A stretch of 64,000 bases of DNA from positions 124,001-188,000 of the forward strand of contig JAKPDO010000028.1 of assembly GCA_029552545.1 (NCBI GenBank), read 5' to 3'. Positions 1-64,000 of the stretch are shown here, one piece after another. The notes under the pieces are model-generated. The model was not told the DNA's origin. It worked only from the letters and a program-made list of their open reading frames with translations, and made no database searches. Within the stretch, counting starts at the first letter, position 1; every line of letters starts with the position of its first letter. A program made the translations under genes and the position numbers. The stretch comes from Planctomycetota bacterium. Lineage in GTDB: Bacteria; Planctomycetota; Phycisphaerae; Sedimentisphaerales; Anaerohalosphaeraceae.

Positions 1-3000
1 CTGACGATTCTGGGGATTTGGGTTGTTTATCCTCCGCAGGAACGGCTGAAACTGGGACTGGATCTTGCCGGCGGCACCAGTTTGATCTATGAGATTGACA
101 CAACGGGGCTTTCTCCTCAGGAACGCAAGGGACTGGCGGAAAGCATGATTCCCATCCTGATGAAGCGAATTGACCCCAGCCATATGGCCAATCTCGTGAT
201 GCGTCCGCAGGAGGACACCCGCATTGAGATTCAGCTGCCGGTGTCCAGCCCGGAAACCCGACGCAAACGGCAGGCCTTTCAGGAAGCGTTGCAGGACCTT
301 GAACGGCAGAATCTGAACCTGCTCCAGGTCAAAAAGATGCTTTCTCTGCCGAAAGAGGAACGGCAGGCACGTCTGGAATCTCTGGCACAAAATAATCCGC
401 AGCGGCTGGCTGTCTTAACCGCTTTGGCGGAAACATATGACCTGCGGACCGCCAAGCAGAATGAACGGGATCAGACCTGGGCACAGATGGAAGCCCTGCT
501 GAAACCGCTCCAGGAACAGGGGTTGGATACCGATTCGATTCGTTCCAATATCCCCCTCTGGTATGAACAGCCCGAGGAACGCCGGACTCAGGCGATGCAG
601 GGATTTGTCAAATGGCTCAAACCCGCAGAACCCGCCCAGGACCAATTGACCCCCGAACAGACGGCGTTGCTGGATGTTCTCAAACAGTATCTGGCTCTTT
701 ACGGACGCTGGGCGGAGGCCGTCAATGAACTGACCCGTCCTGAGGATGGGGCCAATGCTCGCTGGAACAAGGCGGTAGCGGACCTGAATCGGCTGAACCT
801 GAATCTTCAGCAGCTGCAGGATATTCTTGAGCTGCCGGCCAATTCAGCACGCCGCCGCGAGGCACTGGACGAACTGAAAAAGCAGTTTCCGGACCGACAG
901 GAAAAAATTGCCCAGATTGAGACGCTTTATGAGGATTACCGCAAGGTAGCCGGTCTGCTGGATGATCCGGAAGACCTCAAGCGAATGCTCAAGGGCTCCG
1001 GTGTGCTGGAGTTTCGAATTCTGCCGACACCGGATGACGGCCGAACCAATATGGACGAAATACGCGGCTATCTGGAAGCCCTTCGGTTAAAGGGACCGCG
1101 ACAGGCATCGGATGCCAAGTATGTATGGGTGGAAATTGAAGACCCCGCCAATTGGCCGGATGGACTGGGCATTGTCGGTACATTCGGGGATAAAAAATAC
1201 GTCCTGGCGAGCAATCAGCCGAAGGAGTGTATGCTTCACTCCCCGGACAAGAAGTGGAAACTGCGTCGTGCCTATCCGACTCGCGATGACAAAGGACTGC
1301 GTGCGATCGGTTTTACCTTTAACCAGACGGCCGCCAATCTGTTTTTCAATCTGACACAGGATAATCTTAAGCGGCCGTTGTGCATTATCCTTGACGACCG
1401 AGCCCTGTCGGCTCCGACCATTCGCGCCGCTATCAGCACCTCCGGAATTATCGAAGGGAAATTCAGTCCCACAGAACAGACGGATTTGGTCAATAAACTG
1501 AATGCCGGCTCATTCCGGGCCAAATTGTCGGAAGTGCCGATTTCCGAGAAGACCATCGGTCCCCTGCTGGGAGCGGATAATCTCCGACAGGGGCTGCGTG
1601 CAGGGTATATCGGTCTGATTGCCGTGGCCGGCTTTATGTTCTTTTACTATCTGCTGGCGGGTGCAATCGCAGACATCGCCCTGCTGCTCAACCTGCTGTT
1701 TGTGCTGGCGATGATGGCGGCTTTCAATGCCACCTTTACTCTGCCGGGCATTGCCGGCTTGATCCTGACAATCGGCATGAGTGTGGATGCGAATGTGCTG
1801 ATTTTTGAGCGAATCCGGGAGGAGCAAAAGCGGGGTTCGACTCTCCGTGCGGCGATTGCCAATGGGTATGGTCGGGCTTTTCGGACGATTTTTGACGCCA
1901 ACCTGACCACATTCGGTGTTGCGTTTATTCTGCTGATGGTGGCCTCGGAGGAAATCAAGGGATTTGCCATTGTTTTGATGCTCGGCATCATTTCAAGCAT
2001 GTTTACGGGGTTGTTTGTCACCCGGGTCATTTTTGATTTCCTTATCAGCCGGCGGATTCTCAATCAGCCGCTGAAAATGTTTGCAATTCTTCAAAACGCC
2101 CGCGTAAACTGGACGGGAATGCGGCCGCTGTTTTTGGTGATTTCCGGCTCTCTGATGATTGGCGGTCTGGCTGTTTTCTTTATGCGGGACGAGACGACAA
2201 ACAGCAAATATGACATTGAGTTTACCGGCGGTACCAGTGCCCAAATCGATTTAAAGCCGGGAACGGCTTATACCCGAAAGATTGTGGAAGACAAGTTCCG
2301 CCAATACGCCGAATCCATCGGAAATCGCGCTTTGGCGGCCGCCAAGGTTTACAGCATCGGAGACAGCGGTCTGCAGTATGAAATTACCACGACGGAAACC
2401 AACCGGTGCCGGGCTCAGATTGTTTTCAGCGAGGCCGGTCAAACGGTTCAGAGTGTTCTGGATGCCGTCCGGGCGGCTGCACGAAAACTGGATCAGACGC
2501 TTCCCGCCCTGGAAGTGAAATCTCTGGATGAGAAACGCTTCCAAATTACAACGCGGCGATTGAATCTTTCTCTCATTCAGGAGGTTCTCCAGGAGGCCTT
2601 CGGGGACAAAATGACTATTGCGGAGCTGAAAATCGATGAAATCGTCAGCGATGCGATTCGAGCCGCTTTTAAAGATCTTCTGGCGGTTAAAGAAGACCTC
2701 AAGCCGCAAATCGTCTGGGCTCGGGAAGTGCCGGTGGGCACTCCGGAATTGGCGGACTTTGCCGGGGGAGTCCAGATTTTGGTCAAATTAGGGGTGCCCT
2801 CTACCGCAGGGGAAGTTCGCACCCGCCTGCAGGATTTGAAATTCAAACGGGATACGGAAAATCTGCAATGGTATTCGTTCCAGATTTTCCAGCCCAATCT
2901 GAATGAATTGCCCGACAGTCAGCCGATAGAGGAATTCCTGTATGTGAGCATGCACCCGGAAGCGGCCTTTCGGACGCTGACGGAGGAAGAACGCACCCAA

Positions 3001-3639
3001 TACACAAACAATGAGACAACACGGATTACGCAGGCCCTTTCGATGGAGACCTCTCTGTCGCGTGTCACACAAATCGATCCGTCAATCGGTTCGGAGGCAA
3101 AGGTGCGGGCGCTGCTGGCCATTGTCCTGTCGCTGGCGGCAATTGTGCTGTATATCGGCTTCCGGTTCGGCAGTGTCCGTTACGGCATGGCGGCTATCAT
3201 CGCCCTTGTGCATGACGTCTGCATTACGCTGGGATTGGTTACGGCCTGTACCTATGTTGCCGGCACGCCGTTGGGGCAGGCACTGGGGATTTTGGACTTC
3301 AAAATCAATCTGGAAATGATTGCCGCATTTCTGACAATCATCGGGTATTCGCTGAACGATACCATTGTGGTATTCGATCGAATTCGTGAAAACCGCGGCA
3401 AGACGATGATGCTGACACCCCGATTGATTAATGACAGCATCAATCAGACGCTCTCCAGAACCATCCTGACCTCTTTCACCACGTTCCTGGTCCTCTTCGT
3501 TATGTATGTTTGGGGAGGAACAGGAATGAGAGGATTCAGTTTCGCAATGCTGGTGGGTATTGTTGTCGGGACATACTCCTCTATAGCCATTGCCGCTCCC
3601 ATTCTTCTGTTGGGCAAGAAAAGCGAGGACAAGACCTGA
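1..3639 (+). CDS. secDF: SecD-SecF fusion protein translocase subunit (5' truncated by window edge)
   Basis: Frame is open from base 1 (LTILGIWVVYPPQERLKLGLDLAGGTSLIYE...). SecD core: GIAGLILTIGMSVDANVLIFERIREE. SecF core: YDIEFTGGTSAQID, FLTIIGYSLNDTIVVFDRIREN. Confidence 0.95.
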   Translation: MTILGIWVVYPPQERLKLGLDLAGGTSLIYEIDTTGLSPQERKGLAESMIPILMKRIDPSHMANLVMRPQEDTRIEIQLPVSSPETRRKRQAFQEALQDLERQNLNLLQVKKMLSLPKEERQARLESLAQNNPQRLAVLTALAETYDLRTAKQNERDQTWAQMEALLKPLQEQGLDTDSIRSNIPLWYEQPEERRTQAMQGFVKWLKPAEPAQDQLTPEQTALLDVLKQYLALYGRWAEAVNELTRPEDGANARWNKAVADLNRLNLNLQQLQDILELPANSARRREALDELKKQFPDRQEKIAQIETLYEDYRKVAGLLDDPEDLKRMLKGSGVLEFRILPTPDDGRTNMDEIRGYLEALRLKGPRQASDAKYVWVEIEDPANWPDGLGIVGTFGDKKYVLASNQPKECMLHSPDKKWKLRRAYPTRDDKGLRAIGFTFNQTAANLFFNLTQDNLKRPLCIILDDRALSAPTIRAAISTSGIIEGKFSPTEQTDLVNKLNAGSFRAKLSEVPISEKTIGPLLGADNLRQGLRAGYIGLIAVAGFMFFYYLLAGAIADIALLLNLLFVLAMMAAFNATFTLPGIAGLILTIGMSVDANVLIFERIREEQKRGSTLRAAIANGYGRAFRTIFDANLTTFGVAFILLMVASEEIKGFAIVLMLGIISSMFTGLFVTRVIFDFLISRRILNQPLKMFAILQNARVNWTGMRPLFLVISGSLMIGGLAVFFMRDETTNSKYDIEFTGGTSAQIDLKPGTAYTRKIVEDKFRQYAESIGNRALAAAKVYSIGDSGLQYEITTTETNRCRAQIVFSEAGQTVQSVLDAVRAAARKLDQTLPALEVKSLDEKRFQITTRRLNLSLIQEVLQEAFGDKMTIAELKIDEIVSDAIRAAFKDLLAVKEDLKPQIVWAREVPVGTPELADFAGGVQILVKLGVPSTAGEVRTRLQDLKFKRDTENLQWYSFQIFQPNLNELPDSQPIEEFLYVSMHPEAAFRTLTEEERTQYTNNETTRITQALSMETSLSRVTQIDPSIGSEAKVRALLAIVLSLAAIVLYIGFRFGSVRYGMAAIIALVHDVCITLGLVTACTYVAGTPLGQALGILDFKINLEMIAAFLTIIGYSLNDTIVVFDRIRENRGKTMMLTPRLINDSINQTLSRTILTSFTTFLVLFVMYVWGGTGMRGFSFAMLVGIVVGTYSSIAIAAPILLLGKKSEDKT

Positions 3640-3665
3640 TATACAGTACGTTTGACTGACAAACC

Positions 3666-3704
3666 AAGCAGGCCGCCGGTTTTTCTGAGCGGCCTGCTTT
3701 TTTT
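3666..3704. terminator. Bidirectional intrinsic terminator between convergent secDF and the TonB receptor gene
   Basis: AAGCAGGCCGC...GCGGCCTGCTT perfect 11-bp stem followed by a T-run; flanked by AAACCAA and TTGGTTT. Confidence 0.85.
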
Positions 3705-3711
3705 GTTGGTT

Positions 3712-6027
3712 TCAGAATCGGAGCTGATAGCGAACCCCTACCATCGTCGGCTCTTCAATCCAGGCGCTTTTGTCCGGATAGGGCTTTTTGTAGCCGGAAG
3801 AATAGGAATAGCGTTTGTTGTCTCCGAGCACGGGGATATTCTGGACGTAGAAGGTCAATTCGGCCGCCTTGCTGATGTGATAGGTGAGCGACAGGTTGGC
3901 CGTAATTTCCATATCGTAGGCATCGTGTTTTTTGACATCGCGAATTCTTGCCGCTGTCCCGCCGGCTTCTGCAAGAGCATCCAGCCCGTCCCGGCAGCCC
4001 TCAAAACCCCAGAAAGTTTTCAAATCCCCATGGAGGGTTAGTTTGCCGTCAAAAAACCGGATATTGCTGAACAGTTTCGTGGCATGGTTGGACCAGTTAT
4101 TCAAATCATTCCCCTTCGAAGTAATAATGACACCGGAGCCCGCATTCACATAATAATCGGAATAACTGATACCGGAAGCCTCCATCCCCTTGTCGAGCTG
4201 CCAATCCAGCTGTTTGACAAACGAATGATTGACGCCGAGATTCCAGTTTTCCTTTTTGTACTGGGCTTCGAGTTCAATACCGGCGGTTCGCAATGTTCCG
4301 ATGGGTGCGCTGCGGCGGGCTGTCCAGTCCCAGGCAATCACTGCATTTTTGTTTAGGAATGTCGAGGCCTGATAAAACAGATTTTTCCCGCTCTTGCCGG
4401 AATAAATCAATTCGAATGTGTCCAGTTTTTCCGGTTTGTTGGATGTGCCGATTTCGTGGCTCATATACAATTCTTCCTGGGTATTCATCCGAACAGACCG
4501 CTGAGCAATAAACTTAAGATATTCGTCTTCTTTCAGTTCATAAATCCAGGCAAATCGGGGAGAGAACATATAATCCGTATAACTGTGCCTATCCAGTCGG
4601 GCCGACCACAGGGTGCTCATTCGGGAACTGTGTTTCAGGTTGACTTCTCCCAGAAAGGCATAGGTGCCGGTTTCCCACCCTTCCCCGACGGGGAAATAGC
4701 GGTCGCTGTCTTCATTTACCTGACCCGTCCCGGCCGTGCTGGTGCCGTACGCCTCCGAAGTAGGCCCGCTGATGATGCCTGTCGCCAGTCGAAGTCCGTC
4801 ATCTTTATCCTTCCCCCAGGCAGGACGGATTAAGTCATAGCTGTACTCAAACCCTATCGCCGCTTTCAGCCAGTCCTTGTCCGGTTCGTAGTTCAGCATA
4901 AACCGTGCAAAGTATTCCCATTCAGACCAAATCCAGCCGATGTTCTGCAGGTTGTCTTTATCGTTATCGAGCTTGGAATCCCACTTCTCAATATTATGAA
5001 CATCGATGGAACTTAAACCGAAAGTGCTCTTTAAATTCAACTCATCGGTCAGCGGAGCCAGGTTCTCGAGGGCAAGCTGAAAATAACGATAGCGGGTTTG
5101 ACGGAAATCCTTGTATTGTCCGTCGAACTCATATTTGACCCCGGACCCCTGGGCTAACTCCGAGGAGGTGTTGGTATAGCGTGCCCAGAACCGCCAATTC
5201 TCCCAGAAATTGAAATCCACATGGGCTTTAATTTGGGGTTCATTGAAGAAATCCGTCATATACGTAAACGGCGGACGAGGCCGGTAGGGAGAAGTAGGAT
5301 ACCCCTTTACATAACCGCTTCGAGTCGCATTTTCAACGCCGAACAGGTCCGGGTTAATTCCCGCCGTATCCACGACACTCAGGTATGTATAAAGAGAGGT
5401 TTTCTCGCCCTGATACCCGTAACTGACGGAGTTGCCGATGCTGTCATATTTATCCCAGAACTTCCCGGCCAGCTGCAGTCCCGGATAGTCTTTGGCTTTT
5501 TTCGTGGTGATATTGATGACACCGCCGATGGCTCCCGGTCCGTAGGTCACGGAACCGGGTCCGCGGATAATTTCCACCCGTTCGATATCGCCCAGATCCC
5601 AGTTGAGCAGCTCCAGCCGTGCCCCGTAATGGGCCTTGATATTGACATTGATTCCGTTGACATTCACAAGGAACTTGTAGGGCCGATCGGCGATGATGCC
5701 GCGGATGCCGGGCACGGGACCGACGCTGTGGTTCATATACAGAGCGCCGGGCACATAGATTTCAATCAAATCGAGCAGGTTTCGGGCCGGCGTGCGAGCA
5801 ATATCTTCCGCCGTAATAACTGTAATGCTTGCAGGCACCTTGAATGGGTCTTTTTCTGTAATGGAACCGGGAACATAGACTTCGATGTTCATCAATTCAT
5901 CCAGCGACATTTCAAAAAGGTCGTTTTCGGATGGATTTTGAGCGAAGAGAACTACAGCAAAAAGGCAGAAGAAGCCCACGCAAAGCACCGGGAAGAAACC
6001 AAAAAACTTTGTGTCTCGTTTTCGCAT
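3712..6027 (-). CDS. TonB-dependent outer-membrane receptor
   Basis: Plug domain VPASITVITAEDIARTPARNLLDLIEIYVPG..., RVEIIRGPGSVTYGPGAIGGVINITTKK; beta-barrel ending in aromatic ...VGVRYQLRF. ORF extends to 6153; the 6027 ATG precedes a plausible signal peptide. Confidence 0.9.
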   Translation of the reverse strand: MRKRDTKFFGFFPVLCVGFFCLFAVVLFAQNPSENDLFEMSLDELMNIEVYVPGSITEKDPFKVPASITVITAEDIARTPARNLLDLIEIYVPGALYMNHSVGPVPGIRGIIADRPYKFLVNVNGINVNIKAHYGARLELLNWDLGDIERVEIIRGPGSVTYGPGAIGGVINITTKKAKDYPGLQLAGKFWDKYDSIGNSVSYGYQGEKTSLYTYLSVVDTAGINPDLFGVENATRSGYVKGYPTSPYRPRPPFTYMTDFFNEPQIKAHVDFNFWENWRFWARYTNTSSELAQGSGVKYEFDGQYKDFRQTRYRYFQLALENLAPLTDELNLKSTFGLSSIDVHNIEKWDSKLDNDKDNLQNIGWIWSEWEYFARFMLNYEPDKDWLKAAIGFEYSYDLIRPAWGKDKDDGLRLATGIISGPTSEAYGTSTAGTGQVNEDSDRYFPVGEGWETGTYAFLGEVNLKHSSRMSTLWSARLDRHSYTDYMFSPRFAWIYELKEDEYLKFIAQRSVRMNTQEELYMSHEIGTSNKPEKLDTFELIYSGKSGKNLFYQASTFLNKNAVIAWDWTARRSAPIGTLRTAGIELEAQYKKENWNLGVNHSFVKQLDWQLDKGMEASGISYSDYYVNAGSGVIITSKGNDLNNWSNHATKLFSNIRFFDGKLTLHGDLKTFWGFEGCRDGLDALAEAGGTAARIRDVKKHDAYDMEITANLSLTYHISKAAELTFYVQNIPVLGDNKRYSYSSGYKKPYPDKSAWIEEPTMVGVRYQLRF

Positions 6028-6272
6028 CGGCTGACACCTCATTTTTTTTACTAACCGATTTAGCGACGGGTCTTTACGAATTTTGTATCGGCTCAGCAAA
6101 AGACCGGCTTTGTTTAGACAAAAAACCTGCTGCAGAATGAATTGGTACCGCAAGCTTGGTTCGATAATAACTCAGAAAGCGGCAAATATTTGCGGACTTA
6201 GGTATACGATGCTTTCTTTTAGACAGGATTTGTCTTTATAAAAGAAATGAAAAAAGGACGTTTCATCGGGAC

Positions 6273-8147
6273 TTAATTGCAGACGGCAATCTCAGGGGAC
6301 GGCCCGCTGACTTTGAAATAATCGATGTTGGCGCAGCCGCCGCTGGTGAGGGCTTCCAGTCGAATCTCTTTTGGGCCTGCTGTTAAGGAAAGCTCTATCG
6401 ATACGGTGGTATAGTTTTCCCATGCCCCAGTTGCCGGAAAATCGATGCCTGCCGATGCCTCAATTCCGTTAATCAGCAGACGGGCAGGTCGGGCGGTTGA
6501 ACCGTTGGCAAACCGCCAGGTAAATGTGTAGGTTCCCGATTCGGAGAGGGAAATCTTCCAGTTGATGCCGCTTCCTGCCGCATTTGTTGTATCACAATAT
6601 CCATAGCCGGTATAGCCCGGATGCTCTTCGGTATCCACAATGCCGTTTACAACACACAAACCGGCAATTGTCAGGGTCGGGTTTTCCTGAATGATGATGC
6701 TGTCTGAAGCGTCGTCAGGGACGGCGCATGCTTGGGCCGAATAGACGGATTCATTGTGATTGTTGTCCACGGCCGACACGACATAATAATACATCATACC
6801 GTTTACAACAGTCTCGTCCGTATATTCAGAAGCGGACAAAGGAGCCGCATTCAGTTTTACGTATCCTGTGTCCCAGGATGTCGAACGATAAATGTTGTAG
6901 CCCGCCAGGTCTTGTTCGGAATTGTCATCCCACTGCAGGTAGACTTGAGCATTCCGGCCCGTGGCCCGCAAATTCGCCGGAGCGGCCGGCGGGGTTGTGT
7001 CCGGAGGGATATAAAGCCAGTTGCTCACAAACAGAGCCAGTTCCTCCAAATCGATAACGCCGTTTGGATAGTAGTCTGCGTTTTCGATTCCGCTGACGGC
7101 CTTCCAAAACCCTGCAAAGACGGCAAAATCCTTGTGATCAACAAGCCCATTTAAGTCAAAATCCCCATACATCCCGAACATCCAGTGCGGCGGATAGCCG
7201 TCTTTGCCGTCTGCACCGGCACCCCACTGCACAATCGCCGGAACCATCGAAGCGGCATCCAGATTATAAGCATACGGCGGCGTAAACACGCTGTCCGTGC
7301 CCGGATGCACTGTGCCGGTGCAGTTGTCCAGAATATTTCCCGAAGCAGCGATTCTGCCTTTGACCGTATTGTCATATTCGATATTGTAATACGGATTGTT
7401 CACTTCTTTAAAGTAGTTGTTTTCAATGAGACATTCGGAATACAGCCTCGCCCAAACGCCGTAAATGGTTTGAACGCCGGTGCAGTGATAATAATTGTTA
7501 TATAAGTGCACCTTTCCAAATCGAACCGATGGGATTCGCTGCTTGCACATCGCACCGAACCAGTTGTGATGGTACGTGATGCGAAGCTTGCCGTAGTCAT
7601 CGGTTGCGCTGTCGCTGCTGCCGACCAGACTGACGCGCTGTTCATTCATCGGCTGGGTGAAATAAAACTTGCACCAGGATACGGTGATGTTGTCGGAACG
7701 CCGCGTGATATCCACCAGACCATCGTAGCAGTCATAGATGGTGCATTTGGTAATAAAGACGTTTGTGATGTCTTCCTTGACGGCGATTCCGTTGCCCTCA
7801 CCATAGCCCTGCGGACAGCGTATTGTCAGTCGCCGAATAATGACGTTTGAACTGCCGTTTTTGAAGCCGAGCATTCCGATAATCGTGGGATTTGTCCTTG
7901 TGCCTTCGATGGTTTTGTTTGATTGGATACTGATTTTGCCGCCGATGGAAGCCAGGTCCAATGTGCCCGAGACCTGAATAATATAGGGGGTATTGACCGT
8001 TTCCGCATAGGTCTTCAGCTCTGCAGGGGTGGATACGACAACAGTGGTCCCACCCGCCCCGCCGGTTGTATTCTGACCAAATCCATCTGCTCCGCGAGAA
8101 GCAGCCCCGGACACAATTATCAGAAAAACAAGCACTATCTTTTTCAT
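6273..8147 (-). CDS. Secreted pectate lyase (PL1-like) with dockerin-like EF-hand pair, FnIII domain and C-terminal CBM-like domain
   Basis: Signal peptide MKKIVLVFLIIVSGAASRGADG; parallel beta-helix TITVSWCKF/ITYHHNWF/VHLYNNYY; GDFDLNGLVDHKDFAVFAGFW + DYYPNGVIDLEELALFVSNWL; FnIII PPAAPANLRATGRNAQVYLQWDDN. ORF extends to 8345; start may be off by about one base. Confidence 0.85.
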   Translation of the reverse strand: MKKIVLVFLIIVSGAASRGADGFGQNTTGGAGGTTVVVSTPAELKTYAETVNTPYIIQVSGTLDLASIGGKISIQSNKTIEGTRTNPTIIGMLGFKNGSSNVIIRRLTIRCPQGYGEGNGIAVKEDITNVFITKCTIYDCYDGLVDITRRSDNITVSWCKFYFTQPMNEQRVSLVGSSDSATDDYGKLRITYHHNWFGAMCKQRIPSVRFGKVHLYNNYYHCTGVQTIYGVWARLYSECLIENNYFKEVNNPYYNIEYDNTVKGRIAASGNILDNCTGTVHPGTDSVFTPPYAYNLDAASMVPAIVQWGAGADGKDGYPPHWMFGMYGDFDLNGLVDHKDFAVFAGFWKAVSGIENADYYPNGVIDLEELALFVSNWLYIPPDTTPPAAPANLRATGRNAQVYLQWDDNSEQDLAGYNIYRSTSWDTGYVKLNAAPLSASEYTDETVVNGMMYYYVVSAVDNNHNESVYSAQACAVPDDASDSIIIQENPTLTIAGLCVVNGIVDTEEHPGYTGYGYCDTTNAAGSGINWKISLSESGTYTFTWRFANGSTARPARLLINGIEASAGIDFPATGAWENYTTVSIELSLTAGPKEIRLEALTSGGCANIDYFKVSGPSPEIAVCN

Positions 8148-8333
8148 CGGGTTCCTTTCCTCACCAGCCGGTAAACCAGCCCCATTTGGGAACAATCTAT
8201 TAATATATTTTCGCTCTGTTTTAGCTGTTTCACAAGGCAATCTTGTGTCTAAAAAAAGAACATTTTGCGCAAAAAAAGGGGGCACGTCTGCTTTTACAGT
8301 CTTGAATTTATGGAAATTCTGAAAAATCCCTTC

Positions 8334-8361
8334 TTGCACCAGCACCGAATGTGCCTATAAT
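8334..8361 (+). promoter_or_regulatory. Sigma-70-like promoter of xylBA
   Basis: TTGCAC - 16 nt - TATAAT, immediately upstream of the palindrome and the xylB start. Confidence 0.65.
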
Positions 8362-8362
8362 G

Positions 8363-8388
8363 GCGTTCAGTAATCGATTACTGAACGC
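8363..8388. promoter_or_regulatory. Perfect 26-bp palindromic operator candidate (GCGTTCAGTAATCGATTACTGAACGC)
   Basis: Both 13-nt arms are exact reverse complements with a central CG; located 1 nt after the -10 box and 18 nt before xylB. Confidence 0.75.
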
Positions 8389-8406
8389 TGATATTGGGAG
8401 AAAGCA

Positions 8407-9891
8407 ATGTACCTTCTTGGTTACGATTCCGGCACCTCCTCCATTAAAGCCACCCTTTTGGACTCCCAGACAGGGAAAATTGCCGCTTCCGCCGCTGCAC
8501 CGAAAAAGGAAATGCCTATCGAAGCCCCTCAGGTCGGCTGGGCCCAGCAGAACCCGCATGACTGGTGGGTCAATCTGAAAGCGGCTACCTCAGAAGTTCT
8601 AAAAATATCCGGAGTTAATCCATCCGATATTAAAGCCGTTGGGATTACCTACCAGATGCACGGGCTTGTCTGTATTGACAAATCCGGGAATGTGATTCGT
8701 CCCGCGATTATCTGGTGCGACAGTCGGGCCGTCGAAATCGGCAATCAGGCTGCCAAAGACCTCGGGGCGGAGCGTTGCCTGCGTGAACTGCTGAACTGTC
8801 CGGGCAACTTTACGGCCAGCAAGTTAAAATGGGTTATGAAGAATGAACCCGACCATTACAAAAAAATCTGGAAAATCCTGCTTCCGGGCGACTGGCTGGC
8901 GCTGAAAATGACCGGACGGGCGGTCACGACGGCCTCCGGATTGTCGGAGATGATACTCTGGAACTTTCCGAAGGCTGCCCCGGCTGATTTTCTGATGGAT
9001 TATTACGGATTTGACCATTCCTTTCTTCCTGAATTAGTGCCGACGTTCGGCCTTCAGGGGGAATTGACAAAAGAGGCCGCCGCAGAGCTGGGACTGAAAG
9101 CCGGTACTCCTGTAACATATCGTGCGGGCGACCAGCCCAACAATGCCCTGTCGCTCAACGTGCTCGAACCGGGCCAGATTGCGGCTACGGCGGGCACCAG
9201 CGGGGTTGTGTACGGCATCAGCGACCGCCCTGCCTATGACCCGAAATCTCGTGTTAATATCTTTCTCCATGTGAACAATACCCCTCAGCAAGTTCGCAAC
9301 GGTGTTCTTTTGTGCATCAATGGGACGGGGATCCTGAACAGCTGGCTCAAACATACGGTTGCGGCCGGCAGAGATTACCCGGAAATGAATGCCCTGGCCG
9401 AGCAGGTCCCCATCGGCAGTGAAGGTCTGGTGATTCTCCCCTACGGCAACGGAGCGGAACGCACGCTGGAAAACCGCAACCTCGGGGCTTCGATCCATAA
9501 TTTGAATCTGAACCGCCATCATCTCGGTCATCTGCTGCGGGCCGGACAGGAAGGAATTGTTTTTGCTCTCCAGTACGGACTGGAAATTATGAAGGATATG
9601 GGCATCCGGATGGACACAGTCCGGGCCGGAAAGGCCAATATGTTCCTGAGCCCTGTTTTTGCCCAGACTTTTGCGACCCTGACCGGAGCCGTCGTCGAGT
9701 TGTACAATACAGACGGTTCGCAGGGAGCCGCCCGCGGCGCCGGTATCGGAGCCGGCATTTATAAAACGTTCGCCCATGCCTTTGAGACCCTGCAAAGGGT
9801 GGAAACCATCGAGCCCAAGCCGGCCCAGGCGGACCTGTGCCGTCAGGCCTATGCGGCATGGCTGAATATCCTGCACAAACAGCTCGGATAA
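8407..9891 (+). CDS. xylB: Xylulokinase (FGGY family)
   Basis: MYLLGYDSGTSSIKATLLD; GITYQMHGLVCIDKSG; AATAGTSGVVYG; followed by xylA. Confidence 0.92.
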   Translation: MYLLGYDSGTSSIKATLLDSQTGKIAASAAAPKKEMPIEAPQVGWAQQNPHDWWVNLKAATSEVLKISGVNPSDIKAVGITYQMHGLVCIDKSGNVIRPAIIWCDSRAVEIGNQAAKDLGAERCLRELLNCPGNFTASKLKWVMKNEPDHYKKIWKILLPGDWLALKMTGRAVTTASGLSEMILWNFPKAAPADFLMDYYGFDHSFLPELVPTFGLQGELTKEAAAELGLKAGTPVTYRAGDQPNNALSLNVLEPGQIAATAGTSGVVYGISDRPAYDPKSRVNIFLHVNNTPQQVRNGVLLCINGTGILNSWLKHTVAAGRDYPEMNALAEQVPIGSEGLVILPYGNGAERTLENRNLGASIHNLNLNRHHLGHLLRAGQEGIVFALQYGLEIMKDMGIRMDTVRAGKANMFLSPVFAQTFATLTGAVVELYNTDGSQGAARGAGIGAGIYKTFAHAFETLQRVETIEPKPAQADLCRQAYAAWLNILHKQLG

Positions 9892-9915
9892 CCTATAAAA
9901 AGAAAGGGGAAAACA

Positions 9916-11229
9916 ATGATGGAATATTTTCCTGAAGTCAAAAAAGTGGTGTATGAGGGGCCTGATTCCAAGAATCCTCTGGCGTTTAAGCATTACAATC
10001 CCAAAGAAAAGGTGATGGGCAAAACGATGGCCGAGCATCTGCGGTTTGCCGTCTGCTACTGGCATACGATGAAGGGGCTCGGGGCGGACCAGTTTGGGAT
10101 GAATACGATTGTCCGCAGCTACAACAAGGCCTCCGACCCGATGCAGCGGGCCGAACAGACCCTTCAGGCGGCGTTTGAATTCTTCACCAAACTGGGGGTT
10201 CAGTTCTGGTGCTTCCATGACCGCGATATTGCGCCGGAGGCGGATAATCTGGCCGAAACCAACAAACGCCTGGACAAAATTGTGGCGATGGCCAAGAAAA
10301 TGCAGTCGGATACAGGGGTAAAGCTCCTCTGGGGCACAACCAATGCCTTCTCTCATCCGCGGTTTATGGCCGGAGCGGGAACGAATCCGGATCCGCACGT
10401 GTTTGCTTATGCCGCCAGCCAAATCAAGAAGGCGATGGAAATTACCAAAGAGCTGGGCGGTGCGGGATATGTCTTCTGGGGCGGCCGTGAGGGGTACGAC
10501 ACGCTGCTGAATACCGATATGAAGCGGGAGCTGGACCATATGGCCCTGCTGCTGCAGATGGCGGTCGATTACAAAAAGAAAATCGGCTTCAAAGGCCAGC
10601 TGTACATTGAGCCCAAGCCGAAGGAACCGACCAAACACCAGTACGACTTCGATGCGGGCAACTGCTACGCCTTCCTGCAGAAGTACGGTCTGGTGGAGCA
10701 CTTCAAATTGAATATCGAGGCCAACCATGCCACGCTGGCGGCTCATACGTTCCATCATGAGCTGGCCTTCTGTGCCGCCAACAACCTGCTCGGGTCGGTG
10801 GATGCCAATCGCGGAGACCTGCTGCTGGGCTGGGATACGGACCAGTTCCCGACCGACTTGTATGATACGACGCTGGCGATGTATATCATCTTGAAGGCGG
10901 GCGGATTCACGACCGGCGGTCTGAATTTTGACGCCCACGTGCGTCGGCAGTCTATCGACAATGTGGACCTCTTTTATGCCCATATCGGGGCAATGGATGC
11001 CTTTGCCCGCGGCTTAAAGATTGCCGCTCGTCTGATTAAGGACAAGGTGTTTGACAAGGCCGTCAAAGAACGCTATGCCGGCTGGGATACTCCGTTTGGG
11101 CGTGCTATTGAGGCAGGCAAAATGGACTTTGTGAAGCTCGAAAAATATATTCTCGAAAATGGAGAACCGAAACTCCGTTCGGGACGGCAGGAGCTTCTCG
11201 AAAACATTCTGAACGAGTATATTCGGTAG
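9916..11229 (+). CDS. xylA: Xylose isomerase
   Basis: [71 protein letters not shown] motifs. Confidence 0.97.
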
Positions 11230-11248
11230 TATAAATCTGCGTTTCCCC

Positions 11249-11285
11249 AAAGCCCGTTCTCCGCAGAGAGAGCGGGCTTTTTTTA
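11249..11285 (+). terminator. Intrinsic terminator downstream of xylA
   Basis: AAAGCCCGTTCTC-CGCA-GAGAGAGCGGGCTTTTTTT. Confidence 0.85.
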
Positions 11286-11355
11286 TTTAGGAGACTTTTC
11301 CTTGTTTTTTGCGTTTTTTCTTGATATTTTTCCTTTATGTGATATTTTTTATGGC

Positions 11356-11376
11356 CTTTTCAGGGGTCCTGAAAAG
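11356..11376 (+). other. 5'-leader hairpin abutting tRNA-Lys
   Basis: CTTTTCAGG-GGT-CCTGAAAAG: perfect 9-bp stem ending 1 nt before the tRNA 5' end. Confidence 0.6.
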
Positions 11377-11377
11377 C

Positions 11378-11450
11378 GGAGGCGTAGCTCAGCAGGTAGA
11401 GCAACGGCCTTTTAAGCCGTAGGTCCTGGGTTCGAGTCCCAGCGCCTTCA
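11378..11450 (+). tRNA. tRNA-Lys (anticodon TTT), CCA not encoded
   Basis: Cloverleaf: acceptor GGAGGCG/CGCCTTC, D-stem GCTC/GAGC, anticodon arm ACGGC-CTTTTAA-GCCGT, T-arm CTGGG-TTCGAGT-CCCAG. Confidence 0.95.
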
Positions 11451-11633
11451 TTTTCCATAACATTCTTTCTTCAAACAACTTAACTTTCCCCGCTGATGCT
11501 TTCGAATCAACGTATCCCCCTTCAAAACTCCTGAATGATTCTCTGGTTTCTAAAAATCCGTAGAGAAAATCAGCCAATCGGGAGTATTCTTTTGGATGTC
11601 TTTTTGAAAAAGGATTCAAGCCGGAGAGCCATT

Positions 11634-12461
11634 ATGAAAAAGACGGGGTTTACGCTGATTGAACTGCTGGTTGTCATTGCCATCATTGGGCTTCTGCTGG
11701 CCATTATCATTCCTTCCCTTCGGAGAGCGAAAGAAGCCGCCCAGAACGTGATTTGCCGCAACAATCTTCGCCACTACGGGCTGGCCGGCCAAATGTATGT
11801 CCAAAATAACAACTCTCTTTTTCCCAATGCCTGGGGCTCGATTTATAAATCCGTTGAGCCAAACCGCTTATGTCAATGGCACGACCAGTCCCGAAATCCG
11901 CTTCGTCAGCCCCAGCTGGCCGGAAGTCTTTGGCCCTATCTCGGAGAACAAGACAAAAGCCACTTATGCCCCATTTTTGACCGCTTTGCCCGCCAGAATC
12001 ACTCCTGCACTTCCGGCATTCCCGTTGAACCCGTTTTCGGATACAGTATGAATGCCCTGCTGGGCGGATTTGAATTGTCCGGCGCTGTCCAATACCAGCA
12101 TCTCCTTCGGGTTCGCATCAGCAGCATAAAGTCCCCCTCCTCTATCTTTTTCTTCGGAGAGGAAAATCCCTGGGTAAACAATACACGCTATACCGCCACC
12201 CTGAACGACAATGCTCTTTGCGGAACTCCCGAGCATCCTTCCTCCGTCGGCGCCTGGAATACAAATCCTTCTTTACTGGTCCCCTTCGGCCCCTTAAAAT
12301 ACCAGGATTGTCTGGCGAGCTTCCATAAAACGTCCCTCGAAAAAAGGGATGAAGGCCTATGCAATGCGGTCTTTGTTGACGGGCATGTGGACCTGGTCAG
12401 CTGGAAAGACACGTACCGGCTTTCTTTGTGGACGCGTCAGATGCCGCCGCTGAGCCGTTGA
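11634..12461 (+). CDS. Type II secretion-like prepilin with N-methylation motif and H-X9-DG-type C-terminus
   Basis: [37 protein letters not shown]-terminal [14 protein letters not shown]. Confidence 0.88.
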
Positions 12462-12498
12462 ACATTGGAAAGATTTTATTTCAAAAAAGGATGAGTCT

Positions 12499-14349
12499 AT
12501 GAGACAAGCGTGGATTTCCTGTCGCGTTTTTTCTGCTCAGAGTGCCTTACTGTTTGCAGTCTTTTTCCTGGTTCAAAGTGTTCCGGGACGGTCAGGTTCT
12601 TTGTCTTCTTATGACCCTCAGGCCAATCAGCTGCTGGCCCGAATGACCCTCGAAGAAAAAATCGGCCAGATGATTCAGGCGGAGAGCACCGGTTTAATCA
12701 AAATATCTGATATAGAAACGTATTATCTGGGTTCTATTTTAAATAGCGGAGATGCAGACCCGCCCTCCGGCAATACCCTCGAATACTGGACGGAACAATA
12801 TGAAAGTCTCCAAAAGAGAACACAGTACACGCGGCTGAAAATTCCTCTCCTTTATGGTGTCGATGCCGTTCACGGTCACAACAATGTTCTCGGTGCCGTC
12901 ATCTTCCCGCATAATATCGGCTTGGGATGCACCCGCAATCCGGAGTTAGTCCGGGAAATCGGACGCATTACCGCTCGGGAAGTCCGGGCTACCGGAATCC
13001 AATGGACTTTCGCACCCTGCGTGGCCGTTCCGCAGGATGAACGATGGGGGCGTACCTATGAAGGATTTTCTGAAGACCCGCAGCTTTGTGCTTTGCTTGG
13101 AGCCGCCGCCATCCGGGGCTTGCAAGGGGATGACTTACGAAGTCCTTACTCGATTTTGGCCTGTGCAAAACATTACGTCGGAGACGGGGGAACCCTCTTC
13201 GGCACTTCTGAAGACGGCAGAGGTCTGGATCAGGGCGATGTCCGCGTGGACGAAGAGACCCTTCGGCGCATTCATTTACACCCTTATCCGGCCGCCATCC
13301 AGGCGGGAGCGGCAACTATTATGCCCTCTTACAGCAGCTGGAACGGGGTCAAATGCTCGGCGAATCGTTACCTCCTGACAAAGGTTCTGAAAGAGGAACT
13401 CGGATTCGAGGGATTCTTAATCTCTGACTACAATGCCATTCATCAGGTCCATCCGGATTTCAAAGTCGCTATCGGCATCTGCGTCAATGCCGGGATGGAT
13501 ATGGCGATGGAGCCGAACCGCTATCGGGAGTTCTTTGTCTATTTGAAAGAGCTGGTGGAGGAAGGTACGGTTCCGATGTCGCGAATTGACGATGCCGTCC
13601 GCCGAATTCTGCGTGTCAAGTATGCAATGGGTCTGATGGACAAGGGATACTCTCTGAAAGCAAACCGACGGCTTCAGAAAGAATTTGGTTCGGAAGCTCA
13701 TCGACGGGTTGCCCGACAGGCGGTGCGGGAATCTCTCGTTTTGCTCAAGAATAAGAATCAGACGCTTCCTCTTTCCAAAAAAGCGGCTCGAATCCATGTG
13801 GCCGGCCGAAGTGCCGACAATTTAGGCAATCAATGCGGCGGCTGGACTATCACCTGGCAGGGCCAAAGCGGCCCCGTCACGCTTAATGGAACCACTGTTT
13901 TGACCGCTATCCGCCGGACTGTGTCCGAACAAACCCTCGTGACCTATTCAGATGACGGAAAGCGTGCAGAGGGAGCGGATGTTGCGGTGGTGGTAATCGG
14001 GGAAAGACCGTATGCAGAGGGGTATGGAGACAGGGAAAATCTGGAAATTTCCCGAGAGGATAAGCGGGTAATCGAAAATGTGAAAAAAGCTGGAATCCCG
14101 ATTGTTGTTGTCCTGTTTTCGGGCCGTCCTCTGATTCTCGGTGAAGTTCTCGACCAGGCGGATGCCCTGATTGCCGCCTGGCTGCCCGGAACCGAAGGAC
14201 AAGGCATTGCGGATGTTCTTTTCGGGGATTATAAACCGACCGGGAAACTGTCCTTTTCATGGCCTAAATCGATGGACCAAATCCCCATTAACCTCGGCGA
14301 TAAGCCCTATGAACCTCTGTTTGAGTACGGATACGGCCTGACTTATTAA
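12499..14349 (+). CDS. Glycoside hydrolase family 3 (beta-glucosidase-like)
   Basis: [77 protein letters not shown]-like end. Confidence 0.93.
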
Positions 14350-14505
14350 AAAACAGGATACCCGCTTCCCCTTTCTGCTGTTTTCCCTTCTTGGGGCCTG
14401 AAACAAAGAGGAACTGCTCGGTCTTTTCTTCGATTTTTCCGTAGAAGAAACCGATGTTTTCTCCGTTATCTTATAGAAGCAGATAGACCCCAGGCGAGGT
14501 CTCGA

Positions 14506-15038
14506 ATGGACGAAAACAGCAAAAAAACGGAAGTTTTTCTCTCGCTGTTAATGGCAAATCAGCGGCGAATCAACTCCTACATTCTCTCGTTGGTCCCCAA
14601 TTTTAATGATGCCGACGATATTATGCAGGAAACGATTACCGTGATGTGGAGGAAATTTGACCATTTCCAGATGGGGACGGACTTTGCCGGCTGGGGGTTA
14701 AAAGTCGCTTACTACTGCATTTTGGATTACCGCAAAAAAAAGGGAAGGATTTTCTGATTTTCAGTGAACCCCTCTTTCAGCAAATTCAGGAAATTGCCCG
14801 CGAAAAACAGCTGCACACGGACAGACGCATTCAGTATCTTCGCCGCTGCATCGAAAAGCTGCAATCGGCTGATCAGCGGTTTCTGAAGGCCCGATACGAA
14901 CTGAACTATGATGTGAAAACGCTGGCAGCCCAGCTGAATCGTTCAATACAGTATGTGTATAAGCATCTGTCCCGAATTCATCATACTCTGGCTCTCTGTG
15001 TGAAACGCTCCATTCGCGAACAGGAGGTTTCACTATGA
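14506..15038 (+). CDS. ECF-family RNA polymerase sigma factor, coding split by a -1 frameshift at 14736-14742
   Basis: Frame 0 (14506-14757): NDADDIMQETITVMWRKFDHF...YCILDYRKKKG. Frame -1 continues KDFLIFSEPLFQQIQEIAREKQL...LKARYELNYDVKTLAAQLNRSIQYVYKHLSRIHHTLALCVKRSIREQEVSL*, supplying sigma region 4. Stop overlaps the next start as ATGA. Confidence 0.85.
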
Positions 15039-16750
15039 ATGAACGCGATTTGATGCGTATCTCTGAGCTGCTGATTTACTGCTGCAACGGAATTGCCGGA
15101 CAGGAGGAAATCCGTGAACTGGAAACCCTGCTCCGTCAGGACAAAGAAGCCCTGGACTACTGTGTGGACGTCTTAATGGATTTGAATTATTTCCACTGTT
15201 TGGCCCAGACTCCCTTGTCGCACCCGGAAGAGGTTCCCTCCTTTGAAACGGATGAATCTGTTTTCATGTGCGAACTTGACCCGCAGGAGCAGTGGGCTCT
15301 TCTGGGGGATTTTGCTGAATATGAAAAACAGGCAGCCGCTCTGAAAATTGAAACCGCCCCAAAACCTCCGGAGTCTCCCTCCCGAGAAAAAACGGCTGTT
15401 CAGGGTCGCCCGACAAAGAGCCGCAAATACTCTCTGGCCGCCGCTGTCCTGAGTGCCGCTGCACTTCTGATAATTATCCTTTCTGCTCATCTGGCCCCTG
15501 CTCCTGCGGAAGAAGTCGCATCTGTTCTGGATTCGATTGATGCGGAATGGTCTTCGGAACTGCCGTTTCAGGCCGGCACCCGTCTGGACTGCAGCTCCAA
15601 ACCAATCCGGCTGACCCGAGGATGGGTCAAACTTCGAACCGATGAACAGGTTGAACTTGTTCTGGAGGCACCGACGGAGTTTCGGTTCCGCTCCTCCTCT
15701 GAAATTATTCTGAATTACGGAAAACTCTTCGCGCGAGTCTCTGAATTGGGCTCCGGCTTTTCCGTTACCACACCCAACTCCAAAGTGGTTGACCTTGGAA
15801 CGGAATTCGGCGTGGTTTGCCACATTGACGGCAATACGGATGTGCACCTTTACAAAGGACGGGCGAATTTATTTGCCGGAGAAAAGCATAAACGCAAAGT
15901 ATCTCAGATGCTCACTGCCGGTTCCGCCCGCCGCATTGCTTCGGAAGGTTCCGTTATTCGGGAAATTGAACTGGATGAGCGGGCGCTGGTTCGTCAGATT
16001 GATTCCAAAAGTCGATTCATCTGGAGAGGGCAAAAAACCCTTCAGCTGTCGGATTTGATTCTGGGCGGCAACGGATTCGGCTCGGCGGTTCTGCGGCAGA
16101 TTGAATTCGACCCTCAAACCGGGAAAATTGTGTCCAATCCCGTTGCCGGGTATCGGCGGGGAACAGGCACGTTCGTGCCGATTCCCGAGAATCCCTATCT
16201 GGACGGTCTTTTCGTCCCGGGAAGCGGCGCCGGCGACGTGGTCATCAGTTCGAAAGGACATACATTTCGAGAATGTCCCCAAACGAGCGGCCTTTATTAT
16301 TCAAATATCATCTGTTTTAAGGATTGGACTTTTTATGAGCCGCTTCAGGGCATCTTTGAAAAAACTGTCAAACAATTTGAAGAGTCCGGTCTTCTTTACT
16401 TCCACAGCAATATGGGGCTTACCGTGGATTTGGAGGCGGTCAGACGGATTGTTCCCGGTCTTCGCCTTGATTCGTTTTCCGCCTATGCCGGGATGATACG
16501 GATGGGGCAGAATCCTCCGGATTACGCCGAGGCGGATATTTGGGTTCTGGTGGATGGTCAGCTTCGCTGTTCCCGAAAACAGCTGCGGGCCGGCGAGGGC
16601 TTTGAAGTCCGGGTCAACCTGGCCGAGCAGGACCGCTTCTTGACTCTGATTGTAACCGATTCAGGGACATCCTACGTGGAAGGCCAGCCGCCGAACCATA
16701 CGGATACCTGCGGTTTCGCCGAACCGACTTTTTCTGTAACGTTTCCATAA
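15035..16750 (+). CDS. FecR-domain transmembrane anti-sigma/regulator-like protein
   Basis: Single TM YSLAAAVLSAAALLIIILSAHLA; FecR-like GWVKLRTDEQVELVLEAPTEFRF...SGFSVTTPNSKVVDLGTEFGVVCHIDGNTDVHLYKGRANL; ATGA-coupled to the ECF sigma gene. Confidence 0.85.
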   Translation: MNERDLMRISELLIYCCNGIAGQEEIRELETLLRQDKEALDYCVDVLMDLNYFHCLAQTPLSHPEEVPSFETDESVFMCELDPQEQWALLGDFAEYEKQAAALKIETAPKPPESPSREKTAVQGRPTKSRKYSLAAAVLSAAALLIIILSAHLAPAPAEEVASVLDSIDAEWSSELPFQAGTRLDCSSKPIRLTRGWVKLRTDEQVELVLEAPTEFRFRSSSEIILNYGKLFARVSELGSGFSVTTPNSKVVDLGTEFGVVCHIDGNTDVHLYKGRANLFAGEKHKRKVSQMLTAGSARRIASEGSVIREIELDERALVRQIDSKSRFIWRGQKTLQLSDLILGGNGFGSAVLRQIEFDPQTGKIVSNPVAGYRRGTGTFVPIPENPYLDGLFVPGSGAGDVVISSKGHTFRECPQTSGLYYSNIICFKDWTFYEPLQGIFEKTVKQFEESGLLYFHSNMGLTVDLEAVRRIVPGLRLDSFSAYAGMIRMGQNPPDYAEADIWVLVDGQLRCSRKQLRAGEGFEVRVNLAEQDRFLTLIVTDSGTSYVEGQPPNHTDTCGFAEPTFSVTFP

Positions 16751-16816
16751 AAATTCAGGAGGTCCCGGCAATCCGTCGGGAGATGAAAAGAACGATAGTT
16801 AGGAAAGGGTAGAGGT

Positions 16817-18214
16817 ATGAAAAAAGCAGCGGCAGGATTCAGTATTTTTCTTTTGTTTTTGCTGACGGCAGAGCTCACCTGGGCCAATTTATTGAAAAAT
16901 CCAGGTTTTGAAGAGGGCCCCACCGGCCAGATTACAAATGTTCCGATTCCGGGATGGAGCACCTGGAATTACAGCGGCTGGCATCACAATGACCCGGGGC
17001 GCGTCCGCGATACGAAAGCCGTCAAACTCTGGTGGACTGACAGCGGGATTTATCAGGATTTTCCCGCCCAGGCCGGACATACGTATCGTTTCAGCGGCTA
17101 TATGCTTCATCATCACACGGATCCGCTTCGGGACGGCGCCGGCGGAGTGCCCGGAGATAAATCCGGCGAATTCCGCGCGGAATGGTACACGGCCACAAAT
17201 GTTATGATTCGGGAAGATGCCTGGGCGAAAATTACCAAAAATGACACAATTGATGTGTGGCATTTTTATACGGCAGACCTGACCGCTCCGCCCGGCACGG
17301 CTTACGGACGGTTTCTGATTCGGATGTACCAGCCGACGGCGGGTGACGGAGCCGTCAATTACGATGACACGTCTGTATATGACGTCGCCCTTTACGGGCA
17401 AGCGTACGACCCGAATCCTGCAGATGGAGCCATGGTCACGCTGGACCTGCAAACCCTGTCCTGGAAGAGTCATGATCCCGAAGACCGTTTTCTTTACACA
17501 GTCTATTTAGAGCCGGAAGGACCCGTTGTGGATCCGAATTTTTATTCTGCACCGATTGCATCCGGAATCTCTGATACATTCATTAATCTGGCACAGGCCG
17601 GGATTACCTTGATGGACAACAAGATTTATACGTGGCGGGTTGATACCACCGATCCCAATAACGGCTCTCCGGTTTTCTTCCAGGGTCCTGTATGGACCTT
17701 CCAGGTCGGCGATGTTCCTCCGCTCGTGGACGCAGGGGCGAATCAGTACGTCTGGCTGGTGAACGGAGAGGGACATTTTACTTTGTCCGGCTCTTATACC
17801 GATGACGGCAAGAGTCCCATTACACGGGCCGAATATGTAGAAGGCACCCATGAAAAAGCCGGCGGTACTGTAGTCACAATGGGTACTCAGACGTGGGACC
17901 CGATTGCGAAAACAGTTACGGTAGATGTGACCGTATCCAACCCGGTTGTCGGCCAGACCGCTACGGGATGGTATGGATTTACCCTCGAGGTGCAAGATGC
18001 GGCGGGCGTCGGCTCAGACTCGGTTCATGCAGGCGTTTATACCACTTGTCTGGAAGCGGCCCTCGCCGACCCGGCGGACAACACCATTGAAACCAACTGG
18101 CCAAACGGGCACGGCGACATCAACGGCGACTGTGTAACCAATCTCGAAGACCTGGCCCTGCTGGCTTTAAGCTGGGTGGACTGCATGACTGTCAAGGCCG
18201 GCTGTACTCCCTGA
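16817..18214 (+). CDS. Secreted protein with N-terminal lectin/CBM-like module and C-terminal dockerin-like motif
   Basis: Signal peptide; NLLKNPGFEEGPTGQITNVPIPGWSTWNYSGWHHNDPG module; C-terminal GHGDINGDCVTNLEDLALLALSW. Confidence 0.75.
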   Translation: MKKAAAGFSIFLLFLLTAELTWANLLKNPGFEEGPTGQITNVPIPGWSTWNYSGWHHNDPGRVRDTKAVKLWWTDSGIYQDFPAQAGHTYRFSGYMLHHHTDPLRDGAGGVPGDKSGEFRAEWYTATNVMIREDAWAKITKNDTIDVWHFYTADLTAPPGTAYGRFLIRMYQPTAGDGAVNYDDTSVYDVALYGQAYDPNPADGAMVTLDLQTLSWKSHDPEDRFLYTVYLEPEGPVVDPNFYSAPIASGISDTFINLAQAGITLMDNKIYTWRVDTTDPNNGSPVFFQGPVWTFQVGDVPPLVDAGANQYVWLVNGEGHFTLSGSYTDDGKSPITRAEYVEGTHEKAGGTVVTMGTQTWDPIAKTVTVDVTVSNPVVGQTATGWYGFTLEVQDAAGVGSDSVHAGVYTTCLEAALADPADNTIETNWPNGHGDINGDCVTNLEDLALLALSWVDCMTVKAGCTP

Positions 18215-18297
18215 GATGGATAATGAGAAAATGTCTGTGTGAAGTGTGGTGTGCAATCGAGAACTGTTATGAAAACACTTTTTGGAGGAACGGACAG

Positions 18298-18909
18298 ATG
18301 AAAAAGTTTGTGTATGCAGGATTAGCCGCCCTGCTGATGTGGATACCGGCGGCTTCAGCCAATCTGCTGACGAATGGAGGTTTTGAAGACGGCAATACCG
18401 GTCAATTAGGCGTGGTTTCGATACCGGGCTGGAACAACTGGGGCTATTCCGGCTGGCATCACGATGACCCCGGCTGCATGATCGGGACCAAAGGAATGAA
18501 GTTTTGGTGGGATGACAGCGGGATGTGGCAGGATTATGCGGCTGCGGCCGGACAGACCTATTTCTACTGTGTCCAGGTGATGGATGCCGGTCGGGATACC
18601 TCCCCCGTAAACTGGGACTTTCGATTGGAAGCGGAGTTTTATGATTCCGCCAACACGCAGCTGACCGCCGTCGTTCTGGGTTATTTTGATTCTTCAATCC
18701 AGCCGGATGACACCTGGGTTCAGCTGAGCGGTTCGATTATGGCCCCCGCCGGCACAGCTTACGGACGCGTGGTTCTGCGTCTGTGGGATTGGCAGCCCAA
18801 TATCCGCGGAGCCATTTACTTTGATGAGGTATCCGTTGTTCCGGAACCGGCATCGCTGGTAGCATTAGGACTGGGCGGTTTACTGCTCGGACGTCGTTAC
18901 CACGGATAA
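18298..18909 (+). CDS. PEP-CTERM-sorted secreted protein with lectin/CBM-like module
   Basis: Signal peptide MKKFVYAGLAALLMWIPAASA; NLLTNGGFEDGNTGQLGVVSIPGWNNWGYSGWHHDDPG; C-terminus VVPEPASLVALGLGGLLLGRRYHG. Confidence 0.85.
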   Translation: MKKFVYAGLAALLMWIPAASANLLTNGGFEDGNTGQLGVVSIPGWNNWGYSGWHHDDPGCMIGTKGMKFWWDDSGMWQDYAAAAGQTYFYCVQVMDAGRDTSPVNWDFRLEAEFYDSANTQLTAVVLGYFDSSIQPDDTWVQLSGSIMAPAGTAYGRVVLRLWDWQPNIRGAIYFDEVSVVPEPASLVALGLGGLLLGRRYHG

Positions 18910-18958
18910 AAACGGTTTTCGCAAACACTTGAATTCAGCGTCTTTGTGGGCGAATCCT

Positions 18959-18992
18959 GGCGGTCTCCGGCGAATCTTTGCCGGGGGCCGCC
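18959..18992 (+). other. Strong GC-rich RNA hairpin in the PEP-CTERM/GH30 intergenic gap
   Basis: GGCGGTCTCCGGC-GAATCTTT-GCCGGGGGCCGCC: 13-bp stem (two G-U pairs), no T-tract. Confidence 0.6.
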
Positions 18993-19017
18993 AATCGCTT
19001 GAATAAGAAAAAAACTA

Positions 19018-21099
19018 TTGAGAAATGGAAAAATGAGAACGTTGTTCCGGATAGGATGCCTTGGGATTCTGTGGGCTTCAACTCTTCAGGCGGGGACAAA
19101 TCTGCTGACCAATGGGGATTTCGAAGGCGGTTCACTGGGCCGGTTGGGGACGGTCTCCATTCCCGGCTGGAACAGTTGGGGCGGCTCCGGCTGGCATCAC
19201 AGCGATACCGGCGCCTGCCTCGGAAGCAAAGGGATGAAGTTCTGGTGGGACGACAGCGGACTGTGGCAGGATTTTGCCGCCCTCGAGGGACTGACGTACT
19301 CCTTTCGTGTGCAGGTGATGGATTGGAGCGGGGATACCTCCTCCAACAACTGGGATTTTCGAATCGAAGCGGAATTTTACACGGCGGCCCATACCGCAAT
19401 CGTCAAACAAGTTGTCGGATATTTCGATTCCTCCGTCCAGCCCAACGATACCTGGATTGAGATTGGGGGGACGATTACGGCCCCGGCAGGAACGGCTTAC
19501 GGACGGGTCGTCCTGCGTCTGTGGGACTGGAAGTCCGGCATCAGCGGTTCTATCTACTTTGATAACGTCTCCGTTACAATCCAAAAAACGGCCGATTATA
19601 ACAATGATTTTCATATTGATTATGAAGACTACCTTCGTCTGTCCCGTTTTTGGCGGCAGACCGCCCCGGAATACGACTTAAACGATGACAATTTTATTGA
19701 TATCAGCGATTTGGCACTCTTCGTTCAGGATTGGCTGATGTGGCAGGAGCCCGCTGATGCAAAAGCAATTTGGGTGGACTCAACGGTTGCCTATCAGGAA
19801 ATTGAAGGAATCGGTGCATCTTTGACAGACTCCTCGGCGTGGCTGCTCCATCAGTTTCTGACTCCCACTGAACGCCAGGACGTCCTGACGGACTTGTTTG
19901 ACCCCAGTGCGGGCATCGGGCTCAATTATCTCCGCCAGCCGATGGGGGCTTCCGACTTTCGTCTGCAGGATTACACCTATGATGACCTGCCTGCAAATGT
20001 AAACTCGGATTATCTGCTGGCTTACTTCTCGATTGCCTATGAGGAAAGTTCTATCATTCCGACTCTTCAGCAAATCCTGGCAATCAATCCGAATGTTCGG
20101 ATTATGGGCAGTCCCTGGAGTCCGCCCGCGTGGATGAAAACCAGCGGCCAGCTCGGAGGGGGACGGCTGAAAAATGATGTGTACGGCACTTATGCCAATT
20201 ATTTTGTGAAATATATTCAGGCCTATGCGGCTCACGGGATTCCGGTTGATGCTGTTACCCTGCAGAATGAACCTTATTACGAACCATGGACCTATCCCGG
20301 CTGTCGAATGGAACCGGCGGACCAAATCAGATTGGTCAAGGAATTAGGGGCCGCCTTCCAGCAGAATCAGATTGCGGCGAAAATCCTGATTTGGGATCAC
20401 AACTGGGATAATCCGGACTTTCCTTTGGCTGTTCTGAGCGACCCAATCGCCCGCCAGTATATCGCCGGTACAGCGTTTCATCATTACGGCGGAGATGTCT
20501 CTGCGCAGACCACAGTGCACAATGCATATCCCGACAAAGCCATTTATTTTACGGAGGGCTCAGACGGAACCTGGAATGACGGCGGGTTTGAAGCGGATTT
20601 GATTCGAAACGGTGTTTTTCTGGTCGAAACGCTGCGGAACTGGGCGAAAACTGTTATCAAGTGGAATCTTGCTCTGGATGAAAACAACGGTCCCAAGATT
20701 GCCGGCGGCTGCGACACATGCTACGGCGTAATCACCATCAACCGTTCCACGCGTCAGGTTACCCCCAGACCTCAGTATTATGCTCTTGGTCATGCATCAA
20801 AGTATCTTCAAAGGGGTGCCGTTCGAATTCAGTCAGAAAGCGAAACGCTGCGGTCGGTCGCTTTTCAGAATCCGGACCATTCAATCGTTCTCTATGCAGT
20901 CAATCCGGATGCCGTCGGTTACACAATCAAACTTCAATGGAATGGTAGGCGGCTTTTAAGCCGCATTCCCTCCCGTTCCATTATGACCTTTCGCTGGAAT
21001 GGCGATGCTCCGTCAAAAGCGGACAGACTTTTGACCACAGGCGACGGACAATCGCTTCTGCAGCCGTTGCCGCCTGTATTCTTCTATAACGGAAGCTGA
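19018..21099 (+). CDS. GH30-like glycoside hydrolase with N-terminal lectin/CBM-like module and dockerin-like EF-hand pair
   Basis: NLLTNGDFEGGSLGRLGTVSIPGWNSWGGSGWHHSDTG; YNNDFHIDYEDYLRLSRFW/DLNDDNFIDISDLALFVQDWL; IEGIGASLTDSSAWLL, GSPWSPPAWMKT, TLQNEPYYEP, YFTEGSDGTWN. Signal-peptide ATG likely at 19033. Confidence 0.88.
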   Translation: MRNGKMRTLFRIGCLGILWASTLQAGTNLLTNGDFEGGSLGRLGTVSIPGWNSWGGSGWHHSDTGACLGSKGMKFWWDDSGLWQDFAALEGLTYSFRVQVMDWSGDTSSNNWDFRIEAEFYTAAHTAIVKQVVGYFDSSVQPNDTWIEIGGTITAPAGTAYGRVVLRLWDWKSGISGSIYFDNVSVTIQKTADYNNDFHIDYEDYLRLSRFWRQTAPEYDLNDDNFIDISDLALFVQDWLMWQEPADAKAIWVDSTVAYQEIEGIGASLTDSSAWLLHQFLTPTERQDVLTDLFDPSAGIGLNYLRQPMGASDFRLQDYTYDDLPANVNSDYLLAYFSIAYEESSIIPTLQQILAINPNVRIMGSPWSPPAWMKTSGQLGGGRLKNDVYGTYANYFVKYIQAYAAHGIPVDAVTLQNEPYYEPWTYPGCRMEPADQIRLVKELGAAFQQNQIAAKILIWDHNWDNPDFPLAVLSDPIARQYIAGTAFHHYGGDVSAQTTVHNAYPDKAIYFTEGSDGTWNDGGFEADLIRNGVFLVETLRNWAKTVIKWNLALDENNGPKIAGGCDTCYGVITINRSTRQVTPRPQYYALGHASKYLQRGAVRIQSESETLRSVAFQNPDHSIVLYAVNPDAVGYTIKLQWNGRRLLSRIPSRSIMTFRWNGDAPSKADRLLTTGDGQSLLQPLPPVFFYNGS

Positions 21100-21107
21100 G
21101 AAGGGAC

Positions 21108-22892
21108 TTACAGCACAAAAGTCTGGCTGTGCTGCTTGCGAAGGGCTTTGTTCAAACTCTTCAGAAAATATTTTTCGACAACCGCCTCCCAGCCCATATG
21201 GCTGGCCAGTTCGTAGCCGCTGTGAAGCAGCCGGTTGAACTCATCATCGTTTTTCGGCAGGCGGGCACAAATTTCCAAAGCCACTTTTTCGCTAACTTTG
21301 TACTCAATCTGATCGCGGAATTCCCGGTCAATCTGAAGCAGATCCTCCAGGGCCATCCCTCTTTGCCCGTTCAGGTTTGTATAGTCCACTTCAATCACAT
21401 TCGGGACCTTTTGGCCGCCGGTGACCGCTCGGACAAAGCCCGCGCAGCCGCACAGGCTGGTTACGACACACAGCCCCCCAAAGCACAGCGGCTCCAGCTG
21501 CGCAATGCCGAACGGCTCATAGATGCTTTGGCCGAACTCTACGTCGGTTCCTTTGCGGATGTCCATAAACTCCATATCATACGGCATCCGATGCCCGCAG
21601 CACTGCCGATTAAAGCCGAACTGGTTGATGAAAATCACCTTGATATTGCGGCTCCGCAGGTTAAACTCCTGCACGCCGGCATAATAGGCCGCTTCCCCGC
21701 CGGACAGGTCCGGCATCCCTTCGCGATGGGCTGCGGGCCAGTGATAATCCGCCTCCATCTGATAAATGTCGCGGTCTCGGCGTTTGTGGGTTTCCGTACT
21801 GAGCACAAGAAGCACCGCCGTCTTGTTGAGTGTACGGAATTCCCGATCCAGATGCTCCAGCACACGCAGGTCGCGCCACAGTCCTTTGCTGATAACCAGT
21901 CGCGTCACATGCGTGAAAATAAAGTCCGGCTTCCAGCCGAGCAGGTTTTCGCAATACTGCCGCAGCCGATTGCGGGATTCATATTTCTCCGCCAGCCCGA
22001 TTTGATAGGCCGGTATGCCGTTGTAGGTCAAATCAATGTCGGCCAGATTAAACTCCGGCGTCAAAAAACGCAGTTCATCCACAACACAGTCCCCCACCGC
22101 CAGGATGTTATCGCAATGACGGGAGGCCTCCACCAGAGCGTATTTAAAGAAGTGACTTTGGTCTCCGAAAACATCATTGACATACAAATCCTGCTCACGG
22201 GCCTTGCGGAGCACATTGTAAAACATTGTATCGTGCCCGCTGTGGCTTTCCACAATCCGGCGCATCGGAGCGACTTCATGGGCATAAAAGACCGTCTTAA
22301 AATCATAGGGGTCGAGAATGCCGGCCAAAGCCGTCGGAATCCCCATAAACTCGTGAGCAACCAGAACAGTAGGAATCTCCTTTTCAGCAGCCCCCACAAC
22401 GCGAAGGGCTTCTAATGCAGGAAGTGCCAGGCGAACATACTGTTCATATTCCCACAGGTTCTCATACAAATCGCTTCGGATGCCGAACTCCCGGAACATG
22501 GCCCCCTTGAATTGATTGACCGGATTGGGGTCCATTCGGGTGACATCGATAAGAATGACTTCCGGCATGCTCTTGATATGGGTCATCGGGTCAAAAAAGA
22601 CCCGCCGGCCGTAAACAATATCTACATTGAACTGGTCTTCAATTCGCTGGAAGCCGGCGGCATAACTGCTGCGTGTTCGACCGTCCAATGAGGAATACAG
22701 GACCTCTCCGCCCGGCCCCAAACGGGAATCGACCCCTTCATCCCGAAAGAACAGCGGGCTGATTAAGATCGTTCTGCCGGCGGCGTTCAGGTAGTTTTGG
22801 CTGGTAAATAGCCCCTCCAGGACAGCCCCAATACCCCCGATTTTTCCAATGGCCTCATGGGTGATATGAACAATCGTCGGACGCTGGTTCAT
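21108..22892 (-). CDS. Glycogen/starch synthase-like glycosyltransferase
   Basis: IVHITHEAIGKIGGIGAVLEGLFTSQNY; YAHEVAPMRRIVESH; LTYNGIP; C-terminal YEPFGIAQLEPLCFGGLCVVTSLCGCAGFV. Confidence 0.75.
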   Translation of the reverse strand: MNQRPTIVHITHEAIGKIGGIGAVLEGLFTSQNYLNAAGRTILISPLFFRDEGVDSRLGPGGEVLYSSLDGRTRSSYAAGFQRIEDQFNVDIVYGRRVFFDPMTHIKSMPEVILIDVTRMDPNPVNQFKGAMFREFGIRSDLYENLWEYEQYVRLALPALEALRVVGAAEKEIPTVLVAHEFMGIPTALAGILDPYDFKTVFYAHEVAPMRRIVESHSGHDTMFYNVLRKAREQDLYVNDVFGDQSHFFKYALVEASRHCDNILAVGDCVVDELRFLTPEFNLADIDLTYNGIPAYQIGLAEKYESRNRLRQYCENLLGWKPDFIFTHVTRLVISKGLWRDLRVLEHLDREFRTLNKTAVLLVLSTETHKRRDRDIYQMEADYHWPAAHREGMPDLSGGEAAYYAGVQEFNLRSRNIKVIFINQFGFNRQCCGHRMPYDMEFMDIRKGTDVEFGQSIYEPFGIAQLEPLCFGGLCVVTSLCGCAGFVRAVTGGQKVPNVIEVDYTNLNGQRGMALEDLLQIDREFRDQIEYKVSEKVALEICARLPKNDDEFNRLLHSGYELASHMGWEAVVEKYFLKSLNKALRKQHSQTFVL

Positions 22893-23125
22893 CGTTTCAC
22901 CTCGTTTCTGCCTTTCCTATCCAAAACAAATCTCCTGTATAAAATATACCAAACAATTTCAGGATGCAAAAACAGCATATCCATATTTTTACTGATATAC
23001 TAATCGGAAAAATCCCCGCTCTTCCTCAATGCCCTTTTCTTTTTTTATTATCGGATGTTCCCTGCGGAAGGTTCAGCGAAAAACACAAGATATTCCTGTT
23101 GTATAGTACCCATAACGGCTGGTTT

Positions 23126-23668
23126 TTATCTTTTTTGGCGGTTATCCAGGATTTCGGTGAATTCAGAGCAGTAATCTTTTCTTCCGCAATCCGGGCAAAA
23201 ATCTCCCCGCCAGACGCTGTCAAACTGTTCCATCATTTTTTCCAGCAGTCTCGGCTCGGTTGTGATAATTCCGTTTTCGAAGTTCCTGCGATTGTCTGCC
23301 TTGCCGCCCATCCCGGCCCCTGTCAGATTCGCACTGCCGAAATACCCGAAGAATCCGTCCACAATCACCATTTTGAAATGGACCCGCGGACAAAGCATTC
23401 GCTCCATTCCCTGCAGGAGAACAGGATAACGGTCAAAATCCATCTGAAATCGTTTGCCGGGCTCTTTCGCATGAAGCAGACGAATCGAAACGCGTCTGTG
23501 AGCCAGTTCGGCAAGAATTTTTAGAAAAGGAATCCATTTCCCCCGCAAGAGGATATGTAAATCCTTTATGTCGCTTGTGCCTAACCAGAGGAAGGATTTG
23601 GCGGAAGGCACTTTTTCCAGCAACACTTTTTCATACAGACTTCGGTCGGTTATATATTCGAACGTCAT
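23126..23668 (-). CDS. Phospholipase D-like (single HKD motif) protein with C-terminal Cys cluster
   Basis: HFKMVIVDGFFGYFGSANLTGAGM (HxKx4D + GSxN); C-terminal CPDCGRKDYC. Confidence 0.75.
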   Translation of the reverse strand: MTFEYITDRSLYEKVLLEKVPSAKSFLWLGTSDIKDLHILLRGKWIPFLKILAELAHRRVSIRLLHAKEPGKRFQMDFDRYPVLLQGMERMLCPRVHFKMVIVDGFFGYFGSANLTGAGMGGKADNRRNFENGIITTEPRLLEKMMEQFDSVWRGDFCPDCGRKDYCSEFTEILDNRQKR

Positions 23669-24540
23669 CGGGGCTGTCTCTGCAGGAAGTGTTGAAATGC
23701 AGCCGGAAGATATTCAATCACGTCCATTGCCGTCAAAGAGATTTCCCCCTTGTTTTGTGCAGCCAAATCGCCGGCAAGACCGTGTATATAGACACCGAGG
23801 ACAGCCGCATCAAAATCCGTAAGTCCCTGCCCTGCCAGTGCCGTGATAACCCCGCTTAAAACATCCCCCGAACCGGCTGTTGCCATCCCCGGATTCCCGG
23901 TTGTATTCACATAGTACTGTTCAGAATCCGCAACAACCGTCCCTGCCCCTTTCAGTACCACGGTTCCGCCGACGCGTCGGGCCAATTGGCCTGCCTGTTC
24001 GATACGTTCAGTCGGCATTGGTTCACGAAACAGACCCTTCCAAAGACGGGCGAATTCTCCGGGATGCGGAGTCAAAATCATTGACGCTCTTCTATTAGAC
24101 GGCCAATTGCCTGCAGCGGCCAGGACATTCAGTCCATCCGCATCCACAATAAGCCGTACATTCGGCTTGGCAAGCAGTTGAAGCAGCACTTCCCTCGTCC
24201 CGCTCCCTGTTCCTGCGCCGGGACCGAAGCAAATCACATCGTTTTCTTCAGCAAAGCGCTCGAGGAGTGCTGATGCAGTCGCATCAATGCGGCCCAAAGA
24301 GTCTTCCGGCAGCCCAATCGTTGTATAACAGGGATCCAGAGAAGCCGCTATCGGCTGAATGGATTTCGGGACAGCCGCCCGGACCAAACCCGACCCGCTG
24401 CGAAGAGCGGCTTTAGCCGCCAGGACGGGGGCTCCGCTAAAGCCCACAGAACCGCCGATGATGAGAACCTTCCCAAAGGTTCCTTTGTGCCCGTCACGGG
24501 GGCGCGGAGCCGGCACAGGTACCTGATTGACTTGATTCAT
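23665..24540 (-). CDS. nnrD: ADP-dependent NAD(P)H-hydrate dehydratase (YjeF C-terminal family)
   Basis: PRPRDGHKGTFGKVLIIGGSVGFSGAPVLAAKAALRSGSGLV; ILTPHPGEFARL; NTTGNPGMATAGSGDVLSGVI. Confidence 0.93.
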   Translation of the reverse strand: MNQVNQVPVPAPRPRDGHKGTFGKVLIIGGSVGFSGAPVLAAKAALRSGSGLVRAAVPKSIQPIAASLDPCYTTIGLPEDSLGRIDATASALLERFAEENDVICFGPGAGTGSGTREVLLQLLAKPNVRLIVDADGLNVLAAAGNWPSNRRASMILTPHPGEFARLWKGLFREPMPTERIEQAGQLARRVGGTVVLKGAGTVVADSEQYYVNTTGNPGMATAGSGDVLSGVITALAGQGLTDFDAAVLGVYIHGLAGDLAAQNKGEISLTAMDVIEYLPAAFQHFLQRQPR

Positions 24541-25312
24541 TGTTTCCCTCAGCAGGTCTCATTTTCCGATGCATCAGACAGGCCGCCACAGCAGCCCCAA
24601 ACCCGTTATCAATATTCACGACGGTAATGCCTGCCGCACAACTGTTTAACATCGTCAAAAGGGCTGACAATCCTTCAAAAGCGGCCCCATAACCCACGCT
24701 TGTAGGGATGGCAATCACCGGACAGTCCACCAGCCCCCCTACTACGCTGGCTAAGGCCCCTTCCATGCCGGCTGCTACAATTACCACATCCGCCTTTCGA
24801 ATCTCCTGAATACAGCCCAGAAGTCGATGCAAACCCGCCACACCAACATCGCAAAAAAGCTTTACTCGGCTCCCGAATAATTCCGCCGTCACACGGGCCT
24901 CGGATGCGGCCGACAAATCTGCTGTGCCTGCCGTCACAACAGCAATATAGCCGGGCCGATAAAGTATCGGTTTTTGCACAAGAGCAATCGTTTTTGCCTG
25001 TCTGTCATAAGAAAGACCTTTGCCGGAAAAGCCCTCGCTCACAAATGCAAAGACTTCCTCTGAAGCGCGGGTCGCCAGTACGTTATGGCCTGTCTGGGCC
25101 ATTCGCAGAAAGATTTCCCGAATTTGCTCTTTCGTTTTAAAAGGGCAAAAAATCACTTCCGGAAAACCGCAGCGAAGAGAACGGTGATAGTCAATCCGGG
25201 CAATTCCAATGTCCTCAAAAGGAAGACGCCGAAGCTTCTCGACGGCCTCCTGGATGGAAATCCGTCCGACTTTTACATCTTCCAGTAAGGTTTCTATGGT
25301 TTTCGCATCCAT
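24494..25312 (-). CDS. larB: LarB-like nickel-pincer cofactor biosynthesis carboxylase (AIR-carboxylase fold)
   Basis: IARIDYHRSLRCGFPEVIFCPFKTKEQI; VVTAGTADLSAASEARVTAELFGSRVKLFCDVGVAGLHRLL; VVIVAAGMEGALASVVGGLVDCPVIAIPTSVGYG. Confidence 0.9.
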   Translation of the reverse strand: MDAKTIETLLEDVKVGRISIQEAVEKLRRLPFEDIGIARIDYHRSLRCGFPEVIFCPFKTKEQIREIFLRMAQTGHNVLATRASEEVFAFVSEGFSGKGLSYDRQAKTIALVQKPILYRPGYIAVVTAGTADLSAASEARVTAELFGSRVKLFCDVGVAGLHRLLGCIQEIRKADVVIVAAGMEGALASVVGGLVDCPVIAIPTSVGYGAAFEGLSALLTMLNSCAAGITVVNIDNGFGAAVAACLMHRKMRPAEGNNESSQSGTCAGSAPP

Positions 25313-25314
25313 TA

Positions 25315-26349
25315 TTAGTCCAGAGAGGCTTTGGGTTCGAGTGTCAAATCAGCAAAGAGGCCTGCTTTGTATTTAAGATAGGCCAGGGAAGCCACCATTA
25401 CTGCATTATCCGTACAGAGGGGTTTCGATGCGACGGAAAAGGCCAATCCGCGATTCCGGCAAAACGTTTCCAGTGCAGTCCTCAAGGCGTTGTTGGCAGC
25501 CACACCGCCGCCGAGCAGAACCGTGCGGGCCCCTACTCGTTCAACCGCACGACGTGTCTTTTCAATCAGTACGTCAATCACAGCAGCTTGGAAGGAAGCG
25601 GCAATATCTGCAACTTCCTGCCGACTCATCAGATGCGCTCGGTTCTGGCCTTTCATATCCTGCCCCTGACAATAATAAAGCACGGCGGTTTTGAGACCGC
25701 TGAAAGAGAAATCAAGCGAATTTTTTTCCATCAGGGAACGGGGGAAGTTGATGGCGTGGGGATTGCCTTCGCGGGCGATTTTTTCAATGGCCGGACCGCC
25801 GGGGTATCCTAAATTCAGTATGGAAGCAACTTTATCAAAAGCTTCTCCGGTCGCATCATCAATGGTAGTTCCTAGAAGATGCAATTGGACAGAAGAGCGG
25901 ACTTCATATAAGTTCGTATGACCTCCGGAAACAATTAGGGCAACTGCGGGGAAGTCGATGGCTTCACGATTCATAAGTGCTGACTGCAAATGGGCATGCA
26001 CGTGGTTGACAGCAATGAGCGGTTTGCCCCAAGCCCAGGCGAGAGTCTTGGCGGCTGTAACACCAACCATCAGCGCGATGGACAGACCGGGCTGATTGGC
26101 GACAGCAACAGCAGAGATTTCGCTGAATGTAACCTTTGCATCTTCAATGGCTTGCGAGACGACCGGAAGAATGTTTTCTACGTGCGCCCGAGAGGCGACT
26201 TCCGGGACAACGCCGCCGTAACGGGTGTGAAGATGGGCCTGAGAGGCGACAACAGAAGAGAGAATATCCTGGCCGTCAGCAACAACTGCGGCAGCGGTTT
26301 CATCACAACTTGTTTCAATACCGAGGATTATAATCCGGTCTTCTTTCAT
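25315..26349 (-). CDS. tsaD: tRNA N6-adenosine threonylcarbamoyltransferase
   Basis: ILGIETSCDETAAAVVADG; NHVHAHLQSA; LIVSGGHTNLYEV; DDATGEAFDKVASILNLGYPGGPAIEK; LGGGVAANNALR. Confidence 0.97.
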   Translation of the reverse strand: MKEDRIIILGIETSCDETAAAVVADGQDILSSVVASQAHLHTRYGGVVPEVASRAHVENILPVVSQAIEDAKVTFSEISAVAVANQPGLSIALMVGVTAAKTLAWAWGKPLIAVNHVHAHLQSALMNREAIDFPAVALIVSGGHTNLYEVRSSVQLHLLGTTIDDATGEAFDKVASILNLGYPGGPAIEKIAREGNPHAINFPRSLMEKNSLDFSFSGLKTAVLYYCQGQDMKGQNRAHLMSRQEVADIAASFQAAVIDVLIEKTRRAVERVGARTVLLGGGVAANNALRTALETFCRNRGLAFSVASKPLCTDNAVMVASLAYLKYKAGLFADLTLEPKASLD

Positions 26350-26373
26350 CCTTTTCTCGCCTTTGTTCTTTAC

Positions 26374-26402
26374 ACCGTAGCGGGTTTTGGAGAATCTGTC
26401 AA
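26374..26402 (-). promoter_or_regulatory. Sigma-70-like promoter for tsaD
   Basis: On the minus strand TTGACA - 17 nt - TACGGT. Confidence 0.55.
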
Positions 26403-26417
26403 TCGAAATGACAATTC

Positions 26418-26446
26418 TTGACAACGACTGTCCGTCAACCTACAAT
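26418..26446 (+). promoter_or_regulatory. Sigma-70-like promoter for rnd
   Basis: TTGACA - 17 nt - TACAAT. Confidence 0.7.
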
Positions 26447-26495
26447 TCTTTTCAATTTGCCGCCTTACAAAAAATGGAATCATCAACAACAAAAA

Positions 26496-27680
26496 ATGTA
26501 TATTGAGCAGCCCTTGGAAACACAGCGGACATTCGGCTTTGAGTATGTTCAGAATGCACAAGCGCTTACGACAATGCTTGAGCAAATTCGACCTGCGAAC
26601 CGGCTCGCCCTCGATACAGAAGCTGACAGTTATCATCATTACTACCCAAAAGTCTGCCTGATTCAACTTTCCACGGAGGATTCGCATTTTATCATTGACC
26701 CGCTTGGTGGTTTAAACCTGAAAGAATTCTTCGAGATTTTGTCTCAAAAAAGTCTTGTACTGCACGATGCCGGCTATGACTTGCGAATGCTGAAGGCCTC
26801 ATTCGGCTTTGAGCCGAAGGGGGAGATATTTGATACGATGCTGGCCGCTCGTCTGATTGGACGGGAGCGTATTGGTCTTTCGGATTTGCTGGCCGACCTT
26901 TTGGGCGTAGCGGTTCATAAGAAAAATCAGCGGGCTGATTGGTCAAAGCGACCGTTATCCGAAGACCTTCTGAAATATGCTATGGATGATACCCGACATC
27001 TTCTGAAACTGGCGGATATTCTGGCGGACAAACTGGCCGAACTGGGTCGGCTCGAGTGGCATCGGCAGAGCTGCCTCTGGTCGGTTCGCTCGGCCCTCCT
27101 GCCCGCTAAAAATAATAATGATCCCGATGAAATCTGGCGGATTGCAGGAGTCAGCCGCCTTAAACCCAAGGAGATGGCCTTCGTAAGGGAACTGTGGCAC
27201 TGGCGGGAAAAAGAAGCCCAAAAGGCGGATGTTCCCCCCTTCCGAATTATGTATCCCAAACAAATGCTGGCCTTGTCCGTATGGGCGGCGGCGCAAAAGA
27301 AAAAGATTGAAATCGACCCGCATCGACTTCCGCGAAGCTGTCGAGGAGAACGTCTGGCATCGCTGAAACGTGCCATCGAAAAGGCATCCCAGCTGCCTCC
27401 GGAAGAGTGGCCGGACCGCAAAAGACCGCAAACCGGACATCAGCCCAGTTTCGAACAGCAAAGCCAGATTGAAATGCTGCGAAAGAAGGTCGTACAGATT
27501 GGAGCGGCTCTGAATCTGTCGCCGCAGTGGATTGCCCCGAAAGCGACGCTCACCAGCATCGTCCTGCGAAAACTGCATACGCCGGAGAAAATCATCCAGT
27601 CCAATCTTCTGACCCCCTGGCAGGCCGAACTGCTCGCCGGTGCCCTCGAAGAGGCGTTCGGGGAAAGCGGTCGTCTGTAA
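26496..27680 (+). CDS. rnd: Ribonuclease D (DEDDy 3'-5' exonuclease with HRDC domain)
   Basis: RLALDTEADSYHHYYPKVCLIQLST; LVLHDAGYDLRMLKASFGFEPKGEIFDTMLAARLIGRERIGLSDLL; SKRPLSEDLLKYAMDDTRHLLKL. Confidence 0.92.
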   Translation: MYIEQPLETQRTFGFEYVQNAQALTTMLEQIRPANRLALDTEADSYHHYYPKVCLIQLSTEDSHFIIDPLGGLNLKEFFEILSQKSLVLHDAGYDLRMLKASFGFEPKGEIFDTMLAARLIGRERIGLSDLLADLLGVAVHKKNQRADWSKRPLSEDLLKYAMDDTRHLLKLADILADKLAELGRLEWHRQSCLWSVRSALLPAKNNNDPDEIWRIAGVSRLKPKEMAFVRELWHWREKEAQKADVPPFRIMYPKQMLALSVWAAAQKKKIEIDPHRLPRSCRGERLASLKRAIEKASQLPPEEWPDRKRPQTGHQPSFEQQSQIEMLRKKVVQIGAALNLSPQWIAPKATLTSIVLRKLHTPEKIIQSNLLTPWQAELLAGALEEAFGESGRL

Positions 27681-27724
27681 ACAGGAAAGAACTGTTTCCG
27701 GAAACTCAGGAAGGAAGGAGAATT

Positions 27725-28423
27725 ATGAGTCAGGAAGGAGCGAAAGCGGAGAAACCGAAAAAATTTTTCTCATTTTTCTGGAAATTGCTGCTGCTTCTTT
27801 TCGGGGTGGGGCTTTTTGTATTGGGGATGCATTTTGCATACAGCGGTCTGAAAATTCACAAAAAGGTTCAGCAATTATCACGGCCTCTTCTGGAGACTGA
27901 TGTTGATTTTTCCGCTCCGACTGAATATACCTTTTCCCTGCCTGCCGTTGAGTATTATTTTCATGGGCTCGGCCTTGGACTGGAGGTGAACGTGCCGGGG
28001 CCTGTTCAGGAGAAGGCATGCCTGAAGGGACTCCAATGCACTGCAATTCTTGTCAAGGGAAACGGAGAACCGGTAGGCACGTTGGATTTGAATGAAAACA
28101 ACTTTTTTGTTTACAGCGACTATGAGCCCCTATTAGGAACCATTTCTTTTCATTCTCTGGAGTCCTTCAGCGGGTACGAGGCGGAAAACAGCCGACTGAC
28201 TCTGAAGGTGATTCAGGGGGCTGACGGACTAAAGGGCTGCGGGCAGCGGCTGACTGTTTTCTACCGCCTGTGCGGATTGGAGAAGCAGCTTGCAAGCATC
28301 TGTGCATTTTTTGCTGCTATCCTTGGTACAGCCGGATTGGGCATCACTATACCGCTCACGCTCCATCTTTGGAAAGCAGCAAAACAGCCACACCAACCCC
28401 TTCAAGGATCCGGAGCCCCTTGA
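27725..28423 (+). CDS. Hypothetical membrane protein with N- and C-terminal TM segments
   Basis: TM FWKLLLLLFGVGLFVLGMHFAYSGL near the N-terminus and ASICAFFAAILGTAGLGITIPLTLHLW near the C-terminus, with about 170 aa between. Confidence 0.65.
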   Translation: MSQEGAKAEKPKKFFSFFWKLLLLLFGVGLFVLGMHFAYSGLKIHKKVQQLSRPLLETDVDFSAPTEYTFSLPAVEYYFHGLGLGLEVNVPGPVQEKACLKGLQCTAILVKGNGEPVGTLDLNENNFFVYSDYEPLLGTISFHSLESFSGYEAENSRLTLKVIQGADGLKGCGQRLTVFYRLCGLEKQLASICAFFAAILGTAGLGITIPLTLHLWKAAKQPHQPLQGSGAP

Positions 28424-28453
28424 ACGTTTTCAAACGCTCTGTTTTTCTGCTGT

Positions 28454-29692
28454 TTATTTTTTGACAGGCAGCAGCGGGCTTGAGGGCTGAGGAACGGAAG
28501 ACTGCTTCACAAAGAGATAATACAACTGCCCTTCCTCATACGTCTGCCCGGCCATCTGCCCGGCCTGGTCGCCGATGCCCATATACACATCGCAGCGTCC
28601 GGGAGCCCGAATGGCTCCGCCTGTGTCCTGGTCCAAAGCAAAGCCGGTATAAGGTGCCTTGAGAATCCGTGCGCCGGCCGGACGCGGCAGAACCGTCTTC
28701 AGGAAGGCCAGGCAGCCGCGGGGATAAATCGACTTGTCTGTGGCAATTGTCCGCAGCGGCGTAACCGGCTCATTGAGACTTCCGCGAGGATTGCCCTGTT
28801 CGACCCTGAAAAAGACGTACCGAGGATTGCGATAGACGTATTTGTCAATCTGGTCCGGATGCGCCTTGAAATAATCAATCATCGCCTTCAGACTCATTCC
28901 GGAGGCGGGAACCACCCCATCCCGAATCATTTCCTGAGCCACACTGTTGTACTCATGTCCGTTGTTGGCGGCATAACCGAGCGTAACCTGTTTGCCGTCC
29001 GGCAGACGCAGAATCGCAGAGCCCTGTACGTGGGCAATATAAACCTCAAACGGGTCCGCCAGCCAGGCAACCTCCTGCCCCTTGAGCATTCCGGTCTGTT
29101 CAATCTCCCGCCGGGAGGGATACGGCACAATCGAACCATTCGGCATTTTCCGCCCGAGTATTTCTCCATTGGGCCCCTTCACCAAATCCTCCGGCTGCTT
29201 ATACAGCGGATAGCGGTATCTCGAATCCGCCGTCAGAGACCCCTCAAAAATCGGCGTGTAATAACCGGTAAAGAGCACCGTTCCCCTGTCATCGCACCCA
29301 ACGGACTGGTAGAAGTCAAACCGTTCTAATATCGCATTTTGGAGGGCTTTGCCCCGCAACCCCTGATCCAGCAAATCCGCCATCGCCTTCAGGGAATCAA
29401 CCGCCATCTGATGGGTAATCTCCCCTTGCGGAAAGTATTGTCTGCTGGACGGCTTCGACAGATAACTCAGACTGTGGTCAATGGCTTTTCGCAAATCGAC
29501 CGTGTCGTAACAGGCCAAACTGATATCCGGAATCATAGCCGGGTCCGTAATTTTTCGAAGAGCATATTGTCCGGGCGGCAGCTGCCGGTCATACTGCGGG
29601 GCCTCCAGTTCCCTCGCTGTTTTACATCCGTTCATCAGCAAAACCGCCGCTACGATCCCTGCTGCTGCAAACAGCTGTCTGCAAAGATTCAT
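28454..29692 (-). CDS. mltA: Membrane-bound lytic murein transglycosylase A
   Basis: Lipobox LLMNGC; FTGYYTPIFEGSLTADSRYRYPLYKQPEDL; YVAHVQGSAILRLPDGKQVTLGYAANNGHEY; FALDQDTGGAIRAPGRCDVYMGIGDQAGQMAGQTYEEGQLYYLF (3D domain). Confidence 0.92.
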   Translation of the reverse strand: MNLCRQLFAAAGIVAAVLLMNGCKTARELEAPQYDRQLPPGQYALRKITDPAMIPDISLACYDTVDLRKAIDHSLSYLSKPSSRQYFPQGEITHQMAVDSLKAMADLLDQGLRGKALQNAILERFDFYQSVGCDDRGTVLFTGYYTPIFEGSLTADSRYRYPLYKQPEDLVKGPNGEILGRKMPNGSIVPYPSRREIEQTGMLKGQEVAWLADPFEVYIAHVQGSAILRLPDGKQVTLGYAANNGHEYNSVAQEMIRDGVVPASGMSLKAMIDYFKAHPDQIDKYVYRNPRYVFFRVEQGNPRGSLNEPVTPLRTIATDKSIYPRGCLAFLKTVLPRPAGARILKAPYTGFALDQDTGGAIRAPGRCDVYMGIGDQAGQMAGQTYEEGQLYYLFVKQSSVPQPSSPLLPVKK

Positions 29693-29894
29693 ATTCTCTC
29701 CATGAATTTGTTCTTTATTAACTTTCAATTTCCCAAAGAGTTAAGGATACTACCTTTCCGAGGTTTTTTCGTCAAGTCCTTTCTATAAATCGCCCTCCGC
29801 AGGGGAAAACCTTGAGAGAAAAAGATTGACAAAAAAGCCGCTTTCCGGACAATACAGGAAAAAAATAGCCGGTTTTTCGAAAGGAATTCAAACC

Positions 29895-30557
29895 ATGAGA
29901 CTGTTCATAACGGCAGGGTGTGTAGTGTCTTTGGTTCTTTTGAGCGGCTGCACCAGCGGAGAGGGGTATTACCGCAAGGATTACGACTATTCAAATGTCC
30001 AAAAGATTGCCGTGGTGGATGTCATCGGTCCGGTCGGAGGAGAGGCCGCCCGCAATCAAATTGCCGACTTTTTTGCGATGGAGCTTTTGAAAAAGGGCTA
30101 TTCCCCGATTGAACGGGCCCAGGTGCATGTACTGCTGAAGGAACAGGAGTTTCAGGCCTCTGCAATCACCAGCAGTGAGGATGCCGCCAAAGCCGGACGA
30201 ATCCTGAATGTGCCGGCAGTTTTGATTGTGAACGTCCCCAAATTCGGTGAGGACATTCAGATGACTGCCAAAATGGTTAATGTGGAAGACGGCAGCATTC
30301 TGTGGATGTCCACCGGCAAGGGGAAAGGCGGGAAAACCCTCGGTACGATTGTCGGGGCGGCCGCCGGTGCTATTATTGGGTATGCGGCAACCGGAGAAGA
30401 TGACAAAGTCCTCGGAGCCATCGGCGGAGGCGTTGCAGGCGGAGCCGCCGGCAACCTGCTGACACCGGATGAGGCGGAAAAGATGCTCGAGATTATCCGG
30501 AAAGTCTGTGAAACCCTGCCTTCCCGACAGGTCAGGTATCAGAAAATAAAAGATTAA
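29895..30557 (+). CDS. Lipoprotein with CsgG/DUF799-like fold and glycine-zipper segment
   Basis: Lipobox VLLSGC; KIAVVDVIGPVGGEAARNQIADFFAMELLKKGY; TIVGAAAGAIIGYAATGEDDKVLGAIGGGVAGGAAG. Confidence 0.7.
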   Translation: MRLFITAGCVVSLVLLSGCTSGEGYYRKDYDYSNVQKIAVVDVIGPVGGEAARNQIADFFAMELLKKGYSPIERAQVHVLLKEQEFQASAITSSEDAAKAGRILNVPAVLIVNVPKFGEDIQMTAKMVNVEDGSILWMSTGKGKGGKTLGTIVGAAAGAIIGYAATGEDDKVLGAIGGGVAGGAAGNLLTPDEAEKMLEIIRKVCETLPSRQVRYQKIKD

Positions 30558-30605
30558 GTTAAGCATACCGACCGCCGCTGAATCTGCAAAACAAGAGGAT
30601 TATCG

Positions 30606-31928
30606 ATGGAAGAAACGAAACTCCGAGTGGGCTTGATCGGCTTTGGAACCGTAGGAACGGGAGTGGCCAAGCTGATTCTGGAAGAAGCCGATGCCATAGC
30701 CGCTCGAACCGGAGTCCGATTGGAACTGGCCTGTGTCATTGACAAGGATACAGCCAGTCCCCGTCGGGTTCAGCTGCCGGATGGACTTCTCAGCAGCAAT
30801 CTGGACCGTCTTCTGAATGACCCAAGCATTGCGGTAGGAATCGAACTGGTCGGAGGCACAACAGCCGCCCGCCAAATCCACCACCAGCTCCTCCGGGCAG
30901 GCAAACATATTGTAACCGCCAATAAGGCCCTTCTGGCGGAATACGGAGAGGAACTGTACAGCGCCGCCGTGCAGGCAAACCGATGCATTGGTTTTGAGGC
31001 CAGCTGCTGCGGGGGAATTCCGATTATTTTGGCGATTCGAAGCGGTCTGGCCGCCAATCGGATTCTGGGACTGTACGGCATTTTCAACGGGACCTGCAAC
31101 TACATCCTCAGCAAGATGACGCAGAGCGGTTCCGATTTCAAAACGGTTCTGGCGGAAGCGCAGGCCAAGGGATATGCCGAAGCGGATCCGACTCTCGATA
31201 TTAACGGAACCGATACAGCTCATAAACTGGCGATTCTGGGCGGTCTGGCTTTTGAACGCAGAATCTCGATGCACGATATTTATGTTGAAGGCATCGAACG
31301 GATTGAAATCGAAGATATTCACAATGCCCGGGAGATGGGCTATGTCATTAAACTGCTGGCGATCGGCCAGATGAACGGCGATGGAACCCTTTCTTTGCGG
31401 GTTCACCCCTCTCTGATTCACGAAGATACCCCTTTGGCGGCTGTGTCAGGGCCTTTCAATGCTGTCAGTATCCACGGACACGCCGTCGGACGGACCATGT
31501 TCTATGGGCGCGGAGCGGGAATGATGGCCACAGCCAGTGCCGTTGTCGCTGACTTGATTGAAATCGGGCTGGGCTCTGTCCAGCGGACATTCCATTCCAT
31601 TCCGATGGTTTCCGGCAGACAGAAGAATATTCCTATTAAGCCCATCGATGAAATCGAGTGTCGGTTTTATATTCGTCTGATGGCCAAAGACGAGCCCGGC
31701 GTAGTGGCCAAATACGGGCGGATTCTGGCCAACCACAAGATCAGCATCCGCGGAGCTATACAGCACGAAGGTCGCGGACCGGAAAATACGGTGCCGGTTG
31801 TGATTACAACCCATCCGACCCTCGAACGAAATATGTTTAATGCACTGGATGAACTGAGCCGCCTGAAGGTCATCAGCGGCCGGCCGGTGTGCATTCGCAT
31901 TGTTGATATTCCGGAGGATTCGGAATGA
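30606..31928 (+). CDS. hom: Homoserine dehydrogenase (with C-terminal ACT domain)
   Basis: LRVGLIGFGTVGTGVAKLI; GKHIVTANKALLAEYG; GGIPIILAIRSGLAANRILGLYGIFNGTCNYIL; AEADPTLDINGTDTAHKLAILG; C-terminal ACT-like DEPGVVAKYGRILANHKISI. Confidence 0.96.
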   Translation: MEETKLRVGLIGFGTVGTGVAKLILEEADAIAARTGVRLELACVIDKDTASPRRVQLPDGLLSSNLDRLLNDPSIAVGIELVGGTTAARQIHHQLLRAGKHIVTANKALLAEYGEELYSAAVQANRCIGFEASCCGGIPIILAIRSGLAANRILGLYGIFNGTCNYILSKMTQSGSDFKTVLAEAQAKGYAEADPTLDINGTDTAHKLAILGGLAFERRISMHDIYVEGIERIEIEDIHNAREMGYVIKLLAIGQMNGDGTLSLRVHPSLIHEDTPLAAVSGPFNAVSIHGHAVGRTMFYGRGAGMMATASAVVADLIEIGLGSVQRTFHSIPMVSGRQKNIPIKPIDEIECRFYIRLMAKDEPGVVAKYGRILANHKISIRGAIQHEGRGPENTVPVVITTHPTLERNMFNALDELSRLKVISGRPVCIRIVDIPEDSE

Positions 31929-33118
31929 CTGCTAAATACGTGATTATTGTGCCGGACGGGGCGGCGGACAATCCGCAGGAAAGTTTAGGCGGTAAAACGA
32001 TTTTTGAAGCTGCCGATATTCCCAATATCAACAAAATCGCCCGCCAGGGCAAACAGGGAATTGTTCATACTGTCCCCAAAGGAATGCAGCCCGGCAGCGA
32101 CGTGGCGATGATGAGTCTGCTCGGGTATGACCCGAAGACCAACTATACCGGTCGTGCTCCGATTGAGGCCGCCGCCCAGGAAATTCCCCTCGGGGAATCG
32201 GATTGGGTATTTCGCTGCAATTTGGTGACTACGGCGGATGAAAGAATGGTGGATCACAGCGCCGGCCACATCACCACGAAAGAAGCAACCGCCCTGATTC
32301 AGGAATTTGCCAAACTGGTTGAAAATCCTGCTGTACGGTTCTATCCCGGCGTCAGTTATCGGCATTTGTGCGTCATCAGCGGACAGGATTTTAATAAGGT
32401 TACCACCTATCCCCCCCACGATTATCTGGGGCAGAAACTGAGCAAAATCATGCCCAAGGGGAAAGGGGCCGATTTGCTGAAGGAATTGATGGCCAAATCT
32501 CAGCAGTTCTTTGAAGACCATCCCATCAACAAGGTACGGCGGGACCTGAAGGAAAATCCCGCTACAACCATTTGGCTGTGGGGCCAGGGACGACGGGCCT
32601 ATCTGGAAAAATTCCAGACGAAATACGGGAAAACCGGTGCCGCCATCACCGCGGTTGATTTGGTCCGCGGGCTGGCCAAACTGGTCGGTTTTGACTTGAT
32701 TCAAGTGCCGGGTGCAACCGGTTATCTGGATACCAATTTTGCCGGCAAAGGGGAGGCCGCCATCGAAGCCCTCGATAAGTACGACCTTGTGCTGGTTCAC
32801 ATCGAGGCCACCGATGAAGCCGGGCACAACGGCAATCCGCTTCAGAAGAAAAAAGCCCTCGAAAATATCGACAAGTTTATTGTCGGGCCCGTCTACGAAG
32901 CCATTCAGACTTTTGAACAATGGCGCATCCTTGTCATGCCGGACCACCCAACCCCCTGCGATATCCGTTCGCATGTCGGTGAACCGGTTCCTTTTGCGAT
33001 GGCCGGCACCGGAATTAAAAACATCCTTGACGCCCCGTTTAGTGAGCCGAACAGTTTTGAATCGGGGTTCGAGATTGCCTGCGGGGCGGATTTAATGGAA
33101 TACTTTTTGAAGTTATAA
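31925..33118 (+). CDS. ApgM-family phosphoglycerate mutase / proposed homoserine kinase
   Basis: MTAKYVIIVPDGAADNPQESLGGKTIFEAADIPNINKIARQG; PGSDVAMMSLLGYDPKTNYTGRAPIEAAA; HIEATDEAGHNG; MPDHPTPCDIRSH. ATGA overlap with hom. Confidence 0.85.
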   Translation: MTAKYVIIVPDGAADNPQESLGGKTIFEAADIPNINKIARQGKQGIVHTVPKGMQPGSDVAMMSLLGYDPKTNYTGRAPIEAAAQEIPLGESDWVFRCNLVTTADERMVDHSAGHITTKEATALIQEFAKLVENPAVRFYPGVSYRHLCVISGQDFNKVTTYPPHDYLGQKLSKIMPKGKGADLLKELMAKSQQFFEDHPINKVRRDLKENPATTIWLWGQGRRAYLEKFQTKYGKTGAAITAVDLVRGLAKLVGFDLIQVPGATGYLDTNFAGKGEAAIEALDKYDLVLVHIEATDEAGHNGNPLQKKKALENIDKFIVGPVYEAIQTFEQWRILVMPDHPTPCDIRSHVGEPVPFAMAGTGIKNILDAPFSEPNSFESGFEIACGADLMEYFLKL

Positions 33119-33132
33119 CAAAAATCAAAATC

Positions 33133-33981
33133 ATGTTCGCTCCTCTGAGGAGGTTTTTTCGATTGCATACGCTGACCAGGCAGAAGGGGCTGAGAGAATA
33201 CCGCAGTCAGGATTTCGCCGCTGAGAAACTCGGCAAAGTTGATTTCGAGCAGCTCTGGGAAATGCCGCTGGCCCCGCTGGATCACCCGAACCAGAAACAA
33301 TCCGGTTTCAGCCAGGTATTTCTGTGGAAAACGGAAGCAGGAAATCTGATTGTTAAGAGATAATCTGACTATTTCAGTCGAACTTTCTTTCATCCTCTGA
33401 AAGGCATTCCGACTCTTCAAAAGGAGTTTCAGAATCTGGTGCTTCTAATGCGGAGAGGAATTGCGGTATCCCGCCCGCTTTATTTCGGCTGCCGCCGCAA
33501 AAACGGACATACGCAAGCCGTCCTGATTACGGAATATGCCACCGATTTTATCTCCCTGAATACCTTGTTGTCTCAATGGGCCTTAAAAAAACCATCTTGT
33601 TCGTCCCGAAAAGAAATTATTGCCGCGGTGGCATCTGCAATTCGAAAGCTGCATCAGGTTCGGTTTTGTCATCGGCATTTGGTCCCCAAGCATATTTTTC
33701 TAAAACCGGATTCTAAACCCATTCCGGTTATTTTGATTGATTTGGAAGCAATGGAACCGTTTCGCCCCTTTCGAAAAAATCGGCAGGCGGATTTGGCTTC
33801 TCTGAACAATCGCTGCCGCTCTGTGAGCCAAACTGACAAACTCCGGTTTTTATTTTCTTATCTTGGGATCTCAAAATGGACCCCTTCCGCCAAGCAGTTT
33901 GCACGAGATATCCTTCGAAAGACTTATCAGAAAAGCCGCAGCTCCCTTCAAAAGAGCACAAACAGGATGTCTTGTGTATAG
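33133..33981 (+). pseudogene. InaA/WaaP-family (LPS/Kdo-type) kinase disrupted by in-frame TAA at 33361-33363
   Basis: Same-frame halves: ...SGFSQVFLWKTEAGNLIVKR[*]SDYFSRTFFHPLKGIPTLQKEFQNLVLLMRRGIAVSRPLYFG...HQVRFCHRHLVPKHIFLKPDSKPIPVILIDLEAM. Confidence 0.75.
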
Positions 33982-34062
33982 AATATTTTTCACAGTTCTT
34001 CTCCAAAGAAACCTTTGGTTTTCTGTCGGCCGCAGCGATAGAATATCCGTAGAAAATGAAAA

Positions 34063-35262
34063 ATGAAGAGGTTCGGGATGGGCGGAAAATGGATATGGAT
34101 ATACCTGTTTGTTGGCGGTCAGGCCGTCCTCACAGCCGATACCTTCCGACATTTAACGGAGAAGGATGTTGTTTTTCACGGGTATGTGGCTGCTGTGGAT
34201 GAGAACGGGCTGGCCGAAGTGCAGACGCAGGAAGCCGGTATTCAAAAAATCAATCTTTCCAATTTTGAAATGCAGATAAACCAGGAGGGACGCAATCGGC
34301 TTGTACCGGTGCTCTCTATCTCGGATGAAATCGCCTTCGAAATTGAGACAGCTGCCTTTGAGGAAGCAATTCAAAAAGAATCTCACCGAGGTCCCCTTTT
34401 TATCCTGATAGAAATTGACACCCCCGGCGGACGTGTGGATTTAACCCGCCGGCTGTGCGCCGCTATCTCCGAACTGCGTTTTTGCCCAACGGTTGCTTTC
34501 ATTAAAGGGGAGAAGAATCTGGGCGCTTATTCTGCGGGGACGGCTGTGGCTCTGGCCTGTGATAAGATTTATATGGCCCCCAATACGGCAATGGGTGCGG
34601 TCACGGCTATTGTGGAAACCGAGGAAGGTTTTAAGACGGAAAAAGAAGTATATGGCGAAGCCATTGGGGAAAAATTCGGCTCCGCCTGGAGGGGATATCT
34701 TGCTGCTTTGGCTGAACGGAACAATCGCCCGGGGATTTTGGCCAAGGCCATGGAGAATATGGATATCGAGGTCCTGGAGGTTCGTCGGGGCAATCGAAAC
34801 CTGTTTATTGAAGCCAAAGACAAGCAGCCGGGCGATCAGGTTATAGAAATCTTTTGTAAAAAAGGGGAACTGCTGACATTGACCCCCGAACGGGCCGTCC
34901 GCTGCGGAATGGCGGAGGGAATTGCAGATTCCCGAAGCCGCCTGCTGGCTGCTTTAAATGCCTCAGATGCACGGGTTGAAGTCAATCAAGACATTCTCAA
35001 GGCCCGAGAAGAACTGGAATTGGTGATTAAGCGTTTCAACAGACTGATGGAAAACCTCGACCTGAGATTTAAGGAATTAAACGCCAGACAGAGTATGAAT
35101 CGGGCGGAGGCATTAAAAACCCTTCAGGATATTCTTCGGCAAACCGAATCACTGGTTCGTCTTAAGCAGAAATATCCGGATGTGCCTGTGAGCGAAGAAA
35201 AGGTCATCCGATTTCGAAATACGGTAAAAGCCGAGTATGAAAGCGTTCGAACCATGCGTTAG
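34063..35262 (+). CDS. Exported ClpP/SppA/NfeD-fold serine protease-like protein, copy 1
   Basis: PLFILIEIDTPGGRVDLTRRLCAAI; EKNLGAYSAGTAVALACDKIYMAPNTAMGAV; N-terminal signal-like segment then ADTFRHLTEKDVVFHGYV. Confidence 0.75.
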   Translation: MKRFGMGGKWIWIYLFVGGQAVLTADTFRHLTEKDVVFHGYVAAVDENGLAEVQTQEAGIQKINLSNFEMQINQEGRNRLVPVLSISDEIAFEIETAAFEEAIQKESHRGPLFILIEIDTPGGRVDLTRRLCAAISELRFCPTVAFIKGEKNLGAYSAGTAVALACDKIYMAPNTAMGAVTAIVETEEGFKTEKEVYGEAIGEKFGSAWRGYLAALAERNNRPGILAKAMENMDIEVLEVRRGNRNLFIEAKDKQPGDQVIEIFCKKGELLTLTPERAVRCGMAEGIADSRSRLLAALNASDARVEVNQDILKAREELELVIKRFNRLMENLDLRFKELNARQSMNRAEALKTLQDILRQTESLVRLKQKYPDVPVSEEKVIRFRNTVKAEYESVRTMR

Positions 35263-35288
35263 AGCCGGCCGGACAGACGCAGAGAAAC

Positions 35289-36839
35289 ATGGAGGTCATT
35301 ATGAAAACAGAAAGACGATTTTTCCTTGCATTTTTAATGCTTCTTTCCGCAATGTCCCCTGCGGATACGTTCAAACACCGTACGACAGGTGAAACGTTTA
35401 CGGGCTTTCGAACCCATAAGAAATCTGTCGGAAAAGTTCTGGTGTTCAACGCCACTGCAAACAAAACCATTCCGATGGATTTAAGCGATTACGAAATCAC
35501 GCGGGATGACCAGGGACGGCGGGATTCCGTGATGGTCATCAAACTGGAGCAGCCGGAAGTCCTGATTTCTGAAGCAGTAGCTCAGGAGGCCGCCCAAATG
35601 ATTCTGAAAGCCGCTGATCAGGGCCCTAAGGGGATTATTATTCAAATTGACCTTCCCGGCGGCCAGGGAGGGCCAATGCGTCAGATTGCCGAAGCCATCA
35701 CCACAGCCCTGGACAACACCGGCTGTCGGGTGGCTGCCTTCCTGTCGGGCGGTCAATACGGAGGCGCTTTTTCGGCAGCGGGCGTAGTGGCTCTTGCCTG
35801 TGAGAAGATTTACATCGCCCCTACGGCCGCAATGGGGGCTGTAGGGCCGATGGGCAGCGGAGGCATAAAAACAGACGATGAATATCTCCAAATGCTTCAA
35901 ACGTATGCTCCGGACACGCTGGCTTCATTCAGTGTCTATGCAGCCACCCTGGCTCAAAGAGGCAATCGCCCCGAACTGCTGGCCCAGGCCCTGATCGACA
36001 AGCATTTATCCATTGCGGAGGTTCGAACCCCGGACGGCAAACTGTCTGTTGTGGAAATCTCCCGCAGACAGGAAAATCGGGCCGTTGTACGGATGATTGC
36101 GGAAGGATTGCCGGAAACGGTGTCTGCCGGCGGTTCCCCGCTTCGTTCTGTGGGCAAGCTTCTCTCACTTCCTTCTGCGGAAGCTGTTCGCTGGAAGTTG
36201 GCTGACAAACAAGCCGCTTCACTGAGTGAGGTCCTTTCTGATATGGGACTGAGTGAAGTCCCTGTTGTAAATGTGGGCGGCCTGTCAAGCACAATTCAAA
36301 AATTCACCACAGCCAAGAAAAATCTCGATCAACTGCTTGCCAAGATTCAGGCAGAGGAAGACCGCGTCAGCACGCTGGAAAACCATTTGAACACCCTCGA
36401 AGAACTGGCCATTAAAAGTACCGTCACCCGCGAGGTGACTCGCGGCGGTCAATATGAAAATTACCGTCGCGGCACGGTACGGCTGATTGACTCGGACCGA
36501 CTCTGGGACCGTTATTATAATGAAAGAGACTCGGGAAATACCGATATTCCGCTGCAGGACCGCTACGGCCGTGAGATAACAACCCGTGAGCGTTCAGGTC
36601 CGCAAGCTCGAGAAAAGGTTGTGGAAGAGCAGCCCACCGGAAATATTGACGATATTCGGCGTCAATTAATTACTCTTACCGCCGAAATGATTGCCGACTA
36701 CCAAAGGGCTATCGGCTTGGCCCGACGCTGGCCTGGGGCCCTGCCGGCCGGTATTTCTTTGGAAACCCTCCAGAAAAACCTGCTTTCTGCCCAAACTCTC
36801 CTGACCATTCAGCAGCGAAGGTTAATGCAGGGATACTGA
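35289..36839 (+). CDS. Exported ClpP/SppA/NfeD-fold serine protease-like protein, copy 2
   Basis: KGIIIQIDLPGGQGGPMRQIAEAITTAL; GGAFSAAGVVALACEKIYIAPTAAMGAVGPMG; signal peptide then ADTFKHRTTGETFTGF. Start may be 35301. Confidence 0.75.
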   Translation: MEVIMKTERRFFLAFLMLLSAMSPADTFKHRTTGETFTGFRTHKKSVGKVLVFNATANKTIPMDLSDYEITRDDQGRRDSVMVIKLEQPEVLISEAVAQEAAQMILKAADQGPKGIIIQIDLPGGQGGPMRQIAEAITTALDNTGCRVAAFLSGGQYGGAFSAAGVVALACEKIYIAPTAAMGAVGPMGSGGIKTDDEYLQMLQTYAPDTLASFSVYAATLAQRGNRPELLAQALIDKHLSIAEVRTPDGKLSVVEISRRQENRAVVRMIAEGLPETVSAGGSPLRSVGKLLSLPSAEAVRWKLADKQAASLSEVLSDMGLSEVPVVNVGGLSSTIQKFTTAKKNLDQLLAKIQAEEDRVSTLENHLNTLEELAIKSTVTREVTRGGQYENYRRGTVRLIDSDRLWDRYYNERDSGNTDIPLQDRYGREITTRERSGPQAREKVVEEQPTGNIDDIRRQLITLTAEMIADYQRAIGLARRWPGALPAGISLETLQKNLLSAQTLLTIQQRRLMQGY

Positions 36840-36846
36840 TGCAAAA

Positions 36847-36888
36847 AGAAAGGCCGCAGGCCCAATCTGTTGTGTCTGCGGTCTTTCT
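36847..36888 (+). terminator. Terminator-like hairpin after the second ClpP-like gene
   Basis: AGAAAGGCCGCAG ... CTGCGGTCTTTCT 13-bp stem (one G-U), weak T-tract. Confidence 0.5.
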
Positions 36889-36907
36889 GAATAAATAGAG
36901 TTTGTGC

Positions 36908-36936
36908 TTGACGCTACGGGCGCTTTTATCTATCCT
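36908..36936 (+). promoter_or_regulatory. Sigma-70-like promoter for the FlgI-like lipoprotein gene
   Basis: TTGACG - 17 nt - TATCCT. Confidence 0.5.
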
Positions 36937-37014
36937 ATTTTACCATTCCCGTCGATTTGAAGTTAAAAAAAGAGATAAACAGCCCTTTTTTGCCTGTTTT
37001 ATCGAGGGAGTATT

Positions 37015-38670
37015 ATGAAAACAAAAAAACTCTCTGCTTTCTGCCGGCGGCAGCTCGTTGCAGCCTTCCTTTTGATGCCGGTTTTTTTGTTCAGCTGCAC
37101 AACAGAACAAAAACCGGCTGTGCCGCTCGAGCAGCCCGTAGATTTAAATACAACCATTGGAAACCTTGCCGACCTTTATCAGTTTAATGCGATAGAAGTC
37201 CGCGGATTCGGGATAGCAGCCGGTTTAAACGGGACCGGTTCCTCTGAATGTCCGCCGGCACTGCGGGCGGAACTGGAAAAATACATTCGCCAGCAGCTTC
37301 CCAAAACAGGCGGTTTAAGCCCCAGACAGTTCATCGACAGCCCGAATACAGCTGTTGTAGAAATCAACGGCACAATTCCTCGTCTTGCGGAGAAAAAGGA
37401 AACCTTCGACCTGCTGGTTTTTCCAATCGACCGGACGACTGCGTCTTTGGACGGGGGATATGTTTATACAGCCCCTCTCAAAGAACGCAGCACCTTCGTT
37501 CGTTACGACCAATATGCAAAGACTTTTGCCTCCGCCCACGGCCAATTGTTCCGCAATAAATTGGACCAGGAGAATGCCTCCAACTGGTACCTGCTTGGAG
37601 GCGGAACAGTCGAAAATGAGGCCGCCCTGTCTTTGGTTCTGCGCAAGCCGTCTTTCCAGGCCGTTAATGTTATTCGCAACCGGCTGAATGAGCGTTTCGG
37701 CCCGGATACGGCATCAGCGGTATCTTCTTCAGAGATTTCCCTGAAAATACCGCCCCGTTATCGGGAACAGAAAGAACGTTTTCTTTCTATGGTTCATAAA
37801 TTCTACTTAATGAATGAGGAGGCGGCGGTCGAACGCCATATAGAAGATCTCTTAGAGAAGTTGAAAAAAGAAACTGACAAAACCGATGCGGAAATCGGTT
37901 TGGAAGCGGTCGGAAAGAGAGTATTAAATCGATTGGCCCCCCTGCTGGGTTCCGCAGATGACAGGATTCGTTTTCACGCCGCCCGATGTATGCTGAATCT
38001 TGGAGATGAAGAGGCCCTGCCGGTTATGGAGGCCTTTTCCAAAGAACCGAACAATCCTTATTGTCTTGCGGCTCTTGAAACGATTGGGCTGACGGTTCGC
38101 CCCCGAAAATCAGAACCGATTCTTCTTCGGGCGGCCTCCAGTGACCTTCCGGATGTGCGGTTGGCTGCCTACCGACAACTGGAAAGAATCCAGAGTCCCT
38201 CCATTTCCCGCAATCTGATTGCAGATAGTTTTGTCGTGGACAGGGTTTTCTGCAGCGGACGCCCTCTCATTTACGTCTTTCGCTCCGAAGCACCCAAAAT
38301 TGTCCTTTTCGGCAGTCCCATTCACTGCAAACCCGATGTCTTCCTCCAATCCGATGATACAGGGATTCTTCTGAATGCCAAACCCGAGGACAAAATGATC
38401 GCTGTATCCCGAAGGCATCCCAATCGTCCCCGACTGATTGGGCCGATTTATTCAAACCGTGAATTGTCCGCCTTAATTCGCACACTCGGAGAAAGTGCCG
38501 ATACAAGCGACAATCCGAAAAAGCAGCCGGGTCTGGCGGTGCCCTATCAGGATATTATCCTTCTGCTCAAACAGTTAGCGGAAAACAAAATGGTGGATGC
38601 GGAATTTCTGGCCGGCCCTATGACTCAGGCGGGTGCTTTCTTACAGAAAACGGCACAAAACGACCGATAA
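37015..38670 (+). CDS. Lipoprotein with FlgI (P-ring)-like N-terminal region fused to HEAT-like repeats
   Basis: Lipobox VFLFSC; IGNLADLYQFNAIEVRGFGIAAGLNGTGSSECP; NTAVVEINGTIPRLAEKKETFDLLVFPIDRTTASLDGGYVYTAPLK; HEAT-like SADDRIRFHAARCMLNLGDEEALPVMEAF, SSDLPDVRLAAYRQLERI. Confidence 0.7.
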   Translation: MKTKKLSAFCRRQLVAAFLLMPVFLFSCTTEQKPAVPLEQPVDLNTTIGNLADLYQFNAIEVRGFGIAAGLNGTGSSECPPALRAELEKYIRQQLPKTGGLSPRQFIDSPNTAVVEINGTIPRLAEKKETFDLLVFPIDRTTASLDGGYVYTAPLKERSTFVRYDQYAKTFASAHGQLFRNKLDQENASNWYLLGGGTVENEAALSLVLRKPSFQAVNVIRNRLNERFGPDTASAVSSSEISLKIPPRYREQKERFLSMVHKFYLMNEEAAVERHIEDLLEKLKKETDKTDAEIGLEAVGKRVLNRLAPLLGSADDRIRFHAARCMLNLGDEEALPVMEAFSKEPNNPYCLAALETIGLTVRPRKSEPILLRAASSDLPDVRLAAYRQLERIQSPSISRNLIADSFVVDRVFCSGRPLIYVFRSEAPKIVLFGSPIHCKPDVFLQSDDTGILLNAKPEDKMIAVSRRHPNRPRLIGPIYSNRELSALIRTLGESADTSDNPKKQPGLAVPYQDIILLLKQLAENKMVDAEFLAGPMTQAGAFLQKTAQNDR

Positions 38671-38741
38671 CTGAGAAGGAAGGAGCCCTTTTATTAAGAC
38701 GTATTGGACAGAAGATATCGGATAATGAGGTATATGGAATA

Positions 38742-41700
38742 ATGAAGTTAGAAAAGGTTGTCATCAATGGATTTAAGAGCTTTGCAGACAAAACTGAACT
38801 TCAGTTTAACCAGGCGATTACAGGCATTGTTGGACCCAATGGATGCGGAAAAAGCAATGTAGTGGACGCTATCAAGTGGGTTTTGGGCAGCCAAAGCCCA
38901 AAAAGTTTACGAAGCGGCCAGATGGCCGATGTGATTTTCAGCGGTTCCAGCAGCCGAAAACCCAGCGGAATGGCAGAAGTTTCCCTCCACTTTTCCGGCG
39001 GGCAGACTTTGGGGCTGGAGCAGGATGAATTGACCATCACACGGCGTCTGTTTCGCAGCGGAGAAAGTGAGCATCTTCTCAACGGAAAATCCTGCCGTCT
39101 TCGCGATATACGCAATCTCTTTTTGGATACAGGCGTCGGCGTCAGTGCTTATTCGATTATTGAGCAGGGCCAGATCGACCAGCTGCTCCATGCCTCCAAG
39201 GTAGACCGTCGGATTATTTTCGAGGAAGCCGCAGGGATCAGCCGATTCAAAGTGCACAAAAAAGAAGCAGAACGAAAACTCGAACGGGCGGAACAGAATC
39301 TGCTCCGATTGGCCGACATCATCAATGAGGTCCAGCGGCAGCTGCGGAGCATCAAACTGCAGGCCGGGAAGGCACGCAGCTTTCTTGAATACACCCAGCG
39401 CCTCAAAGAACTGCGTATTCGTTTTTCTCTTGCTGAATTTCATAAATATAAAACCCAGCAGAAGGAAAAAGAACAGACTCTCGGCCAGTGGCAGGAGCGT
39501 TTTGCACAAACCGCTGCGGAGGTGTCCCGTCTGGATGCGGCCGAGAGCCGTCTGCACAGTCAGCTCACCCAGGCCGAGGCGGAAATCGGCCGCTGGGACA
39601 ATACCCTGATTGCCGCTCGCAGCCGAATTGAACAGCAAATAGAGCGCATTCGATTCCTGAAAGACCGACTGTCTGAACTTCAGAAGAGAAAAAACGAGGC
39701 GAACGAGCAGGTTCGCACCATCAGCCGCCAGTGCTCTCACTTTCTGGAAAGTATTGAGACACTTCGAGAAAAATTGCAGGCCGGAGAAGAGCGTCTGAAC
39801 GAACTGAATCAACGGATGCAGCAGCAGGAGGAAAAGATTCGCCAAAGCAGCCGGTTTTATGCGGAACTTCAATCGCAGCTGGATGATGAAAAGTCCGGCA
39901 TTCTCGACATCGTTCGTCGAACGGCTCAGCTGCACAATGAAATTCAGAGTCTGAATACGTATCGAAACAATCTGTCCGGCCAAAAAACCCGTCTGAGCGG
40001 AAAGGCGGCCCAGGTCCAGGAGCAAACAGCGGTATGGCTTACGGAAAAAGCCCAGCTCCAAACGCGTTTGGAAGAGATTCAAATCGTCCTGCAGCAGCTG
40101 AACCATACCTTATCGGAGCAGAAAGCATCGATGGAATCTGTCGGTCAGGAAGAAGCATTGCTGCGAAAGAGTCTCGAGCAGCTCAAGGAACAGCGAAGCG
40201 GACTTACGGCCGAACGAAATGTTCTCCGAGAGATGGAAAACCGGAGAGAAGGACTCAATGAGGCCGTGAAAACCATCCTCGACCGATATCGGCGGAATAA
40301 GCAGTCGAGTCTGATTGAGGGAGTTTTAGCGGATATTCTTCATACGGATGTAGAGTATGCGCCGGCTGTGGAGGCCGCCCTCGGGCCCGCTCTTCAGGCC
40401 CTTCTGATCAATGATACGCAGCAATTTCTCGAAGAAAAATCCATTTATTCCGGTCTGAACAGCCGGCTTCAGGTGCTTTGTATGGACCGCTTTGAGCCGT
40501 TCCGGGATTCTTTAGACGTTCGAGAATTGAACGGGGTCCGGGGCCGGCTGATTGAGTTCGTCCGTTTTGAAGAACAGTATGCCCCCCTCTGTTGGTCTCT
40601 GCTGGGGAAAGTGCTTCTTGTGGATTCCGTGGAAACGGCTCTGGATTTGGCCGCTCATCTGGACCGAGAATACCAATTCGTCACGCTTGGCGGACACCTT
40701 GTAAGCAACGGAATGCTTTTGTCTGTGGGACCGCTGAATCAGTCTGCCGGTGCGGGGCTGCTGTCCCGCAAAAGCCGGATTGAACAGATTGAATCTGTCC
40801 TCAAAAACCTGCAGGAACAGATCAGCCGGCAGGAGGAACATCTGCAGCAGGCCGACCAGAAGTACGCCCATCTTTCGAAGGTCTGTCAGGACCTTCGAAC
40901 GAGCATTTATGAGGCAACTGCGGAACGGGTAGATACAGAATCGCGACTGCGTCTGCTCGAGCAGAATCTGAAACGGCTGACGGACGAACAGCCCCTGATT
41001 TTCGAAGAGATGAAGCAGCTGGAGGAGGAAATTCAGCAGTCCGTCCGGCGTGAGCATGAATCACAGGGCAAACTGAAGGAATTGGAGGAGCTGAACCGCC
41101 AGCGGACGGAACAGATTGCCGCTCTTCAGAAATCACTGGACGAGAAAAAATCAGAACTGGAAAAAGAGACGGCCGCTCTGACGGATTTAAAGATTCAGTA
41201 CGGGCAGGCCGTCGAACAGCAGAAATCCGTTCATCAGCAGATTTCCTCGCTTCAAAGTCAGCTGCAGCACAGCCGAATAGCTCTCCAAGCTTCCCGGACA
41301 GAGTTCCACAGCAGTCAAGAACAGATTGTACAAACGGAACGGGCTGTGCTGAAGACCGAATCGGAGATGAATCGTCTTTATTTAGAAAAGGAAACGGCTC
41401 AGAGGCAAAGCCGTCTCCTGCACAAACAGATTGAAGCCCTTCAGGCCGAACAGAAGGAAAATGAACAGCGCCTTCGTCAGAGCCGGCGGGTTCAGCAGGA
41501 GATTGAAGAGTCGATTCACCAGATTCAGATTGATCTGGGGCAGATTCAGGTGCGTCAGGAAGACCTGATTCAGCGTGTTCGGGAAGAACTTCAGATGGAC
41601 CTGGCTGCTCAATACGAAACCTTCCGGGAGGAGCAGACCGACTGGGAAGCCGTTCAGGAAGAAATCCGCCAGCTGCGGGAAAAGATTGAACGGTTGGGAC

Positions 41701-42320
41701 ACGTGAATGTGGAAGCCATCGATCAGCAGGAAGAACTGGAGAAGCGGGCGGCTTTTCTCAGTGCTCAGGCCGAGGACCTCCAGCAAAGCAAGGCCCAATT
41801 GATGCAGCTGATTGAGCGAATCAATCGGGAAAGCCGGGAAAAATTCGCCGCTACCTTCGAGCAGGTGCGAACCCATTTTCAGCAGATTTTCCGAAAACTG
41901 TTCGGCGGCGGCAAAGCGGATATCTTTCTCGAAAATCCGGAGGACCTGCTCGAAAGCGGCATTGAAATTGTCGCTCGCCCCCCCGGGAAAGAAACCCGAA
42001 CCATCAGTCTGCTCAGCGGCGGCGAAAAGACAATGACGGCCATTGCTCTGCTGTTTGCCGTTTTTCAAAGCAAACCGTCTCCCTTCTGTGTTCTGGATGA
42101 AGTAGATGCAGCTCTGGATGAAGCCAATAATGAGCGGTTTAACCTCATTGTTCAGGAATTCAAGCAGCACAGTCAGTTTATCATTATTACACACTCCAAA
42201 AGAACCATGAGCATCGCAGATGTTCTTTACGGCATTACTATGCAGATGCAGGGGGTCAGCAAAAAAATCAGTGTTCAGTTTGAAAGCATAGAGAAGGCCG
42301 CAGACACAGCAGTGGCCTGA
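38742..42320 (+). CDS. smc: Chromosome segregation protein SMC
   Basis: MKLEKVVINGFKSFADKTELQFNQAITGIVGPNGCGKSNVVDAIKWVLG; long coiled coils with central hinge; ISLLSGGEKTMTAIALLFAVFQSKPSPFCVLDEVDAALDEAN. Confidence 0.98.
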   Translation: MKLEKVVINGFKSFADKTELQFNQAITGIVGPNGCGKSNVVDAIKWVLGSQSPKSLRSGQMADVIFSGSSSRKPSGMAEVSLHFSGGQTLGLEQDELTITRRLFRSGESEHLLNGKSCRLRDIRNLFLDTGVGVSAYSIIEQGQIDQLLHASKVDRRIIFEEAAGISRFKVHKKEAERKLERAEQNLLRLADIINEVQRQLRSIKLQAGKARSFLEYTQRLKELRIRFSLAEFHKYKTQQKEKEQTLGQWQERFAQTAAEVSRLDAAESRLHSQLTQAEAEIGRWDNTLIAARSRIEQQIERIRFLKDRLSELQKRKNEANEQVRTISRQCSHFLESIETLREKLQAGEERLNELNQRMQQQEEKIRQSSRFYAELQSQLDDEKSGILDIVRRTAQLHNEIQSLNTYRNNLSGQKTRLSGKAAQVQEQTAVWLTEKAQLQTRLEEIQIVLQQLNHTLSEQKASMESVGQEEALLRKSLEQLKEQRSGLTAERNVLREMENRREGLNEAVKTILDRYRRNKQSSLIEGVLADILHTDVEYAPAVEAALGPALQALLINDTQQFLEEKSIYSGLNSRLQVLCMDRFEPFRDSLDVRELNGVRGRLIEFVRFEEQYAPLCWSLLGKVLLVDSVETALDLAAHLDREYQFVTLGGHLVSNGMLLSVGPLNQSAGAGLLSRKSRIEQIESVLKNLQEQISRQEEHLQQADQKYAHLSKVCQDLRTSIYEATAERVDTESRLRLLEQNLKRLTDEQPLIFEEMKQLEEEIQQSVRREHESQGKLKELEELNRQRTEQIAALQKSLDEKKSELEKETAALTDLKIQYGQAVEQQKSVHQQISSLQSQLQHSRIALQASRTEFHSSQEQIVQTERAVLKTESEMNRLYLEKETAQRQSRLLHKQIEALQAEQKENEQRLRQSRRVQQEIEESIHQIQIDLGQIQVRQEDLIQRVREELQMDLAAQYETFREEQTDWEAVQEEIRQLREKIERLGHVNVEAIDQQEELEKRAAFLSAQAEDLQQSKAQLMQLIERINRESREKFAATFEQVRTHFQQIFRKLFGGGKADIFLENPEDLLESGIEIVARPPGKETRTISLLSGGEKTMTAIALLFAVFQSKPSPFCVLDEVDAALDEANNERFNLIVQEFKQHSQFIIITHSKRTMSIADVLYGITMQMQGVSKKISVQFESIEKAADTAVA

Positions 42321-42369
42321 CCGGATGCTGAACGCAAAGAGTCTTCAGACACACAGTGAAAGAGACAAA

Positions 42370-43611
42370 ATGGAATCCGTAGAACAAATGACTCTGCCCG
42401 GCGGCCTGACTGTTCTGGTCCAGCCCGTCAGCGGTGTGGAATCGGCCTCTTTTTCTTTTCTGCTGCCCGGCGGCAGCGCCGCCCTGCCGGACGGCTGCTG
42501 CGGCGCGGCGGCGGTTCTGAATGACTGGCTCTTTCGCGGAGCCGGACCCTATGACAGCCGCCGTCTGGTGGAAGAACTGGACGGCATCGGCCTTCACCGC
42601 CAAAGCAGCGTAAGCCCGGAGTACCTCAGCTACGGCGGTTCTCTTGAATCCGAAAACCTCTTTAGAGCTCTTGAACTGTACGCCGACATTCTTCTGCGTC
42701 CGCGTTTAGAGGAGGACCTGTTTGAACCCAGCCGGCAGCTGGCTCTTCAGGAGCTGGAGGCCCTCGACGACGATCCCCGTCAAAAAGTCAGCGTCTGCCT
42801 TTACGAGCGATTTTACCCGGATCCGCTCGGACGCCCCTGCGTTGGAAAAGAAGAAGACCTTCGCCGTTTGACACCGCTGCAAACCCGACATCTCAGGGAA
42901 CGGCTGTTTACCTGGTCCGGAGCTGTTCTTGCGGCGGCGGGAAAAATCGACACGCACGCCTTTCTGAAACACATAGAGCGGCTGTTCGGAGAGGTGCCCC
43001 CCTCTCGGGAATGTCCCCCTGTTTTGCGTGCAGCCGCCGGAGGGTATCAGCACTTCCCGAATCCGGGTGCTCAGGTGCACATTGGTTTTATGACGGAGGT
43101 TCCTCCGTTTGATTCACCGATGTACTATTCGATTATGGCAGCCTGCATGGTTCTTGGCGGAGGAATGAGCAGCCGGCTCTTTACGGAAGTACGGGAAAAA
43201 AGAGGACTCTGCTACGCCGTAGGAACGCGGTATCATTCCCTCCGTTCCTGCGCCGGTATTGCCGGATACGCGGGAACTGCGCCGGACAAAGCGGAAGAAA
43301 CCCTTTCCGTTATTCTTTCAGAATTCCGCCGGCTTCGAAACGGAATCAGCCAAGACGAACTCCTTCGTGCCAAGACGGGGCTGAAAAGCACACTGATTAT
43401 GCAGAATGAATCGACCTCCGCCCGTGCCTCCCGGCTGGCGGCGGACTGGTTTTATCTCAAACGCGTTCGACCGCTGGAGGAAATCCGCCAGGCCATCGAA
43501 TCGCTCACAATTCAGTCCATTCAGGAATTTTTGGACGGCCCCTACGGACGGAAATTCACCTTTGTCTCATTTGGACCGCAGCCTCTTCAGACGCTTCAGA
43601 AGAAGGAGTAA
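42370..43611 (+). CDS. M16-family peptidase homologue lacking the HXXEH zinc motif
   Basis: MTLPGGLTVLVQPVSGVESASFSFLLPGGSAALPDGCCGAAAVLNDWLFRGAG at the HXXEH position; GGGMSSRLFTEVREKRGLCYAVG. Confidence 0.88.
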   Translation: MESVEQMTLPGGLTVLVQPVSGVESASFSFLLPGGSAALPDGCCGAAAVLNDWLFRGAGPYDSRRLVEELDGIGLHRQSSVSPEYLSYGGSLESENLFRALELYADILLRPRLEEDLFEPSRQLALQELEALDDDPRQKVSVCLYERFYPDPLGRPCVGKEEDLRRLTPLQTRHLRERLFTWSGAVLAAAGKIDTHAFLKHIERLFGEVPPSRECPPVLRAAAGGYQHFPNPGAQVHIGFMTEVPPFDSPMYYSIMAACMVLGGGMSSRLFTEVREKRGLCYAVGTRYHSLRSCAGIAGYAGTAPDKAEETLSVILSEFRRLRNGISQDELLRAKTGLKSTLIMQNESTSARASRLAADWFYLKRVRPLEEIRQAIESLTIQSIQEFLDGPYGRKFTFVSFGPQPLQTLQKKE

Positions 43612-43620
43612 AAAAGAGCC

Positions 43621-44847
43621 ATGCAATTTCAGCACACCCAATTAGAAAACGGCCTGACTGTCATCGGCGAAGTCACCCCAACCGCCCAGTCCGCCGCCTT
43701 CGGCTTTTTCGTACGAACCGGCTCGAGAGATGAAACTTCGTCCGTCAACGGTGTCTCTCACTTTCTTGAACATATGCTTTTTAAAGGAACGGAAGACCTT
43801 TCTTCCCTGGAGGTCAATGAGGCATTTGACCGGCTTGGAGCCAAATTTAATGCCTTCACGAGTGAAGAAAACACCGTCTATTATGCCGCCGTTCTGCCGG
43901 AATATTTCCTCGCAGCGGTGGAACTGTGGTGCCGTCTGATGCGGCCGGCTCTTCGAACCGATGACTTTGATGTCGAGAAAAAGGTCATCCTCGAAGAGAT
44001 TGCGATGTACAAGGACCTGCCGGAGTTTCAGGTGATTGATCAGGCCAGACAGCTTCACTTCGGTTCGCATCCCTGCGCCAACAGCGTTCTTGGTACCGAG
44101 GAAAGCATCGGCAACCTGACAGCCGAACAAATGCGGGACTATTTCCGACGCCGGTATGCGCCGAACAATCTGGTGGCGGCCTGCTGCGGGCAGTTCGATT
44201 TCGACCAAACCTGTCGGCTGATTGAGCGTTATTGCGGTTCCTGGCAGACCATGGAAGCCGGCCGTTCTCTTTCTTATTTTGAAGGGACCGGACAACAGTG
44301 CCGTCAAACAAAAGAGGGATTAAACAGCGAACATATTTGCCTGATGAGCCCATCCGTCTCGATGCAGAACCCCCGTCGTTATGCGGCGTCCCTTTTATCG
44401 CTGATTATAGGCGATTCGACCGGCTCTCGTTTTTTCTGGGCTTTGGTGGATCCTGCGATTGCTGACACTGCTGTGATGCAGTGCGAAGCAATGGACGGTG
44501 TCGGGATTTTCTCCAGTTACTTTCGTTGTCCGGCCAGAAATCGACAGAAAGTTCTCCAAATTGTCCAGGATATTTTCAGAGAGCTGGCAGAAAAAGGTGT
44601 TTCGGAAAAAGAGTTAAATGCTGCAAAAAACAAGGTACTCAGCGCCATTACTATCGAGTCCGAACGTCCGATGGGACGGCTTGTAAGTCTCGGCTTCAAC
44701 TGGGTTTATCTGAAATCATACCGTTCAGTTTCTGAAGACGTTCAAGCCGTCAAATCCGTCACGGTTGACCAAATTAACGAACTAATTCGTGAATATCCTC
44801 TTCACAAGTATACTCAAGTCAGCATTGGGCCTGTGGATGCATCATAG
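43621..44847 (+). CDS. M16-family zinc metallopeptidase (intact HFLEH)
   Basis: TQLENGLTVIGEVTPTAQSAAFGFFVRTGSRDETSSVNGVSHFLEHMLFKGTEDLS; YAPNNLVAACCGQFD. Confidence 0.93.
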   Translation: MQFQHTQLENGLTVIGEVTPTAQSAAFGFFVRTGSRDETSSVNGVSHFLEHMLFKGTEDLSSLEVNEAFDRLGAKFNAFTSEENTVYYAAVLPEYFLAAVELWCRLMRPALRTDDFDVEKKVILEEIAMYKDLPEFQVIDQARQLHFGSHPCANSVLGTEESIGNLTAEQMRDYFRRRYAPNNLVAACCGQFDFDQTCRLIERYCGSWQTMEAGRSLSYFEGTGQQCRQTKEGLNSEHICLMSPSVSMQNPRRYAASLLSLIIGDSTGSRFFWALVDPAIADTAVMQCEAMDGVGIFSSYFRCPARNRQKVLQIVQDIFRELAEKGVSEKELNAAKNKVLSAITIESERPMGRLVSLGFNWVYLKSYRSVSEDVQAVKSVTVDQINELIREYPLHKYTQVSIGPVDAS

Positions 44848-44860
44848 AAATCGAAAACAT

Positions 44861-44889
44861 TTGAAAAACTTGCCTCTCCTTGCTATATT
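44861..44889 (+). promoter_or_regulatory. Sigma-70-like promoter for the coiled-coil gene
   Basis: TTGAAA - 17 nt - TATATT, followed by CCTATT-TTT-AATAGG hairpin. Confidence 0.6.
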
Positions 44890-44923
44890 GCCTATTTTTA
44901 ATAGGTGATTAGGGAGCTTCGAT

Positions 44924-46414
44924 ATGGCACCTGATAACAATCTGGATGATGATATTCTTCAGTGCAGGGCAGAAATTTTGCGTGCTCTCGGTAAGACTGA
45001 GGGAAACGCACAGGCAAAGGAGGATGAATCCGTAGATACAGACAATCTGGATACAGAAGATGCATTTCCAGGGCCGGATGAGGGCTTGACAAACCTGGCA
45101 GAACCACCGTCACAACAATCCGCTGAAAGTGAGAACGAAGAGCTCAACTCAAAATCCGGCTCCTTTGGGGACACCGCGTTTGAACTTTTTGAGGAAAATC
45201 CTTCGGATACTCCGCCAGTTCCTTCTGATGCCGGAGATTCCCCTGAGTCTTCAGAAAAGTCCGCTTCTTCCGGTCCGGAAGCCAAAACGCTGTTTTTCCC
45301 GAAGGATTTCGAATCCCTTCAAAAGATTCTTCATCTCCTGAAAGAACAAAAAGAAAATCTTTCCCAAACCTGTCAGGAACAGGAAAAACACATTGCATTT
45401 CTGACGGAAGAACTGGAACAGCTCAGGGAAAAACTTCAGGAATCCCAACAAACCTGCTCTGCTCTCGGCGAAGAAAACATCCACCTGAAAACAATTCAGA
45501 AACAGACGGAACAATTGACACTCCGGATTCAGCAGATGGAGGGTGAAATTAAGGAGCTGCATCAGCAGATTTCCGCTTTGAAAGAGGAAAATCTCCGGCT
45601 GCTTCAGGAAAAAACACAATTGTCTGAAGCGATTGCCGCAGAGCGTCAAAACAGACAAACGATCGAAAACCGACAGGCCGCCAACCTGCAGGAAATTAAC
45701 GCACTTCTAAAAAAGCTCGACGACCTCCAGATAACCATTGCGTCTCTCAACCAGGAAAATGAAAGTTTGCGGCAGCAAAATTCCTCCCTACATCAGCAGA
45801 TTCATCTGCTTGAGCAGACCATCGGAAAACAGCAAACGGAATCACTGAACACTATTGCTGCACTTCGGGAAGAACTGCAGGACAAGAGCCGACAAATCGA
45901 GACATGGAAGATGGAATACGACCGGTTGTGTGAACAAATCGAATCGGAACGGGAATCTGACGCAGACTTCTCGGCCTCTGATACACACACCGGAGAATCG
46001 GTCTTCTCAACGAAAGAAAAGGAAACTGACTCGTCTGTGGAGTCTGCCGTCTTTTCGGAAGAGGACAATGAAGATTTTTCAATTCCTCATTTTGACTTGT
46101 CTGAACAGATTCTTTCTGTCCAGCGGAAAGAAAGCAGTGCCCGCCGTCAGCCCCCTTCAGGCGGTACAGCCGTTCCGAACGAATCAATTCGAAAGGTTGT
46201 TCATCAGTTCATCAGTACTTCGCAAACCGACGATTCTTCATGCCCCGCCGCCGCCGAAGAAAATTCCTTCCGGTCGGCGTTGGAACCCGTTTCTTTTTCT
46301 CGGAAAGCGGCCGCCGCAGATGCGGATGCTGTTCTTTCTGAAATTGTCCGAAGGGATATCGAACGGTTCTGCCGCAATCATCAAGGAGTTTACATTGAGT
46401 TTCCGAGCGGATAA
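44924..46414 (+). CDS. Acidic coiled-coil protein of unknown function
   Basis: Long Gln/Glu-rich heptads (LREKLQESQQTCSALGEENIHLKTIQKQTEQLTLRIQQMEGEIKELHQQISALKEEN...). Confidence 0.7.
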   Translation: MAPDNNLDDDILQCRAEILRALGKTEGNAQAKEDESVDTDNLDTEDAFPGPDEGLTNLAEPPSQQSAESENEELNSKSGSFGDTAFELFEENPSDTPPVPSDAGDSPESSEKSASSGPEAKTLFFPKDFESLQKILHLLKEQKENLSQTCQEQEKHIAFLTEELEQLREKLQESQQTCSALGEENIHLKTIQKQTEQLTLRIQQMEGEIKELHQQISALKEENLRLLQEKTQLSEAIAAERQNRQTIENRQAANLQEINALLKKLDDLQITIASLNQENESLRQQNSSLHQQIHLLEQTIGKQQTESLNTIAALREELQDKSRQIETWKMEYDRLCEQIESERESDADFSASDTHTGESVFSTKEKETDSSVESAVFSEEDNEDFSIPHFDLSEQILSVQRKESSARRQPPSGGTAVPNESIRKVVHQFISTSQTDDSSCPAAAEENSFRSALEPVSFSRKAAAADADAVLSEIVRRDIERFCRNHQGVYIEFPSG

Positions 46415-46419
46415 GAAAG

Positions 46420-47217
46420 ATGGCCGGGATTATCCAGACCAGCGGACTCCAGGGATGGTTGGATACGATTTTCGGGACAGTCTGGACGTATTTCGTTCTG
46501 GGACTTTTCTTTGCGGCTGTCCTGGCAGCTGTTCTGATTCGCTCTCTTCAGCCGGGAATCCTTTCCCGGCGTAAAAATGCTGAAAAACAGGGCCTGTTGC
46601 ATAAGGGGCTTTCCCCCGGTCAAGAAACGCAGCTTTTCGAAACCCTGCAAAAGGAACCCGCTGTTTCTAAAACAGTGCTTTTGGCTGCGGCAGGTCTGGA
46701 TTGTCTGCCTGTTACCGTTCCAATACGGCTGGCTCTGCTTTCCTGCCGTTCAAAGAACAGCTGTCTGCTGATCGATCTCGATACGAAACGAGATGCCGTC
46801 TGGAAAGCATTCGGGAAGCCCTCGTCGAACGGCTCGTCCCCTGTGCCGGCGGAATCCGGTCTGGAGAATCTGTCCCTTGTTCCGGCACACTATTTTGACC
46901 AAACCCGCCAGATGAATCTGGCACCCCTTCTTCGCCAAGTGAAGAATCAATACAAACTGATTCTGCTCAACGCTCCTTATTTGGACGGTCATCCGGACCG
47001 CAAAATGATTGCCGCCTCTGCAGACTATGCTGTGCTCTTTGCCAAAGAAGACAGCCAGCTCCGACGGCTGATGCATCTTTGTGAAAGCCAAGGGTGCAAA
47101 GTTCTCGGCTGTTACAAACTGCTGAAATCGTCTGCTGAGGACCATTTCCCCAACAGGGATGCCGCCGCCGCATCCGCAACCCAGACCGTCTTCGAAAGAA
47201 CCGGCCAGAGACAGTGA
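46420..47217 (+). CDS. Membrane protein with BY-kinase/ParA-like domain lacking a canonical P-loop
   Basis: TM TYFVLGLFFAAVLAAVLI; TVLLAAAGLDCLPVTVPIRLALLSCRSKNSCLLIDLDTKRDAVWKAFG; YKLILLNAPYLDGHPDRKMIAASADYAVLFAKEDS. Confidence 0.55.
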   Translation: MAGIIQTSGLQGWLDTIFGTVWTYFVLGLFFAAVLAAVLIRSLQPGILSRRKNAEKQGLLHKGLSPGQETQLFETLQKEPAVSKTVLLAAAGLDCLPVTVPIRLALLSCRSKNSCLLIDLDTKRDAVWKAFGKPSSNGSSPVPAESGLENLSLVPAHYFDQTRQMNLAPLLRQVKNQYKLILLNAPYLDGHPDRKMIAASADYAVLFAKEDSQLRRLMHLCESQGCKVLGCYKLLKSSAEDHFPNRDAAAASATQTVFERTGQRQ

Positions 47218-48299
47218 GCCGGATAAACCGCCGGAGCCGGCGGATGAGTCAGCAATGTACAGAGAATCGGTGCCTTTTCCGCTCCGCTGAGCACAACCAG
47301 AATCGAACCGGCAGTCTGAATAACCGGAACTGTCAGCGTCAGACGCTTTCGTCCATCCGGCCCCTCTACCGCCTGCACCATCCGGCGGCTCTCCGAAAGG
47401 ACCGGCGAACCTGGAAACAAGGAGGCGATATGACCGTCAGTGCCGACTCCCAGCAGAACCAAATCCAGCGATGGAACCTGTCCGGGCTGCAAGTCGAAAA
47501 CCTTCTGCAGTTTTTCTTCATAACGAATGGCCGTTTCCTGCAAATCCGCCGCTTCTCCCTCCATCCGGTACACTCGTTCGGGCGGTATGGGCAGTTTTTT
47601 CAGAAAGGTTTCTGTGGCCAGATGATAATTGCTGGCTGCGTCAGAAGGACTTACGGCCCGCTCATCCGTCCAGAACCAGTACACGTTCTTCCAGTCAATT
47701 TTTTGGGCATCGGACGATTGGCCCAGATGCTCAAAAAAACGCCGGGGAGTTCGTCCTCCGCATAAAGCAACCGCAAATCGGCCTTTCTCCCTGAGTGCCC
47801 GTTGTGCACAGGAAAGAAACTCCGACAGCACCTCCCGGGCCAGCGTTTCTTCATCTGAAGTTCGGACAAACCGTCCGGGAAATTCCGCCAATGCCTGCTT
47901 TCGGGCTTCCAAAAATCCCTCCAGAATCGCCGCCGCCGCCACAGCATCCAAACGCTTCTTTCGTTTTTTTCGGGTAAGCTCCATAGCGGCCAGTTTCTCC
48001 TGCGCCTCAAAACTGCTCAGACGTTCATCAAAGAAAAGAATCGGCAGCGGAAGAGACTTTTTCAGTTCTTCTGCAAACCGGCGCACCTTCGCTGCGCGCG
48101 GTCCTTCCGTTCCGTCCATATTATAAGGAAGCCCAATGACCACGGCATCGAGTTGATAGGATTCAAGAGCCCTGCGAATCCCGGCCGGGGAATTTTCAGC
48201 TCCCTCCAGCACCATCAAAGGGGAGACAACCCGTTCAGAGGCGTCACAAAGAGCCAACCCTGTTCTTTTATCCCCGTGATCAATCGCCAAAAACCGCAT
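47112..48299 (-). CDS. RuvX/YqgF (putative pre-16S rRNA nuclease) fused to 6-phosphogluconolactonase
   Basis: RuvX: MRFLAIDHGDKRTGLALCD, VIGLPYNMDGTEGPRAAKVRRFAEEL, FFDERLSSFEAQ, KKRLDAVAAAAILEGFLEA. 6PGL: VALCGGRTPRRFFEHL, YWFWTDERAVSPSDAASNYHLA, LLGVGTDGHIASLFPGSPVL. Confidence 0.92.
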   Translation of the reverse strand: MRFLAIDHGDKRTGLALCDASERVVSPLMVLEGAENSPAGIRRALESYQLDAVVIGLPYNMDGTEGPRAAKVRRFAEELKKSLPLPILFFDERLSSFEAQEKLAAMELTRKKRKKRLDAVAAAAILEGFLEARKQALAEFPGRFVRTSDEETLAREVLSEFLSCAQRALREKGRFAVALCGGRTPRRFFEHLGQSSDAQKIDWKNVYWFWTDERAVSPSDAASNYHLATETFLKKLPIPPERVYRMEGEAADLQETAIRYEEKLQKVFDLQPGQVPSLDLVLLGVGTDGHIASLFPGSPVLSESRRMVQAVEGPDGRKRLTLTVPVIQTAGSILVVLSGAEKAPILCTLLTHPPAPAVYPAHCLWPVLSKTVWVADAAAASLLGKWSSADDFSSL

Positions 48300-48316
48300 T
48301 TCAGGGCCTTTGCCGA

Positions 48317-49393
48317 TTACAGATAATTCGTTTTGCCTTCGCTTTCCAGCCGGCGGAGGAGTTCTTTGATTCGATGGGCCTGGTGAATTGGGCAAATCAG
48401 GGTCGCATCCGGACTGTGGGCTACGATAACATTCTCCATCCCAATCATCGCAATCAAATGATCGGACGATTCTGCAGCTACAATCGTATTTCGGCAATCC
48501 AGCAAACAGTGCTGACCTGCAACGACCGTATTCTGATTGGAATCAGAAGAAATAATATCCGCTAAGGCCGCGAAAGAGCCCATATCCAGCCAGCGGCACG
48601 ACAGCGGAATCCCGTAAATCTGAGGGGCCTTTTCAAGAACAGCATAGTCAATGCTGATTTTCGGAAGGCGGGGAAACCATTCCTCCAAAGCCGAGTACTG
48701 ATCCGGCCCTCCCCAGGCGGAACGAATTTTTTCCAGCGGCTCGCTCGATTCGGGCAGAAACGTCTTCAGATGCTTCAAAATCGTTTTGGCCTTCCAGACA
48801 AACATCCCCGAGTTCCAGAAATATCCGCCTTGGGCCAAAAATCGTTCTGCGGTTTTTTGATCAGGTTTTTCCCGAAATTCGGCAACCGGAAAAATCCTGT
48901 TTTTCTCGTCCTGAATCTCCAGACGAATATAGCCGTACTGTGTTGCTGGAAAAGCGGGTTTGATTCCAAACGTCAAGAGGGCTTCAGGATGGTCTTTCAC
49001 AAAACGGATTGCAGTCTGAAGAGCGTCTAAAAAGGGTTCCGCCGGCTGAAGGATATGGTCCGAAGTCACCACCGCCATCACCGCTTCCGGGTCCGTTTTT
49101 TGAAGGACAGCCGCCGCCAGACCGATGGCCCCCGCCGTATCCCGAACGCACGGCTCCGGAATGATATTGTCCTTGGGCAGTTCACTTAAGTTTTCAGAAA
49201 CCTGCTCGGCGTAATCGGCATTCGTTAAAACCAGGATATTGCGGAGGTCAAACAGCCGATTTAGCCGTTCGAAACTATCCCGCAAAAGCGTTCGGCCGTT
49301 CAGGAGTTTTAATATCTGCTTCGGGCGCGACTGGCGGCTCAAAGGCCACAACCGCTGCCCGGAACCGCCCGCCATAATGACGGCAAAATCCAT
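48317..49393 (-). CDS. manC: Mannose-1-phosphate guanylyltransferase
   Basis: FAVIMAGGSGQRLWPLSRQSRPKQILKLLNGRTLLRDSFERL; EPCVRDTAGAIGLAAAVL; PVAEFREKPDQKTAERFLAQGGYFWNSGMFVWKA; SIDYAVLEKA. Confidence 0.93.
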   Translation of the reverse strand: MDFAVIMAGGSGQRLWPLSRQSRPKQILKLLNGRTLLRDSFERLNRLFDLRNILVLTNADYAEQVSENLSELPKDNIIPEPCVRDTAGAIGLAAAVLQKTDPEAVMAVVTSDHILQPAEPFLDALQTAIRFVKDHPEALLTFGIKPAFPATQYGYIRLEIQDEKNRIFPVAEFREKPDQKTAERFLAQGGYFWNSGMFVWKAKTILKHLKTFLPESSEPLEKIRSAWGGPDQYSALEEWFPRLPKISIDYAVLEKAPQIYGIPLSCRWLDMGSFAALADIISSDSNQNTVVAGQHCLLDCRNTIVAAESSDHLIAMIGMENVIVAHSPDATLICPIHQAHRIKELLRRLESEGKTNYL

Positions 49394-49444
49394 TCGACCT
49401 GTCTCCTTTTCCCGCCAGCCGTCCTGAGCGGACCACCTGGCGAT

Positions 49445-50524
49445 TTACCGCTTCACGCGGGCATTGCCTTCCCAGATGCTCCAAATCTGCTCTTCATCCG
49501 CCGGCTGTGCATAATCCGTCAAAAGCGTGGTTGCCAGGGCTCCGGCCGCCCATCCAAACTGAACCCATTTGGCCGGCTCCCAGCCCTTCAAAATGGCATA
49601 CAGCAGACCGCCGACAAACCCATCCCCCCCGCCGATGCGGTCCAACACGGTGATTTCACGGGGTTCAATCACATACCAGTCATTCCCCTCCGCCATAATC
49701 GCCCCCCACAAATGACGCTCAGTGCTGAGCACCTGCCGCAACGTTGTGGCAAAAACGGATGCGTTCGGGAAGGTCTTCTTGACACAGGAAATCATCCCCT
49801 TGAAACTGTCAATCTTGGCGGCAATGTCCTTGCCCCCTGCCTCCGGCCCCTCGATGCCGAGTGCCAGCTGGAAATCCTCTTCATTGCCGACCAGAATATC
49901 CGAAACCGACGCAATTTCCGTGAAGATAGCCCGCAATTCCTTCTCCCGATTCTTCCAGAACGAGGCCCGATAGTTCAGGTCGAAAGAAATCTTCGTCCCA
50001 TACCGTTTGGCGGCACGAGCCAGTTCCAGGCAAAACTGCCCTGTCTCCGGCGAAAGAGCCCCAATCAGCCCCGACATATGGACAATCTGCACCCCTTCTT
50101 TTCCGAAGAGACGCTCCAAATCAAAATCCTTCACATTCAGCGTCCGTCCCACCTCACCAGCCCGGTCATTGTGCACGCGAGGTCCGCGGCTGCCGTATCC
50201 GCTGTCGGCCAGATTGAACTGATGCCGGTGCCCCCACGGCCCGCCCTGCGGGACTTCCTTGCCTTCATATTCCATATGGCGAGAGGCCAGGTCATCTTTG
50301 ATAAATTGGGCAATCGGGCTGTCTTTGACAAAGGTTGTCAGGACTTTGACGCGAAGCCCCAAATACGATGAAACGCTGGCGACATTCGTCTCCGCGCTGG
50401 TGGCCTGCATCATCAGAAGACGTGCACAATGCATCGGCTGACCATTCAGCGGCGTCAAGCGAACCCCCATACTGGTTGGAACAACGAGATGATACTGACA
50501 ACCTTTCTTCAATTCGAGACCCAT
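49445..50524 (-). CDS. kdgK: PfkB-family sugar kinase (2-keto-3-deoxygluconate kinase-like)
   Basis: KISFDLNYRASFWKN; ILVGNEEDFQLALGIEG; VLDRIGGGDGFVGGLLYAIL (PfkB signature). Confidence 0.8.
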   Translation of the reverse strand: MGLELKKGCQYHLVVPTSMGVRLTPLNGQPMHCARLLMMQATSAETNVASVSSYLGLRVKVLTTFVKDSPIAQFIKDDLASRHMEYEGKEVPQGGPWGHRHQFNLADSGYGSRGPRVHNDRAGEVGRTLNVKDFDLERLFGKEGVQIVHMSGLIGALSPETGQFCLELARAAKRYGTKISFDLNYRASFWKNREKELRAIFTEIASVSDILVGNEEDFQLALGIEGPEAGGKDIAAKIDSFKGMISCVKKTFPNASVFATTLRQVLSTERHLWGAIMAEGNDWYVIEPREITVLDRIGGGDGFVGGLLYAILKGWEPAKWVQFGWAAGALATTLLTDYAQPADEEQIWSIWEGNARVKR

Positions 50525-50649
50525 GAAAATACCCTTTCCTTACCCAAAACCCAGACAATTTTCCAAGCCGATGTCTGGACAGTTTGTACCGCAAAAAGAC
50601 AGATTCATCAAGTCTTTTCTGACGGGAGAAGCGGAAACAGGAACAATCT

Positions 50650-51813
50650 TTAAGCCGTCTTGACAAAAGGACTTAGCTGGCGAAGGCGATGAATAATCGG
50701 CCCGATTTTCTCGCCGACAAAATCGACCTCCTGCTGGGTGTTGAAACGGCTCAGACTGAACCGTACGGAGCCGTGAGCCGCCGTAAAGGGGACTCCCATC
50801 GCCCGCATCACATGAGAGGGTTCCAGAGAACCGGATGTACAGGCCGAGCCGGAACTGGCACAGATGCCGTACTGATTGAGCATCATCAAAATCGATTCGC
50901 CTTCCACGTACTCGAAACTCACATTGAGTGTATTCGGGAGCCGATTCTGACGGTCGCCGTTGACTATCGTATCCGGACACGTCGCCAGAATTTTGGCCTC
51001 CAGGCGATCCCGAAGGGCCCGGACTCGTGTATTCTCATCCTCCATATAGGCTCCGGCTAATTCGGCGGCCTTGCCCAGACCGATGATGCCCGGCACATTT
51101 TCCGTCCCTCCCCTCCGGCCCGCTTCCTGATGCCCTCCCAGAATAAAAGGCACCAGACGAACGCCGCGGCGGATATAAAGAACGCCGATTCCCTTAGGCG
51201 CGTGCAGTTTATGTCCGGACAAGCTGAGCATATCAATCGTGCTGTCCTTCAGATTCAGCGGGATTTTCCCGACAGCCTGTGCCGCATCGGTGTGAAACGG
51301 CACCCCACGAGCCCGGCAAAGAGCCCCGATTCCCTCTATCGGGAAAATCACGCCGGTCTCATTGTTGGCATACATAATCGTCACCAGGGCTGTGTTGTCA
51401 TCGAGCACCTCCGCCAGCTCATCCAGACTCAGCCGTCCCTGTCGGTCAACGGACAATTCATAAATCTCATAGCCGTGCTGTTCGAGATGCCGGCAGGGAC
51501 TTAAAATCGCCGGATGTTCCACACGGGTGGTAATAATTTTTCGCTTGCGCGGATAGGCTGCCAGCGTGCCGTGTATCGCCGTATTGTCGCTTTCGGTGCC
51601 GCCGCTGGTAAAAAGAATCTCATCGGGCTGGCAGCCGAGCAGTGCAGCAATCCGCTCGCGGGCCTGCTGAATCTTCTTGGCTACTCGACCCCCGAAACTG
51701 TGCATGCTGGAGGGATTGCCGTACCATTGCTCAAAATACGGCAGCATCTCCTCGACGACAGCCGGGTCCACTTTCGTGGTGGCGTTGTTATCCATATAAA
51801 TCACTGGGTCCAT
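50650..51813 (-). CDS. nifS: Cysteine desulfurase (NifS type)
   Basis: VIYMDNNATTKVDPAVVEEMLPYF; FTSGGTESDNTAIHG; LSLSGHKLHAPKGIGVLYIRRG; ICASSGSACTSGSLEPSHVMRAMG. Confidence 0.96.
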   Translation of the reverse strand: MDPVIYMDNNATTKVDPAVVEEMLPYFEQWYGNPSSMHSFGGRVAKKIQQARERIAALLGCQPDEILFTSGGTESDNTAIHGTLAAYPRKRKIITTRVEHPAILSPCRHLEQHGYEIYELSVDRQGRLSLDELAEVLDDNTALVTIMYANNETGVIFPIEGIGALCRARGVPFHTDAAQAVGKIPLNLKDSTIDMLSLSGHKLHAPKGIGVLYIRRGVRLVPFILGGHQEAGRRGGTENVPGIIGLGKAAELAGAYMEDENTRVRALRDRLEAKILATCPDTIVNGDRQNRLPNTLNVSFEYVEGESILMMLNQYGICASSGSACTSGSLEPSHVMRAMGVPFTAAHGSVRFSLSRFNTQQEVDFVGEKIGPIIHRLRQLSPFVKTA

Positions 51814-51814
51814 C

Positions 51815-52705
51815 TTAACTCTCCTGATGGTTGTGAGGCCGCTGAGCAGAATCCGTCTCTTCTTCGACAATCAAATCCGGGCTGACATATTCGTGAAGTT
51901 TGGCCTCGACGATTTCCTTCATCGTATAATCGGCCAGTTTGCAGCTGGCGCACATTCCGCGAAACGCCACAATCACACGGTTGCCGACTACATCAATCAA
52001 TTCAATATCGCCGCCGTGAGCCCGCATGGCAGGCCGGACCTGCTCCCCAAGCACTTCCTGAATCAGCGCGATTTTCTGGATATTGGTCAGTTTTCGAGGC
52101 TGCGGCTCCGGAGCGGTGCGCAGCTGGCGAACTTTATCGCCCTGAACTTCCTCAATCAGTTTTTCAATCTGTCCTTTGCAGCCGCCGCATCCGCCGCCGG
52201 CCTTGCAGTAGTTTGTCACCTGTTCCACCGTGGTCAGATTGTTGTCCCGGACAACCCGGCGGATTTCCTCATCCGTAACACCGAAGCAGGTACAGACAAT
52301 CTTTCCGCTTTTGACGGCGGGCGGAGCCCCTTTTCCCTTCGAGCGGTAATAGGCGATGGCGGCCATCAGCGCCTCATGGCCCATCACCGAACAGTGCATC
52401 TTCTGTTCCGGAAGCCCGCCCAGCCGCTCTACAATATCCTTGTTGGTGATTTTTTCCGCTTCTTCAAGCGTCAGCCCCTTGACCATTTCCGTCAAAACAG
52501 ACGAAGAGGCAATCGCACTGGCGCATCCGAACGTCTGAAACTTGGCATCGGCAATCCGCCCGTCCGGGCCGAGCTTAAACGTAAACGTCAACGCATCGCC
52601 GCAGGCCAGTGAACCCACCTCGCCGATGCCGTCCGGATTTTCAATCCGACCGACATTCTTCGGATTCAGAAAGTGTTCCATTACTTTATCTGTATAATCC
52701 CACAT
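51815..52705 (-). CDS. nifU: Full-length Fe-S cluster scaffold NifU
   Basis: IscU-like VMEHFLNPKNVGRIENPDGIGEVGSLACGDALTFTFK; central CTCFGVTDEEI...NYCKAGGGCGGCKGQIE; C-terminal Nfu VAFRGMCASCKLADYTMKEIVE. Confidence 0.96.
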   Translation of the reverse strand: MWDYTDKVMEHFLNPKNVGRIENPDGIGEVGSLACGDALTFTFKLGPDGRIADAKFQTFGCASAIASSSVLTEMVKGLTLEEAEKITNKDIVERLGGLPEQKMHCSVMGHEALMAAIAYYRSKGKGAPPAVKSGKIVCTCFGVTDEEIRRVVRDNNLTTVEQVTNYCKAGGGCGGCKGQIEKLIEEVQGDKVRQLRTAPEPQPRKLTNIQKIALIQEVLGEQVRPAMRAHGGDIELIDVVGNRVIVAFRGMCASCKLADYTMKEIVEAKLHEYVSPDLIVEEETDSAQRPHNHQES

Positions 52706-52742
52706 GGCTTGAACTCCGGATTTTGAACGGCTTTGCCGGTTT

Positions 52743-53657
52743 CTATCCTTCCGGCAAAATTTCCATCATTCGTTCAAGGGCTTTTCGAGCCCTGATTGCA
52801 ACCGCTTCCGGCACCTCAATTCGGTATTCCATATCCTGGAGCGACCAGAGCAGTTTTTCCAGGGTAATCTTCTTCATATTCGGACAAATCGAAAACTCGC
52901 TGACCGGAACAAATGTTTTCTCCGGATATTTCCTCCGGAGGGTATGCACAATGCCTTCCTCGGTAGCAATGAGAAACACGTCGACTTTGCTCTGCCCGGC
53001 AAATCGAATCATTCCGCCGGTACTGAGCAGCTCGTCAGCCATCCGACGGATTTCAGGTCCGCATTCCGGATGAGCCAGCACAAGGGCGTTCGGATACTGC
53101 TGCCGGGCTTTTTCAATGTCTTCCGGGCTGATTTTTAAATGAGTCGGGCAATAGCCGGGCCACAGAATCAGCGAACGTCCGGTTCGGTCAGCGACAAATT
53201 GTCCCAAATGACGGTCCGGTATAAAAATGATCGGGCGGTCCTGCGGAAGCCGACTGACCAGCTGAACGGCATTGCTGCTGGTGCAGCAGTAATCGCTGAG
53301 GGCCTTAACATCCGCCGGCGAGTTTACATAGCAAACCACCAGCGCATCCGGATGCTTCTGCTTAAGCAGTTCCAGCTGCTGGACCGTAATCATATCCGCC
53401 ATTGGACAGCCGGCCGTAATATCCGGCAACAGCACTGTCTTTTTCGGCGACAAAATGGCGGCCGTCTCCGCCATAAACAAAACACCGCAGAAGACAATCA
53501 CATCGGCCTGGGTCTTGGAGGCCTGAATGCTCAACCCCAGAGAATCCCCGACGAAATCCGCGATATCCTGAATCGGTCCCGGCTGGTAATTATGGGCCAG
53601 AATCACCGCATTTCGCTGTTTCTTGAGAGCCTGAATTTGTTCTTCAATTGTGCTCAT
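52743..53657 (-). CDS. nadA: Quinolinate synthase A
   Basis: AVILAHNYQPGPIQDIADFVGDSLGLSIQASKTQADVIVFCGVLFMAETAAILSPKKTVLLPDITAGCPMADMI; VLAHPECGPEIRRMAD. Confidence 0.97.
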   Translation of the reverse strand: MSTIEEQIQALKKQRNAVILAHNYQPGPIQDIADFVGDSLGLSIQASKTQADVIVFCGVLFMAETAAILSPKKTVLLPDITAGCPMADMITVQQLELLKQKHPDALVVCYVNSPADVKALSDYCCTSSNAVQLVSRLPQDRPIIFIPDRHLGQFVADRTGRSLILWPGYCPTHLKISPEDIEKARQQYPNALVLAHPECGPEIRRMADELLSTGGMIRFAGQSKVDVFLIATEEGIVHTLRRKYPEKTFVPVSEFSICPNMKKITLEKLLWSLQDMEYRIEVPEAVAIRARKALERMMEILPEG

Positions 53658-54609
53658 CTTTTGTGTCCATCTCGGCTTTTGGCCGGTTCCGGCTTCGTGT
53701 TACATACATCGATTCCGGCTTGGCAACCATTACGATAGTTCCCGGAGGGACAGACTCCCGAATCCATACGTTTCCGCCGATGACCGCTCCCCGGCCGATT
53801 GTAATATCTCCGAGAATCGTTGCCTCTGCATACACCGTTACATCATCTTCCAGCGTCGGATGACGTTTTCGTCCGCGTATCAGCCGTCCTCTTTCGTCTT
53901 TTGGAAAGCTTAAGGCGCCGAGTGTAACGCCCTGATACAGCTTGACATTCTCCCCGATAATTGAGGTTTCTCCAATGACTACGCCGGTCCCATGGTCAAT
54001 AAAAAAACGCTTCCCGATGGTTGCGCCGGGATGAATATCAATTCCGGTTCGGCTGTGGGCCCATTCTGAAATGATGCGGGGAATCAGCGGAATCTGCATT
54101 TGGTACAGTTCGTGAGCAATCCGATGGGCGGAAATGGCTGTAATAAACGGATAACTAATCACAATTTCTTCAAGAGACTGTGCGGCCGGGTCCCCGTCAT
54201 AGGCGGCCTGAACGTCGGTTTTCAGGATGTTCCGTATCTCCGGAAGACGGGTCAGAAGGCGGTCCGTACATTCCAGGGCCAGACGCGGACAATCGCAGGT
54301 CGGACAATCCGTCAGACGGCAGTTATGCCGCAAGGCCCGCTCAATCTGTTCCGACAGTTCACGCCGGACCGCCAGCAGCAATTCATGCACCACAGAAAAA
54401 ACCGTGGGACGCTTGACGGTTCGTTTGCCGGTATAGCCGGGAAAAAGAATCTCAAACAGAAGTTCAACCACATGGATAATCCGCTCCCGAACCGGCAGAT
54501 TTTTTATGTCGATAAAGTTAATACCGGAATCGTCTTCATAGGTTTTGACGATTTGTTCGGCAACTGCATCATAATTAAAAAAAGGTTCCGCTTCCATGAG
54601 TTCGTTCAC
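53644..54609 (-). CDS. cysE: Serine O-acetyltransferase (EpsC-like)
   Basis: [88 protein letters not shown]. Confidence 0.94.
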
Positions 54610-55541
54610 AGCTGAGCATACAAATCGGTGGAAAGATACCGTTCTCCGGTATCACACATGATAAAGACTATTGTTTTGCCGGCATTGTCCTTTTGCTTGG
54701 ACAACTCGACGGCCGCATGGCACGCCGCGCCGGCACTGATGCCGCCTAAAATGCCTTCCACTCGAGCCATCATACGTGAGGCGGCAAAGGCCTGCTCATT
54801 GGTTACCGTAATAACCTGATCATAGATTTTTGTATTCAGAACATCCGGAACAAATCCTGCTCCAATCCCCTGAATCTTATGCGGGCCGGGCTTGCCGCCG
54901 GAAAGAACAGGGGAATCAGCCGGCTCAACGGCAATCACTCTCAAATTCGGATTTCTCTTTTTGAGCACTTCGCCGCATCCGGTAATTGTCCCGCCGGTCC
55001 CGACGCCGGATACCAGAATATCCACTTTGCCACCGGTATCCTCCCAGATTTCCTCTGCCGTCGTCCGGCGATGAATGTCCGGGTTGGCCGGATTTTGGAA
55101 CTGCTGAAGAATCAGAGAATTCGGAATTGTCTCTTTCAGGCGTTTGGCTTCCTGAATGGCTCCGGACATCCCTAAAGATGCCGGCGTCAGAACAATCTGG
55201 GCTCCGAGCATCGCCAGCAGCTTCCGACGTTCGATACTCATCGATTCCGGCATAGTCAGAATAAGTTTATAGCCGCGAGCGGCACAGACAAAAGCCAAAC
55301 CAATCCCGGTATTTCCGCTGGTCGGCTCAATCAGAGTAGTGTCTTTGTTTAGAAGCCCTTTTTCCTCCGCCGCCTGAATCATCGATACGGCAATCCTGTC
55401 TTTCACGCTGTGACATGGGTTAAAAGACTCCATCTTGGCTAAAACTGTACCGTACGGCCCGACCATTCGATTTAATCGAACAAGGGGCGTTCGACCGACT
55501 GTTTGCGTAATGTCTTCATAAATTCGGCCCATAAATTGCAC
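54606..55541 (-). CDS. cysK: Cysteine synthase A
   Basis: [85 protein letters not shown]. Start may be 55532. Confidence 0.97.
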
Positions 55542-55556
55542 CTTACCCGGCAGAAG

Positions 55557-55994
55557 TTAGATTTGGAAGTTCTTGGCGTCCTTGTCCTGGCCTGTCTGGT
55601 CGATTAAATCCTTGAGTGTTCTGGAGGCCAAAACTTTGCTGATAGCACTCTGAATCTCATTCCAGATTTGGCGCGTGGCACAATCCGTACATTGAGGTGT
55701 AAATTGAGAATGCTTCAGACAATCTACAGAGGAAATCGGGCCTTCGAGTGTAACAAAAATATCCCTTAAAAGAATCTCCTGCGGCGGTTTAGCCAGCATA
55801 TAGCCGCCCCTTGGTCCCCGAACACTTCGTACGAGACCAGCGCTTTTCAGCATAGCAATCAATTGTTCGAGGTATTTGTTGGAAATGTCTTCTCGGTCGG
55901 CAATGGACTTAATTTGCAGAGGTCTCTTGCCGTACTCGAGGGCCAATTCGAGCATGGCCCGGATTCCATACCTTGTACGCGATGACAGCTTCAT
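55557..55994 (-). CDS. Rrf2-family transcriptional regulator with C-x10-C-x2-C
   Basis: MKLSSRTRYGIRAMLELALEYGKRPLQIKSIADREDISNKYLEQLIAMLKSAGLVRSVRGPRGGYMLAKPP; VDCLKHSQFTPQCTDCATR. Confidence 0.93.
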   Translation of the reverse strand: MKLSSRTRYGIRAMLELALEYGKRPLQIKSIADREDISNKYLEQLIAMLKSAGLVRSVRGPRGGYMLAKPPQEILLRDIFVTLEGPISSVDCLKHSQFTPQCTDCATRQIWNEIQSAISKVLASRTLKDLIDQTGQDKDAKNFQI

Positions 55995-56017
55995 AACAAT
56001 CTCCTCTATTTCACAGT

Positions 56018-56046
56018 ATTATAGTAGTTTTATTCTATATACACAA
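56018..56046 (-). promoter_or_regulatory. Putative promoter of the Rrf2-cys-nad-nif operon
   Basis: Minus strand TTGTGT - 17 nt - TATAAT, AT-rich spacer with ATAG/CTAT arms. Confidence 0.5.
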
Positions 56047-56211
56047 AAATCTTTGGTTTTGTGCGATAAAAAAATACAATATTCTGAATTGTCCATCAAG
56101 AATTAGACCAATTACTGAAAATAATGGATATGTTTATACCATTTTTGCCTTTGCTTTCTTTTTTTGCTGTTTTCAAAATGAAATGGGTATATAAAATAAG
56201 AAGGAATTTCT

Positions 56212-56997
56212 ATGAAGAAAAAAATGAAAATCGCAACATATAATGCAAACTCCATCCGCAGCAGAATAGAACTGCTGAAGACATGGTTGGGCAAGCATAA
56301 GCCGGATATCCTTTGTATACAGGAAACCAAGGTTCAGGATGATGAATTTCCCCTCGAAGCTTTCAGAGATACCCGATATGAAGTCGTTTTTCGGGGACAA
56401 AAAAAATACAATGGAGTAGCCATTTTCAGCCGTTTTCCGCTTGAGGAAATTGAAGTTGACCTCCCCAATGACCCCGTACAGGAAGCTCGTTTTCTTAAAG
56501 CAAAGGCAGGAAAGATTATCGTTTTAAACACGTATATCCCTCAAGGACAGGAAGTCGATTCAGACAAGTTTCAGTATAAATTAGAATATTTCCGCCTATT
56601 AAAATCTTATTTTTCGTCTCGTTTTGACCCTCAAAAGGATTTCGTCCTTTGGTGCGGCGACCTAAATGCAGCCAGAGAGCCCATAGACGTATATGATCCG
56701 GAAGGATTGTGGGGGCATGTTTGTTATTGCAAAGAAGTCAAAGAGTCGTTCGAAGATGTAATGAAATGGGGATTTATCGATTTATTCCGTCAATTTCATC
56801 CTGAAGGCGGACACTATACATTCTGGGACTATCGTATCCCGAATTCCTTCCAACGAAAATTGGGTTGGCGGCTGGATTATATCTTAGCCACGGAACCTCT
56901 CGCCAAGACTTGCCGAGACTGCTGGATTGATTTGGAAGCAAGACAGGCGGAAAAACCGAGCGATCATACCTTTTTGGTTGCCGAATTCATTTTGTAA
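56212..56997 (+). CDS. xth: Exodeoxyribonuclease III
   Basis: MKIATYNANSIRSRIELLKTWLGKHKPDILCIQETKVQDDEFP; WCGDLNAAREPIDVYDPEG; YTFWDYRIPNSFQRKLGWRLDYILA; KPSDHTFLVAEF. Confidence 0.95.
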   Translation: MKKKMKIATYNANSIRSRIELLKTWLGKHKPDILCIQETKVQDDEFPLEAFRDTRYEVVFRGQKKYNGVAIFSRFPLEEIEVDLPNDPVQEARFLKAKAGKIIVLNTYIPQGQEVDSDKFQYKLEYFRLLKSYFSSRFDPQKDFVLWCGDLNAAREPIDVYDPEGLWGHVCYCKEVKESFEDVMKWGFIDLFRQFHPEGGHYTFWDYRIPNSFQRKLGWRLDYILATEPLAKTCRDCWIDLEARQAEKPSDHTFLVAEFIL

Positions 56998-57166
56998 AGA
57001 CCGAAAAAACCGCCTATTGCAAGAACTGTTAAAACAGGTTATTTTGAGAGCAACCATATAAACCTGAAAAACAGTAAGACGATATAATTAGTAGTGGAAA
57101 CCCAAAAACATTTTAATCAAGATTGATATTGTCTTTTTCTTGTTGAGAGACTGAAAAATAAGAAAT

Positions 57167-58711
57167 ATGATACCTCCAACAATCTCCTATGAGGAGTTTC
57201 AGCATCTAATTGCTCGGCGGTCGGGTGCTTTGTTTCGTGCATCCGGATTTTTAGTCGCCCATGGGCAAAGCCCGCAAATCCTCACCCGTCCGCTTTTGGG
57301 GGAATTGTTGTTCCAATCGACCCAGCTTGAGGAACTTCTGGACGCCTACGGTGCCCGAAACAACTCAAAATGGGAACGGTTTCGTTCGCTGATTGCCGCC
57401 ATCAAGCTGTTTTCGTATGTCAGTTATGAACTTCTGCACATTCAGCACAGCATTCCGGCTTATCGCCTTCTTGATATTGGTGAAGATTTTGAAAAACATA
57501 CGGTAGATGCGATTGCCTTTACGGAATCCATTCTTGTTGAAGCCACCCGTCGACTTCTCGATGAAGCCAGAACTCTCCATCTGCCGGTCCCGGAAGTGGA
57601 CTTACCGGAGGAGTATTACAGCGAAAAACTGCCGCCCGGACGGCTGCCTCATGACCTGAGCGCCCGAAAAATCGATGCGGTTTCACAGACTATTTCTATG
57701 CTGGCCACTTCTTTCCTGAATCTGTCGGCAGAGTGCAAACAATCTCTTCCGAAGGAATCGATGAAGGCCGATGCGCAGTTATGCGATTATATCGGCCCCC
57801 TGCGAGAGGATAAACTTCGTTCTTTTGAACTTCGCTTTCACAATCTTCAGTCGCTTTATGATACCTATGTTTCCACTACGGAAACGGAAGGGATAGACCC
57901 TGAGATTCCGGTGCTCCGAGGCCATATCAGCGTTGTGCTTCATCTGTTGAGAACCGCCAGAGACTTTGCTCATTATATCGAACGACACGCCGGCCCTTTC
58001 CGAGTGCCCCTGCCGCCCGGCCGAAAACGTCTGGTGGAGCCGGAAGTTTTATTGCAGGTCATGCTGAATTATTCGATTCATTTTGTTGTTCAGTATCTCA
58101 GCAGTGCCGAGAATCTGTGCCGCATGATGCTTCAGCGCTATACGGAAATCGGCAGCATTGAAGTACCGGTACCGCCCTATCGCGGTTTTCATGTCCGACC
58201 GTCCACACTGATTGCCAACATTGTCCTCCATTACGGAAGCGAAGTCACAATGGAACTGGACGGCAAAACCTATGACGCCAAGGCCCCGCTTCATTTATTC
58301 CGAGCCAATGAAGAAATCAATGCTCACAAGCGGCGGGACATTGCCAATGAAATCATTCGAATGAATCTGCTGCCGGATGCACCGCAAGAAGATGTTCCTT
58401 CACTGATCCGTTCCGTCCTGATGACTCTGTCTGAATATAATAAACTGATTATTTACGAAAAACCGCTTCATATTGAAGCGCCGAAAAACACCCAAAACGT
58501 CCCGCTGCTGAAACTGGTAATGGATGAAATTGTCCGGCTGCAGGCGGCCGGAAAAATCGACATATTTACTGATACAAAAGTCCGCTTTATCGGGGACAAA
58601 CGCGTGCTGGCGGACATCGAACGGCTGGCCAAACACGGGTACGGAGAGGATTTGTTCGGGAACAATATCCCTCTTCCGGAAGGCTTGGAATATCTTCGCT
58701 ACTGCCGCTAA
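57167..58711 (+). CDS. Large helical protein with embedded HPr-like domain
   Basis: About 320 aa helical N-terminal part, then PPYRGFHVRPSTLIANIVLHYGSEVTMELDGKTYDAKAPLHLFRANEEINAHKR, matching the HPr G-x-H-x-R-P-[AS] phosphosite pattern. Confidence 0.65.
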   Translation: MIPPTISYEEFQHLIARRSGALFRASGFLVAHGQSPQILTRPLLGELLFQSTQLEELLDAYGARNNSKWERFRSLIAAIKLFSYVSYELLHIQHSIPAYRLLDIGEDFEKHTVDAIAFTESILVEATRRLLDEARTLHLPVPEVDLPEEYYSEKLPPGRLPHDLSARKIDAVSQTISMLATSFLNLSAECKQSLPKESMKADAQLCDYIGPLREDKLRSFELRFHNLQSLYDTYVSTTETEGIDPEIPVLRGHISVVLHLLRTARDFAHYIERHAGPFRVPLPPGRKRLVEPEVLLQVMLNYSIHFVVQYLSSAENLCRMMLQRYTEIGSIEVPVPPYRGFHVRPSTLIANIVLHYGSEVTMELDGKTYDAKAPLHLFRANEEINAHKRRDIANEIIRMNLLPDAPQEDVPSLIRSVLMTLSEYNKLIIYEKPLHIEAPKNTQNVPLLKLVMDEIVRLQAAGKIDIFTDTKVRFIGDKRVLADIERLAKHGYGEDLFGNNIPLPEGLEYLRYCR

Positions 58712-58718
58712 AAAGGCT

Positions 58719-59864
58719 TTATCCTGCTGATTCAGCCGGCTTCTCCGAAGCAGATTTATCTGCCGCCGGCACCTCCGAAGCCGCCGGAGCGGCGGGTTTA
58801 TCCTCGATTAAATCCTGCAGAGGCCGAATCATTTCCTGGGCCTTATAAGAAGGGATTATATACACCCAGCCGTCATGTTTGGCTGTGAATGATTCGGCGG
58901 TATCCCGAGCCAAAAACAGCGCCTCCCGTTCACGGAGTTTTTCTTCGGACTCTGCTTCCTGCTGTACCTGGGGTTCCGGTCCCGTATAACGGGCAGACAG
59001 CCGAATGTAATATTTGCCGTCCTGCTCAGCCAGACGAACGGTGTAAACCAGATAATTTTTCACTTCACAAACATAGGTGTTCGAAAACTTCAGGTCCGGC
59101 AATTTGGAGGCAGCGGAAACATCATCCGCCCGCAGATAGGTCAAGGCGGAGAAGGTTGTTTTGGCATTGGCCTGCCGAATCTGTTTGCCTTCCGGGAGAG
59201 GGTCCAAAACCAGATCAGATGAATCCGGCTGAGCCGTCAATGTATAAGTCCGCTGATTCGGGTCGGTTACAGACACCCGGAGAATCTTCTCTCGCTCCGC
59301 CTGAAGAATCTGAGCGTCAATATAATCCATTGCCCGGGTAGAGATATAGGGCTCATCCGCCAGGCGATAGACGTTAGGACTTTTCATAAGGCGAACCGCA
59401 CTGACCGGGCGTGACTGTTCTCCTTCCGTTTTGGATTCAGAAACCAGCAGGCCGGTAATGAGTTTCTGGTCAGCCCCCAGAAACTCCACATGCCAGCGTG
59501 CCGTATCCTCCGTGACTCCGATTTGTGCATGATTGGCGGGATTGGACGTAATGAGGGCATCCGACGTAATCCGAATATCCAGACAGTCTGAAATCAGTGA
59601 ATTCACTTTGCTTACACTGGCCGGATAGCCGTCTTTTTCTCGGACTGTAAAGGCCTTGTCGCTTCGGTCCAGATGAATCGGCCCGTCTGCACTTTTCGCA
59701 CCGATGACAATCGTCTGAATCCGATCAATATCCAGCCCTTCAATCAGCGGAAAAATCGTGACTTTCGGCGGGGTATAATTTCGACTCAATCGAGACGAAA
59801 GCATGGCCCCCGCCGCCGCCAAAACCGCTACTATTGCCAAAATCGCAACTTTTTTATCGTTCAT
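58719..59864 (-). CDS. DUF4340-like protein associated with Gld-type ABC transporter
   Basis: N-terminal TM KVAILAIVAVLAAAGAMLSSRL; FPLIEGLDIDRIQTIVIGAKSADGPIHLDRSDKAFTVREKDGYPASVSKVNSLI; position after GldG-like gene. Confidence 0.75.
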   Translation of the reverse strand: MNDKKVAILAIVAVLAAAGAMLSSRLSRNYTPPKVTIFPLIEGLDIDRIQTIVIGAKSADGPIHLDRSDKAFTVREKDGYPASVSKVNSLISDCLDIRITSDALITSNPANHAQIGVTEDTARWHVEFLGADQKLITGLLVSESKTEGEQSRPVSAVRLMKSPNVYRLADEPYISTRAMDYIDAQILQAEREKILRVSVTDPNQRTYTLTAQPDSSDLVLDPLPEGKQIRQANAKTTFSALTYLRADDVSAASKLPDLKFSNTYVCEVKNYLVYTVRLAEQDGKYYIRLSARYTGPEPQVQQEAESEEKLREREALFLARDTAESFTAKHDGWVYIIPSYKAQEMIRPLQDLIEDKPAAPAASEVPAADKSASEKPAESAG

Positions 59865-59903
59865 CGCTGTTGACTCCCTGTCAGATTCTTTTTCAGGCCG
59901 GAG

Positions 59904-61913
59904 TTAAGGTTCTCTCATATGCTGAATCGAATATCTGCGTTTGACCGCTCGATATACAGCCAGCACCACCGCCGCCGTCAGCACTGCCAGCGGGCCGGGT
60001 AGGGTGCAGAAATTCCGGATGCGGTTTTTCAGGGCCTCTTTATCCGCCACTTTCTTCATTTTCACATCCCGAAGACGCATTTCCGCTTCGTGCAGTTTCA
60101 ATTCGATTTCCTTCTTTTCTTCCAGAATCGTCTTGTTGATCAGCTCCTTTTCTTTGGATTCGAGCGCCCGCAGTTTTTCATTTAACTGGCTTTCAAACCC
60201 TTTGATTTCCGCCATAATTCGAGTTTCTTCTTCTGCGGTTTTTTCCTCCGCCTCTTTCTCGATCTGATCGACGCGGGTAAAGGGCCGCTTGTAACCGCCG
60301 CGGGAACGCAGCCGAATCAAATCCGTAGAACCGGACAATTCCTCCAGAGCATTCAACACAAAGGCCGCATTATTCCCGACGACAGCCAGCCCGAAGATTG
60401 TTTCCTGATAAGCCAGCACATCACTGAGAAAATCCACATCGGCCACCACGACAACGGCGGCGGGCTGGCGGGCCTCGGATAAATGCTCCGCAGCGGGTTT
60501 GGTCTCTTCCGAGGAAGCGTCCTTATTCTCATCCTTGTTTTCTTCCTTATTGTCTTCTTTTCCCTCTTCTTTTTTCTCTTCCTTCGGAGGTCCGTCCGGA
60601 AACGCCGAACGGAAGGTGCCGGTCACCCGGTAAGCCAGTACCTGTTCCTCGGTTCCGTCCCGGAATCGCCGCAGAATATCCGCATAATCCGGCACCCGAA
60701 GATCAAAAGGACTTGAAATGGTCCAGGTATTGCCCTGCTTGGTTGTCATCATCAGAGGAATGTATTCCATATCCGCCGGCAGATTTGCCGCATCTTTCTT
60801 CTTCTTTAGAACACCGGGGAACCAGAAGGTCACCTCGTTTAAGGAGGCGGTCATAGGAACATCTTTGTTAAAACAGCCGTACGATGCCGTCAATTTCTGA
60901 TAAGGAAGAATCTTCATCGGACGTTCGTTCGGCGAGGGAGAACCGATTCCTGCCAGCACGCGGTCACCCGCAAATGTATTGGCCGGCATCTCCAATCCCC
61001 AGGCCGACAGCAAATCATCGAGGGAGGAAGCCGCCTTGTGTTCCATTCCGTACTGCATCATTGCCGGGTCCGGCCTGTCCACCACGGAGAATGGATCCAG
61101 AGCAATCACCGCACGTCCGCCCTTCAGGATATACTGGTCAATGGCATAGCGGGTCTTGGCCGGAAGGTCTTTGGGGTGAATCACCAGCAGCAAGTCCACA
61201 TCCCGAATTTCCTCGGTATCCGTCGGGATGGAACGCACGTCGGCATACAATTCTTTCAGCTGCCGCACCAGCCCCCAGGGCCCGCGCGGCCTCTGCCCCT
61301 GCATCCGCATCATTGCTGCCATGTAGCCGGACATGTCATCTCCCATCACGGGAAGTGAGCTGAGAATGCCCACACGCGTTTTCGGCGGATTGACAGCGGT
61401 ATCAATCAGATAGGTAATGTCATATTCAATAAAATTCTCCCGGTCGGGGCTGAAAAACGGGATTGTCTTGGTCACCCCCAGCTCCGTCTGAACAACCAGA
61501 CCAAAGAAGAAGCTTTCTTCTTCTGTAATGGAGAACCGCTTCAAACCATATCGAATAGCCGCCAGCTCTTCCTGCGAATAAGGCCGCGGGTCCACAATCT
61601 CCAGTTTAATTTTTCCGTTCGAATGCAGGACATATTCCTCCAGAAGAGCCCGGACATATTCATAATAGGCATTGAAAAAGCGGATTTGGTCCGGCGCACT
61701 GAGGGTCGCGGTCTTGGTGTAGTAAAGCCGAAGCGTCAGGGGCTGCTGAAGCGCCTGCAGAATGTTCCTGGTCCCTTCAGAAAGGGTGTACAGTTTTTCC
61801 TGCGTCACATCGATCCGCCAGCTTCCGAACAACCGCTGCACAATCTGAATCGCGGAGACCGAAATTATCAGAATCAACAATACGACAACAATCAGACGTA
61901 CGGTTCGATTCAT
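59904..61913 (-). CDS. GldG-like ABC transporter-associated auxiliary protein
   Basis: RIDVTQEKLYTLSEGTRNILQALQQPLTLRLYYTKT; DIDLLLVIHPKDLPAKTRYAIDQYILKGGRAVIALDPFS; charged E/K/D-rich linker; C-terminal TM. Confidence 0.85.
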   Translation of the reverse strand: MNRTVRLIVVVLLILIISVSAIQIVQRLFGSWRIDVTQEKLYTLSEGTRNILQALQQPLTLRLYYTKTATLSAPDQIRFFNAYYEYVRALLEEYVLHSNGKIKLEIVDPRPYSQEELAAIRYGLKRFSITEEESFFFGLVVQTELGVTKTIPFFSPDRENFIEYDITYLIDTAVNPPKTRVGILSSLPVMGDDMSGYMAAMMRMQGQRPRGPWGLVRQLKELYADVRSIPTDTEEIRDVDLLLVIHPKDLPAKTRYAIDQYILKGGRAVIALDPFSVVDRPDPAMMQYGMEHKAASSLDDLLSAWGLEMPANTFAGDRVLAGIGSPSPNERPMKILPYQKLTASYGCFNKDVPMTASLNEVTFWFPGVLKKKKDAANLPADMEYIPLMMTTKQGNTWTISSPFDLRVPDYADILRRFRDGTEEQVLAYRVTGTFRSAFPDGPPKEEKKEEGKEDNKEENKDENKDASSEETKPAAEHLSEARQPAAVVVVADVDFLSDVLAYQETIFGLAVVGNNAAFVLNALEELSGSTDLIRLRSRGGYKRPFTRVDQIEKEAEEKTAEEETRIMAEIKGFESQLNEKLRALESKEKELINKTILEEKKEIELKLHEAEMRLRDVKMKKVADKEALKNRIRNFCTLPGPLAVLTAAVVLAVYRAVKRRYSIQHMREP

Positions 61914-62644
61914 CAGTTCGCCTTCCTTTCTTCCAGAACATACATCGAGGCATAAATCCAGGCCGCGATGAGAATCACAAAGTAAGCAATATCCTTCACG
62001 GAAAGAATTCCCCGCTGAATGGCATCAAACCGGATTTGGAAACTGAGTGATTCAATCAGGGAAAGCACCGGTGCCGGCAGAGTGCCCGACAGGTATTCGA
62101 GGGTTGAGGGCATTCCGGCATAAACGAGAATCCCGCAGGCCGCCACGGAAAGAATGAAACTGATGACCTGGTTTTTTGTCAGAGCGGAAAAGAACGCTCC
62201 AATTGCCAAAAAGCCGCCGGCCATTAAAAAGGCCCCCAGATATCCGGCCGCAATCAGACCCGGGTCCGGGCTGCCCAGATAAAAGACCGCTGCCGGCATC
62301 GGAAAGGTCAAAAGAAGAGCAATTCCCAGAAAGGCCCACGCGGCAAAAAACTTGCCCAAGACCGCCTGCGGAACTGTAATCGGCAGCGTCAAAAGCAGTT
62401 CAATCGAGCCGGTCCGACGCTCTTCCGCCCACAGCCGCATCGCCGTAGAAGGAACCATAAAAACAAACAGCAGCGGCAGCATCTTAAAAAAGAGATTTAA
62501 ATCCGCCTGCCTTAATTCAAAAAATCCCTCCCGAAACGGCAGATAACCTGCAAAGAACAGAAACACCACCAGAAAAACATATGCAACGGGAGTCGAAAAA
62601 TATCCTTTTAATTCTCGCTTGAAGACTGCCCAAAAGCCGTTCAT
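61913..62644 (-). CDS. ABC transporter permease (GldF-like)
   Basis: FWAVFKRELKGYFSTPVAYVFLVVFLFFAGYLPF; MRLWAEERRTGSIELLLTLPITVPQAVLGKFFAAW; multiple TMs. Confidence 0.9.
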   Translation of the reverse strand: MNGFWAVFKRELKGYFSTPVAYVFLVVFLFFAGYLPFREGFFELRQADLNLFFKMLPLLFVFMVPSTAMRLWAEERRTGSIELLLTLPITVPQAVLGKFFAAWAFLGIALLLTFPMPAAVFYLGSPDPGLIAAGYLGAFLMAGGFLAIGAFFSALTKNQVISFILSVAACGILVYAGMPSTLEYLSGTLPAPVLSLIESLSFQIRFDAIQRGILSVKDIAYFVILIAAWIYASMYVLEERKAN

Positions 62645-62684
62645 TGCCTGACTCCTTAGCTTCTTCGTTCAAACCCTGCGGCCG

Positions 62685-63407
62685 TTAAGCCGTCTTTTTC
62701 CCTAACGTAATCTTCCGGAAGACCTCTTCGAGAGTCCCCTGATAATCCGTCTGCAGCTTCTGAGGCGTAGAGTCGGCCAGAATCCGCCCGCGGGCAATGA
62801 TAATCGCCCGGGTACAGATTTGCTCGACTTCCTCCAAAATATGGGTTGAAATGATAATGGCTTTTTCTTTCGCCATCTTCAAAATCAGTTCACGCACTTC
62901 ATGCTTCTGGTTGGGGTCCAGCCCGTCCGTCGGCTCATCCAGAATTAAGACAGGCGGATTGTGAATCAGGGCCTGAGCCAGTCCTACCCTTCGCTTATAT
63001 CCTTTGGAGAGTGTGTCAATGGTCTGATGATACACTGTACCGATGGAACAGAGCGGGATAATACGGTCAAGGGCCTCCCGACGGGCCGCTCCCTTGAGCC
63101 CTCGTGCGTCACAGACAAAATTCAGAAAGCCCGCTACCGTCATTTCCGGATAGGCCGGTGCATTTTCCGCCAGGTATCCTATGGAGCGCCGCACCTGTAA
63201 GGGCTGCTGGACAATATCATACCCGCAGACCTTTGCCGTACCGCTGTCAGGAGGCAGAAAACAAGCCAGCATTTTCATTGCCGTGCTTTTGCCCGCGCCA
63301 TTCGGTCCCAAAAAGCCGAGAATATCCCCCTTCTGAACCTGAAATGAAATCCCATCGACTGCCACAATCGGTCCGAACCTGCGGGTCAATTTTTGTACTT
63401 CAATCAT
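62685..63407 (-). CDS. ABC transporter ATP-binding protein (GldA-like)
   Basis: Walker A GFLGPNGAGKSTAMKML; signature LSKGYKRRVGLAQAL; Walker B PVLILDEPTDGLDPNQ. Confidence 0.95.
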   Translation of the reverse strand: MIEVQKLTRRFGPIVAVDGISFQVQKGDILGFLGPNGAGKSTAMKMLACFLPPDSGTAKVCGYDIVQQPLQVRRSIGYLAENAPAYPEMTVAGFLNFVCDARGLKGAARREALDRIIPLCSIGTVYHQTIDTLSKGYKRRVGLAQALIHNPPVLILDEPTDGLDPNQKHEVRELILKMAKEKAIIISTHILEEVEQICTRAIIIARGRILADSTPQKLQTDYQGTLEEVFRKITLGKKTA

Positions 63408-63597
63408 CCCTTATACTCCCGTTTTTCAGTTGATCAATCAGAATGGAGCCCGCCGCAGTCAAGCCCTCCAGGAATCGGGCCCTGTTCACATGAGTTTTTC
63501 TTTTTTACAATTTTGAGAAAAAATGTCAACCCCGAAGAAGTTTTTTTAGGCACAAATTGCGGATATTGCCAGTCTTATTTAGGCCCATCAAGTTTTT

Positions 63598-63636
63598 TAA
63601 AAGAAAAAGGGCCGTCCGATAGTCCGGACAGCCCTT
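63598..63636 (-). terminator. Intrinsic terminator for the minus-strand gene entering from the right window edge
   Basis: Minus strand AAGGGCTGTCCG-GACTAT-CGGACGGCCCTT followed by TTTCTTTT. Confidence 0.75.
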
Positions 63637-63659
63637 CTGGGTTTATAATCGGCTATGCC

Positions 63660-64000
63660 TTACTGGATAGGTCTGTTGGGACAAGTTACCGTATTTGTAC
63701 CGGCGCTGCAGGTTGCACTCGGCTGCGTCTGATTTTGATTCGGCGAGCGGTCACGCACGAGGATGTAGTACTCATAGTACGCCGTCGAGACATACACAGG
63801 CACCCAGTACTCATTCGGCAGCCGCGGCGTGAAGTCCGGATCCACGATGCCGGCCACATTGTCCACATTCTGCCAGCCGCTGCTCAAGCTCGGGAATGAC
63901 ACACAGACAAATCTGTATTCCACTCCGCTGGGGTCTTGAGCCTCTGCCGCCCGCATATAGTGATACCACGTATCATACTGCAGGTGGCTGGGCCAGACTG
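63660..64000 (-). CDS. C-terminal part of an unidentified protein, open to the window edge
   Basis: Frame open to 63998 (VWPSHLQYDTWYHYMRAAEAQDPSGVEYRFVCVSFPS...TCPNRPIQ*), ahead of a good terminator. Confidence 0.6.
   Translation of the reverse strand, partial: VWPSHLQYDTWYHYMRAAEAQDPSGVEYRFVCVSFPSLSSGWQNVDNVAGIVDPDFTPRLPNEYWVPVYVSTAYYEYYILVRDRSPNQNQTQPSATCSAGTNTVTCPNRPIQ

Follow-up and report, generated by a model that had tools for sequence, protein, structure and literature searches.

The sigma/FecR locus and its broken reading frame

On the forward strand of the window, by which we mean the whole 64,000-nucleotide stretch analysed here, a gene for an ECF sigma factor stands directly ahead of a gene for a FecR-domain protein, and the sigma gene is divided between two reading frames. 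Its 5' part (14506..14757) follows a Shine-Dalgarno-like AGGCGAGG (14492..14499), located 6 nt 5' of the ATG at 14506, and encodes in frame 0 an 83-residue protein, MDENSKK...YCILDYRKKKGRIF, which ends through the codons CGC AAA AAA AAG GGA AGG ATT TTC at a TGA (14755-14757) and carries region 2, with matches to Pfam Sigma70_r2 (5e-10) and to TIGR02989. The 3' part (14742..15038), consisting of the linker and region 4, lies in the -1 frame, whose translation at 14742 begins GKDFLIFSEPLFQQ and runs as GKDFLIFSEPLFQQI...EVSL to the C-terminus EQEVSL and a TGA (15036-15038) that overlaps the fecR ATG at 15035. The frame breaks at a run of exactly eight A (14734..14741), and an A_AAA_AAG heptamer (14736..14742) lies across it. 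The initial annotation had placed the frame 0 stop before region 4, had rejoined region 4 by a -1 shift in this run with a stop overlapping fecR, and had seen the heptamer in the phase for -1 slippage; translation of the frames bears out all of this.

In a profile search the joined reading scores 139 bits against TIGR02989, above the curated whole-protein cut-off of 124.55 bits, while the separate halves reach 69.8 and 59.5 bits, both under it. The 5' part covers profile positions 3-73 and the 3' part positions 74-158; the latter also matches Pfam Sigma70_r4_2 at 9e-05, under the gathering score. As both parts match one family end to end, the frame break is real in this sequence and is not a misread gene boundary. 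TIGR02989 is Sig-70_gvs1, the Rhodopirellula/Verrucomicrobium family of ECF sigma factors. The locus resembles the ECF and FecR-domain pairs of this family in family assignment, domain order and neighbouring gene, but the present copy differs from its sigma factors in that regions 2 and 4 do not share a single open frame, region 4 being put into the -1 frame in the linker. The sigma locus had no match in an Rfam search, and the sigma gene none in the plasmid collection.

Two other ways to a working protein were considered and set aside. A separate start of translation for region 4 is not available, since no ATG, GTG or TTG precedes its helices in the -1 frame, and a second intact copy was not found, the next best match in the same genome being 42% identical.

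The gene for the FecR-domain protein (15035..16750, 571 aa, Pfam FecR 1.4e-06) is intact and is found in the same order in genomes G004, G001 and G002; its product is the presumed partner of the sigma factor. An AGGAGG (15022..15027) serves as its own Shine-Dalgarno sequence, so that FecR need not rely on translational coupling. Neighbouring genes are conserved around the orthologues in G004 and G001, and on the G002 contig, which is cut off, the 3' end of the sigma gene is likewise followed by fecR and the gene after it. After the sigma/FecR pair, three successive genes (16817-21099) possess a common N-terminal module, NLL.N..FE.G..G....V.IPGW..W..SGWHH.D; one of them has a dockerin-like end, one a PEP-CTERM-like tail and one a GH30 domain. 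Their order is partly kept in G004 and G001, which suggests that they are the regulon of the pair. Further upstream, a tRNA gene (11378-11450; Rfam RF00005, 75.5 bits) precedes a pilin-like frame (11535-12461).

The site in relatives and the dnaX run as a control

Counterparts of the sigma gene from the genus and the family, L021 (G004, 83% identity), L022 (G001, 74%) and L047 (G015, 67%), are all uninterrupted, and their common gene order points to true orthology. At the hinge, where the window gene reads CGC AAA AAA AAG GGA AGG, they have CGA AGA AGC AAG AGC AAA GAC (G004), CGA AAA CAA AAA AGT AAA GAC (G001) and CGT AAG AAG AAA GCA AAA GAC (G015), translated as AGAAGCAAGAGC, AAACAAAAAAGT and AAGAAGAAAGCA respectively, and none of the three carries there either A_AAA_AAG or a run of the A8 type. 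The 31-nt site of the window was not found in five congeners at up to three mismatches, which leaves it to its own genome among six, and a scan of the genome contigs returned the G004 orthologue as the sole match. In this comparison, which includes one genome of the source species, the continuity of all three orthologues at the hinge shows the break to be derived on the window's own branch. An own-branch break beside intact orthologues is the pattern of a pseudogene made by an indel; a frameshift site of the dnaX type would be expected to be kept in the orthologues, which is not the case here.

It would be reasonable to ask whether such a comparison is able to detect a conserved slip site, and the dnaX gene of the same bacteria gives the answer. 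In the window's own genome dnaX (L077, G000:C48:88336-89409) has an in-frame run of nine A directly behind the part encoding the clamp-loader domains, and the -1 frame meets a stop five codons later. Runs of A9-A11 occur in the corresponding position (codon 329-343 after the Walker motif) in 29 of 29 species of the family with a readable gene, and runs of 8-10 A in 25 of 30 members of the class sampled evenly (loci of both sets L077, L081-L085 and L116-L171); the stops of the shifted frame are usually a few codons past the run. In a few species (L149, L163) the zero frame, too, meets a stop no more than about 12 codons from the run, and their long form might need slippage. The arrangement is that of Thermus thermophilus (PMC1088944, PMC5009743), and the run is likely a class-wide slippage site of the Thermus type that makes gamma and tau. 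Since the dnaX run is detected as conserved, the comparison applied to the sigma gene is capable of detecting a conserved slip site. The A9-A11 of dnaX also provides a model of a likely programmed site in this lineage, of which conservation would be expected.

The slippery heptamer and the case for programmed shifting

The presence of A_AAA_AAG in the right phase, as a dnaX-type -1 frameshift demands, follows automatically from the loss of one base. Removal of one A from an in-frame AAA AAA AAA Gxx makes -1 the restoring direction, and AAA AAA AAA G minus one A always gives an in-phase A_AAA_AAG, for which reason the heptamer at the break is uninformative and its coincidence with the break adds no evidence for programming. 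We interpret it as a by-product of a one-base loss in a run of lysine codons. The same in-phase heptamer is present in four intact ECF genes (L032, L034, L057 and L065), mostly in the same lysine-rich linker, and another intact ECF gene (L058) has a run of nine A, among 62 genes examined. More generally, where a frame breaks within a run of lysine codons, a slippery heptamer says nothing in favour of programming.

A programmed -1 ribosomal frameshift like that of E. coli dnaX, with a region-2-only and a full-length sigma factor made in a set ratio, could appeal to the phase of the heptamer and to a weak 10-bp stem that can be drawn about 6 nt 3' of it. The stem is at chance level: against shuffled sequences, three spans 3' of the heptamer gave z values of +0.24, -0.93 and -0.20, no better than chance, the best 55-nt fold being the one at z = -0.93, and 54% of the 55-nt windows sampled over the 64 kb fold as well as or better than the downstream span. 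By inspection, no Shine-Dalgarno-like stimulator stands 10-14 nt upstream of the heptamer, where the sequence is TTTTGGATTACCGC (the upstream sequence inspected being GCATTTTGGATTACCGC). The sigma site lacks the two elements that assist frameshifting in dnaX. With E. coli dnaX it has the same heptamer in the same phase in common, but it is unconserved, has no upstream Shine-Dalgarno sequence and a stem-loop at chance level, and a -1 shift would here lengthen the product and not shorten it. In the literature we found no recoding described for any ECF sigma factor. With the site missing from all three orthologues and the heptamer carried by intact paralogues as well, we regard programmed frameshifting as very improbable.

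The initial annotation had left programmed slippage, a mutation and a base undercall side by side, and had named, as one of two refuting observations, close relatives with a continuous frame and no slippery site. The genes of G004, G001 and G015 are exactly such relatives; they and the missing stimulators weigh against programming, and the other two readings survive. According to our analysis the frame break is of the ordinary kind, whether real or technical, and programmed recoding is not supported.

Deletion, undercall or leaky slippage

Changes were counted on the window branch and on the G004 branch with G001 as an outgroup. In region 4 the former has accumulated 5 changes of amino acid and 10 synonymous ones and the latter 6 and 11; in the 5' part the counts are 4 and 11 against 5 and 11. 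Scored with a family profile that excludes the four orthologues, the C-terminal part of the window protein reaches 88.6 bits, between the 84.6 and 90.7 of intact orthologues; K83F is an odd residue of the window gene alone. By these counts region 4 shows no visible loosening of constraint and does not change faster than its counterpart in the intact sister, so that the relaxation past the break that marks a pseudogene is not seen. The break would then be very recent, or an assembly undercall, or leaky, and the counts do not separate the three.

We favour, at somewhat better than even chance, a real and recent one-base deletion, of which the heptamer is a by-product and the truncated product is expected to be inactive. 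In this uncultured, Phycisphaerae-like member of the planctomycete group, one base would have been lost recently from the A run in the lysine-rich linker between regions 2 and 4, most likely through slipped-strand replication, leaving the slippery heptamer behind. The gene as read would give the 83-residue product with region 2 only and without the domain that binds the promoter -35 element, presumably inactive, and fecR should be still translatable from its own Shine-Dalgarno sequence. The sigma gene is without material difference from the singleton frameshifted genes and pseudogenes of Antonov et al. 2013 (PMC3711429), which likewise combine a break in one genome with a restored protein backed by homologues and no conserved shift site.

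Elsewhere in the genus, a paralogous ECF gene (L072, G003:C39:10706-11188) has a nonsense TAA in the linker between regions 2 and 4 (IFT*RKKN) with the rest readable, and in another (L070, G005:C2, about 40010-40210) region 2 breaks off and region 4 is gone, the sequence continuing in another frame, as judged by eye, into a FecR-type N-terminus. The nonsense codon of the one and the lost region 4 of the other show the ECF set of the genus undergoing pruning, which favours a real deletion in the window gene.

The second place after a real recent deletion belongs to an undercall, with a base missed in the A run when a draft or metagenome-assembled genome was sequenced or assembled and the true gene being intact, which we consider unlikely and yet worth serious attention. 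A lone, unconserved homopolymer break under unrelaxed selection is typical of an error, and the unrelaxed region 4 is predicted by an undercall equally well; the source genome is a draft of 58 contigs (3.09 Mb), and singleton frame breaks supported by BLAST are expected to be mostly sequencing errors and not genuine indels (Antonov et al., PMC3711429). On the other hand, runs of this kind are generally read in frame in the same assembly. From the 230 A8 sites of the genome 30 were sampled, and 21 of these fall within frames that are open for 150 codons or more, an approximate count taken from stop to stop on either strand. The window has 28 homopolymer runs of at least 7 besides the broken A8, most of them in long frames that stay open, and its other two A8 runs also sit in long open frames. 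That A8 runs usually keep frame speaks against systematic undercalling, and to this may be added the A9 of the own-genome dnaX, read in frame, an estimated completeness of 99.97%, and 9.5 kb compared with relatives in which no further frame break was seen. Judging from the assembly rather than from reads, we hold a real deletion to be about twice as probable as an undercall.

A third reading keeps the deletion and lets transcriptional slippage on the A8 run, or a ribosomal -1 shift, restore enough working full-length sigma factor with no conserved programme; we think this rather improbable. Runs of about 8-11 A are known to slip (PMC1088944, PMC4256274), slippage on 8 or 9 A being described for IS elements of D. 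radiodurans (PMC1088944), and in E. coli A_AAA_AAG is prone to shifting by itself (PMC5009743). The conserved A9-A11 of dnaX implies that the polymerase or the ribosome of this lineage probably slips on A runs, which makes some leakage of full-length sigma from the A8 run plausible by analogy, and region 4 under normal constraint is compatible with a rescued protein. This constraint is, however, explained equally by a very recent break; the sigma gene is a singleton, and other A8 runs sit within long genes. Transcriptional slippage sites are long runs, usually of at least nine, kept in relatives, whereas the sigma run is an unconserved A8, shorter than those of dnaX and below the nine nucleotides from which selection against slippage sets in in many genomes (PMC1088944). 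The closest described case is that of tssM1 of Citrobacter rodentium, discussed together with Shigella mxiE (PMC4256274), which is likewise broken just after an A run and needs slippage for its full length; there an A11 gives a rescue of about 20-25% and slippage is proven experimentally, while the sigma A8 is read from sequence alone. Functional transcriptional slippage on the A8 run is accordingly possible, but unsupported. We may even imagine that slippage yields a region-2-only form next to the full-length sigma factor, as a newly arisen, lineage-specific recoding switch, but to this we give a slim chance. Slimmest of all is that of phase variation, in which the A run would be an on/off contingency tract operated by replication slippage: a one-base homopolymer change would indeed switch the gene, but the tract is short and not conserved in orthologues.

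Runs of eight A or T are altogether scarcer in the window than expected from dinucleotide shuffles (3 against 11.9), and this scarcity is consistent with avoidance of slippage-prone runs.
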